Assembly (NCBI GenBank): GCA_015146655.1
Contig: VKHL01000002.1
Coordinates: 1 to 64,000 of the forward strand
Direction of reading: 5' to 3'
Source: Ochromonas danica
Lineage: Eukaryota; Sar; Chrysophyceae; Chromulinales; Chromulinaceae
DNA: 64,000 nucleotides
Of the stretch, positions 1 to 64,000 are shown piece by piece. The stretch's first letter is position 1; each line of letters begins with the position of its first letter. The position numbers and the translations under genes were made by a program. Under the pieces are notes generated by a model that was not told the origin of the DNA, ran no database searches, and worked only from the letters and a program-made list of their open reading frames with translations.

Positions 1-50
1 TTATTTTTTTTTAATTTTCTTTTACTCTTTTTTTTTTTAAAAAAATATGT

Positions 51-105
<55 letters not shown>

Positions 106-129
106 TCTTAAGGCGGTGTTGTTTTGCAG
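1..129. repeat. Low-complexity T-rich stretch at the window edge
   Basis: Bases 1-104 are almost pure T with some A, including an unbroken T run of more than 50. The end of the run leads into the acceptor of the A1 exon, so it probably lies in an intron. Runs of this length are easily miscounted in assemblies. Confidence 0.7.
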
Positions 130-843
130 GCACATTTTGACTGCGTGCCATCCCCTTATGCTCTTGTTGACGGTGCACGGGTCAAATGGAGCATCCCATT
201 ATTGCTGGATGCTTTAGTTTATTTCTACGAGAACGAGGCCTTCAAGATTGCTGTACGAAGGGAATTTAATCAACAAAGAGTTTTGGCTGATTGCCTTCTG
301 AGAGAAATGAACCGAGTTTTGAACAGTTTAGATGATGAATCTTCCACGCCGATTCCTCATGAGAATACTATGGTTTATGTTCACATGGTGCCTATTGAGC
401 ATCCTTGGAATAGTCTTGAGGATGTTAGAAACATTCTCCTTCAATGCCCTCCTTCCAAATCGACCAAGAAGTATTCTCAAATGGTTGATGTCCTCACCGA
501 ACGTCTAACGTCTATTATGGGTGAGTTTGAGCTTCCTTATATCATAAAATCGGTTGTATCCAAGTTGTTGTGTAATGTATCTGTGCGAAGTGCCAACGGT
601 CGACCAATCTACAATAATCTTGGTTCGGAGCCGAATTTGTTATCAATCATGACTGCTGATCGCATCCAAACCGTTACAAGTAGACATTTGATTGATTCTT
701 TGGGTCGTCCCGAGAACCATAATGATCAACCGAGGGCATACAAGCGTCGCCATTCCGAAATTGAGCCTGCTCCTAATGCTGAATCTACGGATGACAAGTG
801 TGTTGAATTTACGAATAGTGATAGCCAGTCCAACCAGCCATAG
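130..843 (+). CDS. Unrecognised protein, paralogue A1 (5' partial)
   Basis: This is the last exon of a gene whose first exon is not in the window. The exon opens just after a TTTTGCAG acceptor at 122-129, behind a T tract of more than 50 bases, and reads phase 0 to a TAG at 841-843 (237 residues). It is clearly a paralogue of the gene at 1539-2772: both begin AHFDC, then share LVDGAR.KW, IPLLLDA, RREFNQQ, a block with HPWN, CPPSKSTKKY, and a segment ending EPNLL. In the paralogue the same acceptor follows a 35-codon first exon, so a similar missing exon is expected here. The C-terminus is short, polar and lacks the long Ser-rich tail of the neighbour. I do not recognise the family. There is no signal peptide, membrane segment or known catalytic motif. 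The gene is probably lineage-specific. Confidence 0.6.
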   Translation, partial: AHFDCVPSPYALVDGARVKWSIPLLLDALVYFYENEAFKIAVRREFNQQRVLADCLLREMNRVLNSLDDESSTPIPHENTMVYVHMVPIEHPWNSLEDVRNILLQCPPSKSTKKYSQMVDVLTERLTSIMGEFELPYIIKSVVSKLLCNVSVRSANGRPIYNNLGSEPNLLSIMTADRIQTVTSRHLIDSLGRPENHNDQPRAYKRRHSEIEPAPNAESTDDKCVEFTNSDSQSNQP

Positions 844-1538
844 ATCGTCCTTTGTCTTTAGTGCAACTCTTGTGCTTTTCATCAAAACACATCAATTATA
901 GCGTTTAAGTTCCTTTAACAAGCGACTATTCAGTAATTGAACAGAGCTTCGTTTTACATAAGATTCTGAGGCTTTGAGAGGATCTCAAAAGAGGTTTGGC
1001 TGTGTCTTGGCATTTAATTGTGGCTGGAGTAGTTCTGCGTAAGCCCAAAGTCGAAAAATATATTTGTAGACAATATGATGTGTACTAATTTAGTAAGGTT
1101 TTAGTAACTTGGAATTTTGTTGGAACGGTGTTCAACAGCGGATTGAAAATGATGAATCTTCGGAAGGGAAACATTCGAGGATTTCGGTGATTTCGGAGTT
1201 ATGGGACGTTGAGAGCTTCAACTTCCACTTCTTTTTTAAACCCATAATTCGACATTTATAACCTTGAATTTTGCTAGTTCAATTCCGCGCAGACACGCCC
1301 ACGCAGACATTACATACAGCACGCACTCAAAGATCCAAGATCCGAAGCTCCTCACTCCGTCATAATGAAAACCAAAGCAAAGCAAGCTCGCCGTCTGCTC
1401 ATCACTTTATTTTGTTTTTCTTTCTTTAGCTTCTAATTCTTATTTGACTGATATTCTTTCCTTTTTTTACTATAAACTGTTTCTAAATTTTGGTATTCTT
1501 TTTTTGCGTATATATTTAAACAATCCAAATCAACAAGC
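844..1538. other. Intergenic region and probable 5' leader of A2
   Basis: No gene was recognised between the two paralogues. A 23-residue upstream reading frame (ATG at 1365, TAA ending 1436) lies before the A2 start and could be a leader ORF. Pyrimidine-rich tracts fill 1410-1510. No tRNA or clear repeat was seen. Confidence 0.5.
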
Positions 1539-2772
1539 ATGGTCATCAAGGAAGAAACTTACTGCGAAATCAACATTGTTTGGAAAAATGTTGTGATTGA
1601 CTTTTACAATTCCTTTATGAACAGTTTCCAAGCGAATAAAAAGGTAAGCACTACCCATTCCTTTTCCCCTCTATCCATTTGCGCTAACATCTGGTGCTCT
1701 GCTACAGGCTCATTTTGACTGCTTGCCGCCGCCATATAATCTTGTCGATGGTGCCAGAAGTAAATGGTGTATCCCATTGCTTCTGGATGCTATTATCTTT
1801 TTCCACCAGAGTGATGTTTTCAAGCATGCTACAAGAAGGGAGTTCAACCAACAAAAAATCCTTGCCAATTGCCTACTAAAAGAACTTCGATTCCAAAGTT
1901 CTTCCCTCATCCAAGAAAATAATTCTTCTCCATCCCCTACTCCTCTTGAGGACTTGAGTGTCCATATTCACGTTGAGTCTATTCAACATCCATGGAATTG
2001 TCTAGAGAGCTTGAGAGATGCTCTCCTTAAATGCCCTCCTTCTAAATCGACGAAGAAGTATTGTGCTATGATTAATCTCCTTGCTGATCGACTATCAGAG
2101 GTCATGGAGAGCAATGAGCTTTCTAATGTAATCGAAACTGTGATATCCAAAGTACTGTGCAGTTTGGATGTGCGCAGCGTCTGTTATCAATCATCCAAAC
2201 CTGTTGACGATGATTGTCCAGAGCCGAATTTGCTAGCTGTCCTCAGCATTGATCGCATTAAGACTATGGTAAATTCGGACACCTCGGATCTTTTCTTGAA
2301 TAAAGTTGAGAACCCTTCATCACCTTCAAACATTGAGGACATTTGTCCGCTATTAGGAAAGTTATCTGCCAAACGACGCTCTTCATCCATTCGATCAGTT
2401 TCTAGTGTTGCAAGTGCTGACGAAGAATATGTTAGGAACGAGTTCTCTTTGTATCGCAGACCTATGGGCAGCCTTGAAGATCTTGACATGTGTGACTGTG
2501 ATAGTCTGCCTGATCAAAATCTCAGCATTGTGACCATGGATCTTGATGATAACGACAATGGGATCAAGAGCGAATTCGATATGTTTGTTGATTCTCTTGA
2601 GTCGAGTGATCCTACTGAAGTCGGTGTTATCTTTGCGAATAGTCCGACATATTTTGATAGTCCCCTCAGTGCTGATAGTCCCCTCAGTGCTCGTAGCTCT
2701 CAAGGGAGCTTCTTGGATGAGGACTTGTATGTCCGTTCGCTTTCGGCTTCTCGAAGATCATCTTCTCGTTGA
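1539..2772 (+). CDS. Unrecognised Ser-rich-tailed protein, paralogue A2
   Basis: Two exons, 1539-1643 and 1708-2772, are joined by a 64-nt GT-AG intron (gtaagc...ctacag) in phase 0, giving 389 residues. The 35-residue first exon is acidic and aromatic. Exon 2 carries the conserved block shared with the 130-843 gene, to about residue 220. After that comes a divergent Ser/Asp-rich tail with the near-repeat SPLSADSPLSA and a terminal Arg-Ser-rich segment. The first ATG after the upstream leader is used as start. The TGA at 2770-2772 is followed by 54 more in-frame sense codons that continue the same Ser/Arg-rich composition to a TAA at 2935-2937, so the annotated end may be a recent truncation or a read-through site. 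No function can be given. Regulation through phosphorylation of the Ser-rich tail is only a guess. Confidence 0.65.
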
Positions 2773-4222
2773 TCATCTTCTCGTAGGGCATCTCGCAGGT
2801 TGTCTTCTCGGCGCTCCTCCGCCAATTCTGTGCTGAGCACGACCACTGTGGATTCCAACAATACATCATTTTCGGGACAGGCTGAATTGCTTTGCAATTC
2901 TCTTAGTCGTCTTTTTCCTCAAGCCACCTTGGAATAAAATGGCTGATTATACGCTTTTATTACAGCGTTATCAATGCTCTATGAAGTATCTATCTTGACA
3001 TGTGCCATCAATCGTGCCATGTGAATTGTTCTGCTTTTTTGTTTCCTTTGTCGTGATGTGTTTTCTGGAGAAAGAGTGTTTTGCAGACAAGCTGGCCTTT
3101 TACCAAAGCACTGTGGAATATCTATTTTGACACGTGCAAACAATCATGCTGTGTCATCATGCCATTTGGTGTTCTGTGTTTTTATGTTGATGCTTGTAGT
3201 TGAGAGAGAATGCTTTGCCGGCATCCTTTCTCTTCTTGTATATGTTGAAGCAGCTGATGGCATATATCGTGATAGGCTTTCGCATTGGTCTTTCATGCAA
3301 CCATGCCTTGCATTGTTCTGAGATAGAACTTGATGATGCCTCAATCACAGCTATTGCAATTCTTCTGTTCTTGCTTCAATGTTGCGACCTTTTGTCATAT
3401 CTACGGCGGCTGTATTCCCAATTCTCTCTTAATGCTGTGGATAGACTAAAGTGGTGTTTTGTTTCTTTTTCGTGTTTCAATCATTATTATAAAAATTGAA
3501 TTGGTATTTAGCGATATTGGAACTGCTAAACAGAGTCTCTTCAGACTGATTCATTGTCTTTTGAATCATATTGTGTTGTCTTATTGTAATGAAGTTTCGA
3601 GAAAATATATAAACAAAACAAGATCCTTCAAGAAATATGGGATATTATCAATCATCATCATCTGTCGGGTTCCACAATTGCACTTGTTGCTTTCTATTCG
3701 TTTAGAATAATAACTAGCTGTTGTAGATTTTTTCTCAAGCAGTATGGTAACGTTTCTACCCGCCAATAACATTGTGGTGTTTTATTTCTTTTCTTCCTTG
3801 TTAGTTTGCTTTTTACTATCAACCTTTGATATGTTGGATCTGCTATTATTGATTTGAGATGTAACAAAGTAAACTCCCAAGGACAATCTAATTTGGTCCA
3901 GTTTGAAAATAGAATACATAACGTTTTTTTTTTTAGCTACGTAGTATCCTCATAGTCCACATTCGTATTGTCGTAACCTCATGTGTCTGGCATGGTGCTG
4001 GAGCCATTTGGTTAACCATTTGGTTCAATAGCAGTTCCTGGGCTGAACTTAGCCGTTGGTGACCGCCTGGCCACTGATTCATCAGAACAACTCATTTGTT
4101 GGTAGACTACTCGTACAAGTACTACTATTGCATCAACCAAGACAAGCAACTAGCAGAATATAAATATATTATATATATATATATATTATTGACCTTATAT
4201 ATTCTTTAAGATAGTCTTGATC
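2773..4222. other. Long intergenic region with a degenerate tandem duplication
   Basis: The first 162 bases are the in-frame continuation of A2 described above. About 2981-3097 and 3117-3225 look like diverged copies of one unit: both have a TATCTAT.TTGACA.GTGC start, a CAATC.TGC..TGTG core, and an end with GAGA..G.TTTGC. No convincing coding gene was seen from 3230 to 4140. An AT-only stretch at about 4159-4190 precedes the FHA gene. Confidence 0.45.
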
Positions 4223-7097
4223 ATGTCAACTACTTTAATACCTCATATTATTGCCTTAGAATCGGATGGCAAAGAAGGAAAAATCTATTCGATTGATGAG
4301 AAAAATGGATTAATCATTGGTCGTGATAAACAATGTGCGATACGTGTTAAAGTACCTAGTATCTCTCGTCAACATGCTAAGATTGGTTATGATGATAATC
4401 GAAAGGTTAGTATTGCATGTATTTGTTTGTTTTCAATCTCACACTTTGTCTAATTTTCATATTTTGGGAATATTGTTGTGGTTGTGATTATTATTATTAT
4501 AGCTTTCTTATTTTCATCTTTCTTCTGTGAATCCTTCTATGATTAATGGAGAAGTGGTTAAGAAGACAGCACTTTTAAAAGATGGTGATATTCTTACTTT
4601 TGGAGATAGTCTTTTCCAAGTGAAATACATTACCAAAACAACAACTGCTGCTGCTGCTGCTGCTGCTGTAGCTGCTGTTACCACTGCAACACCCAAGAAA
4701 GAATTACGCAGAGCATTGTCTACTCCATTGAGGAAAGCTATTCAAGGCAAAACTCAATTAAAGAAGGCTGCTGTTCGTAGTGAAACACCAAACAAACCTT
4801 CTCGTGGTCTTCCTACCCCTTTACGCCAAGCTATTCAAAAGAGAAGAGAAGCTGTCGAGAAGGCGGCATTGGCTTCTCCTAATAACAACATGGCTGAAGT
4901 TGTTACTAATGCTAATGTACCTCCAGCTGTGACGGTTCATATTCATTTTGACAGTCCTCCAGCAGGTGTTGAGAAACAAGAAGTGAGTGTGAAATCTGTT
5001 GATTATCGACCAGCACCAAAGAAAATCAATTTCTTTGATGAACTGCGTGAGGCTTTAGCAGCTCGTCGTAAACGTTGCAGCTTGGGTAGTAGCACTGCAG
5101 GAAGTGCTGTTAGTCCAACTCGTTTACCTCAGAGAGTTGTTCAAAATGCTGTTAGTCCTCTACGAGTACAAGCTACCCCTAAAAAGGTCGCAACACCACA
5201 ACGATTGGCTACACCAAAAAGGAAGCCTATGCCTACTCCTCTGCGTAAAGCTATCGAAGGGAAACAACATGTAGAAGAAGAAGAGGAAGGCAAGGTGCAG
5301 GCTGAGACAGCTAACTCAACTGAGGCTGTGGAAGCTGTTGAAGAGGTAAAGGAGAATAGTGTTGAGGAGGAGGAGGAGGTAGTGGCTGTTCCAGTGTCCA
5401 CTGAAGAAGTTGTCCAGGCTGATTCAATGCAAGTCGAAGAACTGCCCAAGCAAGAGGAAGAAACAGCAGCTGTTGTTGAGCACAATGTGGAGCAAGAGAA
5501 AGTTGAACAAGTGGAGAGTAATGTTGTCAGTACTGGGGAAGTGAAGGAGGAGGAAATGCAATTGGAGGAGATTGAAGAAGTTAAAGGAGAAAAAGAGCAA
5601 CACGAAGAACAAGTTGTTGCAGAAGAACAAGACGCAGCTGTTAATGAAGAGAACCTTGAAGTCTTATTGAATCAAGATATCCTATTGGCTGCTTCCATGC
5701 AAATCGTCAAGGAAGCCTTCGAGTTGGAAGTGCGCAGTCCAGGCCGTCGACTTTCGGGACGTCTTTCCTTGCCATTCTCACCATTACGTACACCAGCACG
5801 CAAACCACGTGCTCGTGAATCTTTGCTTGGATCTCTTCAGAGGAAAGTCCGTGTTGATGGCGAAATGGCAGAAGATCCTATTGCAGCACTAACTGATGAA
5901 GAGCTCGAGCTGATTGAAGGTTATGCCGATCGCTTACCTGAAACCGATGGTATTGATGATATGGAACGTTTTGCTATTGCTTTGGATGCCTATTTGAGAG
6001 GTATTGAGCAAGCGCAGCAGTGGAGAGAGGCTGCCAGCAAATCGAGTGAAGGATCTGACCGCTTAATCGCACCACTTCCTTCTTCACCATCACGCTCTGA
6101 GGTTCCCGCTACTGCAGCTGCTGCTTCTTCCTCACCTCAAGTTGATCAAGTAGCCAAAACAGAAAGCGTGGAGGTGTCTGCACCAGCTGCTGCACCTGCT
6201 GTGGAAATTAATGAACAGGCTCTGGATGGATTGTGGGAGATGTTCGTGTTGCCTCCTGCCTATCTCGATGCCTTGCATGATGATCTTGATCATCAACTTG
6301 TGGAGGTTTATGCTGAAGAGATTCGATGCGCCACTGGAGTGGATGAAGGAGTAGCCTTCGGAGTCGCCCTTGATGCCTTCCTGGCTGATCCTGTTGCCTT
6401 CCGTCATCGTATTGGCCATCTTGCTCTGCCCGAGGAAGATGACGAGCCTGAAGTAGAGGACAATGAGACAGTAATTGATGCCGCAGATAGTGCTGCCATG
6501 CAGGTGGAGGCTGCCAATGATACTGTGCAGGAGGTTGCTGAAGCAGCCGTCACTACAGCAGAACAAGTTAAAGCAACTGAAGAGCCAGAAGTTAAAAAGA
6601 GCGAACCAGCGAAGAAAAGAGGTCGAAAGACTGTTAAGGTTGTCGCTGAGACAGAGGAGTCTCATGAAGAGAAAGTGGAGAAGAAGGAAGAAGAAGTTGA
6701 CGAGAAGAAGGAGGAGTCTCTTCCTCCTATCACTCCTCGTCGTAGCACTCGCCGTGGCGCCGTCGATGCCACAACACCACTTCCAGCTGAAGCTGTCACT
6801 CCTGCTCGCCGAACACGCAATCAAGCAGCAAGTCAAACACCTGCGGTCACACCCAAGAAGAGCACTACCAAGCGAGCGGCGTCAGCTCCTTCTACCAGTA
6901 AGCCCAAAGGTCGCAAGCGTAAGCAAGAGCAAGAAGAAGAGGAGGAGGAGGAAGAAGAAGCATTGGCCATTCTTTGCGATGGTTGTGATGGTGAATTTTT
7001 CGTGGATGAGCTGGGTCTTAAAGCTGTACCAGAAGGTGACTGGTTTTGTGCAGCTTGTGAAAAGAAGAGAAAGCGTTCACGCACAACCAAGAAGTAG
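4223..7097 (+). CDS. FHA-domain protein with TPLRxAI repeats and a reduced PHD-like C-terminus
   Basis: Exons 4223-4405 and 4503-7097 (97-nt intron, gttagt...ttatag) give 925 residues. The intron splits the forkhead-associated domain. Exon 1 supplies the GRD...SRQHAKI strands, and exon 2 supplies YFHLSS, NPS.ING, then L.DGDIL.FGD. FHA domains bind phosphothreonine, so a role in a nuclear or DNA-damage/chromatin complex is likely but inferred. Downstream are three copies of a TPLR[KQ]AI motif (near residues 135, 165 and 305), an Ala run encoded by a GCT repeat, long Glu/Val-rich acidic stretches, and two short conserved helices ending ALDAYL and ALDAFL. A basic tail has several TP sites. The last 40 residues contain CDGCD and a GDWFC..C ending typical of a PHD finger. 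The middle His/Cys ligands and the first Cys pair are absent. Start: first ATG in the exon. Confidence 0.75.
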
Positions 7098-7263
7098 AAA
7101 TGTTATGACATTATGGTTAGCTTCTGTGAATAGGTGGAAGGTGATCATTGACTGTATCACTGCTTGCCTATCCCCCTATAAAGCAGGCTTGGTGTACAAT
7201 TTAACTGTGTCTGTTCTTCTGCAAAAGAAAAAAACATTGTTGCCAATATAGAGAAGAAGAGAT

Positions 7264-7935
7264 TCACTTTCTGTGAGGTGGGGATACTAATCGATGGTAA
7301 ATCTCATTGTTGATCAGTTGAACAAGAGCTTTCTCATCTTCTTCATTCTGTATAACTACTACACTACGAGGTTTGTCTATACCAGAGGTATTGGCAATAA
7401 CTGCATCAACAGAAGCAGTTGCTTGAGCTAGCCGATCAGTAGGACTTAATTGCATTGCTAAACGTTGTTGTGCTTGTTCTTCTGACAATCCATTACGTTG
7501 CATGAGACGTTGAAGTGATGTCTCTACCTCAGAGGTGATAATCCAGATTTCATCAACCAGGTCTTCCCAATGAGCTTCAATAAGAACAGCTGCTTCAATG
7601 ATGATGACTTTATCATCAACAGATTTTACTAATTCTTCAATGAGAAGACGACGAATCTCTGGCCAGACAATCTCTCGTAATTGAGTCATCTTGTCAGTAT
7701 GACTAAAGACTATACCACCAAGTACTTTACGATCTATTTCACCTGTTATTGTATTAACAATATCATTACCAAAACATTGTATTAGTTGATGATAACAAGG
7801 TGTATTAACTTGATAGGCATGATGTCCTAATAAATCAGCATCAATTACTTTATATCCTTGTTCACGGAAAATCTTAATAGCAGTACTTTTACCACTACAA
7901 ATTCCACCAGTTAATCCTATTATGATCTGCTTCAT
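7264..7935 (-). CDS. coaE: Dephospho-CoA kinase
   Basis: Single exon, 223 residues, starting ATG at 7935. It catalyses the last step of coenzyme A synthesis, ATP-dependent phosphorylation of the 3'-hydroxyl of dephospho-CoA. The N-terminus has the P-loop GGICSGKST. It is followed by VIDAD, the family's conserved acidic motif, then a VVFSH-like segment (here IVFSH) ahead of IVWPEI, and an EAAVL strand. The lid region has the usual QR.......R pattern. Length is typical of the bacterial and plant single-domain form (about 200-230), so this is not the bifunctional CoA synthase. There is no clear targeting peptide, so cytosol is the simplest location. It converges with the FHA gene, with 166 bases between stops. 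Confidence 0.9.
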   Translation of the reverse strand: MKQIIIGLTGGICSGKSTAIKIFREQGYKVIDADLLGHHAYQVNTPCYHQLIQCFGNDIVNTITGEIDRKVLGGIVFSHTDKMTQLREIVWPEIRRLLIEELVKSVDDKVIIIEAAVLIEAHWEDLVDEIWIITSEVETSLQRLMQRNGLSEEQAQQRLAMQLSPTDRLAQATASVDAVIANTSGIDKPRSVVVIQNEEDEKALVQLINNEIYHRLVSPPHRK

Positions 7936-8368
7936 TACCTGCTGTTGATTACACTATCTAGATCGACTAGGACTTTTCAATTCAACTCAAAAGGTCTCTT
8001 ATTAAGTTAATGACTGGTACTGGTTAAGTTAAGTTAAGTTAAGTTAAGTTAAGTTAAGTTAAGTAAAGTAAAGTAACATCCTGATGTAATTCCTAATATT
8101 AATTCGAAAACAGTTTGCAATATTGACTTAAAAAGCAACAATAATTCAAAGTTGTTTGAAGTGGATAAAAAATGGCATGTTTGTAAATGTTAATTACAAT
8201 CAATAAATCCTCGTCAGTTTTATTCACCATAAACCGTCATAAGAAATGAGTCAAAGGGCGAATCAATACAATATACTAAACCACTAAATTTCATATAGCA
8301 AATCTACGTGTCAAATTTGTCAAACACTATTGCGTTTATACTCATGTGAAACCAAACTACCCATAACT
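7936..8368. other. Intergenic region
   Basis: This is the upstream region of the CoA kinase gene and the 3' flank of the secreted DOPA-dioxygenase-like gene. Apart from the pentanucleotide repeat listed separately, I see no gene. Confidence 0.5.
8023..8076. repeat. Pentanucleotide microsatellite (TTAAG)n
   Basis: About eight perfect TTAAG units, then a short TAAAG variant run. It lies about 90 bases upstream of the CoA kinase start. Confidence 0.9.
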
Positions 8369-9287
8369 TTAATCACAGTAGCAGTTATCATCTTTCGTTT
8401 TGCAAATACATGCAGACCCCGCACAGCACACCACCTGCGGACCGTACGTTTTCGCCTGCCCAAAGGAACACACTCCACCTCTTGTAAGACAAGTGGGGTT
8501 CTCAGGGGTGCCGAGGGACTGACCAAAGGACTCGGTCTGTGTGTATGGGGTAAAAATAGACATGTCCATATTCCATGGAGGGCCGACCCATCGGGCCCAG
8601 ATACTGTGATCTGTGTCGAGAAAACAAGGGTGGTGAAATGAAATGATTATGAGATGAAGGAGGGAGAAAGCAAAGAAATCACCTTCGTTTTCACAGCCCG
8701 TGTTGGGATGAACCAACAAAGTGAAGTTTGCACGGTGGGATACGAACCATGGAACCAAGGCATTCAAATAGTGAACGGGAACGAAGAAACCTGAAATATT
8801 GAGTCAAAAATAAATGCGAGTACTTTTGAAATTTGACGAAAACTTACTCCACTCTCCGACAGCAAAAGGACCGAGTGTGGTGTTGGTAATGTCGTGGTCA
8901 TAAATCGCACAAAGTCTGCCGTTGTCTGGGAAATAACAATTGATTGATAATAATTAATTGATCATTATATTTTGTTAAATTATTCATAGTGTTTGACGCA
9001 CCATATCTACCGGAAGGGTCAGAATCAGTTCCCTGACAAACTGGAGAATCTCCCAAATATGGAGCGAAATAAGCGATGGCTTCATCACGAAAAGCTGAAA
9101 CATCAGCGATCTCCTTTTGATTTGTTAGTTTGTAAGTGACATGAATGTGATAGGACATGGGTTGAGGGAAAGCGGATTGACTGCAATCAACATTAGGTTC
9201 AGCTTTTTTATATTCTGGTTTCCATGGATAACCCATTGTGGAAGTCAGCAACAACGCACACAAACTAAGACCGAACAAGATGGACAT
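8369..9287 (-). CDS. Secreted DOPA 4,5-dioxygenase-family protein
   Basis: Four exons on the minus strand: 9002-9287, 8848-8925, 8683-8790 and 8369-8610. All junctions are GT-AG and keep frame, giving 237 residues. A cleavable signal peptide (residues 1-19, Leu-rich, ending TMG) starts the protein. The body matches the DOPA-dioxygenase family (Pfam DOPA_dioxygen): YHIHVTY with the metal-binding-type His pair, a RDEAIAYF helix, then YDHDI, WSFFVPV, and SHRANFTLLVHPNTG. Characterised members open the ring of L-DOPA, for example in fungal betalain and muscaflavin synthesis. Many eukaryotic homologues have no known substrate. The C-terminus adds a Cys-rich tail (CC, C.C, CYC) not needed for the enzyme fold, fitting an extracellular or vacuolar protein. 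It diverges from the F-box/SPRY gene, with 638 bases between the two starts. Confidence 0.75.
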
Positions 9288-9925
9288 TTTATAGAGAAAT
9301 CTATAGCTTCCAAGTGTTAAAATGTGATACTATAGCATATGGCTGGAAGATGGATGGATTGGTTTTACTTCTAAATAGATACAGCGGCCAATACCAACCC
9401 AAGAGAGCTAATTCAACCTTCCAGAAAGTCCAAATCCGCCAGTGAGGAAGTCTCTCTTACCGGAGACAAAAGTCGTATGGGGCTGTTCCGTTCAGGAGGT
9501 TCAACATTCCGATGGCAAGGGCAAGGACAGACACACACAGTGACATACACAGTGACACACACTGACACACAGCCAGGCGGAACAAGCGAAGTTGGAAGTG
9601 CAAGGACGACAACACCAACAGGACATGCAACAACAAGTTTGGGACAGACATCTTCTACTTCCTACCCTCCTAAGAGAATACAACCAAGAAGAAGAAGAAG
9701 AAGAACACATTATCTACTAGACTACTTAGCTATCACAGTATTACCACTCTTAATCCCTAATTGCTGTTAGCATTATTCTTGTTACTGCTCTCCAAAGAGG
9801 AAGAAAAAAGATCTCCTAGCTGCTACTGATCGAGCGAATTCTTGTCAATTCCCAATAATTATTAAAATTGTTCCTTATTCTGTCTCTTGCCAATCAATCT
9901 CTTACTTCAAGTAATACAAGATAAG
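9288..9925. promoter_or_regulatory. Divergent intergenic region with CA-rich repeats
   Basis: This is the shared upstream region of the DOPA-dioxygenase-like gene (minus) and the F-box/SPRY gene (plus). About 9528-9573 is an imperfect CA/GACA-type repeat. A 97-codon reading frame crosses it but has repeat-driven composition and was not accepted as a gene. Confidence 0.45.
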
Positions 9926-11191
9926 ATGAATATGAACTTTAACTTTGACTTCAAATCTCCCAACGTACCCAATCCTTTTACAGTCTTACGAAACTGTAAG
10001 ATGACATCTGAATTAATTGCATCCATGATGTTTGAAGAAGGAAAGTCTTTACTTGAAGCTGCTTTAGCTATCAATGATCTCATGCAAGAACTTCATCGTG
10101 AAGAATCAACGATTAATTCGGGTGTGGCTTTGTTGGATCTCTCACAGGATTTGCTCTTTGTAATCTTTCAATATCTAACCCCACCAGAGTTAGCTTTGAT
10201 GACTTCCTCTGTTTGTCGTGGATTAGAACCTTCTTTATCCAATGTCTTACAAGTGTTATGGAGAAATCATATTGTTATGAAATGGGATTTACCTCATCAA
10301 TGTGTGAATTGGTCAAAGTATTCCTTTTCTTGTACAGAGTTAAGAAGATTATATCCATTCTGTCGTCCTGTAGTTCATCCAAGCTTTATTGCTGGATTGG
10401 GTATTCAGTTTAATGGATCAATCGCTTCTTATCGTGGGCCTGTAGGAGAATCCAATCGAGCTGTAATGACATTGACCCCTTTCTCTGCTTTACCACCAGC
10501 TCTTTCTATTGAGTTGGATATTATGAACAGTTGTTCTTTGATGTTACAAGAGTTGAGTACGGTTGCGAGAGGAAAGAAAAGTGGTCAAAGGCGCCACAGC
10601 CGATCGTCGCTGGACAATCCCTCCCCCAGAGTTTTGCACTCTCGGCCCTTTACTTTTCTGGATCTTCATAAACAACCCAGCCTATTTCTCCACCCTCATA
10701 GTGTTAGTTATTTCGAAGTCTTCCTGGGTCCTGATGGAAGCCCAGGAACCGCGAATGTCCGCGCTAATGATGGCGGAGGAGAAGAAGAGGGACGAGGCAA
10801 TGAATGTGTTGCTGTTGGTCTTGCCACTAGAAACTTCGCATTCACTGAGCGCTTGCCAGGGTGGGATGGTGAGTCATTTGGTTATCATGGCGACGATGGA
10901 GCTATCTTTCATGGTCATGGAAAGCATTTGAGCTCTTATGGACCTCGCTTCGGTGTGGGCGATGTCGTTGGTTGTGGTCTGTGCTATGCTGATAGAACAA
11001 TCTTTTTTACCTTGAATGGCAACTTTCTTGGCTCCGCGTTTTCTGACCTCAACATCACTGCTGATCTATTCCCAACAGTGGGTGTTGATGCAAACTGTAC
11101 GATCGACTTCAACTTCGGTGATCGCCCCTTCAAATTCGATCTCTATTCATTCATTTGCCACAACAGGCTGACTTTGTTATGCCTGCAATGA
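9926..11191 (+). CDS. F-box and SPRY domain protein
   Basis: Single exon, 421 residues from the ATG at 9926. The reading frame is open further upstream but has no earlier ATG. Residues about 80-130 look like an F-box: LLDLSQDLLFVIFQYL, then PPELALMTSVCR-like spacing and a Trp-containing helix. F-boxes dock on Skp1 in SCF ubiquitin ligases. The C-terminal half is a SPRY domain with YFEV, a VAVGLATRNF strand, GWDGESFGYHGDDG, a YGPRFGVGDVVGCGL strand, and FFTLNGNFLG. This resembles the RanBPM/Ran10 group. The combination suggests a substrate receptor in which SPRY binds the target, but the target is unknown. Between the two domains lies a basic Ser/Arg/Pro-rich linker. It converges with the cyclophilin gene. 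Confidence 0.7.
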   Translation: MNMNFNFDFKSPNVPNPFTVLRNCKMTSELIASMMFEEGKSLLEAALAINDLMQELHREESTINSGVALLDLSQDLLFVIFQYLTPPELALMTSSVCRGLEPSLSNVLQVLWRNHIVMKWDLPHQCVNWSKYSFSCTELRRLYPFCRPVVHPSFIAGLGIQFNGSIASYRGPVGESNRAVMTLTPFSALPPALSIELDIMNSCSLMLQELSTVARGKKSGQRRHSRSSLDNPSPRVLHSRPFTFLDLHKQPSLFLHPHSVSYFEVFLGPDGSPGTANVRANDGGGEEEGRGNECVAVGLATRNFAFTERLPGWDGESFGYHGDDGAIFHGHGKHLSSYGPRFGVGDVVGCGLCYADRTIFFTLNGNFLGSAFSDLNITADLFPTVGVDANCTIDFNFGDRPFKFDLYSFICHNRLTLLCLQ

Positions 11192-11511
11192 GTCGAATGA
11201 AATGACGCGCAATATGCTGCGTGTTGATGTAAATAGCTTAATTCATCTGGACGCTCTTGTCCCAAAACACAAGACTGTGTTCAATCAAGCCCTGCAAGGT
11301 CATTAGTCACCCAATGACTGCTTTGCTTAAATCTGTTGTCTTTAAGCATTTCCCATTTAGTTCGTCTTTAAATTCTAATTGTTAAACCTTATCCAACACT
11401 TGCTAAATTTTAAACGGCGCAATGTGCTCTAAAACTTGATATTAAGCTACCCAGCAAAATCTAGGAGCACTTAGATTCCTCATAGAAAAGCAGCTCTTGA
11501 GGTCAAAACGA
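11192..11511. other. Convergent 3' region
   Basis: AT-rich spacer between the stops of the F-box/SPRY and cyclophilin genes. It holds their 3' untranslated regions. Nothing else was seen. Confidence 0.5.
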
Positions 11512-12921
11512 TTACTTGCCATCAGCGGCTTGGCGCAAATACTGAAGGCCGTCAACGACTTTTGCAGATTCGATAATGTCTCCCTCTCTCACATCACTCA
11601 GTAGATCCTGTCCAGAAGTAGTGTATCCGAAGCACGTGAAGCGACCATCAAGCATATTCTTACCCGCTGGCGTCAAATCAGACTGAAACAGAAGGAAGAA
11701 AAACTGAGTGGATGCGCTGTTTGCATCATCTTCACTGCGTGCCATTCCCAATGCACCATATGCTTGGAATGGGAGACTAGTAGCGGCGGCACCGCGACCA
11801 TCATCTTCACTGCTAATAGCATAGAGAATTTCAGGATCTCCACGCAAAGAAATTTCAAGCGGAATCTTGCGCTCCGTTTTAGAGCCTGGTGGAATGTATC
11901 CATGAACTTCTCCGTTGGGATCAGCGTCACCAGCTTGCACAACAAATCCATCTGCACGGTTGATGGGCTTGCCATTGTAGAATCCTTTGTGAACAAGATC
12001 GACAAAGTTTCCTGAAGTCAAGGGAGCATTAAATCCATCAACAACCAATTGCAGCTTGATCTTGTCAAATAGTCTCCCCTCAACATCATATTTACTTCCA
12101 TCGGGTTTCTTCAACGTTAGCTCAACAGTGGCACGGCGAGTAAGATATGGAAGGTCAGAAAAGTCCACGGGCACTTCTCTGCGGAATGAATCGGGGACTA
12201 AAGCTTCTTCCAATACTCCAATATCTCTTGCAAGCCTTTCTTGTGCTGCAAAAGCATCATCCAGTCCTAACAAATAAATAGAATCATAAGCATGATAAAA
12301 GAATGCAAGTAATCAATCAAGCACGTTACCTTTGCGCTCTTGCACAGACCCAGGTCCTGCGCTACTTTCTGCACTAATAGCGGCAATGAGAGGAGAAAAG
12401 TCCTCCTTAATTTGAGCGATTGTATCCTTGGCTGCATCTTTGTGTTCTGCAGGCACGTCGTTTAGAATCTTTGTATCATACTTGTTAAGCAAAGACCTCG
12501 CTTTGTTCACATCAGACATAGCATAGGCATCACGACGAGTTTTGAGATTCATCCTTGCACTTTCTACTGCAGCTTGAATATCTCTGATTTCCTTATTATC
12601 AATAGGTAAACCATAGCGTAGCAAAGATTCAGGATCAGAATTGACACGTGTTCCTGCAGCAGATGGTGCATTTAATCTAGCATCTGCAACAGCAGGCCAT
12701 GGAGTTGTTGGTACAGTAAATGCTGTAATCATCAGAGCACCCAAGAAAGATTGCAAAACTTTCTTTGTAGTTGGAAGATCAAAGAAGTGATTCTGTTGAG
12801 TGTGATAGAGGGTAGAAGGAACTCTTTGAAAAGAAGTCTTGGGAATAGTCTTGACAAAGGCTTCACCTTGCCATAGTGAAGCTAATCCAGCAAGAAAACA
12901 GAGCATACGATAGATCATCAT
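11512..12921 (-). CDS. CYP38: Thylakoid-lumen CYP38/TLP40-type cyclophilin
   Basis: Two exons, 12330-12921 and 11512-12266, joined in frame across a 63-nt intron, give 448 residues. The C-terminal 200 residues are a cyclophilin-like domain: FVDLVHKGFYNG, FVVQAGD, ALGMAR, STQFFFLL, then LDGRFTCFGYTT. Before it lies a helical segment with L.RYGLPI and R..A...D, as in the CYP38/TLP40 group, which assists photosystem II assembly and is a poor prolyl isomerase. The leader is tripartite: a signal peptide (residues 1-20), an Ala-Phe junction, a basic Ser/Thr-rich transit-like stretch, and a second hydrophobic segment ending AVADA. This is what import into a red-derived secondary plastid and then the thylakoid lumen requires. 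The start is the first ATG (12921); no in-frame ATG lies upstream before the polypyrimidine leader. Confidence 0.85.
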
Positions 12922-13351
12922 GATGGAATGAATGACTGACTCAGTGAATTTGATTATGATGAAGAGGAAAGGAGAAGAGAGAGAAGAGAAGAAGAGAGAC
13001 AACTGTGAAAGATATCAAAAGAAATAACTGAAAAACGAAGACAAGCTGATCTTTGATAGTCAGTTGAAGTGAAAGGGTGTGAGTTTTCACAGAGAGCAAT
13101 GTGAAATCAGTTGTTGTTGCAGTCTCGCTTCTTTGCCTCCGCGAAGAGAGGCCGATCCATCATGTATGCCTGTGTGGACTCTGGGCTGTTCCAGACGCCA
13201 GATGTCCAGATGTCCAACTTGTTTGGCAGTCTGACCTAGTCATCACATCGCAGTTTAGACTTGTTAGCTTGCGTAAATGTAATTGAAGTTAAACAATCCG
13301 AACGAAAGCGAAAGGTGTAGCTAAGATAAGAAATATTTGCTACATTCACGT
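12922..13351. other. Intergenic region upstream of CYP38
   Basis: A CT-rich tract on the minus strand (12960-13000) lies close to the CYP38 start and is probably leader sequence. The rest is the 3' flank of the helicase gene. No other gene was seen. Confidence 0.5.
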
Positions 13352-16300
13352 TTACTTAGAAGGAGAAGAAGAATCAACGCAAATATGCTGCTCTGTCTCA
13401 AGAGCAATCACAAGTCTATCAATTGCTCGGACCACAGAGGTGGCATTCATTATGCCAACAGTACTACCCGCCTTGCCCAATCTCTTCATACTTTCTTCGT
13501 TGGCCAAAGCAGAAGGAGTGGAAAGCTGCTCTACAAAAGCAAGGACAGCTTGAGACATGAAGTCTCTCCATCCCAAAATCAGCTCATAATCGCTTCGCTT
13601 CAACTGGAGATTGATCCAGTGGTCCACTTGAATAGCGACAGTATCCGATTCCACTTCTTCTGTGGGGAGCTCTTGCAACTCTCCACATGTCAAAAGAAGA
13701 GTGAGGAAGTTAAGTGGTGCAGTGCTTCGCATCATGTAGTTCGCTCCGCCAATACTATAGGATTGAGAATGAGGAGATATCTCCGTCAATTCAGTGAAGC
13801 AAAGAATTTGGGCGGCAGCGCGGCACTCGTTGCGATACAATCCAGATCTCGCATTAATGCTAGAAGGATGGATTTTTGACTTGGCGCCAGTCTCGGTGGT
13901 AAACAACTTCGCTCCTTGTCGACGAAGAGCAAAGTTGGGATAAAGGCCAGTGCTCAGCACAGTTGCAATTAAGAACAAATGGCCATTATGAGCAACACTA
14001 CGAGACAGACGAGAGTTGATGCCAATATCTTGAAGGTTATAGTCAAGTTCAGATGCCAGTGCTTTGAGCTGTTGCATGATACCAAAGGAAAGGTCGCGAC
14101 TATCACAATACTGTCTGGCTTCTGATTGACCATAACGAGACATGCTAAGATTGAAATCTTCCAAGACATGGTGCGTGGCCAGAGGATCAGCAAAGGTCTG
14201 TTGAGAGTAAGAGATCCTATTAGCAGATGCGCGGGCCATTGCCGCCTCGTCGGTGGGCATAAGGAATGGATCACGATAACTCATAATGGCACCAACAGCT
14301 ACCACAGCGGGTCCACAGCCCAGTACACAACCCAACAAAAGCATGCGACCAATACGTGGATTCATAGGAAGATGTGCAAGCACCTCGCCAAGTCGAGTGA
14401 GACCTTCTTCATTGTCTAAGCACTGAAGATTTTGTAACAAATCTATTCCATGCTGAATGGACAACGAAGATGGTGGATCCATAGCCTTCAATAAGAACGA
14501 TTTGACGCTGTTCGCTTCATCTCCAGAGCCAGGAGCAACTCCAAGACTCTTTGCCTGAAGAATCAGCTCTTCCAGTGGCATGCGCAATAGTTCGCTGTCT
14601 TGGAATTCAGAGAGATGCTTACTGCGCAATAGAGAATACAAACGAAAGCAAACACCAGAGCGAGTTCTTCCTGCTCTTCCTTTACGTTGTCTAGCAGCAG
14701 CCTGGGAAATATAGGAAACTTTCAAATAGGACAATTTGGTATGAGGATCATAGGTTTTCTCTTTAGCTAGACCTGCGTCAATAACCACGCTGACATCATC
14801 AATGGTCAAAGAGGTCTCAGCTATATTAGTGGAAAGAACAATCTTCCTTTGGCCAGGAACAGCTGGCTGAAAGACCAATTGCTGGTCTTTCTTTGGGATA
14901 CCAGAATGAAGCTGAAGAACCAAAAATCGTCTACTATCCTGGAATTCACCAAGATTCAAAATAGAACGATATAAAGATGATATATCATCCCATCCAGGCA
15001 AGAAAACAAGTACTGTGCCATCTCTACCAAACTCAGAATTCAAAACAAAGCGCAGCAGAGCGATGATCAACTCGGCGTCTACGGACTTATCATCATTCTG
15101 GACGGTCTGCTTTTGATACGCTTCCACTAATCCTTGGAATTCCACCATTTCTTCCGACAGAAGAGCTTTATCTGTTTCCACAGTGGTGGGATCTGTCAGA
15201 TCATCAAAGGCGCTGTCATCCTCTTCTTCTACCCACCCTTCAAAACTCACATCCGATCCTGCATCATCCTCGGCATCGTTTTGCACAATTTCGATCTCTT
15301 CAACCTGGTTCGAAAAGTTCACAGTGGTAGATGGATTATTAGGAAGAGAACTATCAGACTCAAATCCAGCGAAGGGTTTCGTTGTGCGTCGAATAATCTC
15401 AACCTTTTCTTGAACCTCATTCAAGCGGCTTGTGCGATCTTCGAAACTATGACGACGTTGAGGAATCTTCTGTGCGCTATCAGCACCACTATTTTCTCCG
15501 AAACAGAAAGCCGCATGTGTTCCCAATTCTTCGGGAGAGAGGAAAGGCCCTGCCTGGCAAATGGAACAACGAAATCCTGTCGAATTCTTTTGAATTGAAG
15601 ATAAACTCTTGGCATGATTCAGACCACCACCTTTTGATCCACCATATGAATTACGAGCAGAGGGTTGCTGGCTCAGGAAATTGGTGAATTTGAGAACATG
15701 TTCTAGGAAAAACTCTTGAACAGGGAAAACAGATCCACCAACATTGATTTGTGGGATCTCTCCAAAATAATTACGCAGTTTCTCCGTATGCATAGTCGCA
15801 GACATTAAAACGAGGTGAATGGCTTTTCTGCGCATACAGAGATCACGTAAGAGGATGAGAAGAAATTCAGTAAAACGATCTCGTTCATGAGCCTCATCGA
15901 CGATAACGTGTGAAAACTCCTCCAAATCGGGATCAGTGAGAAGTTTACGCAACAAAACACCAGGAGTAACAAATATCAACTGGCTATTGGGACCAAGTTT
16001 ATGCTCAAAACGAATATTATAGCCGACACTCTCACCAACCTGTTCGCAACGTTCATACGCAATGCGTTCTGCAAGAGAAACTGCACTGATACGACGAGGT
16101 TGAGTAATAATGATACGAGAAGTTGGACCATGAGATTCAGAATCTAATAAAAATTGAGGTACTTGAGTAGACTTTCCACAACCTGTTTCACCACTAACCA
16201 ATACGATCTGATGTTCTTGTACCATCTTGCAGACTGCAATTCGATGATGACTTGCAGGGAGTAAATGACGTTTCTCATGAATACTTTCATATTCAGGATT

Positions 16301-16756
16301 ATTACGACGTTTAGCTTCTGCTACACGATGATTAGCAGCTAATTGTTGACGAACATCATGTAGTTTTTGGAATCCATGACGATGAACCACATGTTTTAAT
16401 GAAGTGGGATCACGTTCTTCTTCAGCTTTAATAGCTTCCTTTACTTCTCTTAATGCGCTTTGTAAATCAGCTGATGTTAAAGCTTGTAATGATTTCGTCG
16501 AAAGAGACCATGGAATAGGTCCACGTTTGTCAATCGCATTTGCGGCGGCATTCTTCTTACGAACAGTAATGAAACGTTTTTCATCAATACCACTACTATT
16601 ACTTATTAATCCTAACTCAGTAGCAGTTTTATGAATAAACTTTCTCTCAAGATTAGTTAAAGTTGAAGGAAAGACAAGGTCTGTTTGATCTGATTCACGG
16701 AATTGAAGTAATTGTTGCTTTAAAGCAATTTGTCTATCTTCCCCAATTTTACTCAT
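13352..16756 (-). CDS. R3H and DEAH-box RNA helicase
   Basis: Single exon, 1134 residues, ATG at 16756. The N-terminus looks like an R3H single-strand nucleic-acid binding domain (ERKFIHKTA.ELGL). The helicase core has GETGCGKST near residue 189, TQPRR, TPG, DEAH near 288, SAT near 318, then FLPGW near 584, STNIAETSLT, and QRKGRAGR near 692. The helicase-associated and OB-fold regions follow (LP..P...R, YRDPF, GLYPN). This fits the DHX9/DHX36/YTHDC2 and plant NIH-type class of 3'-5' RNA helicases, probably in RNA processing or translation. Between motifs III and IV, about 220 residues are inserted, containing a CSIC...H....C zinc-finger-like unit near residue 395-420 and then an acidic linker. 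No YTH domain is present, so YTHDC2 orthology is not claimed. Confidence 0.85.
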   Translation of the reverse strand: MSKIGEDRQIALKQQLLQFRESDQTDLVFPSTLTNLERKFIHKTATELGLISNSSGIDEKRFITVRKKNAAANAIDKRGPIPWSLSTKSLQALTSADLQSALREVKEAIKAEEERDPTSLKHVVHRHGFQKLHDVRQQLAANHRVAEAKRRNNPEYESIHEKRHLLPASHHRIAVCKMVQEHQIVLVSGETGCGKSTQVPQFLLDSESHGPTSRIIITQPRRISAVSLAERIAYERCEQVGESVGYNIRFEHKLGPNSQLIFVTPGVLLRKLLTDPDLEEFSHVIVDEAHERDRFTEFLLILLRDLCMRRKAIHLVLMSATMHTEKLRNYFGEIPQINVGGSVFPVQEFFLEHVLKFTNFLSQQPSARNSYGGSKGGGLNHAKSLSSIQKNSTGFRCSICQAGPFLSPEELGTHAAFCFGENSGADSAQKIPQRRHSFEDRTSRLNEVQEKVEIIRRTTKPFAGFESDSSLPNNPSTTVNFSNQVEEIEIVQNDAEDDAGSDVSFEGWVEEEDDSAFDDLTDPTTVETDKALLSEEMVEFQGLVEAYQKQTVQNDDKSVDAELIIALLRFVLNSEFGRDGTVLVFLPGWDDISSLYRSILNLGEFQDSRRFLVLQLHSGIPKKDQQLVFQPAVPGQRKIVLSTNIAETSLTIDDVSVVIDAGLAKEKTYDPHTKLSYLKVSYISQAAARQRKGRAGRTRSGVCFRLYSLLRSKHLSEFQDSELLRMPLEELILQAKSLGVAPGSGDEANSVKSFLLKAMDPPSSLSIQHGIDLLQNLQCLDNEEGLTRLGEVLAHLPMNPRIGRMLLLGCVLGCGPAVVAVGAIMSYRDPFLMPTDEAAMARASANRISYSQQTFADPLATHHVLEDFNLSMSRYGQSEARQYCDSRDLSFGIMQQLKALASELDYNLQDIGINSRLSRSVAHNGHLFLIATVLSTGLYPNFALRRQGAKLFTTETGAKSKIHPSSINARSGLYRNECRAAAQILCFTELTEISPHSQSYSIGGANYMMRSTAPLNFLTLLLTCGELQELPTEEVESDTVAIQVDHWINLQLKRSDYELILGWRDFMSQAVLAFVEQLSTPSALANEESMKRLGKAGSTVGIMNATSVVRAIDRLVIALETEQHICVDSSSPSK

Positions 16757-16903
16757 GATGATCGTGACAATAGACAAGAAGAAGAATACAGATCTATACT
16801 AACAATCGAATCACCAAAGGAATTTTGTTTACTCAGGGAATGATCAGATCCAATCGCTGCGGGAGGAGCGCTCGAGTTGCACTTGCTGTGCTGACTGCCT
16901 CTC

Positions 16904-16975
<72 letters not shown>

Positions 16976-17078
16976 CTAGGCTAGATCTCTAGTGTTTAGC
17001 GATCTACTGTGGAGACGGGGTTTGCTTGAGGACTTTCATTTATTTACTGTCTGGAACGCAAAAGTATCGTGATGAGAG
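16757..17078. other. Intergenic region between helicase and tRNA-Glu
   Basis: Apart from the AC microsatellite listed separately, this is the presumed helicase promoter. No gene was seen. Confidence 0.5.
16905..16973. repeat. Dinucleotide microsatellite (AC)n
   Basis: About 34 uninterrupted AC units. It lies about 150 bases upstream of the helicase start and about 105 bases before the tRNA-Glu gene. Confidence 0.95.
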
Positions 17079-17149
17079 TCCTCGTTAGTCTATCGGTTAG
17101 GATATGGCCCTTTCAAGGCTGAGAGCCGGGTTCGATTCCCGGACGAGGA
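17079..17149 (+). tRNA. tRNA-Glu (anticodon TTC)
   Basis: A complete cloverleaf can be drawn. The acceptor stem TCCTCGT pairs perfectly with ACGAGGA. The anticodon loop CTTTCAA gives anticodon TTC (Glu). The T arm is CCGGG-TTCGATT-CCCGG. There is no intron and no encoded CCA. The D arm with GGTTAG matches eukaryotic tRNA-Glu genes. Confidence 0.95.
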
Positions 17150-17710
17150 AATAGCTTTTCCTTCTGAGATAAAAGCTGCATCTGTGTGGTTTCAGAGTGT
17201 TACAATGAGGCCCTTCCTCCATGCTCTGTCTGTTAGATGATGAGAGCGCAAAATGCAGCCTATGCGGTCCCCTGATTGTGATTACTCGACCATACATTAC
17301 CATGTCTGCACTGTGTGTTGCATTTCCATCACTCAAGACAGCAAGAGTATAATCACAGACTGTGTGAAAAGGTAACAATTCAACCATTTGAAGTTCAACG
17401 TGTGTTATCCTCAGACTCTTTAACATTGGTCGATGGGGGGGGGGGGGGAATGGAAATGGCTCTCTCCTACAGCTCTTCTTTCTCTCCTCTGTGGTGTTCT
17501 CCGGGAGTGTGGAAAGGTACAGACCACTCACTCAATATTGAGATCACAGGTCATCAGGGAGATGAATACATTTCTTGTGTTAGCTGTAACTGTATTAATT
17601 TATAGAAGAAATACGGACTAGCTTTAATTCAAATCCTTCTTCTTCCACTCTCAAAAAATTCTAACTCTACTAATTGCAGCACATCTTATGTGCTGTTCCG
17701 TAGCACATAG
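17150..17710. other. Intergenic region with a G homopolymer
   Basis: No gene was accepted between tRNA-Glu and the GBA2-type gene. A run of 14 G at 17435-17448 is the main feature. Short reading frames on both strands look like chance. Confidence 0.5.
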
Positions 17711-20700
17711 TTAGTCCATAGAAAGCGCATACTGCATGGCCCATACAGCTAGCGGTCTCATATAGCCCATCGATCGATAATTGCCATTTCGAAACCATGC
17801 CTCTGGAGTGGCAAACCAGTAGCCAAACTCTTGCCAACCTGCATCATGAATTCCTCTTGCTGTATTAAACGCCATAGTTAAAAGCTCTTCTTGCTCACTT
17901 TCTGAGCATTTCCCTTTACGAGCTTGAAGCAACATCGTCGCTGCCAGAGCGTAAGTAGTACCAGTCCACACTTCTCGACTCTGCAAGCAACTATTATCCA
18001 CTCTTGCAGAGGAAGTTGAAGAAGGGGGTCTCATTCCATTGACCGCTCCAAGCCACTTTCCATCTCCAAATTCTACGACGTTATATCGATATATAGTACG
18101 TAAGCAGGATAAAGCCTTGGCGGGAGGTAGCACAGGCGGAAGAGAACAAGCTAAAGTAAAGCAATGACCAGCAAGCATATCTGCCTGAATGCTGTCGTGA
18201 TATACCGATGTACTACTGTCGTACCGCAGAAAGGATCCATTCCACAAGACAGATATGTAAACATCACGAGCTCGTTCAGCGATATTTCGATATTTCTCAA
18301 CCAGTCCTTCATCTCGCATAATAGCTGCTATAGCAGCCATGGCTTCACAAGCAGCTATCCAAAGCCCTCCACAATATGCAGTAACTCCCGAGGCAGTCCA
18401 GATGTCGTAAGTTTGATCGGGAAAGCCACTATTCTCAATCATACCATCACCATCAGTATCATATAACAGCATTGCCTTCATAATAACACACGCTGTAGGA
18501 TAAAGATCATGCAAGAAGATTTCTGACTTTGTTGCCAAATAGTCCCGATACACGGAGAGAATAAATTTTGGTCCTAAATCTTTCCATCGAGAAACATCTT
18601 GAAAATTGTAAGCATTAAGAAAGCGCCAAGGCTCTTCCGATGGAGATCCCAGGTCATGTGGAAGACAATCCTAACGTTTGTATGAAATTAACAACAAAAT
18701 CAAATGGCAAGGTTAATGCACCACATACCTTGGCTTTGCGCTCACAATAGGTACCTTCACCCATCATCCTGCGTACTTCTAAATCTTCGACAGAGACAGC
18801 CTTAGCAAAATCTCTTTGCAAGGAAAGTTCTAACTGAGGCCATAGCTTCAACAATGCAAACGCCGCGGTGAAGTGGACGTCATAGGTGTTGTACATCAGA
18901 TATTCTTGTCCTTCCAAGTACAGAAATTGACCAACAACTCTTTGGTCGCCTCCACAGTCCACTGCTTTCACAGAGTGCTGTGTCATAGTTTGAAGCAAAC
19001 TCCTCAATAAAGCGGGGGCGATAGTCAAGGGTCCACCATTTATGGGTCGTCCACTTGACGTGCTGAATTTAATATTTTCTGGATAACAAGAAAAGTCAGT
19101 TATCAATGCTAAATCATTTCAAAGAGTAACTCCACCAACCATCATTATCTTCATTCCCAACTTGATCTACTCGTTGCCGCACAACTTCACCTCTAGAACA
19201 TTGAATATCATATTGACTGTACACATATGATTCGTATTGTAGTAAAGTTTCATCCACAGGTTTTTGAAGATCAATACGATTTGCCTGATTGCTAAAGCCA
19301 TCACTAGAATCCGTCCACAATGTTCCACCATCCACAAGGTAGTACAGTTCATTGAAAACCTGAGCATGATAATACTTGCTTTCATTCTTACTGTCCCGAA
19401 AACCAGCATTCGTCTCTATTTGGTCAATTACCGTTTTCTGCCACTGCTTAATTCTCTCTGTCCACTCTTTTAATCGACGCAAAGCGTAACATGCAAGTAG
19501 CGGTGCGGATAATCCCGCCGTGCCGAAGAACCGCGTGTAGAAGCGAGGCAAACCTAAACCACCGCCAAACCTTGCAACAGGATGATCCCAAGCTAATGAG
19601 AAGTTGAACTCAGAGGAATTTGCTTTATTTTTAGATGGTGATTTTCCAATAAGTTTGCGAAGGCAAACAGCAGAACCATAAATCATTCCCGTTTGATGGG
19701 ATGGAAGTTCTTCTTCACAGTCACAGATATCGCCCAATTCGTGAAAATTGCTCCACAACTTTCGCGCAGAAAGCGTTTGATCACCAGCGTCATGCTCCTC
19801 AGTCGATTCTTGACTACAAAAGTTGAACGAGTATCCAGAGTTTTGCTCTGATTTAAAAGAAAGAAACTTTCGGCAATGTGTTATAGTGCCATTGGAATCG
19901 TCATTGATGTTAGCTGCACAAATTGCAAAAGAACCTTGATCCTCAATGTATGTCGCTGTTGTTTGCTCAGATATGAGAGGCTCCCTACAAGGAGACGTTG
20001 AAGAAGGTTGACCTGCGGTTGTTTTGGACAATACTCGGCGTCGACTGCGACTAGGCATGCAAATGCCCTTTGCATTCACAGATTCATCACTTTGGTCATT
20101 CATTTCGAAAGGAAAATGTTGCCAATCACCATCGACTTCCCAGTCATGTTGTTCGCAACCATTTTGAAATGAAAACATGATCGAAACCTCGGCATCTTCT
20201 GAGGACGACAGGTTTTCTACCTCAATGGAAAAGCATGCTACAGGCAAAGAAGCTTCTCCATAGTCTCCAGGCAAAAATGGTGAGAGTTGTTTCACAATAA
20301 CTCTCAGATTTGGAACTGGTTCTTCATACACTGTCCAAGCCAACGGAAACAAAGCATGATAAGTTCCACATGTAGGTGAGAGAGACCAATCCCAAGATGA
20401 AAGACATGATCTTTCATTATCTGGTTTGTGTAAGGAAAGTACTTTGCAATGAATACCATTCCTTCTTTTCACTCGTATAGCGAAGAGGTCAGCAATTACA
20501 ACATGGTGATGGTATCTCCCTATGGATAGACGCAGGCACTATTAACAAGATATTCATAGGAGTAATAAGAATCAATATCTCACCAGGATGTAAAGACCAT
20601 CTTCTAAACTCTCCTTTAAATCCTCGTCCAATGGCACCGCCTCCTAAACCTCCCAGAGGAGCGCCTGCATACGGTCCTGGATGAGGTGGTGAAAGAGTGA

Positions 20701-20887
20701 TACCATTCAGATCAAAGATAGGCTCCTTTCCATTCGATCTTTCATTGTATACATAGGATCCAACACGAAAAGCCACAGGAAGAAGAGAGAGAGCTTCGAG
20801 TACATAGGGCTTGAAGTGAGTGTGGATACTTCCATCAGGATCCTTCTCATCAAATCGACGACTCCAAGAATAGTTAGGGATAGACAT
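17711..20887 (-). CDS. GBA2: Non-lysosomal glucosylceramidase (GBA2 type, GH116)
   Basis: Four exons: 20584-20887, 19140-20519, 18729-19078 and 17711-18670, with introns of 58-64 nt, all GT-AG and in frame; 997 residues. The enzyme hydrolyses the glucose-ceramide bond on the cytosolic face of membranes. The match to animal and plant GBA2 is colinear: [14 protein letters not shown] near residue 85, then WTVY, SLAWD and YTRFFG. Next come [11 protein letters not shown], whose Glu near residue 490 is the expected nucleophile, and [20 protein letters not shown] holds the expected acid/base Asp near 760. YCGGLW, GAVNGM and YMRPL.VWAMQ complete the series. The first 50 residues and a Ser/Thr-rich stretch around 220-330 are longer than in human GBA2 (927 residues). 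There is no signal peptide, as expected. Head to head with the exonuclease gene, 339 bases apart. Confidence 0.92.
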
Positions 20888-21226
20888 ATAGAGAAATAGG
20901 ACAGAAAAGAAGTAAGATGAACTTTACGAAAAAAACTCAATCAAAACACAACACCACCACACAAGACGATAAAAGTTGTGATGAACAACATCATCTGCTC
21001 ATCACTTGACAAACACGATGAACAGCGGTGCAACATACAGCAGCAACACGCACACACGACAGCAGACTGGGAGAGATGATGAGAGAGATCATTCCCACGC
21101 AACCTGCAATTATTGATGTGTGAAGAGTGTTTTTCAGTGTGCACACGCAATACAATAATATTGCACAAAACCTGGTCACTCATGTCCAAACAAAAAGGAC
21201 ATGCTAATAAAGAGTATATTTTGATC
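20888..21226. promoter_or_regulatory. Divergent promoter region, GBA2 / XRN-like genes
   Basis: The two genes start head to head here. On the plus strand the exonuclease reading frame is open back to ATGs at 21116 and 21182, so part of this stretch may be coding. No clear TATA box was seen. Confidence 0.5.
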
Positions 21227-23898
21227 ATGATCAGGACTCTTCACTTTCTACTCTTAGCTTGTTTACTCATTATAAGTCAGTCAGGATTACCACGTTTTAC
21301 AAAGTTAACAAAGTCTATGTTTCCTAAAGCATGGAGTAAAATCCCTACTACGCAATCTCTACAATTTGATCATGTCTGCTTTGATATGAATCAACTTCTT
21401 CACACACGTCCCATCAAAGACCTTCCTAGTACTGGTAGTGATAATCATACTGCTGCTGCTGCTGCTAATAGACAGCAAAAACATGATGCAATCTCATTAA
21501 TGATTCTCTATAAGACATTAGATGAATTCTTTAAAGTCATACAACCATGTAAATCTGTTATTTTTGCATTTGATGGACCTGCACCTTTTGCAAAGATACA
21601 AACACAACGTATAAGACGATCAGATAACAATGAACATGGTTATATCTCCCCTGGAACAGACTTTATGAATGATATTGAAGATGCAATTGTCTGTTATATT
21701 ATGCAACGCTTGAAAAGACCAAGTTTTCAAAATATTACCTATTTCATCTCTGGTGCAACATTACCAGGTGAAGGAGAAATTAAGATTGTAAGATGGATTA
21801 ATAGTCATTTGTCATCACCAGCAAATAGAAATGAATCAGTTGTACTTTGTGGATTAGATGCAGATATGATTCTACAAGCAATGAGTATTAATGTTGTTTC
21901 CAATGTCTATGTCCTACAACATCAATGCAATCAACGTAATATGTGTAATATTTCTCGTGTCTTACAAGACTTAACCTCTAATTTAGATTCTCAAGACAAT
22001 AGAATAGAGCAACGAAAAGTTGTTCTTGACTATGTGTTACTCTTTCTATTGAATGGTTGTGATTATCTACCTAAACTTTGTGGTGTCTCTCGACGAGCAA
22101 TCTTAGCTGCTTATCGAGTAGCCTTAGCCGAGTTACCACTATCAACGAAATCAATTCTAGATTTAGATAATGAGAGCTTTCATTTCTCAACATTGTATGA
22201 GATTTTAAGAAAATTGCGTGAAGATCGTCATCATCTTTCTTGGGAACGTCTCAAATCACGTTACGTTAGTGATAAGACCTTGTTGACAAATTTGCTGCAA
22301 AAGAAAAATGTCGCCATGGTTTGGAATGACATACCGACAAATGATGTCAAAGAAGGATGGAAAGCTGAGTTATTCATTGTTGACAATGTTACTTCTGCTA
22401 CTGATGATGATCTATCTGAATCGATTGAAACTCATATTGGTACTCGTGTATTAGCAGCATTTAAAACGGTGCAAGGGTATGGAAACAAGAAGTTGGCTCA
22501 TCGAGCTATTTCACAGGTTGCTCTCAGGCATTTGTTTCCCAAGCACTTCGCTCAACAACTTGCCAGTAGCCAAGTGGAGAATGATAGAATAGTAATATCA
22601 GACGAGTCAGTTCTTAGTGATGTCTATTTCAAGGATGAATGGTTAGATGAAGGCGCAGAAGCAGACAGTAATAGTGTGTTAGAGTGTGCAGATGAAGAAG
22701 ATGATGATGAGGCCAGTGATGACGAAGAGGACGAAGATAATAGGCCTGATTTAGAAGTGTCTGTAGATCTATCTGAAAGTAGCATGGAAGAAAGTGTGGT
22801 GCAGTATCTGCGAGGTCTGTTATGGGTTGTGAATCTCTTCTCAACGGGTGAATGTTCTGACTATGGGTACAGCTTCCAAGGAAATACTCCAGTTTCCCCA
22901 GCAAATATCCTAGATTTCTTTGATAAGCAGTTAATGGAATACTGTTTGCAACATCCTGAAATTCCGACAGGAATGTCCACATCAGAATTGTTGAGTTTAC
23001 CTCAGGTACAGACCTATTTCAGAACGAAAATTCATGTCCCACGAAGCAACAGCCCGTAAGTGATTCTTCATCCTTTTTATCAACAATTCCTCTTATATCG
23101 CTTGTTCTTTGTTAATTGCGTGTAGACCTCTCTCTGCAGAGTCGACTTGTGCCTGTTTATTTCCTGTAAGTGCTGGCGCTCGTCATGTTCCTGAGCATTT
23201 GCGAGACTTGTGGAAATGGGTCAACAAGGAGTATTTTCATAATCACCATCGTCGTCGTCATCATTATGATACACTTGTAGATTGCTTACATCAGGTAGAC
23301 TTCTGTTTATTGTCTTGGTTTTGAATAGTAGTATGACTTAACTTTGTTCGATTTCTCTCAGTATCACAAAAACCAAGCTACACAAGTACAACCAAGTCAA
23401 AAAGAGCAATCTGTCTCCACTTGCAACTCTGATTTGAGCCGAGCTGGAAAGAAGAAGAGAAGTGATACCGAGAAGAAGCCTTGGCGATCAGAGAAGCAGA
23501 CACTTTCAGCCAACAGATTAGATCTAGGGGTTAGGTCGCCTGTTAATTTGAGTGTTGATTTGCACTCGCTAGAAGGCGATCAAAGTACCCCTTTCGATCA
23601 ATCGAAAAGGGAGTACAAAAATGTTGTGTCTAAAGACACGCATCTTTGGAGTGTACTGGCTGCTAAGGAGCATTTCTACTCCAAGCATTACGCGCGCAGT
23701 TATAAATCGCATCCATTGCGTCTACCTCTTAAACTGCCATTCAACTCTCCAAGGTATGTATATTCACATCGAAATTAGTTTTGTTTGCATTAGAAACATT
23801 GCATTGATCCTCTTGTATTGTTTGTTTCTATGTCCATAAACAGTTTCCTTCCTCATCGGTATGGATACTATAGGGCAGTTGACCACGATAGTAAATAG
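21227..23898 (+). CDS. XRN-family 5'-3' exonuclease with N-terminal hydrophobic leader
   Basis: Exons 21227-23055, 23126-23294, 23362-23753 and 23844-23898 join in frame (814 residues if the ATG at 21227 is used). The XRN nuclease motifs are present: CFDMNQLLH, FAFDGPAP, LPGEGEIKI, GLDADMIL, NGCDYLP. These enzymes degrade 5'-monophosphate RNA or DNA one nucleotide at a time. Normal XRN1/XRN2 start at once with a VPKFFRW-like segment. Here the equivalent GLPRFTKL is preceded by a strongly hydrophobic stretch (LHFLLLACLLIIS) that looks like a signal peptide or anchor. The frame is also open to ATGs at 21182 and 21116, which would make it a signal anchor. An acidic Glu/Asp-rich linker and a C-terminal region with a basic segment follow. 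The protein is much shorter than XRN1 (about 1500-1700). Possible sites are the ER, a periplastid space or the plastid; undecided. Confidence 0.8.
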
Positions 23899-24540
23899 AT
23901 ATAGAATGATAGCTTAGTAGTTGCTTGAGTTGAGTGTAAGGATAGCAGTGGAATAATGCAAACTTCGGGTTGTGTGAGAGAAGGCAACGTACATACAGCA
24001 ACTTGGCTGCAGACTTAGTGTACTGTCCACTGAGTGGCCTCTCCCACGTATTATCATGATTAGATTGACTCAATGATTGTTAACTACTTTGAAACTCGTT
24101 TCTTGCGTCATATTGTTTGACTAAAAATGCCGTTAAAGTGTTTTTCACCTTGTTCTACTGCAAAAAAACTTCATTGACGAGACTCTTTACATCGAATGTT
24201 TTGTCTGTGTATAACATAATAGTCAGTTAATACATTACGTAGCTTACGATCTAATATTCCATCTCCAGATCTGATATGATGATCATTTGTTTCTGCTGTT
24301 GGCACAGGCTGCTAGACTACTTTAAGTTCACATGTTATGTTAACATTTTTCACTTCATATCAACGAAATTGGCAACGATGTAGTAGTTGTCTTCGACTAC
24401 TGACTAGTGCCATCATCCTTCACGTCAACAAAATTGGTAGTAATGTAGTCGTTTTAGATTAGCGCCAACATACAATCAACCACTTTCGTTCGCTATTGTT
24501 TGGATCTTTTTCTGTTGAATATTCCATCTCCAGATCTGAT
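23899..24540. other. Upstream region of the lysozyme cluster, with repeat remnants
   Basis: No gene was seen. A 30-base sequence ending CCAGATCTGATATGATGAT occurs at about 24259-24289 and again at 24516-24547, where its ATGATG is the start of lysozyme copy 1. About 24355-24398 and 24420-24457 are diverged direct copies (CAACGAAATTGGCAACGATG / CAACAAAATTGGTAGTAATG). The stretch near 24222 (CAGTTAATACATTACGTAG) resembles the 5' flank of copy 2 near 26185. This looks like the debris of an earlier duplicated lysozyme promoter. Confidence 0.5.
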
Positions 24541-25666
24541 ATGATGATGTTTCTGACGGTTCTCTCTGCCCTATTTTTATTCTCCTGTACTGATGCTGCC
24601 TTTTCTAACAGCACTGTAAGTTCTATTTGTTCCTATTCTGCAAGTTGTACCATTTTATATGCATAAATATATATAATTTGAAGGAGCTTGTGTGAGCATC
24701 TCCTCTAGGTGCTACTCTTCCAGAGTAGTCACTTCTGGATTATGTTCTGGCTCCTCTGACATTAAATGCTGTCCTCAGGCAACTGCAACCTATGGCGTGG
24801 ATATCAGCAGCGCTCTCTCTTCCACAGTGGCGAGTTGTTTCGCCTCCGCAGGCCTCACTTACATCATTCCCCGTGGATATCGTTCCTCTGGCAGCGTGGA
24901 CACGAATGTTTGTACTTCTATTACGACTGCAGCTAGTGCTGGTATCAAGACGAGGGATGTCTACATGTTTCCATGTTAGTCTTATATTGCTATATTTCAT
25001 TTCGCTGTTTTTCACTTTCCCTTCCACGTAATATAGGCCCAACTTGCTCGAAAACTGCTGCGGCTCAGATGAGTGAGTTAGTCACCTATCTTAACTCTAA
25101 CTGCAAGTCTACTTGGTCTGGAAGAGTGTGGCTTGATATTGAAGGCACTTCTTATTGGTCTAGCTCTACCACCACCAATCAAAACTGGTACAAGGTATGT
25201 CCTTCATATTTGGTTTATCTTTGTCAAAATCAACGGTGTAATCGCTCTGTGGTTTAATGGTGTAAGGCTTTGGTGGACTCTTGCGACACTTATGGAGTGA
25301 CATGCGGCGTCTACTCATCCTCTTCTCAATGGTCTGCTCTCTTCGGCTCCACTTCTTTTACGTATGGAAGCAGTCTGTCCTTGTGGTAAGTTCAGAAATT
25401 TGTCTTGTTATTTGTGGGAAGCTGGAACCTAATGTATGATTTGGGTAGGTATGCTCATTATGACAACAACCCTTCATTCTCTGACTTCTCGAGCTTCGGC
25501 GGTTGGTCCAGTCCTCATGCTAAACAGTATGCTGGAGATACTACTCAGTGCAAGTAAGTGACTCACTCTTAGAGATTTATCTGTCCGTTTAGTTACTAGC
25601 ACCTTATTATTTCTTGCAATGTATAGTTTGGGTGTGGATAAGAACTATGCTTCCGGAACCTTCTAA
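24541..25666 (+). CDS. GH25 lysozyme copy 1, Cys-rich module lost
   Basis: Read straight through, the coding frame stops after about 40 residues inside a decayed Cys-rich module. However, six exons can be joined without a break: 24541-24615, 24779-24974, 25037-25194, 25267-25385, 25449-25553 and 25627-25666 (230 residues). The first intron, 163 nt, starts GTAAGT and ends CCTCAG. It corresponds to coding sequence in copies 2 and 3. The product would be a signal peptide ([12 protein letters not shown] core), then directly the glycoside hydrolase 25 domain: YGVDIS, IPRGY, DVYMFPC, VWLDIEG with the catalytic Asp/Glu pair, and [15 protein letters not shown]25 enzymes cleave the peptidoglycan sugar backbone. 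Either this is a pseudogene or exon sequence has become intron; both fit. Only transcripts can decide. Confidence 0.6.
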
Positions 25667-25988
25667 CTTTGATCATCAACCTAGCCCACGTATTTTTCTT
25701 CCATACAAGTTTCTCAAAATGAGTATGTTTTCAAACAAACAACCTTTGTGAATCATGGCATTTGACTCCTTTTAGGACCGCTATTATCCGCTTTATAATG
25801 GACATTGTTGTTTCTTACTAAATAAGAATAGACATATTGTTTTCCAGTTGGTATTACCACTTTTTTTTTCATTCATTTATCTATCTTTATATGTATGTTA
25901 GCAGCAGACGGCTCACTTTTATATCATAAAGAGGGCAAGAAATAAACAATGACTCCATTAGATTTAAAACAGGTATATCTAATGTTAT
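24785..25988 (+). repeat. Tandem duplication block, left copy
   Basis: This segment is nearly identical to 26629-27834 (offset about 1845). It covers the catalytic exons, their introns and roughly 320 bases of 3' flank. Differences are a handful of substitutions, except for one intron (25386-25448) that is clearly diverged between the copies. Confidence 0.9.
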
Positions 25989-26269
25989 TGTAGTACCATT
26001 AAGATGTCAATAACAACGTCAACAACAAGTTGGAGGTGACTTGATGACACCCAGCGCGCAGCACAACGCAGCATCACAATGGCAATCGTTTCTCCCCATC
26101 TATCCCTGACCTGTCTCCTTCCTGTCAAAAGATGATATAACATGTGAATGTGTTTAAATTTGCAACAGCATTAATGCAATGGTCTGTTAATATATTACGT
26201 AGATCTGCGTAATTCCCTAAATATCGATGTTTTGGATCTTCATCTGTTGAGAGGAATATTCCATCTGAT
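25667..26269. other. Spacer between lysozyme copies 1 and 2
   Basis: Bases up to about 25988 are the duplicated 3' flank. About 25989-26134 resembles 27835-28056 (shared ATGACACCCAGCGC, then CATCACAAT, TCTCCCC and TCCTGTCAAAA), the segment directly before the start of copy 3. No separate gene was seen. Confidence 0.6.
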
Positions 26270-27512
26270 ATGATGATGTTCCTGGCCATTCTCTCGGTCC
26301 TGTTATTATTCTCTGGTGCTGATGCTGCCTTTTCTAACAGCACCGTCAGCTCTGCTTGCTCCTATTCCGCGAGCTGTACTGTTTCTGGATATGAAGGAGC
26401 CTGTGTGAGCATCTCTTCCGGATGCTGTTCTTCCGGAGTAGTCACCTCTGGATTATGTTCTGGCTCTTCTGACATTAAGTGCTGCACCCAGTCAACTTGT
26501 TCCACACCTGCGGGAAGTGGAACATGTATGCAAACTTCTCTGTGCTCGAGCAAGGGAGGATCATCTTACTCTGGTTACTGCTCTGGGCCAAGTGATTTAC
26601 AATGTTGTGTTGTGGGCTCAAGTGGATCTGCAACCTATGGTGTGGATATCAGCAGCGCTCTCTCTTCCACAGTGGCGAGTTGTTTCGCCTCCGCAGGCCT
26701 CACTTACATCATTCCCCGTGGATATCGTTCCTCTGGCAGCGTGGACACGAATGTTTGTACTTCTATTACGACTGCAGCTAGTGCTGGTATCAAGACGAGG
26801 GATGTCTACATGTTTCCATGTTAGTCTTATATTGCTATATTTCATTTCGCTGTTTTTCACTTTCCCTTCCACGTAATATAGGCCCAACTTGCTCGAAAAC
26901 TGCTGCGGCTCAGATGAGTGAGTTAGTCACCTATCTTAACTCTAACTGCAAGTCTACTTGGTCTGGAAGAGTGTGGCTTGATATTGAAGGCACTTCTTAT
27001 TGGTCTAGCTCTACCACCACCAATCAAAACTGGTACAAGGTATGTCCTTCATATTTGGTTTATCTTTGTCAAAATCAACGGTGTAATCGCTCTGTGGTTT
27101 AATGGTGTAAGGCTTTGGTGGACTCTTGCAGCACTTATGGAGTGACATGCGGTGTCTACTCATCCTCTTCTCAATGGTCTGCTCTCTTCGGCTCCACTTC
27201 TTTTACGTATGGAAGCAGCTTGCCTTTGTGGTAAGATGACCAAATATATCTTGTCGTTCGTGGAAAACTGGAACCTAATGTATGATATGAATAGGTATGC
27301 TCATTATGACAACAACCCTTCATTCTCTGACTTCTCGAGCTTCGGCGGTTGGTCCAGTCCTCATGCTAAACAGTATGCTGGAGATACTACTCAGTGCAAG
27401 TAAGTGACTCACTCTTAGAGATTTATCTGTCCGTTTAGTTACTAGCACCTTATTATTTCTTGCAATGTATAGTTTGGGTGTGGATAAGAACTATGCTTCC
27501 GGAACCTTCTAA
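26270..27512 (+). CDS. GH25 lysozyme copy 2, one Cys-rich module
   Basis: Exons 26270-26819, 26882-27039, 27112-27230, 27295-27399 and 27473-27512 join in frame to 323 residues. Three Met codons in a row open a signal peptide ([16 protein letters not shown]). One module of about 85 residues follows, rich in Cys and Ser, built from two related halves that each end in a CC pair (IKCC, LQCC) with G.C......C spacing. Similar Gly-Cys modules precede lysozymes and other wall hydrolases in fungi and protists and are thought to bind cell-wall polymers; that role is inferred here. The GH25 domain has YGVDIS, PRGY, VWLDIEG and [10 protein letters not shown], matching the family's catalytic Asp/Glu. Expected location: phagosome or outside the cell. 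Expected job: digesting bacterial peptidoglycan. Intron positions and phases are the same as in copies 1 and 3. Confidence 0.88.
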
Positions 27513-27834
27513 CTTTGATCATCAACCTAGCCCACGTATTTTTCTTCCATACAAGTTTCTCAAAATGAGTATGTTTTCAAACAAACAACCTTTGTGAATC
27601 ATGGCATTTGACTCCTTTTAGGACCGCTATTATCCGCTTTATAATGGACATTGTTGTTTCTTACTAAATAAGAATAGACATATTGTTTTCCAGTTGGTAT
27701 TACCACTTTTTTTTTCATTCATTTATCTATCTTTATATGTATGTTAGCAGCAGACGGCTCACTTTTATATCATAAAGAGGGCAAGAAATAAACAATGACT
27801 CCATTAGATTTAAAACAGGTATATCTAATGTTAT
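26629..27834 (+). repeat. Tandem duplication block, right copy
   Basis: Partner of 24785-25988; see that entry. The match ends abruptly after TATATCTAATGTTAT in both copies. Confidence 0.9.
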
Positions 27835-28053
27835 AATATATATCATTATTTAAATGTCAATAGCTAGTCTAACATCATCAACAGAGGGAAGCAGTTGGGT
27901 GTGTTGAGGATGTGTGGGGTGAGTGACTGTGAATGACACCCAGCGCAACACAACAAAGTCAGAAGTGCTGGCAGACATTGAACACCATCACAATCAAAAT
28001 CACAATCTCCCCGTCCATCCCTGCCTGGCCTGCTGCCTCCCTCCTGTCAAAAT
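27513..28053. promoter_or_regulatory. Spacer and promoter of lysozyme copy 3
   Basis: The first about 320 bases repeat the 3' flank of copy 1. The rest (27835-28053) resembles 25989-26134 and runs directly into the copy 3 start, so it probably holds this gene's promoter. No other gene was seen. Confidence 0.5.
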
Positions 28054-29562
28054 ATGATGCTTTTGACTATTCTTTCGACTTTCTTACTTTTCTCTTCTTC
28101 TCAAGCTCTTGCTTCTAATAGCACTTTAAGTAGCATTTGTTCTTCTTCGGATACATGCAGTGTTTCTGGATATGAAGGAGCTTGTGTGAGCATCTCTTCT
28201 GGATGCTGCTCTTCCGGAGTGGTAACTTCTGGATTGTGTGCGGGTTCCTCTGACATTAAGTGCTGTACCCAGTCTTCTTGTAATACACCTGCGGGAAGTG
28301 GAACATGTATGCAAACTTCTCTGTGCTCGAGCAAGGGTGGGTCATCTTACTCTGGTTACTGCTCTGGACCAAGTGATGTACAATGCTGTGTCAGATCAAA
28401 TGCGGTTTGTTCTTATTCTGATACTTGCAGTGTTTCTGGGTATGAAGGAACTTGTGTGAGCATCTCCTCTGGATGCTGCTCTTCCGGAGTAGTCACCTCT
28501 GGATTATGTCCTGGCTCCTCTGACATTAAATGCTGCACCCAGCCTTCTTGTTCCACACCTGCGGGAAGTGGAACATGTATGCAAACTTCTCTTTGCTCCA
28601 GTCAAGGCGGGTCATCCTACTCTGGTTACTGCACTGGACCAAGTGATTTACAATGCTGTGTTAAGGGCTCAAGTGGATCAACCGCCTATGGTGTGGACAT
28701 CAGCGACACTCTCTCTTACTCAACCGCAAGTTGCTTTGTTTCATCTGGTTTGTCCTTTGTCATTCCTCGTGGATATTGTTCTTACGGTGCCGTTGACTCC
28801 AGCGTTTGCACTTCGCTCAACAATGCTGCCAATGCTGGTATCAAGACCAGAGACGTCTATATGTTTCCTTGTAAGTGCTGTTATTTTATTGATGTTTAAT
28901 AATATTTTCTGTATTGTCTAATCTCTGTTCGTCCTAGGCCCCACTTGTTCCAAGAGTGCTGACACCCAAATGAGTGAACTCGTCTCTTATCTCAACGCCA
29001 ACTGCAAGTCTGCTTGGTCTGGAAGAGTATGGCTTGATATTGAAGGTACTCAGTATTGGTATAGTTCTACCACCACCAATCAAAACTGGTACAAGGTAAG
29101 TTGCTATTGCAACCACAAGTGGGTTGTTTAAATGCGTAACGGATGGTATCGTGTGATTGTTTTCTTTTTCTAGGCTTTGGTTGACTCTTGCAGCACTTAC
29201 GGAGTGAGATGTGGTGTCTACTCCTCTTACTACCAATGGTCTGACATCTTTGGCACCACTTACTTTTCCTATGGCAGCAACCTGCCTTTGTGGTAAGTTC
29301 AGAAATTTGTCTTGTTATTTGTGGGAAGCTGGAACCTAATGTGTGATTTGGGTAGGTATGCTCATTATGACAACAACCCTTCATTCTCTGACTTCTCGAG
29401 CTTCGGCGGTTGGTCCAGTCCTCATGTCAAACAGTACGCTGGAGATACATATCAGTGCAGGTATGAAACGATTGCTTTTCTTCTTTAGCAATGAAGCTGA
29501 GCATTATTGTGTGTTTGAATAGCATGGGTGTGGACAAGAACTATGCTCCATATGGCTTCTAA
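28054..29562 (+). CDS. GH25 lysozyme copy 3, doubled Cys-rich module
   Basis: Exons 28054-28870, 28938-29095, 29174-29292, 29356-29460 and 29523-29562 join in frame to 412 residues. After a signal peptide ([12 protein letters not shown] core) come two near-identical Cys-rich modules in tandem, each about 85 residues, starting [13 protein letters not shown] and ending in a CC pair. The GH25 domain follows with [27 protein letters not shown] and [10 protein letters not shown]. It is the most diverged of the three in catalytic exons 1-3, and its introns 1, 2 and 4 differ from the other copies. Its third intron and most of the next exon are almost identical to copy 1. The doubled module probably increases binding to the cell-wall substrate. 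This copy may be the parent form from which shorter versions arose. Confidence 0.88.
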
Positions 29563-30021
29563 TGATTTAACCGCTTCAACATATTCGCAAATGTTCCTCC
29601 TGGTAATCGTGTTTATCTCCTGATCGTATTACTTTATGATCTAATACTAGATAGTGCTGGTATCTGATGAATCATTGGTAATAAGACTGAGGTACTATTA
29701 TTCATTCAGAGTGAACAGTCATACAACATTACTATCTTCTTTAATAATAAGACTAGAATTGTTACTCTGATGGTTTTCTATTTTCCATTGTGTAACATAT
29801 TCAAGCAAATTTATTTGCTGACAATAACTTTAATATCACAAATTAGAAGAAATACTACAAAGTTAAGACGTGATTTGGTTGATAAATGAAAACACGCGTC
29901 TAAAATACAATTCAACGCACAAAGATCTCGGTTGACTGTGTGGATGGCAGTATCGAAGGACAACATACAGATCTGTTTGATTGGGTTCTTCACAGAGAGA
30001 AATGATAATAACATCACACGA
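29563..30021. other. Convergent intergenic region
   Basis: Spacer between the stop of lysozyme copy 3 and the stop of the acidic repeat protein. It is AT-rich. No gene, tRNA or repeat was recognised. Confidence 0.5.
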
Positions 30022-31689
30022 CTATGTATGAAACCTAACAATAGGAGCAGAATTGTGGAGACCAGACTCTTGAGGAGGACGCCAATCGGTCTCTTGATTC
30101 AAAGGTGGAAGTCCTAAAGCCTGCCTGAGGGCAGCAGACATGGACACACCTTCAAAACGTGACACATCCATTTCTTCTTCATCTTCTTCATCTTCTTCTT
30201 CATCTTCATCATCATCATCTTCATCGTCTTCTTCTTCTTCGTAGTTACCTTCATCGCCTGCATTTCTGTAAGATTGATCTGTGGTAGCTGAGGTAATGTG
30301 TCCACTTTGATTGTTGTTTATCTGTCGATGTGTCGTCTCATCATCTGAAATGGAGAGTTGCTTCGACTTGATAATTGGAGATGAATTATCTAATCCTGGA
30401 CGACTTGGAGGCTTCCAATCAGTGGACATTGCCAAATCTGAGGGTTGTAAACCAAGCAAACGCATGAGATCAGGTGACATGGCGGTATGAAGGAGGTCAC
30501 GACCCTCTTCTTCTTCTTCCTCTTCCTCTTCTTCGTCATCATCTTCTTCGTCATCGTCATCTTCTTGATTGTTAATGCCTGAATTGACAGGATTCTGATG
30601 TTCAACATTGACTTGAGATAAGAAAGAAGAGCTCTTGTTGACAGAATAATCAAGACCATCGTGCAGACCCATGCCCAGCAATCCTTGCAGGCTATTCTTC
30701 ATTGCTGCATCAAACAAACCACTCTCTCCAGTATCAGAACTACTAGTATGACTATAGTTCTTATAATCATCATTTGCCAGTTGAGGAGGTCGACGAGGAT
30801 GAGTTACGATGGGTGTAGAATTGTTTAAGCCATAAGTAGCTGGAGGCTGCCAATCTGTTTTCACCATCTCTTCCTCTTTTACCTCTAGACCTAACAAGCG
30901 CTTTAAGTTAGCAGACATAGCAATATCACGAAGAGAGGATTGATCTTCACTAAAATCTTCGTCATCATCCTCATCGTCATCATCATCGTCATCATCATCG
31001 TCGGCTTCATGATTGTAACTACTATAGCTTAGAGGTAGTTGATTCACTCTATTTCTCTCTTCTTCCACCCCTTTGTTACTATACTGGATGAGAGAACTAT
31101 TTGCATTTGTACTAGCAGCAGCAGTAGTATAGCTATTCTTGGGGAAGATGTTGATTTTATTGTTGTTGTTGTTGTTGTCTAGTCGGTCTTGTGTAAGTTT
31201 GGTTGAGTTTTGCAGACCAGGTCTCTGTGGAGGTGTCCAATCAGTCATATTAATATCATCATACTTTCTCCTCCATTGGCTTTTATCTTCACCAAAATAA
31301 GTTGCTGCAATATTATAAGATAAGTTCTCTGGTATGATGTCAACAATAGCAACGGGTTCCTTGTTCATGAGCAAAGCCACTGACTTTTCCAAATCAATCA
31401 ATAAGGCATCATAGTCTTGATCACTCAGATCACTATCTTCAATATTCTTATCTTCTTCAAGTAGTGTACCATAATCATTACCATAATGACTATCCCATTC
31501 TTTTTGGTATGGTTTGAGAGCACCTCGAACTTCTCGTATAATATTACCTTTATTGGAATTATTAGGTTGTCGAACTGTTTTGCGTAAGCGATCATAAGTG
31601 ATAGCTAAAGGCATTTTATTCTCTTCTAAGGTACTTTGATGTTCTGATAGCTGCCATGGCAGTGAAAGGTCGTTGTACATCGTCATCAT
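30022..31689 (-). CDS. Acidic protein with repeated AMS-LLGL-DWxPP units, unrecognised
   Basis: Single exon, 555 residues, ATG at 31689. The protein alternates long Asp/Glu runs with a repeated unit. The unit is an A(M)S..L..LLGL helix-like segment (AMSANLKRLLGL, AMKNSLQGLLGM, AMSPDLMRLLGL, SMSAALRQALGL), followed about ten residues later by a DWxPP...GL.NS.PI box. Four DWxPP boxes exist (DWTPP, DWQPP, DWKPP, DWRPP); only the first lacks the LLGL segment. Such regularly spaced short motifs in disordered acidic linkers suggest multivalent docking to one partner. I know of no family with this arrangement. The N-terminal 150 residues are mixed-charge and more ordered. There is no signal peptide or membrane segment. 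The 5' flank is shared with no close divergent gene. Confidence 0.7.
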   Translation of the reverse strand: MMTMYNDLSLPWQLSEHQSTLEENKMPLAITYDRLRKTVRQPNNSNKGNIIREVRGALKPYQKEWDSHYGNDYGTLLEEDKNIEDSDLSDQDYDALLIDLEKSVALLMNKEPVAIVDIIPENLSYNIAATYFGEDKSQWRRKYDDINMTDWTPPQRPGLQNSTKLTQDRLDNNNNNNKINIFPKNSYTTAAASTNANSSLIQYSNKGVEEERNRVNQLPLSYSSYNHEADDDDDDDDDDEDDDEDFSEDQSSLRDIAMSANLKRLLGLEVKEEEMVKTDWQPPATYGLNNSTPIVTHPRRPPQLANDDYKNYSHTSSSDTGESGLFDAAMKNSLQGLLGMGLHDGLDYSVNKSSSFLSQVNVEHQNPVNSGINNQEDDDDEEDDDEEEEEEEEEEGRDLLHTAMSPDLMRLLGLQPSDLAMSTDWKPPSRPGLDNSSPIIKSKQLSISDDETTHRQINNNQSGHITSATTDQSYRNAGDEGNYEEEEDDEDDDDEDEEEDEEDEEEMDVSRFEGVSMSAALRQALGLPPLNQETDWRPPQESGLHNSAPIVRFHT

Positions 31690-31946
31690 ATTGTTCTGTC
31701 CGTTGCCATATCACAGCAAGCAGCGGATCCCATCCCAACAAAGCAGTTTTTCGCCCAACACTAGAACACGAACATTCATTCTGATTCTAACAGAATAATT
31801 AAATGTAAACGAGTTTGCTTCATTTCTTTGGTGATCATATTCTATAGTTTTATTCCAAAAAAAACTAACAAAAGAGATCTATCATGATCAAACGAAAATA
31901 TCAAGCGAAAATATTTACAGATTATCATATATTATAGACAAGGTTT

Positions 31947-33584
31947 TCAAAGTGGTCGCCCTTTCTTCGTCGGGGATAACTCAGTGATCGATGGGTCCGA
32001 GCTGGAAGGTCTTTTCTTCAGTCCTTTAGGTGTACGATAGACTTGAGGGAGATTCTCTTTCTTAACACTATTTTCAGTAGGAGAATCACCTTTCGATCTA
32101 TTGGGAAGTTTGTCCAAGGATGCCGGGCAAGCACGTAGCATTTCCGGTTTAATTGAAAGCTTGTCAGGCAATAAGATAGGAATACTAGGCATCATCGTCT
32201 TATACATTGAGTTGACCACATCAGGAGAGACGAAACAAGTCTGGGCAATTGACCTTATCTCTTCATGGTAAAGTGGTTCTGATTGTCCCTTTGCATCTTC
32301 TTGTGATCTCAAGGAAAGAAGAACACGTAGCCAAGTCAAGACAGCAGCCACCACAGCTTGAGGTTGACTGCTTTCAAAAAGTTCGAAACGAACACAATTT
32401 GAGACTACCTCATAAGCCAGCTCCACATGGTCATGTATCCAATGAAGCTTCCTAGCCATTCTGTTGACTAAATCAGATGGAGTTATTCGACGCAAGCTGA
32501 GTGACAGCTTCCTGGCAATAGCCGACTGATGCTTGCTCATTAAAGCCATATCTACGTGACATGCTTCGCTAACCTCATCCAAAAGCCGAGGATAGCCTTC
32601 CATACGACAGGCGAGGTAGATACAAGCTGCAGCAATACAATCTTTGGAAGTAGATCGAACAATATTCTCCATTAACACTTTCTGAAAGATCTCTGATGCT
32701 TGACTCTATAACAAATGACAAGCAAAAGGTTACATCAGATAAAGATAAACAAAGCAAAAGGAGTTAAAATGCAAACAAATAAAGGAATTCACAACATTCC
32801 AGGGAAGCAAATGGCAGCAAGGCCTTACACGATGTAAAAAGTGGCAAAGTGAGATCTCGAATCGACCAACAACTCCCCATTGTGCTCTCAATCGAAGTCA
32901 TCTTTAGAAAAAAGACAAGACAGACTCGAAAAGAGGAAAAGGATCGCAAGCGAATCCAGAGCATTTGAAAAGCTCAATGTGCAATGGGAGGATTACCACA
33001 TCATGTGCGCATGTAGAAGCACACAGATTTGAAAGATACCAATGGTTTAAAAATGTAGTAAGGGAGAGAAGGACAAGAAAAGCATGCTGAACAAGCAGCA
33101 CATGTCCAGATTTATCTCCTACTCACTACTTCCCCCTGGATCCGTTAGACTGTCATCCTCTCTGTGGAAGAGACACCGCTCACTCCGATTATACCCTTAC
33201 CTTAATTCCTGGGCTAAGATTCATCTTGGCACAAAACTCATTCAAGGTAATGAGATTGGCCAAGACAGCGGTCTCTTTTCGATTGGCAGCAGCTTTTCTT
33301 GCTCGTTCTAGGATAAGACGATCTTTCTCAGGACCTGCTACAAAGACAACTGTAGAACTACCAAGACTATCAGATAGACCCGAGGTACGACTTGTGGTTC
33401 GTCCATCATCATCTTCATAGGACCGCACTTCATTGCCTTGATCAATGAGACGACTTGTCTGGACTACACCACATTGTCCACAGATTACATCCCCTGCTTT
33501 ATAATCAACTTCAATGTCATGACTAGAGCAACTGAAACATGTTACTCCCATATAATATGATGAGATGTCCATGACAGCCAGCAT
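31947..33584 (-). CDS. Transcription initiation factor TFIIB
   Basis: Exons 33201-33584 and 31947-32705 join in phase 0 across a 495-nt intron, the longest in the window; 380 residues. The N-terminal zinc ribbon is clear (CFSC...CGQCG), then a B-reader-like acidic segment (RSYEDDD) and two cyclin-like repeats with LNEFCAKMNLSPGIK, CIAAACIYLACR, and RMARKLHWIHDH. TFIIB recruits RNA polymerase II to the TBP-bound promoter in the nucleus. Length is slightly above the usual 315-345 because of a basic, Ser/Pro-rich tail of about 60 residues. The first ATG is 33584; a second in-frame ATG four codons later (33572) could also serve. It starts head to head with the Rpt4 gene, 199 bases away. Confidence 0.88.
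32706..33200 (-). other. Unusually long intron in the TFIIB gene
   Basis: At 495 nt this intron is several times longer than others in the window. The flanking exons align to TFIIB without a gap, so no conserved exon is missing. No tRNA-like fold was seen. A non-coding RNA inside cannot be excluded by eye. Confidence 0.6.
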
Positions 33585-33783
33585 CTCTTTTATAAAATGG
33601 GATGGGAAGGATGGATGGAGAGAGAGGACAGCGGGAGCCAAATCTCGTTTTCCTTACAACCTTGCTTCTTCCTATCTCAAGTTATACAAAAGTCGATGTT
33701 TTAGTCAGTTCCAAAGAACGATGAAGACATTGCATGCCCTCCATCATAACAAAGAGTTGAATTGAGAAGAGATTGGATTAGAA
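33585..33783. promoter_or_regulatory. Divergent promoter between TFIIB and Rpt4
   Basis: Two housekeeping genes start 199 bases apart on opposite strands. The region is pyrimidine/purine-skewed near each start. No TATA box is obvious. Confidence 0.55.
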
Positions 33784-35087
33784 ATGGACGAAAGAGAAAG
33801 ATTAATTGAAGATTATCGTAAGAAGCTTCGTGAGCATATGGAAGTGGAAGCTAAGTAAGTATTGTTGTTGTTTATATTTCCTTCCTTTTCTTCTATTATT
33901 ATTACAGTTCATTGTTTGTTTTGCTTTGCTCTTGATATTTGTGTTCTAATCAAATTGAATATATATGAATGATATGATGATATATATCTAGTCTAAAGAA
34001 GTTACGACAAGATGTAAAGAATTTGGTTGCTGACTATAATCGAACAGAAGAAGATCTTCGTGCTATTCAAAGTGTGGGCATGTTAATTGGAGATGTGCTG
34101 AAGCGTATGGATGATGATCGCTTTATTGTCAAGGCTTCCTCTGGTCCTCGCTATGTTGTGGGCTGCAGAACAAAATTGGACAAGAATAAATTGAAGAATG
34201 GAACACGCGCTGCTCTGGATATGACGACCTTGACTATCATGCGTCCCATGCCTCGAGAAGTTGACCCCACAGTTTTCAATATGCTCCATGATGACTCCAA
34301 GTCTGTCGATTTTGCTGAAATTGGTGGTCTGAGTGATCAAATTCGTGAACTGAGAGAAGTCATTGAGTTGCCTTTGACGAATCCTGAGCTATTCGTTCGT
34401 GTGGGTATCAAGGCTCCTAAAGGTGTGTTGCTCTATGGTCCTCCTGGTACGGGAAAGACTCTTCTTGCTCGAGCTTTAGCTTCCAATATCAATGGTACAT
34501 TCTTGAAAGTGGTGGCGTCCGCCATTGTTGATAAGTACATTGGAGAGAGTGCTCGAATTATTCGAGAAATGTTTGGTTATGCCAAAGATCATCAACCTTG
34601 TGTTATCTTTATGGATGAAGTAGATGCCATTGGTGGCTCTCGTTTTTCTGAGGGTACATCTGCTGATCGAGAGATTCAACGTACTTTGATGGAGTTATTA
34701 GCTCAGTTGGATGGTTTTGAATCCTTGGGTGCTGTGAAGATCGTCATGGCGACGAATCGACCTGATATTCTTGATCCTGCTCTTCTTCGACCTGGTCGTT
34801 TGGACCGAAAGATTGAGATTCCTCTTCCCAATGAAGCATCTCGTTTAGAAATTCTTAAGATTCATTCGGCTAAGATCACTAAGCGTGGAGAAGTGGATTA
34901 TGAAAGTATCGCCAAGTTAGCTGAAGGCTTCAATGGTGCAGATTTGCGCAATGTTTGCACGGAGGCAGGTCTTTTTGCTATTCGTGAAGATCGTGATTAT
35001 GTCCTGGAAGAGGACTTTATGAAAGCAGCACGAAAAATTGCTGAAGCCAAGAAGTTGGAGTCCAAGCTTGATTACAGTAAAGTTTAA
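33784..35087 (+). CDS. RPT4: 26S proteasome regulatory ATPase Rpt4 (subunit 10B)
   Basis: Exons 33784-33854 and 33992-35087 join in frame (137-nt intron); 388 residues, almost the length of human PSMC6. One of six AAA ATPases in the base ring of the 19S particle, which unfolds ubiquitinated proteins and feeds them to the 20S core. The N-terminal coiled coil runs through exon 1 (YRKKLREH). An OB-like domain follows ([11 protein letters not shown]). The AAA core has GPPGTGKT near residue 173, MDEVDAIGG (Walker B), the second region of homology [21 protein letters not shown], and [13 protein letters not shown]. The choice of Rpt4 over other Rpts rests on VDPTVFNM and ALLARA-type spacing and on length. 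The first exon is only 71 nt. Confidence 0.9.
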
Positions 35088-35336
35088 ATCGAGCACATCT
35101 TGTTTCAGTATTCGTTTATTGGTCATTACAAATGAAGTATAGATTTGCATATGTAGTTACTCGCCACCTCTGAGTTCACAAACCTAACTCGAAACGCGTT
35201 GTTTGGCAGTATTCCCAGAGTGCAACAAACGGCCATTTGCGCGGAACAACTTGCGCTGTTTTGATGAGAACATGAGAAGGAAGGGGAAAGTCATATTCTA
35301 ATCCTGAAAGAAGAACTTTGTTGAACTGAAGAAAGA

Positions 35337-35723
35337 ATGGGTTGCCAATATAGTATTACCCACAGAAAGTCACAACACTCTGAGGAGTATGATGGTCAGA
35401 TCCTCACCATGGACAACATCTCTGATCTCTCCTCGGAAGTTGCTGTGCGAACCTCCATAAACACTCCCTTGCCAAGAACTCCTGTGGATTCGATTATCTT
35501 GGTAAGAGATCGTCAAAAGAAAGAAGTACGAGCCATGGACTGTGATCAAGAGATTTCGGATGAAGTGTTGCAAGGAAGAACCTTTATGCAAAGTCCACTG
35601 GGAAAGAAAGTTCATTTCAATTTACAGTGCATCACTCCAAAGCGCCGTCACCGTGCTTACTCAAATGAAAGTTCGATCTATGCTGAAGAGACGCGCTTTA
35701 ATCAAATTCTGATCAGTCAGTGA
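35337..35723 (+). CDS. Small putatively N-myristoylated protein, unrecognised
   Basis: Single exon, 128 residues. The N-terminus MGCQYS fits an N-myristoylation signal with an adjacent Cys for palmitoylation, so membrane attachment is likely. A TPLPRTP stretch offers proline-directed phosphorylation sites. KKVHFN near residue 91 fits the general RVxF pattern used to dock protein phosphatase 1. The protein is otherwise disordered and basic towards the C-terminus. No homologous family was recognised. These motif readings are inference from short patterns and could be chance. Confidence 0.5.
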   Translation: MGCQYSITHRKSQHSEEYDGQILTMDNISDLSSEVAVRTSINTPLPRTPVDSIILVRDRQKKEVRAMDCDQEISDEVLQGRTFMQSPLGKKVHFNLQCITPKRRHRAYSNESSIYAEETRFNQILISQ

Positions 35724-36445
35724 AATCGATTTGATTATCACCAATTCACTTGAAACTACCTAACGAGTTTCTTGATTTTGCTTCTATTGCGAGAATACAG
35801 TCGTGTTGTCTGTATAATCATGGTCTCTGTTTTGGCCATATTGCTCAATGTATATCATCCATGCTTAAATCGCCCATCCTGATGGAACTCTTTGTTTTCT
35901 TTCTCTGGGTTAGTTATTAGCGAGAATATAGTTATAAAATTTTACGACAAACGATGTTAAAAATGTTAATTGATTACATTATTCAAACAAATCATACATG
36001 ACGTCATTATTAAAAAGGTGAGTTCTAAATAGCCTTATCAGCCCCAAATAGCAAACAGAGAACAAGCAAACAAAGGTCAACAACAAATCAACCACACTAT
36101 CAAGAGTTCGAATATTTAGAATATTCTTGCACGATTCAGATAGTAGATGAGAATGTTGTAAACATTCTTTCCACAAATTCCAGGCATTTTGACTTCCAGA
36201 CTTCTCGACTTGCAGTTCTTCCAAGAAGATTCCACCCCGCGTCAACCCAGCAGAACGACAGCCACCAAGACGTTCCTGGCAAAATGCAAGTGCAAAAACG
36301 TGTCTCAAAATAGCAACAAACGTTTAAATAACTCTATTAAACACTGTGATGGAGACTTTTGCCTTTCCCACCCTTCAAGCTGTCCGGTTCAACCAATTGC
36401 GTTGCCACCCAAAGCATAATTGAAAAGCTCAACCACTAAGAGAAT
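35724..36445. other. Intergenic region
   Basis: No supported gene was seen. A 109-codon frame on the minus strand (35979-36308) lacks an ATG near its start and resembles nothing known. The stretch holds the 3' flank of the small myristoyl protein gene and the promoter of the first ankyrin gene. Confidence 0.45.
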
Positions 36446-37552
36446 ATGGAGGGTGTAGGTCAAAACCTGCTCGAAGCAGTAGAGAAATGCTCAGTAAATA
36501 AAGCAAGAGAAGTCTTGTATGGCTCGTCTATGTCGTATTTTGATTCTTATTGGGCAGACCCTAATCTTGATCATGTAAGTGTGACCTGCAATTTCCTTCC
36601 TTTTTAGATTCATTCTGATGGTTTTTCTTTCGTTAATCAGTCCTTGGATAAAGCTTACATGAGAGCTTGCAAGGGTTATCAGGGAAAGGAAGACGACAAA
36701 GCGATGATGAGACTTCTTTTGCAAGAAGGTCTGGATCCTATGGCCCTGCTTGATGATGAGGGCATCGAAATGATTGATCCTACCTTTGAGCTCAGTTCCG
36801 CCGAAGATGAAATGGCATTCTTCAAGGGATGGTATCAGAGCTTACTGGACAACGATTTCTCTTACTGCCGCGTCCACTGGGGTGAAGGAAAAGCCCCTCT
36901 TGATGATGCCGCTACTGCTGGCTTTGATGACGTGGTCGAGGCATTGTTGAAAATGCCTGGAACCATGGTCAATCATCAGGATGTGAATGGCCATAGTGCC
37001 TTGCATGAGTGCTTACATAATCCTCAAGTCACTCGACTTATCCTTTCTCATCCCATGGTGGATCCCAACCTCACCTGTGAAAGTCAGTGCACTCCCTTGA
37101 TGATGGGAATCATTCGCGCATCGGAGGAGGACGGAGCAAAGCGTGTTGCTTACAAGCAATCTTTGGAGCTTCTCCTTCGCCATCCTCGTACTCAGGTCAA
37201 CCTTACTGACCTCAATGGATGGACTGCCCTAATGTGGGCTTGTGAAAGTGGGGATCATGATGCTATTTCCCTGTTATTATCGAATCCCGATGTCAATGTC
37301 AATCTCCGTGATCAGGATGGCAATACTTCTTTGATGATTGCCTGTGATCATAAGGACGAAAAAGCCGTGAGTTTATTACTGCAGCGTGTGGAGATTGATG
37401 TTGATATTCGAAATGATACCCGTCTGACTGCTTTGGATGTGGCCTATCGTCAGTCTGAAGGCCGCATCATTGAGATGCTTGAGAGCAAAGGTGCTGCTAC
37501 CCGTGCGAATAAAAGCAGACTGTCTCTGAAAGGAAACAAACGTTACCGTTGA
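36446..37552 (+). CDS. Ankyrin-repeat protein, paralogue B1
   Basis: Exons 36446-36574 and 36641-37552 join in phase 0 (66-nt intron); 346 residues. After an N-terminal region of about 130 residues, four or so ankyrin repeats follow, with typical G.T.LM.AC..G....V.LLL..P.V..N pattern: NGHSALHECL, NGWTALMWACESG, DGNTSLMIACDHK, and LTALDVAY. These repeats bind proteins; no enzymatic domain is present. The N-terminal region is homologous to the gene at 39118-40122 (shared LLLQEGLDPM / LLVQNGLDPM and LLKMPGTMVN / LLRMPGISVN). An NnrU-domain gene lies between the two. B1 has one intron where B2 has four. Confidence 0.8.
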
Positions 37553-38168
37553 ACGTTAGGAAAACATATATCTATTTGACAAGAATCCAGCAATATTTTC
37601 TCCGTACTTAATACAGCTATTACCGTGTAGAATGTGATACGTTGTTTGTGTATACAGTGGACGGATTTTTAGCCTTTGAGCAACAGCCCCCCATCCGATC
37701 TGCGATTACATATCAGTATAACAAACAGCTTAGGAATAGGAATTTTCAATCCCGTACCGTAGACAGCAAACAGCCCAGAGCAGAATTGAAAGCAAACTGA
37801 TTACTTTTTCTCTTTCATCTGTAACCTAACCCAGCTTGCCTACGGTTTAACAATAATTACTTTTCTTGTTTACTTTCGCAAAACAAAATTAACACAATCC
37901 ATGACTTTGAACTCGATCTTAGCGGATCGTGAGATGATGATAATAGGCTTAGTTCAAACGTAATCCATGCAATTGTTGTTGTGCGGCTTGTGACTTGTTG
38001 CATTCTGGCTTTGTGGGGTTTGTCGCACTTCTGTGCACTGCAGTTGATGCAGTGATGAGTGAAGGAGAAGAAATGCACCATTATTGTTCCATATTATATA
38101 GTCTTGCCAAAACACCTTCAACCAGAAGATAAACCACTAAGTACTTTCTTTCTTCTTTCTTCTTATCA
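37553..38168. other. Intergenic region
   Basis: 3' flank of ankyrin gene B1 and upstream region of the NnrU-domain gene. No gene, tRNA or repeat was recognised. Confidence 0.5.
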
Positions 38169-38972
38169 ATGGCGTCGACATCATTCTTCAAACACAAAGG
38201 TGTTCGTTGGGTTACTGCTGGATGGATTGGATTCATCACTGAGAACCTTGTCATGTCACATAATCGTGAATGGATCATTTCTAATTTTGGTGACGATGAA
38301 TATCATATTGCATATAATATCTTGTCAACTGCTGCGTGCTCCTCCATCGCTTTGGGATATTTCAAGTATGGCAAACTGGGAGGTGCTCTTCTGGCACGTA
38401 AAGGACCCGTTCTTCAATTTCTCGGCTTTGGAGTTCAAGCTCTTGGTTTGGCTGGTTTCTCTCAGTTAGCTCCAGCACTGCAAGTTCCTGTGGGCTTTGG
38501 TGAGCAGCAGCACCAACAAGTGAATGAAGTTAATAATACGAGTGTGGAGAATTCGAAGCCCAAAGCATCTGAAAGAAAGCTCTATGTACGTTGTCCTATT
38601 GATTTCCGACATCCAAAGAGCGAGGCGGGTGAGATCTTTGGTGTTGAAAGGATTAGTAGGCATCCTACTTTGTGGTTTTTAGGCTTTACGGCTTTAGGCC
38701 AAGCAATGACCACTGTCTATCCAACCAGTGCTGTTGTTTTCACTTTCCCAATTATATTCGCCTATATTGGTGGTGAACATCAAGATTATCGTTACAGGCG
38801 TGGTGAAGGTGGTATTCTTTCCCCCGAGAGAGAAAAAGTGACAAGCAATATTCCCTTTTTAGCGATGATTGAAGGAAAGCAATCTTTCTCAGATCTTGCC
38901 AAGGAAATGAAATGGACCAATGTTGCTGCTGGTGTATTGATTGCTGCATTGTTTGCATTGAAGCGTCTTTGA
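38169..38972 (+). CDS. NnrU/Z-ISO-like integral membrane protein
   Basis: Single exon, 267 residues, with several hydrophobic segments (about residues 12-28, 45-65, 75-100, 170-200, 245-265). The second half has the NnrU pattern: RHPTLWFLGF, GQAM, then FTFPIIFAYIGGEHQD, R.GEGG, and T..IPFLAMIEGKQSF. This family includes bacterial NnrU and the plant and algal 15-cis-zeta-carotene isomerase Z-ISO, a haem enzyme of carotenoid synthesis. The His residues in RHP and EHQD match ligand-type positions of that family. No plastid leader of the type seen in the CYP38 gene is present, so a carotenoid role is not certain. The family reading is fairly sure, the substrate is not. Confidence 0.65.
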   Translation: MASTSFFKHKGVRWVTAGWIGFITENLVMSHNREWIISNFGDDEYHIAYNILSTAACSSIALGYFKYGKLGGALLARKGPVLQFLGFGVQALGLAGFSQLAPALQVPVGFGEQQHQQVNEVNNTSVENSKPKASERKLYVRCPIDFRHPKSEAGEIFGVERISRHPTLWFLGFTALGQAMTTVYPTSAVVFTFPIIFAYIGGEHQDYRYRRGEGGILSPEREKVTSNIPFLAMIEGKQSFSDLAKEMKWTNVAAGVLIAALFALKRL

Positions 38973-39117
38973 ACCTGCTAGACTATATTCTGTAGATTTG
39001 CTAAACCCTTCTGGTCGGATCCGACCACGCACCGTAATAATAACCTTATCTCCTCCCAACATCAAAACAATGTCGATTACTTCCTCAACATACTATACGT
39101 GTAGCGAATGATCGAAA

Positions 39118-40122
39118 ATGAATAATTGGAGAGATGAACTACTATTAAAGTATTCTTTTGAAGATAGCCAAGTAGGTTCTTTAATGACATCATTGTCTCT
39201 TATTCCTATTGGAGACTGATTGTTGTTATCCTGTCTTGTGATCATCAGGTCATTCAAGATATTTACAAAAGAGAGCTATTGAATGGCCGATTGACTGACT
39301 CATTACTGCGCTTATTGGTACAGAACGGTCTTGACCCTATGGTATTTCTAAATAACCTCTTGATCATGAGCAACTTATGGGTTTAGACTAATTGTTTTGG
39401 TTTTCTTTTCATCTTATAGGAAACATACCTGGAAGCTGATGATGAAATAACGCGTCTACAATGTTTAAAAGTGCTTGGAGAGTTTGACTTTTGGGAAGGA
39501 TCTCAGACATACATGGTGGGAATGATTGTGTGTCTACTACACAACATGTTCTGATTTGGTGTTTGTAGGCTATCGCCTCCCTTGTAGCCGAACCGCTTTT
39601 CGAAAGTTATAGAAATGGCATGAAAGGGATATTAGAACGTCTTCTTCGAATGCCTGGGATTTCAGTCAATCAAGTCGACGAGGTTGGTTACTTTTGTGTT
39701 GCCCAGCATATCTTGTTTAATTCGAGTACTTTTTATAGGATGGTTGTACGGTTCTTTTCGCTGCTTTTGATCGACCAGATCTTCTTAAGAAGCTGCTATG
39801 TCATCCAGGAATTGATGCTAATATATCGAACAGAGAGGGTTGTACACCTCTCCTTTATGCCCTCTCCTTGCCCCCGCCATGCGTTGATGATAGGTGTTTG
39901 GATCTGCTTATTGAATTTTCTGGCAAACAACCGAATGAACTAGAGAATATACTTTGTGTGGCTTGTCGTTATCATGGTGCAGAACTCCTTGAGAAGATCA
40001 TACCTTCGATTGACTATCATTCTCTCGCAGCTAGTGCTATTTTAGACCATGTGCTATTGGAAGCTCTCAAGCTTGGTAATAGCAGTGCCGTGTTTTATTT
40101 GAAGAGCAGAGCATCTACTTGA
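39118..40122 (+). CDS. Ankyrin-like protein, paralogue B2 (five exons)
   Basis: Five exons, all in phase 0, can be joined: 39118-39171, 39249-39341, 39420-39515, 39569-39682 and 39739-40122 (246 residues). The gene is missed if only long reading frames are considered. It is homologous to B1: LLRLLVQNGLDPM, EADDEI, LERLLRMPGISVN, then CTVLFAAFDRPDLLKKLLCHPGID and GCTPLLYAL. Compared with B1 it lacks the last ankyrin repeats and ends in a diverged helical region (CRYHGAELLEKI, SAVFYLKSRA). The short first exon (18 codons) is the least certain. Splice sites are gtaggt/catcag, gtattt/ttatag, gtggga/ttgtag and gttggt/ttatag, weaker donors than usual here, so low expression or decay is possible. 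No stop interrupts the joined frame. Confidence 0.65.
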
Positions 40123-40288
40123 TGTTGCATTTTGTTTGTTTTGAAATACATGTTGTGCATGCAGTACCATTGCGAATCGATCAATAGCGTCCCTTGTCCT
40201 TATAACCTTTGCATATATAATCGACATAATCTTCTTTAAGCTTCTATAACAAAATCAATTTCAAAGGGACTCACGATGTGACGTCATT

Positions 40289-40368
40289 ATTTCCACATTC
40301 AGATAGTCTGGAAGAAGCAACGATCTTATCTTCAATCCACCCTCCAAAGAAATCGCTCAGCACTTTTG
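40289..40368 (+). repeat. Exact 80-base direct repeat, copy 1
   Basis: Identical to 40499-40578. The unit runs from ATTTCCACATTCAGATAG to CTCAGCACTTTTG. The sequence between the copies is unique. Confidence 0.95.
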
Positions 40369-40498
40369 TCTTTACTGTGTATTAGACTGGTGTTTCTAGC
40401 AGTTGGGGAGTTATTAGATAGTCATTGATTGGTTAGCTATGTTAGCACTACTTAACGGGAGTAGCGGGGAAAAGTCAGCTTAACTTAAAGTGAACGCC

Positions 40499-40578
40499 AT
40501 TTCCACATTCAGATAGTCTGGAAGAAGCAACGATCTTATCTTCAATCCACCCTCCAAAGAAATCGCTCAGCACTTTTG
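40499..40578 (+). repeat. Exact 80-base direct repeat, copy 2
   Basis: Identical to 40289-40368, offset 210 bases. The flanks outside the 80 bases do not match. Confidence 0.95.
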
Positions 40579-41034
40579 CCTGTTTTTCGTGCGTGGTGGT
40601 GGTGGTGGGGTTGTGCTCTGTGTGCTGTGTGCTGTTGGCGTTCTTTCTCCCAGCCTTCTGCTGTGAACGGCCAGCCACCACACACGCAGGCACCCACCTC
40701 ACTCCTCACTCCCACACACTCGGACATCCCCGTTGCAACGCTGTGCTTGTGCTGCTTCTGCTGTGCTTCTCTCTGTGTCTGTCTCCGTGTCTGTTCTGCC
40801 GTCAAGTCCCCGTCCCCGTCCCCGTCCCCGTCGTGGTTCGCATCGTCTGCTGTTTGGGAAAAGATCCAAACCTCTTTCCATCTTCTTGGATTGTTCTCTC
40901 CTCCTCTTTCTTTGTAGGTGAACTTCCAGATATTAACTAACTGTATTATTACTTTATTCCTATCTTAATCACAGTATTCCCTTTTGGAGTTTTTTTATTT
41001 AATTATTTTTTAATAAAACAAGACTAGAAGAAAA

Positions 41035-42155
41035 ATGGTGGATAAAATGACTGCTACTGCTGTGGGACTACTCTTTGTCCCAATTGTTGCTTATATTATT
41101 GATTTCATTCTTCAATATCGAGGTTTGCAAGAAGGTGCTGAAAGAATTGCTATTTTGAATATTCGTGTAGCTTTGTTCTTGCCTTTCTATGCCTTCTTCA
41201 TGATGATTGGATGTGCAGCCCCACGAGCTTTACCTGCCTTGAATATCCCTCTAAATTTGGTGGAATCGTATTCTTTCTATTGCTTCTTTGTTCTCCTTGT
41301 TTCCAATTTGGGTGGATCTAATGCTTTTGTTAATGCTATGAATTCTACTAATAAGACAATCTTTTGTTGCAATCCTTGCTGTCCCAAGGATAACTTGGGG
41401 ATGTATAATGGTGCTCGTTCGGGTTTATGGCATCTTATCATTACAAGAAATGTAATCACTGTCATCGCTGCTATCTGTGACTATTCTGGATCTCGTGCGG
41501 GAAAGGCCCTGTACGCAGTTCTGAGCGTGGTTTGTGTCATTCTGCTCTTCAATTCCTTGATGCGCATCTTCTTAATCTGTGAGTGTTTTTTCCAAAAAAA
41601 ATTTATTGTCGTTCTTGTTTGTATTTCTTTTCTAATGATTTCCTATTCAATGTTCTAGATGAGTTGATCTATGAGCATTGCCAGAATGTCTTCAATGTCT
41701 GGAAGGTATTGCTTCTCAAGTTCAGTATTGGTCTTATCGTATTCGAGGGCTTAATCTGCCAGTTCATGATTGCCTTCAACAAAGAGCCTTATGATGATGA
41801 TAGTGATTGGAATGCTGAAGAGAAAACTTCTCGTGCCTACTGTAAGTGTTTCGGTTGTTCCGTTTATTTCATTCAGTTGGCTGATCCTATTTAATTTTGT
41901 TTTACAGGCTCCTTGGTCTTGGTTGAGTATGCTGTCCTTACATTGCCTTATATTCTTCTCTGGGCTGCCAAGGTCAATGCTCCAGCTTCTACTCAAACAG
42001 ATAAATCTGTCACCACCGCTCCTTTGACTTTCTGTGGATTTCTTGGTCGTGTCTGGGCTATCTGGGACATTTTTGGTCTGCTTCCTGTGAACAGTGATCT
42101 GGACAAGCCCTTAGCCGAGGCCAATGCTATTCCTCCCCAAACCCAAACTGCTTAA
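41035..42155 (+). CDS. OST-alpha/TMEM184-family membrane protein
   Basis: Exons 41035-41578, 41659-41841 and 41908-42155 join in frame; 324 residues with about seven hydrophobic segments. The order and character fit the organic-solute-transporter alpha / TMEM184 family (Pfam Solute_trans_a): an N-terminal helix, LNIRVALFLPFYAFFMM, SYSFYCFFVLLV, a Cys cluster CCNPCCP after the third helix as in many members, LYAVLSVVCVILLFNSLM, then a helix containing LLLKFSIGLIVFEGL. Animal relatives move bile acids and steroids; plant and protist ones (LAZARUS1-like) are linked to vacuole and membrane signalling. Which applies here cannot be told. The start is the first ATG of the A-rich leader. Confidence 0.65.
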
Positions 42156-42541
42156 AAGTCTCTTGAGATTGGCAAGGGTGCGAGAGAGACCTGACTAGCG
42201 GTCTGAGACTTTGTAAGGCGAGGCATCACTCCATTTTTGATGGATAAGAATTAGGATGGCATTATTATATTCATTAGCTATTTTATTATTTTACATAGTC
42301 GCCTCTCCTGCTCTGTGCAATAAGAGGGATTCCATAAGTCATCCATAGCTTATGTTTTAGATATGCAGGGTGGTATGAAAATTAAGAAGTAATAAAAACG
42401 GAATAAAAAGAGGAAATTGTTGACGTCCTAATATTCTTCGTCATCGATTTTGAAGAGTTAACCGAAGCGATTATAGACATTCATTCGGTGGTTTTCATTG
42501 ATTATGTACACTGTGGACCGACCACTTGATGTTTCTGGCCT
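42156..42541. other. Convergent 3' region
   Basis: Spacer between the stops of the OST-alpha-like gene and the large C2-like gene. AT-rich, with no further feature recognised. Confidence 0.5.
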
Positions 42542-45500
42542 TTAGCTACTCAAAGTCTCGTAGAACTTTTGATTGATCTGAAGAACCAGTTCGGCAGCAT
42601 CCAGACCTTCCTGGTTCATTAGGACATCGAGGGTGCGCTTGTTATTGAATCTGTGTTGTCCACCGAGACGACCGCCAGAAGGGGTTGTACTTGCACTGCC
42701 GAGATTTAGACTACTTTGTACATTCATCATCATGCTCATACCCATATTATGGATCGTTAAACTATGATGATGATAATGATTGTTGAATAGATTGTGGTTT
42801 GGAGCAAAGGCAAACTGTTGCTTGAGAACTTTCAACTTGCTATTGTCTGTAACAATAGAATTCAACAAACGCAAAACTTCGCGATTAACAATTTGATAAT
42901 TCTCATTTTCAGAATTGGTATTGGTAGAAGCTGTGCGATTAGGTTGTTGAGCATAAATCTTGAAAAGATATTCCAAAGTATGACGTAGAATAACTTTCTC
43001 ACGATTGTCAACGATTGGTAAAGGAGCTAACTTCTTCATACGTGGATTAGCTAATCTCACAATAACGGAAGATCCAGGAGAAAGTGTTAAATAATTCTCT
43101 TCCATTTTTGATTTCCTTTTCTTTCTCTTCTTTCTTTTCTTGCTTGCTGGACTAGATGACGAGAAAAACGAGAAAAGAGGAGAAACTAAGGACATGAATG
43201 AAGCGGAAGCTGATCCTAACCCATAAGAAGAAGAAGATCTACTTCGGCTACTACCACTACCATTAGAAGAAATAAGAAAACGATTTTGGTTTACTTGAGC
43301 ATCTAGTTGATTCACAACCCAGAGCATAGGATCAAGTGAGGATAACATATCTTCAGGGGGAAGACCTTCAAAAAGGGGTATTTGATGTGTGCCATCATTT
43401 ACAAAAAGAGGCCACGAGTTGATCGAACAAGTGGAAGTTGGTATGCAATTAGAAGAACCAACAGCATTGGAGCTCGCACTAGTCTCAATGGTGAGATTAG
43501 TAGGTCGATGACCAGGTACGCCTTGGTCGGCAGTATTGCTTTGAACAAGCTCGCTGTTCGTTGATAAACTTGGTAAGATTTGTGGCTCAGGTGCGTTTGA
43601 ACTAAGACCACTTCCAACACTCGCCTCTCGCTCCACAACAGTAGAGACTTGATGATAAGTTTTAGCACCTAACGCTGACCGACTGCCAGAAGTAAAGATA
43701 GACCCAACCGCATCACCAAGATGTGGACTGCGAAGCCGATTACTTCTTGCGCTCAGTGCTGCATCAGCCTTTCCAGCTTTATTGGTTGCGGGAGGACTTC
43801 CCGAAGGACTTGGTTGACCAGGTAGACCAGGCAGTAAATGGTGAGGCAAGGTTTTGAAGATAGGAACCAAACCCCACCAGGTAGCTCTGGGATCATTATG
43901 ACCAACGTAAATACCCAGTAGACCACGTAATTTCTTACTCAAACTCTCCTTGGTACTGCTGCTACTAACACCCAGTCCGGTTCCCATTGTATTTGTTGTT
44001 AAACCAGCACTAGTGCCAGTGCCAGTACCAACACCTTCTCCTCTTGTATAACTATGGATGCTATTATTATCAACACTATTACTGTTGAGAACTGCAGGAG
44101 ACATGAAGCCTTTGGAATGAGTGGGTGACAAAGGCATATTCGGGACATGCACTTCCTCTTGCATCTCCTCTTGTAGATTGACAGGATGACGTGTTAGAAT
44201 ATCTACAGCTGTGACCACAATGAGAACACAAGCATATGGTCCCAACTTCATTCCAGCTGTAGAGGAATAATCATCAGTATAAGCAGGTGAGAGTTCATTA
44301 CTAAAGAGATAAGGTTTGACACTGGCATCGTCAACGATAACTTCTTGTTTCTCTTGCACAGCTGATGATGAACGAAATGACAAATTGTAAAAACTTCGAT
44401 TATTTTCATCTTGTGGTCTTCTTGCTGATGGAGCACGTGATATTGAACGAGATGGTGCATCAGGTATACGATCATTATTAGATTCAAATGTTGAACCTGG
44501 TAAATAACGAAAGATTGTTTTGAAAGCAATTATTCGATCATCCCATTCACGTGCTAGACCTGATTGAATAGCAGCAATTGAGGCAGCTGATTGTGCAGCA
44601 TCAATGAGTGCTTTTCGATCTGGCATGTTGTGTAACATATCCAATCCAATCAATGCACCTGAATAATCTTGATACTCCACTAGGTATTGACTTTGAACAA
44701 GAGGGTTGTTAGGAGTGAGCAAATGATGTGAAGAGGCATTACTATGCATTAACCCATGAACTAACCCTCCACCTCCAGCAGATGTACTGTGTAAACTATA
44801 ACTGACACTGTCACGTAAATCAGAATTCATGTGAAAAGATTTGATAATGTAATGCTGCAACTCTTGTAGTACAGTCTCACGATCCTGGTCATGCAGGATT
44901 TCACCATGTTGGAACCTCATCAATACGCCCGCAGGAATTGCTAGTTTGGTGGTATTCAGTCCACAAGTGGATCTCCCACTATGGCTTGCAGAAGACAAGG
45001 ACAAGGCACTACTACCAAAGGCATGATAGCTATTGGCCCCACTATTGTTGTTACTGCTTTCATGAAAGACGGAAGGGTTGTGTTTGACAAGAGATAAATA
45101 TGTTCTCCAAAGAACTGTAGCCACAGTAGTTGAATTGAAATGCAACACATCCATACTATTCCTCTTATCTGAATTGCCTTCCGTCTTAACCGAAGTAGCC
45201 ACACTATATTCGCGGTTTATGTTTGATGGGAAAGGATGATCAATAACCGCATCGCCAGGTCGTGCAACCACCAGTCCTATTCGGACAAAAGCTCCTTCAA
45301 TATGTAATAGTTGTTCTTGGACTTTCGCTTCTGAGATAAATTGTATATCATCAGTAACTTCACCATATAGAAGAGGAACTAAAAACTGTCCAGTATTGAA
45401 ATAACAAGAAGGGCGGTCATCATAGAAGACTTCTGATATTGGCTGCAGGCCAACATTATCCACACAAAGTCGCAGAACTGCAATACCTACGGTACGAGGT

Positions 45501-46135
45501 AGCAAAGTGAGGGATTCTAATGTTTCTACGATGCATACTATAGTAATGGTAGGATGAAGAATCCTCCCTAATTGACAATCAGAAAAATCAATGATTAGTA
45601 ATATTTTCATGAGGAAAACGAATCAACCTTAGAACTAACCTTTCCATTGGTGTTTGAACTTGAATGTTGGACAAGAATATTCTGAAGCAATATCACAATA
45701 TTCGAAAGGAGATTCAGGTCCTACAATCTCCTTGGTTGGCATTACCATCTTAACACTTATTCGTGTTGCTGTTGTTGTTACAGGAAGCCCAACCACTTCA
45801 TCAATAATTAAATCTATATTACACTGTTTATCAAATGGTATTTTGGACGAAATTTTCTTGGGTAAGACAGGTAGCTCATGAGGATCAGAATCCACTGAGC
45901 AGGCATCTGCATCAGTCTCGAATTGAGGAGGAATCGATAGAGGTGGAACATGTGGGAATGGAACTACTGGTGTACAAACTGTTGAGGTTGTCACTGTTGA
46001 ATGTAGTTCACTGGTACATATTTCATTGACCGCAATATTTGGCTCACTTTTCTCGACATAAATTTTCTTGGTATTGACTTGCGCATAATTGTCACCACGC
46101 CAATACCTCTGGAACAAGTTGGCAAAGGGGATCAT
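42542..46135 (-). CDS. Large C2-like, low-complexity protein, unrecognised
   Basis: Exons 45640-46135 and 42542-45567 join in frame (72-nt intron, gttagt...caattag); 1173 residues. The segment around the junction (IDLIIDEVVGLPV, then FKFKHQWKGRILHP, ITIVCIVETLESL, and GIAVLRLCVD) has the alternating strand pattern of a C2 domain. It recalls the C2-like units of ciliary proteins such as NPHP4 or AHI1. That resemblance is only impressionistic. Residues about 300-850 are mostly Ser/Asn/Gly-rich and disordered, with a basic KKRKKRKKRK patch near residue 840. The C-terminal 150 residues look ordered (LRHTLEYLFKIYAQQPN, LRLLNSIVTDNS, LDAAELVLQINQKFYE). It starts head to head with the TMEM218-like gene, 535 bases apart, which makes a ciliary role worth testing. 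Confidence 0.6.
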
Positions 46136-46502
46136 TTCTCTGAATTACTATGAACTTGGAAGTTGAAACTCATTGAGCGTGAAAAACTATACACAAATAA
46201 AAAAAATACAACAAAATACTATATTATCGTACGAATCACTGAGTAAGCACTGAACGCTATAATCCCAATGATGATGATTATCCTTTCTTCCGAAAAACAA
46301 CCAAAATTTAGCCAGAAATTTACTACCAACTTATCTCCTGACCAATAGACTCAAAAAACACACAAAATATAAAATGATTAAGATGAGGGTAAAATGAGGT
46401 CGAGAGAAAGAGTGTAAGTAATTGACAATACTAATTTACTTCTGGTCTATGTTGAAAAGCAGAAAGAAGGTCGAAGTGGTGCAGCGATGCGACGACACAG
46501 AC

Positions 46503-46535
<33 letters not shown>

Positions 46536-46670
46536 CCACTGAGAAACGTCCCGAGTAATAACCACGCTTTTCATATATTTGAATAAGGAAAATTGTAGTT
46601 TGGAAAATGCTGCTAAAATGGATTTGTTCATTTTGTGTTCATTTGATTAACATTGATTGATTGATTTAGG
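46136..46670. promoter_or_regulatory. Divergent region between the C2-like and TMEM218-like genes
   Basis: Candidate bidirectional promoter. It contains a (GACA)n run at about 46507-46535. No RFX-like X-box could be called with confidence by eye. Confidence 0.45.
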
Positions 46671-47249
46671 ATGGCAGAACCAAGTTTTGCACCCACATTT
46701 TCACCAACCTATGCAGATAATCAGCCATCTTCATTAATTCTTGGTATTGGTCCTGGAACCTTTGCCATTATTGTTCTTTCTGTCGCTTTGGCTATAATAT
46801 GGGGATTTTCCATGACATGTGATTTACCTATTCAAGTGGCTTGCCGAGGCATCTCCACAGCGCTCTATGGAGCTATCTTTTTGATACTTGTTTTCTCTCC
46901 TAGGGAGAGCAAGTATAAACAATATGAAGAAAGCACGACAGATGTAAGAGATTGTGAGCAAAACGCATTTTCCATTCAAAAATATTCATGTAATCGTTGT
47001 TGGTCTCTTTCGCGTAGATATATGATTATTCAGTCATTCCTCGCATAATCATAGCTGGTATAACCATATTTTTTGGGTTCGTTGCGGCCATTGTGCTGCT
47101 TCAGCATCACAGTGAAAAGAAACAGGTGCAGTGCCTTCTCATTCTCTATGTGCTATAGCATTTATTCTGATGTGCTGATTCTATTATTGGTGAACAACTA
47201 GCTTTCAACCACACAGCAAGATTTTGATGCTTTCTGGGTAGATGATTAG
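46671..47249 (+). CDS. TMEM218-like ciliary transition-zone membrane protein
   Basis: Exons 46671-46943, 47018-47125 and 47202-47249 join in phase 0; 142 residues. It has three hydrophobic segments. The first starts LGIGPGTFAI, close to the LGVGAGVFIL opening of animal TMEM218. The second (ALYGAIFLILVFSPRES) ends in the same PR boundary. After a short loop with Y.D the third helix follows (RIIIAGITIFFGFVAAIVLL). Topology and length (115 in human) agree. TMEM218 sits in the ciliary transition zone and is mutated in Joubert/Meckel-type ciliopathies. If correct, the organism makes a flagellum. The exon boundaries were found by frame continuity; the third exon encodes only 15 residues. Confidence 0.6.
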
Positions 47250-47486
47250 TAATTTCTTCCCCAAAATAATTCCTATGAACGAAAAGTACAAGCAAACGAG
47301 TACCACCCTACTCAACTGAAGCCTACTGGTGTCATCCAAATTGGTAATGGAAAGTCGAGCTTGACTGCGTCTAAACATGTCTGTCAGTATCAAAGACAGA
47401 ATGTGCTGTATAGACTGGTTGTTTTGTACACAATTGTTTTGTTCATTTCTTTCTAAACATTTCATTGATTTACAGTCTTTCTAAAT

Positions 47487-48551
47487 TTATTTCCATCCTG
47501 CTGGAGTGTGTAAACTAAGATCCCAAAAGCCTTCGGGTGTTGAAGGGGGTGTCCAACGTGCTTTATGACGGGAGCAGGATTGTAAAAAGTCACCTCTGTT
47601 TTCGTCCGTAATGATGCCCTGTTCCAGCATGGTTTTGTAGAACTGCTCACATTCAGTGCAGGCAAATCCCGGCATTGCGGCTCTTTCCTCCCTGTTCCTC
47701 ACCACTTCAATGCATTTGTTTTGAAAAGAAGGCCTTCTAGAAGCTTTAGCTGGGTCGGGTCGGACCGCTTTTGCCGTGGATGAACTAGTACTTGTAGCAT
47801 CCAAACATAAAATGTTGTTATCAACAGGATGAAGCACACGCCTCGACGCATCAGGCGTTTGAGTAAGAATATCAAGATTGGTTTCATTTTCTGTCTTCTT
47901 GGCAGGAGATTCATTTTCTTGAGAAGATTCGTCAACATAGACTATCTCAACTATTTTCTTCGCATCTCTGTCACTGTTCCCGCTCACTTTTGCTGATCGA
48001 TTGAAACCATTCTTATCGTTGTTTTTATCCAATGGCAAGTCGCTACCTCGTGCAAGTTGCGGTGAGATAGTGATCGTGGAGATATTCTCTTTGGGCTGTT
48101 GGGCAACCTCAGCAGCCTGAGATTTGTAATAAAGGATAGGAGACTCTCCATTGGTTTCTGTAGATTCATCTTGATCCGAGGTCTTAAGAAATTGCTTTGT
48201 GTTCTTCTTTACTGGCTGTTCACTATCCCAATCACGAGAACTACTGCTGCTACTGCCCAGTTTGTCAAAAGGCCTCTTATTGGACGTCTCGACATGACCT
48301 TTTCCTTTTTCTCCTTGCTTTGTAGATTGATGAGAATCTTTCTTAGGAAGTATAAGAGAGACCTTTTCTACAAGATGATCATAGACTTGCTTTTGCTTGT
48401 AAATGACCATCTTGAGCTTTTTGTATTTAACTATACTGTCTTCTAGTAGACGTTGACTATGTGATAATAAATCTTCATAATACATAGAGTCTCTGTCCTG
48501 CTTGATTCGCATTAACTCATAACAGGTTGTTGCAATGTCCTTTAACTCCAT
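47487..48551 (-). CDS. CtIP/Com1/Sae2-type DNA end-resection protein
   Basis: Single exon, 354 residues, ATG at 48551. The C-terminal domain is diagnostic. It has a C..C pair (FACTECEQFY), then a spaced SRHKARWTPPSTP motif and a terminal F.WDL-like segment (GFWDLSL). In yeast Sae2, human CtIP and plant Com1 this domain activates the Mre11 nuclease to start homologous repair of double-strand breaks, including in meiosis. The first 75 residues form a predicted coiled coil (LMRIKQDRDS, LLEDSIVKYKKLK), the tetramerisation region in the family. The middle is disordered and Ser/Lys-rich, with several possible CDK/ATM-type sites. It converges with the TMEM218-like gene. Confidence 0.85.
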   Translation of the reverse strand: MELKDIATTCYELMRIKQDRDSMYYEDLLSHSQRLLEDSIVKYKKLKMVIYKQKQVYDHLVEKVSLILPKKDSHQSTKQGEKGKGHVETSNKRPFDKLGSSSSSSRDWDSEQPVKKNTKQFLKTSDQDESTETNGESPILYYKSQAAEVAQQPKENISTITISPQLARGSDLPLDKNNDKNGFNRSAKVSGNSDRDAKKIVEIVYVDESSQENESPAKKTENETNLDILTQTPDASRRVLHPVDNNILCLDATSTSSSTAKAVRPDPAKASRRPSFQNKCIEVVRNREERAAMPGFACTECEQFYKTMLEQGIITDENRGDFLQSCSRHKARWTPPSTPEGFWDLSLHTPAGWK

Positions 48552-48841
48552 GACTATTTTTCAATTTTGATTTTGATCCCATTTGTCGCGTTGTTTGAGA
48601 TTAATCGCGTTTTCCACCAAAATACGAAAATTCAAAACATCGAAAAGACGAAACTTTGAAATATTCTGTTGTCCAATTTTCCAAAATTTCGTACTGTCCC
48701 AAAGTGGTTTAACTTGTCAGTCTGCTGCGCTGCTGTCTGTGTGGTGTCTGCGTCTGTCGGTTCATATCTTTTGCATCGAGATTGATCGCCTGCCTTACCT
48801 TGTCATCTTCTCTTATCAACTGATTTCAAACTAAAAAAAAA

Positions 48842-50733
48842 ATGGGTGTTGGTGCTTCTAATCCCATGGATGATGCTACTCAGCAGCGTATCAATGATCG
48901 TATTCAAGAGATTTTAAAGACTTTTAGTATTGAATTCTCAAAGGTGAGTGTGTTCTCGAAGTATCTTTTCATCCTTGAAAAGAATCAATTGAAGCAAGAC
49001 TCCACCCTTCAATAAAAATTAAATAAAATTCCTATTTTAATAGTAATTCATATATATTTTTATCATGCTAATTGTTTATTGTTGTTACTAGGCTTACACT
49101 CAAGCTGTGTTGAACAAAGCCAAGGAAGACCTCAGCCCTGAGTCTTCCTACACTGATGACCTGAAGTTGGAAGAAGCCCCTATTCCTTCTCATCCCTTGA
49201 AGTCTGGTATTTTGAACAAGGTAAGATAACAATTCTATTGGCTGAAAGATCTGTGCGTATAATTTTATTGATTATTATTATTATTTTCTCTTTTAGCGTG
49301 GTGAGGTCGTCAAGAACTGGAAGGCTCGTTACTTTGTCATCTATAATGAGAAGGATAACTATCGTGTGGACTACCATGATGGTACCAATGAGACCGGAAA
49401 GCTCAAGGGCAGCATCTTCTGTGCTGGATACTCTGCCTATGAGTTCGATCGTGATGACATCACTGACCACGGAGAGCCTGGTATTAAGTTAGTCCCTTGG
49501 TCTTGGCGTCGCCGCACTTGGTACATCAAGTGTCCTGATGACAAGGAGCGCGAGGAATGGTTAGGTGCTTTCCGCACTGCCTGCTGGAAGTCCGTTCCCC
49601 CTCATGACGAAGACGAGTGCATTGCCCAAGCATTCGATGTCGCCCTTCGCAACACTCGCTGGAAGTGCTGGATCTGGGGATGGTACTACGGTGCTGGTGA
49701 TGAATCTGAACGTCTCGGAGAGCTTGTCTTGGATGTTTTGGATCGCGAGGTTATCAACAATGTAATCAACGGCATTGTTGAGGGACCTGCCAAGTCCATT
49801 ACTGTCGACCTCATCCGCAAGACTGTTGGCACTGCTGTCAAGTCTGCCTGTGCTAGTGCTTGGATCTCTTCTGCTGCCGCTGTGCGCAGCGTTTCTGGAA
49901 AGATTCAGGATCAAGTGAAGGAACTTATCAAGCCTGTGGTGGACAAGCAGAATGAGTTCAAGGATATGATTGTGGAGAAGATCAGTGGCAAGATTAATCC
50001 TTTCCTTGAGGAGAAGGGTGGTGCTTTATTGAAGCCTGTCTTCAAGGTCATCTTCAAGCCCATTATTCAGTCCTTCCTCCATGCTGCCAAGGGTTTCCAT
50101 GCTCACATGAAGGAGAAGATTACCAATGATGAGTTTGCTAAGGCCAAGTTCGATCGTACCTTGGAGTACTCTGACTGGCAGATGGATTGGTGGTCAGGAC
50201 CTATCCATGATGCTTATCATGTTGCCTGGAAGATGTACACCAGCGATATGACCGAGCTTCTCACTCTTCTCTCTGGAGGTGTTACTGCTTACAGTGTCTA
50301 CAACATGGTGATGGACAAGCTGAAGATCGTTCTTCACCGCGCGGTTTTCACTTTCGGTAATTTGGCTCGCTCCAATGTTGAGACTGAGTACAACGCTGTG
50401 TTGAACCACGTCATGGGACTCTTTTACCATGACGTGGTGATCATGGTCAAGGCTACTATTCTTGACATTCTCACTGCCATTTTGGACGGTCCAATCCAAG
50501 AGATGGTTGTCACTCCCTGCCAAGAGCTTATTGCTCCTCTCCAGGAAACGATTGATGCAATTCCTATTCCTGGTCTCAGCACTTTGTTGGACCTTCCTTC
50601 CATGCTCTCGGACGTTGTATCTGACATCGAGGGCAGCGCTTTGGAGGCTCTCGTCACTCCTTCCATCAAGGAGATTAAGCAAAGCGTCACTGAGGCTGGA
50701 TTGGAAGCTGGCATTTCTTCCATCGCTCTTTAA
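48842..50733 (+). CDS. Putatively myristoylated PH-domain protein, highly biased codons
   Basis: Exons 48842-48943, 49092-49220 and 49297-50733 join in phase 0; 555 residues. It opens MGVGASNP, a good N-myristoylation signal. After a helical segment a pleckstrin-homology domain follows: LKSGILNKRGEVVKNWKARYF, a middle with KLKGSIF, and a last helix with W.....KEREEWLGAFRTAC. PH domains bind phosphoinositides. The C-terminal 330 residues form a long conserved-looking helical region (VLDREVINNVINGI, LKPVFKVIFKPIIQ, DWQMDWWSGPIHDAYH) that I cannot assign. Codon choice is unusual for the window: GAG, AAG, CTC, GTC and ACC dominate, which suggests a strongly expressed gene. It is divergent from the CtIP gene, 290 bases apart. 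Confidence 0.75.
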
Positions 50734-51057
50734 TTCAGAGCGTTTTGTATGATTTTTATGTAGGTTTTAGTATAATAAGATGGAAATCTTTAGACATATA
50801 GTCTATTCAAGAAATAACATATGATATGACTATGCTTAAATATGACTGTGTTGCTAACAAGCGTTTGTTGGTAAGTCTTTTCAAAGCATTTCATATAACA
50901 AAGACACAAAATAGTTTACATTGGCAACAACAAAAGCAGCTACTATAAGCAATATTATGTATATATACAATGGAGGGAGGGGTGGTGTCTACGGGAAGAG
51001 AGCATCAATGCAGAAGAAGAAGCAGTGGGGGGGTTACAAGGGTTAGTGTCCGTGTTC
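50734..51057. other. Convergent 3' region
   Basis: Spacer between the PH-domain gene and the ELMO gene stops. A G-rich stretch lies at 50978-51032. Nothing else was seen. Confidence 0.5.
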
Positions 51058-51951
51058 TTACGATGCTTCCAGAGCAGCATATTTACGACGAATAGAAGCC
51101 TTGACCATATCAAAGATATCAGAAAATTGCATCACGTTGACAGGATTCGTTATCACCCATTGAAGATAGAATTCTTCAAAGATAATACAATAGAAGTCAT
51201 GAACAACCGTCATACCAAAATTAATACATACTTCATCATCAGAGGGCATAATCTCATAAGTTGTTAGATCACCTGCTACAACATGTCCTAAATTTTCAAC
51301 AAGTAGCCGAAAGATCCGTAATTCATCAATCAGATCCAATAGAAAACGTGTAATATTCACACCAATGATAGCAAAGGGATAATAACATTGAGTTTGTGAG
51401 AACAATTGTAAGATCATTCTAGCTGCTTCAGGACGATATTTACTAAAATGAACAAGTTGTATTAAAGCTAATACACCCATAGAACGAAAATCAGTGGTTG
51501 GATCTGATCCTTGGAAACCCAATTCTAACCATTCTGCACTTATTAAGCTTTCACTACGTGGACGATTTGGAAAGATATTAGACCAAAATTGATTTAACAA
51601 CTCAATATGTTCCGCATTATAAATATGAATAGGTTCATTCTTTAATGCTAAAATTCGTCGACTAATAGTATTGATTAACCGTATTGTTTCAAGACAACGA
51701 CGAATATTCTCTGGAATATCTTGTGAAGTATGATGAGATTTACGATGTAGACAAAAATCTCTACATGCATCTAAGACATTAAAATCTTCACGATTACGTA
51801 GAAGATGTTTATATCGTGCTAACTTCTTCTTTGATCTTTTTAAAGTACGACAAAAGTCTAAAATCATAGAGATGATTGATTGAAGATTTTTCTCTCCACT
51901 ACATAATTCAATAATCGTAGAAGTAGCAGATGTACTTGACCAGATTCGCAT
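51058..51951 (-). CDS. ELMO-domain protein (ELMOD type)
   Basis: Single exon, 297 residues. The ELMO/CED-12 core covers about residues 115-260: HIELLNQFW, ISAEWLELGFQGSDPTTDFRSMG, LALIQLVHFSKY, then YYPFAIIGVNITRFLLDLI. Small proteins of this type (ELMOD1-3) act as GTPase-activating proteins for Arl2/Arf GTPases, and the conserved Arg in TDFRSMG is the catalytic candidate. The N-terminal 110 residues are basic and helical (LKRSKKKLARYKHLL). No PH domain follows, so it is not an ELMO1/DOCK adaptor. Confidence 0.85.
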   Translation of the reverse strand: MRIWSSTSATSTIIELCSGEKNLQSIISMILDFCRTLKRSKKKLARYKHLLRNREDFNVLDACRDFCLHRKSHHTSQDIPENIRRCLETIRLINTISRRILALKNEPIHIYNAEHIELLNQFWSNIFPNRPRSESLISAEWLELGFQGSDPTTDFRSMGVLALIQLVHFSKYRPEAARMILQLFSQTQCYYPFAIIGVNITRFLLDLIDELRIFRLLVENLGHVVAGDLTTYEIMPSDDEVCINFGMTVVHDFYCIIFEEFYLQWVITNPVNVMQFSDIFDMVKASIRRKYAALEAS

Positions 51952-52509
51952 ATTAGATAGTGGTGTTAAAGTAGAGTCGCTAGGCTAGGAAGGAAGAAGA
52001 AGAAGATGGATCAGTTGGCGGCTTTGCTTGTTTTGGGCTTTTCCTTCTCACTGTCTGTTGCGCACGCCAAAGATCGGCGAATGAGCTGTACATCCCACGC
52101 AAACAACAACTAACAACCACAACCAGTAGTAAACTAGATAGAGTGAGTTCAGAGCTCTTCTCCACCTGTATGGCTACCAACCTTTCCAAGACGATAGACT
52201 GGACAATGAATGTCTTCTTTCAGAGAACAAACTTCCTCGCTTGATTGGAAAGTACCTATCTACTGTTGTAGTGGACATTTTAGTTTTATACCGCGGATAA
52301 GCGGTAAAAATCCGATAAGCGATAGTGTTTTAGACCGCGTCTGTTCTGTCTGTAACAGTAGACGGCTGTCACCATAATATTGTTTGGTAGCTAAAATGAT
52401 TATCTCTTAATTAAAAGATAATAGAACACGACTATAATTGTATTTACGGCATAACCTGTGTCAGTCCATAATATTATCATTAATCTAAACAGGGTCTTTG
52501 AAGTTATTA
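51952..52509. other. Intergenic region
   Basis: Holds the upstream region of the ELMO gene and the 3' flank of the tRNA-binding gene. A minus-strand frame at 51980-52189 would encode a hydrophobic segment with a basic tail but lacks a suitable ATG. It was not accepted as a gene. Confidence 0.45.
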
Positions 52510-53034
52510 TTACAATCTTGGTCTACTATCAGGTGGAGAAGAACCAACTGCAAAGCTATCAGGAAGTTGTTGAATAAACCCTTTTGCTCCACCTGACCAA
52601 CCCAACATGGGACAATCACAAATCATACCACGACTTTCTACGCCTTGTACTTGTCGTTTGCTGACCTTGATCACTCCATCTTCATCATCACCTTCTGAGT
52701 AGGTTGCTCCAGCGGGAACAACTGCACCAATACAAGCCACAACCACCCGCCAACCAGGCTCGACATACTTTGCATTCGTCACCACAGGCAATACACTCTC
52801 TTCCTCACCATTTCCAACCACATCAATATGGCAAAGTTTAAGGTCTTTGCTTTTTGCGATTGGTTCGACACGGACGACCAAACCCACCTTGTAATTATCG
52901 TATTTACCTCCTGAGGTATCAAGAGGGACGAAAGGAAATTCATCCCCACAAGCAAGACAATACACTTGGGTACTTCCTTCCTCGGTATATTCCACTTCCT
53001 GGACACTGTTACAAGTCTTGCAAAAGGCCTCCAT
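52510..53034 (-). CDS. Zinc-ribbon plus tRNA-binding (EMAP-II/Arc1-like) protein
   Basis: Single exon, 174 residues. The N-terminus has CKTC...CLACGDEF, a four-Cys zinc-ribbon-like unit. From about residue 48 an OB-fold tRNA-binding domain follows: VGLVVRVEP, KDLKLCHIDVVG, VTNAKYVEPGWRVVVAC, and KRQVQGVESRGMICDCPMLGW. Such domains occur on methionyl- and tyrosyl-tRNA synthetases, Arc1 and EMAP-II and bind tRNA without sequence specificity. Here no synthetase domain is attached. The zinc ribbon probably stabilises the protein or binds RNA; that part is inference. Likely cytosolic. Confidence 0.8.
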   Translation of the reverse strand: MEAFCKTCNSVQEVEYTEEGSTQVYCLACGDEFPFVPLDTSGGKYDNYKVGLVVRVEPIAKSKDLKLCHIDVVGNGEEESVLPVVTNAKYVEPGWRVVVACIGAVVPAGATYSEGDDEDGVIKVSKRQVQGVESRGMICDCPMLGWSGGAKGFIQQLPDSFAVGSSPPDSRPRL

Positions 53035-53421
53035 ACTTGGTCGCTTTCTTGTTTGGTGTTTGGCGCTTTTTCAGGAGTGGTCTCTGTGTTGGGGTTTCCG
53101 GGGAACGAAACCGATCACCCGAAACACCAAATCCCGAAATCAAAGGGCGTATTGAAACAATCTTTCACTCAGTGCTGATGATGATATGCATTGTGTATGG
53201 GGGACAATTTTGATGGTGAGAAACTTTATCACAAAGAAGCTTATCTTACGGTTAACATCACAAAATTGAATCCACCGACGTTTAGAGTTGTAAGTTGAGG
53301 TTTTAGTCACAAACAACAACTACAAACAACAAATACGAAGTTGTCTCATCTTATCTCATCTATCTATTATATAGACAAAAGCGGGCTGTTGGCTATCTTC
53401 AATACCAATTGAAAGCGATCT
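53035..53421. other. Intergenic region
   Basis: Upstream region of the tRNA-binding gene and the 3' flank of the carrier gene. No gene or repeat was recognised. Confidence 0.5.
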
Positions 53422-54498
53422 TTAAGAAAGGTGAAGCTCGCGTTTTACGAGTTCATAGAAGTAGAAAGTAGAGGCATTTACTGGGAACGCACGCAAAACG
53501 GTCGTTCCCATTCCTCTGGTGAAAACTTTAAAGCCATACTGCTTGTGAAGCAAGCGCGCGACTTGTAGAATAGACATATCTTGTAAGGAGGTGGCGGCAG
53601 GAGATTTGGATGTGCTAAGTGCACGCCGCAAAATGCCTGTAGCGGTTGCAGGAGGAGCAACAGTACCCACTGGAGGAGATGAAGGGTTAGAAGCCGATGC
53701 AATCTGTATGTGTGTTTTCACAACATCAATCGGATAGAGAAGAGCCCAAGACAGTGCTCCAGCAACTCCTCCAGCGAGGGTGATGGAGATATGATTTGCT
53801 CGATCCAAACCTTGAATCTTTGTCAGCATCTCACGTGTGAATTTATAAGCGAAGAAGTAGATACCAATAGAAGGAGCTTCTCTAAGGGCAGTGACAGAGA
53901 AACCCTTATAGAATCCACGGAAGCCTTCAACAGAATGGATCTTTCGAATACAGCTCATAGTCTCTTTAAAGGCATTGTGACTCTTAGCACCAGCTTGAAG
54001 GTCAGCTTGCATGGAGCATTTCACAACATCAGATGGAACCAGAACAATACATTGTAGAATACCACCAGCACAACCCGCGAGGAAGGTGTTAAGAGGTGTT
54101 CCTACTTCTCCATCTTTTAATTCAGGTTGTAAAGCACGCATGGCTAAGCTTTCACCCACAAAGAGAAGACTATTAATCATTCCTATAAGTAACAATAATA
54201 ATAAGAAATTGACATTTAGTCAGACTCAGACACAGTGTACAGTGAGGGGGGTGGGCTTGCCTTGGAATAGAATAGGAGGCAGACAACCATTATACAAACC
54301 CAACCATCCGTCTTGCTTAACAGACTGCTTGAAACAATCTACCGCAGACTTGTACTTATTAGGAAAAGCCTGTAACTTGACTTTAATTAAATCGAAAGGG
54401 AATCCTATGAAGATACCAATCGAACCTGCTACCCCACCAGCCGTAAATTCACGCTTTAAATGACTCCACGCTGCGATTCCATCATGTCCGAACTCCAT
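53422..54498 (-). CDS. Mitochondrial carrier (SLC25 family)
   Basis: Exons 54261-54498 and 53422-54182; 332 residues. The three tandem repeats each carry the carrier signature: PFDLIKVKLQ near residue 33, PSDVVKCSMQ near 128, PIDVVKTHIQ near 230, each with two membrane helices. They exchange metabolites across the inner mitochondrial membrane. The sequence around the first repeat (GGVAGSIGIFIGFPFDLIKV) and LYNG..PPILFQG is closest in style to the carnitine/ornithine/basic amino acid group (SLC25A20/29/45). The substrate cannot be fixed by eye. The single intron begins GCAAGC, not GT. Splicing there gives an uninterrupted helix (FQGMINSLLFVGESLA); no GT nearby keeps frame. A Ser/Pro/Ala-rich insert sits in repeat 3. 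Confidence 0.85.
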
Positions 54499-54661
54499 AT
54501 GTCTATAGTAATTTCGAAGAACTAAGATCGATGAGAATTCTCAAACGGCTAGACGACAAGATGGATCAAGAGAGAGGAATGGAATGGTCCCGTGCTACCC
54601 AGGAATGTCCGGTGCACAGACATAACCCTTATTTCTATTTAATCCCTATTTTCATTTTTCA

Positions 54662-54782
54662 GCGCTCTGATAGCTCAGTCGGTAGAGCATTCGGCTGTTA
54701 CGCAGCCACCTCAGAGGTGTACTGGTTACCGAAAGGTCGAGAGATCGAGACTCTCTTGGAGCGAATCTTTTGCCTTTTGTTT
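54662..54782 (+). repeat. Inverted repeat, left arm (contains tRNA-Asn)
   Basis: The reverse complement recurs at about 55590-55709. The match covers the whole tRNA gene, its intron, about 2 bases upstream and about 18 bases downstream, including the TTTT terminator. Confidence 0.85.
54664..54763 (+). tRNA. tRNA-Asn (anticodon GTT) with 27-nt intron
   Basis: The acceptor stem GCTCTGA pairs with TTGGAGC (two G-T wobbles). The D stem is GCTC/GAGC, the anticodon stem TTCGG/CCGAA and the T stem GAGAG/CTCTC. The anticodon loop is CTGTTA-A with the intron (54701-54727) at the usual position after base 37, giving anticodon GTT. The intron contains CCACCTCAGAGGTG, which can form its own hairpin. A TTTT terminator follows. 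Confidence 0.9.
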
Positions 54783-55607
54783 GTTGTTTTGATGCAGATG
54801 ATATTCCAATAGTTCTCTTTTCGATTTTCCCGATGATCTCTGCTCTTTAGGTTCTATATTTTCCCCGTCGATTGATCTGAGAGGGAGCGAAAATATATTG
54901 TTCAGCAGGATCGCAAGCAGGCTGGAAGTTCACCAAGCTGACTTGACCAAGCTGAAGAAGAAGCTGCGACAGTGGTTTGTTCAGAAGAGGGGGTGGGTGT
55001 TCGCCATGAGCAGTGAGAAAGTGCTGCAAGGGGTTAAGAAGAGTATCAAGTCTCTCTCTGTCTCCTGTAATAATGTTGTGCGAAGATCAACATTAGACTA
55101 GAAGGCGTACTAGAAGGCGTAGTTGAAAATCTGACAGAGAGAAGGCTTCTGTTGATGCTTAGATTAGCATAGATTAGCACACCTCCATGTGATCATTAAA
55201 GAGAGAAGTATTGAGTCTTTTATCTAGTCACAGGTAACTGTAAGAGAAGGTGTAGTAGTAGTGTAGAAGGTCAGATTCGCCTCGAACATGAAATTTAAAG
55301 TAATGGTCGTCTAGCAATTGTGTTTTGAAGACAAAGTTTGAGCATAGCTGTTAAATAGAAATCTAACCAAAGATGATTGAGAGCCAAAAAAAAGCTGTTT
55401 ATATCCTTATTGGACAATAGTATAGTACGGTAAACTTGCTTGTTGGTGTATATACCTGCTTATTATATCACGTTAAGTTAATTCGTCATTCATGTCCTCA
55501 CGAAAAACGAGAAGGACAATTTGAAAAATATTGCGCACAAAAGCAAACCAAACCAACCTTTCTTGTAATGTACAAAAAGCCCAAACAAAGCAAAAAGGCA
55601 AAAGATT
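54764..55607. other. Spacer between inverted tRNA-Asn genes
   Basis: About 840 bases without a supported gene. A plus-strand frame at 54898-55101 is short and lacks support. Confidence 0.5.
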
Positions 55608-55707
55608 CGCTCCAAGAGAGTCTCGATCTCTCGACCTTTCGGTAACCAGTACACCTCTGAGGTGGCTGCGTAACAGCCGAATGCTCTACCGACTGAGCTA
55701 TCAGAGC
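55608..55707 (-). tRNA. tRNA-Asn (anticodon GTT) with 27-nt intron, second copy
   Basis: Identical over all 100 bases, intron included, to the gene at 54664-54763, but on the opposite strand. The same stems and the GTT anticodon apply. It starts about 100 bases before the PrmB-like gene, which runs the other way. Confidence 0.9.
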
Positions 55708-55803
55708 GCTGTTAGACTAATATGTGTCATAATATATAAATGGTATTAATGTTCATTTCTTACGCGTCTTGGTGATGATGACATTGTTTACTTTAGTGTT
55801 GGA

Positions 55804-57207
55804 ATGTTGGTAAGCTTTGCTACTACTCGATTAGTCTCATCCTATAATATCAAATATCTTTCTGTTATTGAACACCACTCTCATAAGCTATGGCGTAGTC
55901 TGTCTCATAAAGCATATCCAACCTCTTCTTCTTCTTCTTTGTTGTTGTCTGGCAGTCACAGTCATTCTCCTTCTCTCCCTCCTAGCACTGCTACAAGTCT
56001 CCCTCCTCCTCCTACTACTACTACTACTGCTGCTAGCAGTCGACATGAGCTAAAGACTATCTTCGACCTCTATCGCTATGCCGTGACCGCCTTCTCTAAG
56101 GCTGGTCTACAGTCTGTACAATCTGGCAGTAGTTCTATAGAAGACGCTTCCTTCCTTCTCCTGCATGAGTTAGCTCTCCCACTGACTGACCCGATCGACC
56201 AGTGGGGGAAGGCTACCCTCCTTGCTAGTGAGAGAGACCACCTGCTGTCCATCATTGACCAACGAGTGCAGCAGCGCATGCCCTTGGCTTATCTGCTGCG
56301 TGGCTGTCTGGTGCAGGGGGACTACTTCTACATCGACCACCGCGTACCACTCCCTAGTGCTCCTCTGGCTGAAGTGCTCTGCTGTCATCATAGAGATCTC
56401 ATTCAAGCCACTACAGTAGGTCTAGTAGAAGTAGGAGATAAGAGTAACAATAGTAGTAGAGTAGAAGAGTCAGTATGGGAAGAGATGGATTATGAAGATT
56501 ATTTTGGTGTGGTTATTGATGAAGCTAAGGCAACTGCTCCATCATCATCATCATCATTATCATTATCATCTACCACTAGTAGTATACCAACAACAACTAG
56601 TAGTAGTGGTAGTAGTGGTAGTGATAGTATTCTATCGAAGGTGAAGGTCAATGTCGATCAACATTTTCACCGTGTGTTAGAACTTAACACTGGTTGTGGT
56701 TGTTTGGCTATATTAGCTCATCGTGTCTTTCCTCAAGTTTATCGTATTGATGCTGTAGATTCATCACATGATGCTCTTACTATAGCCACAGTTAACATAG
56801 AGAAGAGAGGACTACAAGATAAGATTCGTCTAATTCAAGGTGACCTATTTCATAGTCTATCTAGTCAACAAGATTGTCTCTATGATCTCATTCTGTACAA
56901 TCCAACTTACACTAAACTAACACAAACAGATGCTCAACAACAACGACCACCACTACAAGATAGTGAGGAGGAGAAAGATTGTCTGATAACTCTAGTAAAG
57001 GTAGTAAGTGAAGCAAAGGATTATCTGACAGAAGGAGGAGTTCTGTTGTTGGATGTTGGACAATGGAAAGAAGAATTACTTTTAGTCTATCCTGCACTTC
57101 TTCATCATTCTGCTGTACGATGGTTTAACTCTCTTAATGCTCCTGTTATGAATGATGTAGTTTGTATACCTAAGATAGCATTAGAAGACCTTCTTCATCA
57201 TCAGTAG
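55804..57207 (+). CDS. PrmB/HemK-like glutamine methyltransferase homologue
   Basis: Single exon, 467 residues. Fold and order match the PrmB/HemK group that methylates Gln in ribosomal protein uL3 or release factors. The N-terminal helical part ends RMPLAYLLRG, followed by FYIDHRVPLPSAPLAEVL (compare VPRSPIAEL in PrmB). The SAM domain has VLELNTGCGCLAI, a VDSSHDAL strand, and LILYNPTYTKL. The catalytic box is normally NPPY; here it is NPTY, and the glycine motif is TGCGC rather than TGSGC, so activity may be altered. About 60 Ser/Thr-rich residues are inserted between the two domains. The first 80 residues are Ser/Thr-rich and basic at the start, so a mitochondrial or plastid leader is possible. 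ATG GTAAGC at the start resembles a splice donor, so the true start may differ. Confidence 0.7.
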   Translation: MLVSFATTRLVSSYNIKYLSVIEHHSHKLWRSLSHKAYPTSSSSSLLLSGSHSHSPSLPPSTATSLPPPPTTTTTAASSRHELKTIFDLYRYAVTAFSKAGLQSVQSGSSSIEDASFLLLHELALPLTDPIDQWGKATLLASERDHLLSIIDQRVQQRMPLAYLLRGCLVQGDYFYIDHRVPLPSAPLAEVLCCHHRDLIQATTVGLVEVGDKSNNSSRVEESVWEEMDYEDYFGVVIDEAKATAPSSSSSLSLSSTTSSIPTTTSSSGSSGSDSILSKVKVNVDQHFHRVLELNTGCGCLAILAHRVFPQVYRIDAVDSSHDALTIATVNIEKRGLQDKIRLIQGDLFHSLSSQQDCLYDLILYNPTYTKLTQTDAQQQRPPLQDSEEEKDCLITLVKVVSEAKDYLTEGGVLLLDVGQWKEELLLVYPALLHHSAVRWFNSLNAPVMNDVVCIPKIALEDLLHHQ

Positions 57208-57747
57208 TAGTGAAGATGATATTGGATTTGATTCACTTTTCTACACAAGTACACTATAGTTGTTTAACACTGTCTACTGTAGTAGTAGTAGACTAGTAAC
57301 TTAGACGACCTAAAGTAACTCCTAAATACTACAAGTATATACTCAAACAACATAACATTAGATGTCTCTTAGCAATAGTCAACACACCAACACTCTGTTA
57401 GTAATCTTCTTTATTTTATTACACATGCATACTGTATATTATCATCATCATCATTGTCATTATTATTATTAATTACTTAATTAGCTTAGGCATCTTATCG
57501 GCCGATTCAACAGTCTCCATTTCCATCGTCAACATCAGTAATAGTTGAAGCTATTATCATCAACTCTTACTAGAATAGTAATCTGGTATTGAATCAGCAG
57601 TGAAACTCGACAACCGCGAGAAAACGGAAAAACAATAAACAATATAAAGATACTGGGGGAGGGGAAGTAATGTACAGGAAGTTAGTCTGCACAATGAATC
57701 ACAAACATGTGCAGACAAGAGAAATGAAATAAAACGTTTTTGTTTGT
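57208..57747. other. Convergent 3' region
   Basis: Between the PrmB-like and CDPK stops. It is AT-rich with short TAG, ATC and ATT runs (57280-57295, 57440-57480). No gene was recognised. Confidence 0.5.
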
Positions 57748-60700
57748 TCAGTGCTTGCCACTGGTTTGGAGGATACGAGAGAATGATGCCAACATTCCTG
57801 ATGGTTTAGAAGCAGCACTAAAGTCTTCACTTTCATCTCCACTAACCATATGTGAGCTTTTCAACATTGAAGAAACACTTTGCGCTCTGGCAAGACCAAG
57901 CGAAGGAAGTACTTCACCATCCACACGTTCTTCGCTACCTGTAAGTTAAGACAAGCAAAACCAGATGGTTATATCAAATGCACTCACTAATAACAAGGAA
58001 AATAGAGGAAAATGACATACTATTGAGAGCGCAAACATCAGTGAAACGAGTACTAAGATCTCGTTTGTAACTTGGAGTCTTCTTTATCCGTGCACTAGCA
58101 CTAGCACAAGCACCTCCTCCTCCATATTCCATATTAATACCAAGGAGACTAGATGAGCGACCAGAAGCAGAGAGATGAAATGGTTTACTACCACTTTTAT
58201 CTTCATATTCTAATCATAGATGAAACAAGAAATCTCCATGAGATATCTCTATTGGAAACAAGTGACAAAGAATAGAGGGAGTCTTACCTATCGAGTTATC
58301 AAATGATTGCACCATATCAGAATTCATTTGTACAGATTTAGGAGTACGTGCAATAGGAGGTAATAACACTTTCTTAGAAAATGTTGTAGTTGACATAGAA
58401 AGTGGCATGGAAGTTGGTACAACAGCAGCTGCACCAAATAATGATCTCACTTTAGAATTGTCATAAGAAGATACTGAAGAGGAAGAAGGGTCATTATCGT
58501 CGCTTTCATCAATCTCCTCCTCTTCTTCTCCTTCTTTATCACCATTTGCATTACCATGTCCACTTGGTTCTACTATAACACTACTCCCATCTCCTACAGT
58601 GCCATAGATGACAAGATTGCTATTACCACTGACTGGTCGTGGACTATTACTACCTGGTCCACTATTACCAGCAAAATCATCTTGTGTTGGTAATATAGAA
58701 CGATGAGAAAGACTATGAGCTAGTAATCCAGAGAAATTGACTGGATCTCCAACTGCATGTAGTTGAGAAGTTCCATGTGATAATGGTTGAGCAGAAGAGG
58801 ATGTTGAAGGTTCTGACGTCTCAATCACAGTAGGGAAAGCTCTACGAGAAGATGACATTCGAATAACACTAATACTATGACGTTGTGAGAGATTGACAGG
58901 TTGACTAGGTAAAGCAGGTTCATGTTCATCAATCACCTCGATAGGACTTTGGAATGAATAAGAAACTGTACGTGGTCGTGAGGATAGATATGTTGTTGAT
59001 GAAGTTCTTGTCATAGTTGGTGTTTGTCCATCTTCTTGATTATTACTACTATTACCACTATTATGATTCATTGGACGACATTTCTTATCAGGAGTACTAC
59101 TACCCATCATCATTCCACGATTTAGACTGGAACTAAGACTACGATTATGTAAGAAAGGACTTGGTTCTACTTTATGTTGAGTAGTAGTAGTAGTTGTTGT
59201 TGTTGAGTCCATGCCTGTCATTGCCATGAAGAATTCCTCTAGAGATATTGAGCCATCATTATTAATATCAACTTGTTGAAAGATCTCATTCACTTTAGCA
59301 TCTACTTCATCTTCACTGACACTATTTAGAAATTCTTCACGATAACTATTATGACATGCTGCTGCATTACTACTACTACTTGGTCCTCCATCATTATTAT
59401 GACGTGTTTGATCTAACATTACTTTAACCACCTTCTTTAATTCATCTTTAGTAATAAAGCCATTACCATCTTCATCTAAGAGTTTAAAAGCTTTAGATAA
59501 TTCTTCCATATCAACTTCACGTGGATCAAGTGTAGCTGCTAAGAATTCTGTATACGAAATAGTTCCATTATGATCAATATCTACAATATCAAATAATCGA
59601 CTGATATCATCTTGAGTCAATTCAGGAGTAATTATAGCTAAAGCTTGATGAAATTCATCTTTACTAATTGTACCTGATCCATCACGATCAAATGATTGAA
59701 AGACTGCTCGTAGATCAATAGCAGAACGAGAATTAATACCAAAGACTAAAGCAACCATTCCTGTACGTTGCATATCAGTTGTTACACCTGATCTACGCAT
59801 ATTATTAATAGCACGAAATGATGGTGCAGATGTTAATAATGAAGTTTGCTTTTTGAAGATTTTATTATCTTGAAACCAAGCATGTTCTAATGCTTCATAA
59901 GCACGAATACGTGTACGATAATCATGATGAAGAAGTGTCTTCACAAAGTTAATACCACCTTTAGAAACTTGTTGCCAAGGTTTGTGATTAAAATGAAAAC
60001 GACCTGCAAGAATATTGGTAATCATTGCAGCTTTACCAGCATCAGAAAGTGGACCTGCAATATCTAATGCTTCAAAAGGTCTTCTACCACATAACATTAT
60101 ATATAATACAACCCCACAAGACCAGATATCACATCGTTCATCATAACATTCACGAATAACTTCTGGTGCTGTAGTATAAGGTGTACCACATTTTGTTCTC
60201 ATAGGTAAGGCACCAACAAATCTGGAACCATAACCAAAGTCAATTAATTTCAATTGTGCTGTACGATCATTCGTACTATCGATTAAAATATTTTGTAATT
60301 TAATATCACGATGTGCTATACCACGACTATGAATATGTGCAACAGCAGAAAGAAGTTGTCTACACAGGTTCTTCGCCCAATCTTCATCAATATATTTCAA
60401 AGATTGTCGGGAAAGTAGATTTCCAAGATGACCGCCATGACAAAGCTCCATGACAAAGTACATATTTCCTGGAACATCATAGACACTGAAGAGTCGAACA
60501 ATATTGGCATGATCAACATCTTTCATTAGTTTTAATTCACGATCTAATCGACCACGTTCAGCAGTTGCTTTATTGACAATTTTAATAGCATATTGTTGAT
60601 GTGTTTCTTTATGTTCACCTACTACAACAACGCCACAACCACCTTTACCAAGTTCATGTTCACGATCAATATAGAAATCACGTTCAATACCATGATTATA

Positions 60701-60829
60701 GGTACGAACTAAATGTCCTCGTAAACTAACTGCACCATATTTCCATCTTGATTTAGCAGCAATATTAGGATTATGAACAACTTCTGTTTCATCATGGAAA
60801 GCTCCACAACATAAGAACCAACCAAACAT
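57748..60829 (-). CDS. Calcium-dependent protein kinase (CDPK)
   Basis: Exons 58288-60829, 58021-58209 and 57748-57938 join in frame; 973 residues. The kinase domain (about 60-320) has GKGGCGVVVVG, AIKIVNK, HRDIKLQNIL, DFGYGSRF, TAPEV and DIWSCGVVLY. Four EF-hands follow: FDRDGSGTISKDEF, VDIDHNGTISYTEF, LDEDGNGFITKDEL, VDINNDGSISLEEF, all with complete loop residues. This is the plant/protist CDPK plan: Ca2+ binding releases an autoinhibitory helix. A disordered Ser/Thr-rich tail of about 440 residues is unusual; typical CDPKs end soon after EF4. It includes the two short 3' exons, whose frames only open when spliced. The N-terminus MFGWFLCC lacks a Gly for myristoylation but offers two Cys for palmitoylation. 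Confidence 0.9.
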
Positions 60830-61357
60830 TTCTTTTCCAAAAGATCAGAATATATAGAATAATAAATACAATGTTCTTCTCTTTTTTTTACTTTTCTTTT
60901 ACTACTATCTCTTTTTATTATAAAAAAAAAGCCTTATTGAAGGTATCTTGATTTTAGCACATTTACTTTTGAATATGAATTTTCTTTTCTTTTTTATCTT
61001 GAACTGTTTGGACAACAATGACCTGCCCTTGTCTTACAGAGAGAGCATGACATGAACTCCTCCACGTTTTGGTTTCAGAGCACCCCCACCTCGCAGTCAC
61101 CCCCCGTCAACCAGCCACTGGTCAGGAAGGATGACTTTGTTGAGTGAGACAGAAGAGATTAAAGTAGAGATAGTTTCTGGGATATTAGAAAAACGCGAAG
61201 TGGAAAACGTCAAACGAAGTGGCTGTTTCTTCGCTATGCCAACGCTGCTGCTGTATGGCGCCTTCTCCACCACAACAAACACTCATTTGCCTTGTTGTGC
61301 TGGCGCTGTTGCAACATTGCCCAAGTTGATCAGGAGATCAAAGCCAAGTCTTTAGCA
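60830..61357. promoter_or_regulatory. Divergent region between CDPK and the repeat-protein gene
   Basis: Upstream region of both genes. It is T-rich at 60870-61010. The frame of the repeat-protein gene is open upstream of 61358 but has no earlier ATG. No other gene was seen. Confidence 0.5.
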
Positions 61358-64000
61358 ATGATTTACAGTCTTTCTTTGCTATTCAAGCTGTGCTTGATAG
61401 CATTAGTATCAATGGAGTATTATGGATACAAACATCAGTCAATGATGAGGATGAAATGTTATACTTCATTGAAGATGGGATACGGCATTTCCGGCGAAGA
61501 GACTGAGTTGTTCAATAGCTTGCAGTCGAAGCTAAATGCACGAGTCACATTAGAACCAACTCCAATCTCTAATGATATTGGTGTTCGAGTCATTGCGCCT
61601 ATCGAACGAATAGAGCAGGCTGTGGAAAACCAAGCGGTGCAATCTCTATCCATTCCTCAAGAGGAGACCGCGTCACAATCTTTTGCAAGCATTCAGATTC
61701 CTTCTTCAGCTTCTGACTTTCCTTCACTCTCTTTGCCAACCTTGAGCTTGGGAGGAAATGGTGCAACAATCGCAATCGCTGGTGTGGTCACAGCGGTCGG
61801 TGGTATCATTTGGAAACAGATACAAACCAGAAAGCGCGAAGAAGAGCGAAGGCTAGCAGAAGAGAAGAGGCGTGCTGAAGAAGCAGAGGCTAAGCGCAAA
61901 GCTGAGGAGGAAGCAAAGGCTCTCGCCAAAAGAAAGGCTGAGGAGGAAGCCAAGCGTAAGGCCGAAGAAGAAGCAAAGGCTCTCGCCAAGCGAAAGGCCG
62001 AGGAGGAAGCCAAACGTAAGGCCGAGGAAGAAGCAAAGGCTCTCGCCAAGCGAAAGGCCGAGGAGGAAGCCAAGCGTAAGGCCGAGGAGGAAGCAAAGGC
62101 TCTCGCCAAGCGCAAGGCCGAGGAGGAAGCCAAGCGTAAGGCCGAGGAAGAAGCAAAGGCTCTCGCCAAGCGCAAGGCTGAAGAAGAAGAAGCTAAACGC
62201 AAGGCTGAAGAGGAAGCCAAGGCTCTCGCCAAGCGCAAAGCTGAAGAAGAGGCTAAACGCAAGGCTGAAGAGGAAGCCAAGGCTCTCGCCAAGCGCAAGG
62301 CTGAGGAGGAAGCCAAGCGTAAGGCCGAGGAAGAAGCCAAGCGCAAGGCTGAAGAAGAAGAAGCTAAACGCAAGGCTGAGGAGGAAGCCAAGCGCAAGGC
62401 TGAGGAGGAAGAAGCTAAACGCAAGGCTGAGGAGGAAGCCAAGCGCAAGGCTGAGGAAGAAGCTAAGCGCAAGGCTGAGGAAGAAGCTAAGCGCAAGGCT
62501 GAAGAAGAGGCCAAGCGCAAGGCTGAAGAAGAAGCCAAGGCTCTCGCCAAGCGCAAGGCCGAGGAAGAAGAAGCCAAGCGCAAGGCTGAAGAAGAAGCCA
62601 AGGCTCTCGCCAAGCGAAAGGCTGAGGAGGAAGCCAAGCGTAAGGCCGAGGAAGAAGCCAAGCGCAAGGCTGAAGAAGAAGCTAAGCGCAAGGCTGAGGA
62701 AGAAGAAGCCAAGCGCAAGGCTGAAGAAGAAGCCAAGGCTCTCGCCAAGCGTAAGGCCGAGGAAGAAGCTAAGCGCAAGGCTGAAGAAGAAGCCAAGGCT
62801 CTCGCCAAGCGCAAGGCTGAGGAGGAAGCCAAGCGCAAGGCCGAGGAAGAAGAAGCCAAGCGTAAGGCCGAAGAGGAAGCTAAACATAAGGCTGAAGAAG
62901 AGGCCAAGCGTAAGGCCGAGGAAGAGGCTGCACGAAAGGCTGAAGAAGAGGCCAAGCGTAAGGCCGAGGAAGAGGCTGCACGAAAGGCTGAAGAAGAGGC
63001 CAAGCTTAAAGTTGATGAACGAAAGATGTCAGCGAAGGAAGTGAAACCCAAAAAGCCGCCTGTTCAAGATTCGAAGAAGTCATCCAAGAAAAGCGCCACA
63101 GCAAGCATTGATGTTAATCAACCATCTCAACTTGACATCGCCATCGAAGCAACAATCCGAGAGATGGAAAATGCTGCTGAGGAAAACATTCCCAGTGGCA
63201 AAGATGATTTCCAGAGTGGTAAAGTATTGAATCAAATAGTGACAGGGTTTTCGAAGGTTCCACTGGAGATGTAAGCCACTGTCATGAGTGTTTTTATTTC
63301 ATTGGTAAATGGCTTGTTTGATAGATTAAGGAGAGTTGCTGATAAGCATGGCGATGGATTGTCTATAGCTCAGGGTCTGAGTCCCAAGGACAGCCTTGAA
63401 ATCCACATGCAAAAAGCATTGATAGCAACTTGGACTGCAAGTGGTCGTAACTGGAACAAATTTAACTCTTTATATGCTCAAGATATTGAACCTGTGGTAA
63501 GTGACACTTTTCGATATATACTGTCACCAATGCTTCACGTTAAGCATTTCTGTCAATATCTTCGCAGGCTGATGAAAATGGCAAATATATGGGTGCCGCC
63601 ATTGCTGCAACTGAAGATATAAGTGATGCTAAGTATGTCTTCATGTAGACTCTCAACAATTTCTTACTGATCCCTTGATTGCTTACAGGTTGAAGGAGCT
63701 TATCAAGAAGTATGGCTCTTCTTCGGCTGTTCCAAAGAACAAGAAGAAAGACAGCAAGGAAGACGATCAAACCGATGCCTTCGACTCAAAAGATCGTATT
63801 AAGTATGTATCCAATCTGTTGGACGTCTTGAGAACCAAGTTCCAGAACGATTACAAACCGGTTAGTGATATTGTTGCCAAGGAGGCCAAAGAAATCAAAA
63901 GTATGAAAACAAAGGGATTCGGAGCGGCGCTAAAGAAGGCAGCGTCATTGAAGTCATCAGCCGGAGGGGCAGATGCCACTGATTCTGCAAGTGTCATAGT
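61358..64000 (+). CDS. Membrane-anchored Lys/Ala/Glu repeat protein (3' partial)
   Basis: Exons 61358-63270, 63325-63496, 63568-63632 and 63689-beyond 64000 join in frame; at least 820 residues, with no stop before the window ends. The N-terminus (MIYSLSLLFKLCLIALVS) looks like a signal peptide. A second hydrophobic helix (ATIAIAGVVTAVGGIIW) at about residues 145-165 would anchor it. Then about 380 residues consist of KRKAEEEA and KALA units, expected to form a long, straight, charged single helix like TolA or ER/K rods. The globular C-terminal part contains SLEIHMQKALIATWTASGRNWNKF and KDRIKYVSNLLDVLRTKF, which I do not recognise. A spacer between two membranes or a membrane-to-cytoskeleton link is a reasonable guess. 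TolA resemblance is compositional, not evidence of homology. Confidence 0.65.
61893..63002 (+). repeat. Coding minisatellite, 60-nt higher-order unit
   Basis: The basic unit is 24 nt (KRKAEEEA); with the 12-nt KALA spacer it forms a 60-nt unit that is nearly perfect over about 61,920-62,160 and then becomes irregular. Copies differ mainly at silent sites (GAG/GAA, GCC/GCT, CGC/CGT). The antisense strand carries a chance open frame of over 400 codons (61693-63051). Confidence 0.9.

Follow-up and report, generated by a model that had tools for sequence, protein, structure and literature searches.

Intronization is in itself a known process, and the intronization of exonic sequence was reportedly treated by Irimia et al. 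in 2008. The nearest parallels are as follows. A published model (Catania & Lynch 2008, PMC2586383) lets intronization follow a premature stop and mentions latent 5' splice sites. The gene described below, copy 1 of a lysozyme array, resembles the model in that a stop-containing exonic stretch lies near the 5' end of the gene and flanking sites restore the frame, but the model favours 3n lengths, while the candidate intron of copy 1 has 163 nt (147 nt in copy 2) and its splicing is predicted only. In the passage of snake venom metalloproteinases from PII to PI (PMC4963849), an accessory disintegrin domain was likewise lost by intronization within a multigene family; there, however, splice sites are lost and an entire exon merges with the introns on both of its sides, whereas copy 1 would turn only a portion of an exon into an intron. 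In Cryptococcus intronization was rare, a study of 28,256 introns counting five cases (PMC2740785), and in Schizosaccharomyces (PMC3629103) 59 putative intronizations with changed splice signals comprised one supported by transcripts, 50 disproved and eight without data; only 1 of the 51 transcript-tested cases was therefore confirmed, and the authors attribute most putative cases to annotation errors. Both studies concern, as here, intron boundaries gained inside an exonic region, but their accepted cases, judged rare, have cDNA or transcript support, whereas the copy 1 candidate is predicted from sequence. Because the retained reading of copy 1 is closed, the fission yeast base rate may not carry over to it. 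Among the titles and abstract openings of the literature matches listed on intronization and lysozymes, no report of the copy 1 case was found.

The window, by which we mean the whole stretch of 64,000 nt analysed, is eukaryotic, with short GT-AG introns in its genes. Among the genes are those of a proteasomal-ATPase-like AAA protein, an XRN exonuclease and a GH116 beta-glucosidase, and one with chloroplast cyclophilin CYP38 as its best PDB match, the N-terminus of which resembles, by eye, a bipartite plastid leader. We guess the source to be an alga with a complex plastid, perhaps a phagotrophic stramenopile. The ORF of the XRN 5'-3' exonuclease-like protein (21083-23056) has near its start a signal-peptide-like stretch, MIRTLHFLLLACLLIISQSG, which to the eye is odd for the XRN family. 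Elsewhere in the window, the neighbouring ORFs 112-840 and 1648-2769 have clearly similar starts (QAHFDC...LVDGAR.KW.IPLLLDA, by eye) and no Pfam match, and the minus-strand ORF 30025-31710 carries repeated motifs, MRLLGL...TDWKPPSRPGLDNS, together with Asp/Glu runs and weak Pfam matches below the cut-off. A long tandem array of 24-nt and larger units (61892-63009), probably encoding Lys/Arg/Glu/Ala-rich repeats, lies inside a 703-codon ORF that also lacks a Pfam match.

Three GH25 lysozyme genes stand head to tail in a tandem array (Table 1). Against Pfam PF01183, for which the curated cut-off is 27 bits, all three copies score above it, copy 1 as its spliced product (40.7 bits, E=4e-10), copy 2 with 41.5 and copy 3 with 42.7 bits. 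Copy 1 contains GVDIS and WLDIE, candidates for the catalytic Asp and Asp-x-Glu, which we take to be the catalytic motifs of GH25. The Cys-rich units, with 8 and 6 Cys in copy 2, gave no Pfam family at E up to 0.001 (copy 2) or 0.1 (copies 1 and 3); judged from the common pattern C..GxCxGxSDxxCC, we read them as mutually related. A 270-nt tandem repeat in copy 3 (28136-28661, 1.9 copies, 89% matches) doubles its Cys-rich module. At the other end of the array, a 31-nt exact direct repeat (24253-24283 and 24518-24548) spans the start of copy 1, ATGATGAT, and is perhaps a relic of a 5' duplication. A search with the 206-aa GH25 part of copy 2 returned 2 pattern stretches in viral_contigs and 32 in genome_contigs (bacteria, archaea), with no relative confirmed in either set, and whole copy 2 had no match among PDB chains up to E=1. 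Four lysozyme genes were reported from a transcriptome of the chrysophyte Ochromonas (PMC5310065), a report that establishes no link to the present genome.

Table 1. Positions in the window of the lysozyme genes and of the features of copy 1
Feature	Position	Strand	Basis or remark
Copy 1, lysozyme gene	24541-25666	+	translation, gene model
Copy 1 exon 1, signal-peptide-like N-terminus, 25 residues	24541-24615	+	translation; signal peptide by eye
Candidate intron, 163 nt, GTAAGT...CTGAC...CCTCAG; corresponds to the broken first Cys-rich unit	24616-24778	+	site scores
TAA, first in-frame stop upon retention of the segment (codon 42)	24664-24666	+	inside AT-rich stretch
End of rival acceptor AAG, which would give a 68-nt intron	24683	+	out of phase (phase 1 needed); score 3.0
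Junction of in-frame 132-nt deletion	24779-24784	+	6 nt vs 138 nt in copy 2
Copy 1 GH25 exons	24779-24974, 25037-25194, 25267-25385, 25449-25553, 25627-25666	+	gene model
Tract nearly identical to copy 2	24783-25284	+	1/502 nt differs
Unshared tract interrupting the identity with copy 2	25285-25448	+	7/101 exon nt differ
Tract identical to copy 2 (exons, intron, 3' flank)	25449-25988	+	0/540 nt differ
Copy 2, lysozyme gene, intact; two Cys-rich units and GH25	26270-27512	+	
Copy 3, lysozyme gene, intact; four Cys-rich units and GH25	28054-29562	+	

According to the first-pass annotation, the stretch that codes for the Cys-rich module in copies 2 and 3 has an in-frame stop in copy 1. Our models agree on both points: the predicted reading frames of copies 2 and 3 are open from end to end, the homologous stretch included, and copy 1 has the TAA at 24664. 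On alignment, the AT-rich stretch holding this stop gives the Cys-rich unit of copy 1 a net gain of 16 nt over copy 2. As 163 nt is not divisible by three, retention of the segment shifts the frame, besides reaching the stop at codon 42. The second half of the module, described as lost in a decayed exon, is indeed missing from copy 1, but through a deletion that keeps the frame, which lends decay no support; gone are 132 nt that in copy 2 follow the CAG codon and precede GH25. The proposed splice could be reproduced in detail: the donor GTAAGT stands at 24616, where copy 2 has GTCAGC, the acceptor CCTCAG ends at 24778, and their excision leaves a phase 0/0 junction that fuses the signal-like peptide to GH25 in a frame open to the stop at 25666 (the 231 codons of the annotation include the stop, which makes 230 residues). 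The sequence facts of copy 1 are confirmed, and the interpretation that had been placed on them is partly supported.

Exon 1 of copy 1 differs from that of copy 2 by 6 synonymous and 6 nonsynonymous changes. Downstream of the stop, a remnant ORF starting at 24677 runs on into GH25 without a stop; initiation of GH25 at an internal start codon was considered and rejected, no ATG being found in the GH25 frame within this ORF. A 40-nt mini-intron (24644-24683) would put the frame right while sparing most of the unit, but with a donor score of -1.5 it was rejected as well. With respect to the features by which intronization is recognised, the segment is exonic in the paralogues according to the predicted models, its excision keeps the frame and it contains a premature stop. 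Its length exceeds the 45-102 nt of the introns modelled in the window, though usual size is not strictly defining; moreover, this range comes from a small sample chosen by eye, with longer, weaker candidates dropped, and the comparison depends on that choice.

Splice sites were scored with matrices built from these 19 window introns, modelled by eye and predicted from the sequence, which comprise 7 of 30 candidate rows (donor-acceptor pairs up to 200 nt apart) and 12 introns read from the sequence. The 23 dropped rows, several of them longer than 102 nt (up to 189 nt), were set aside as weak or as second choices beside a better pair. Eight of the 19 training introns come from the three lysozyme copies, and four more lysozyme introns were omitted as near-duplicates. 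Both candidate sites, which flank the stop and the frameshift, score near the median of the set: donor 24616 reaches 8.4 bits, a value matched or exceeded by 11 of the 19 in leave-one-out scoring, and acceptor 24778 reaches 3.4, matched or exceeded by 10 of the 19. A branch-like CTGAC precedes the acceptor by 20 nt. Motifs of this kind occur within the final 45 nt of 13 of the 19, and the letters CTGAC are also present in the other lysozyme copies, as part of their coding sequence. On the + strand between 24001 and 29700, 12 donors, 24616 among them, score at least as high, and each of the remaining 11 belongs to a modelled lysozyme intron (7 in the training set, 4 their counterparts in a neighbouring copy); only one of the 12 modelled lysozyme donors, 27231, scores below 24616. 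Across 23 long ORFs (30,759 nt) we counted 6 donors this strong, a rarity in coding sequence, 291 equally good acceptors and 4 in-phase pairs of this strength lying 40-250 nt apart, so that it is the donor that carries the information.

At this threshold no pair occurs in the first exons of copies 2 and 3, both of them intact; when thresholds are lowered to 6.5 and 2.7, two in-phase pairs appear in copy 2 and one in copy 3. Copy 1 itself offers 27 rescuing GT-AG pairs, 15 of which were listed; among them 24616/24778 has the best summed score and is alone in having both sites above even lax thresholds. Dinucleotide shuffles of the segment produced a rescue at least as good on both site scores in 39 of 3000 cases, at lower-quartile thresholds in 185 of 3000 and at lax thresholds in 925 of 3000. 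As a departure from chance, the in-phase rescue is unusual, not overwhelming.

The donor had been regarded as new in copy 1, a view that copy 3 does not bear out. At this site copy 1 reads ACT GTAAGT, copy 2 ACC GTCAGC and copy 3 ACT TTAAGT; TAAGT and the preceding T are common to copies 1 and 3, so that the copy 1 donor and the corresponding coding sequence of copy 3 are a single base apart. GTAAGT may therefore be a nearly ancestral latent site, and newness relative to copy 2 would come without polarity. As for the acceptor, the intact copies already read its CAG as a codon. Where the copy 1 site scores 3.4, the three homologous sites score -3.6, -2.0 and -0.3, an improvement that 5-10% of random mutants with an equal number of changes attain and that is within drift. 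Since both sites lie on codon borders of the old frame, their being in phase may be partly inherited.

The intact GH25 domain had been taken as a sign of a rescued gene, a conclusion it does not sustain, given that it equals or nearly equals copy 2 even in non-coding sequence, 3' flank included, so that its integrity is no proof of a selected rescue. Upstream, 23 of 116 nt ahead of the insertion and 15 of 103 nt behind it differ between copies 1 and 2, whereas from 24783 to 25988 the two are nearly identical, with one interruption (Table 1). The intron within the interrupting tract (25386-25448) agrees with copy 3 in 62 of 63 positions and with copy 2 in 50 of 64. The simplest reading of the near-identity tracts would be recent gene conversion, in either direction; with copy 2 as the source, the GH25 half of copy 1 would have been overwritten and would be silent about selection.

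Private changes in the GH25 exons number 7 in copy 1 (3 nonsynonymous), 1 in copy 2 (synonymous) and 120 in copy 3 (54 nonsynonymous). As the nonsynonymous share of copy 1 does not exceed that of copy 3, GH25 gives no clear sign of relaxation. The unshared exon tract accounts for 6 of the 7 private changes of copy 1 (3 nonsynonymous), against 1 in copy 2, and shows Pro to Ser and Ser to Asp at sites that are the same in copies 2 and 3; we considered this tract as relaxed and rejected the idea, the nonsynonymous share of copy 3 being the same. Several of the changes are close neighbours, which makes conversion from an unseen fourth copy possible.

The remaining Cys-rich unit of copy 1 does show signs of relaxed constraint past the insertion, although on small counts. 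Over 33 aligned codons, copy 1 has 6 strictly private changes, 4 of them nonsynonymous, while the other three module copies together have 10, with 1 nonsynonymous (Fisher p=0.036, small counts); among those of copy 1 are Cys to Tyr and two Gly to Arg, at sites that are uniform in the other three. A looser majority rule gives 10 private changes with 4 nonsynonymous in copy 1 and 24 with 3 nonsynonymous in the others. Between copies 1 and 2, dN/dS across the same 33 codons is still 0.09, so that any relaxation would be recent.

Considering these results together, the explanation we prefer is that the broken unit is a candidate young intron, whose removal would yield a module-free secreted GH25 protein; we assign it a probability of about 0.45. 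Copy 1 would then be a mosaic gene within a tandem array encoding secreted GH25 lysozymes, a gene in which one of two Cys-rich units may have been lost in frame and the other broken by an AT-rich insertion carrying the stop, this order of events being our reconstruction. The broken unit lies between a good donor, possibly latent in the old coding sequence, and a CAG codon, upstream of which the tract appears to have moved towards the intron consensus. If copy 1 is transcribed, the donor is probably functional, and the spliceosome would probably use it and join it to 24778 in at least part of the transcripts; the product would be a secreted GH25 enzyme, presumably active, without the Cys-rich part.

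The same locus can be read as an ordinary pseudogene, with a broken Cys-rich region, no useful splicing and a GH25 half overwritten from copy 2, and we see roughly even odds between candidate intronization and such a pseudogene maintained by conversion. Pseudogenes are common in tandem arrays, and the stop and frameshift of the first exon fit this alternative, which remains a serious if tentative contender, as do the identity to copy 2 of GH25 and the 3' flank even in non-coding sequence, the Cys to Tyr and two Gly to Arg changes of the unit, and the Pro to Ser and Ser to Asp changes of the unshared exon tract. On the other hand, it leaves to chance a strong donor with an in-phase acceptor, a combination that the shuffles equalled in 39 of 3000 cases, and it must accommodate a signal-peptide region that remains open and a private nonsynonymous share in GH25 (3/7) that is not above that of copy 3 (54/120).

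Even with a functional donor, copy 1 could be silent although spliced, if the donor were used mainly with the acceptors at 24683, 24827 or 24851 and the frameshifted transcripts were degraded. The last two, both out of phase with the donor, outscore 24778 (6.8 and 4.4), and the AAG at 24683 lies in an AT-rich context and would give an intron of usual length; AAG acceptors are, however, rare (1 of the 19 modelled introns), and the CTGAC motif is placed 20 nt before 24778, even if such a motif occurs in only 13 of the 19, so that we regard this outcome as unlikely. Still more improbable, in our estimate, is that the gene model differs, the broken region being explained by an assembly problem or by an exon or promoter further upstream. 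The exact 31-nt duplicate of the start region at 24253-24283 speaks for it, as it suggests that the 5' end has been rearranged, but the GH25 frame has no upstream ATG within the remnant ORF and the insertion is, by eye, unlike a simple sequencing slip.

In conclusion, gene conversion would explain how the remainder of a broken copy stays intact, and the intact catalytic domain of a tandem copy is not proof of selection. The candidate young intron may be extended into a fuller account, which we hold to be doubtful: an intron now being born, in which a latent donor would have become useful once a stop hit the last Cys-rich unit, exchange would have kept the enzyme domain, and the array would have gained a unit-free enzyme besides its four-unit and two-unit forms. 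Confirmed cases of intronization are few, and here the exon form survives next door and the disrupting change is visible. If the splice were true and confirmed by RNA, the order of events from latent site to stop to excision would become testable at one locus.
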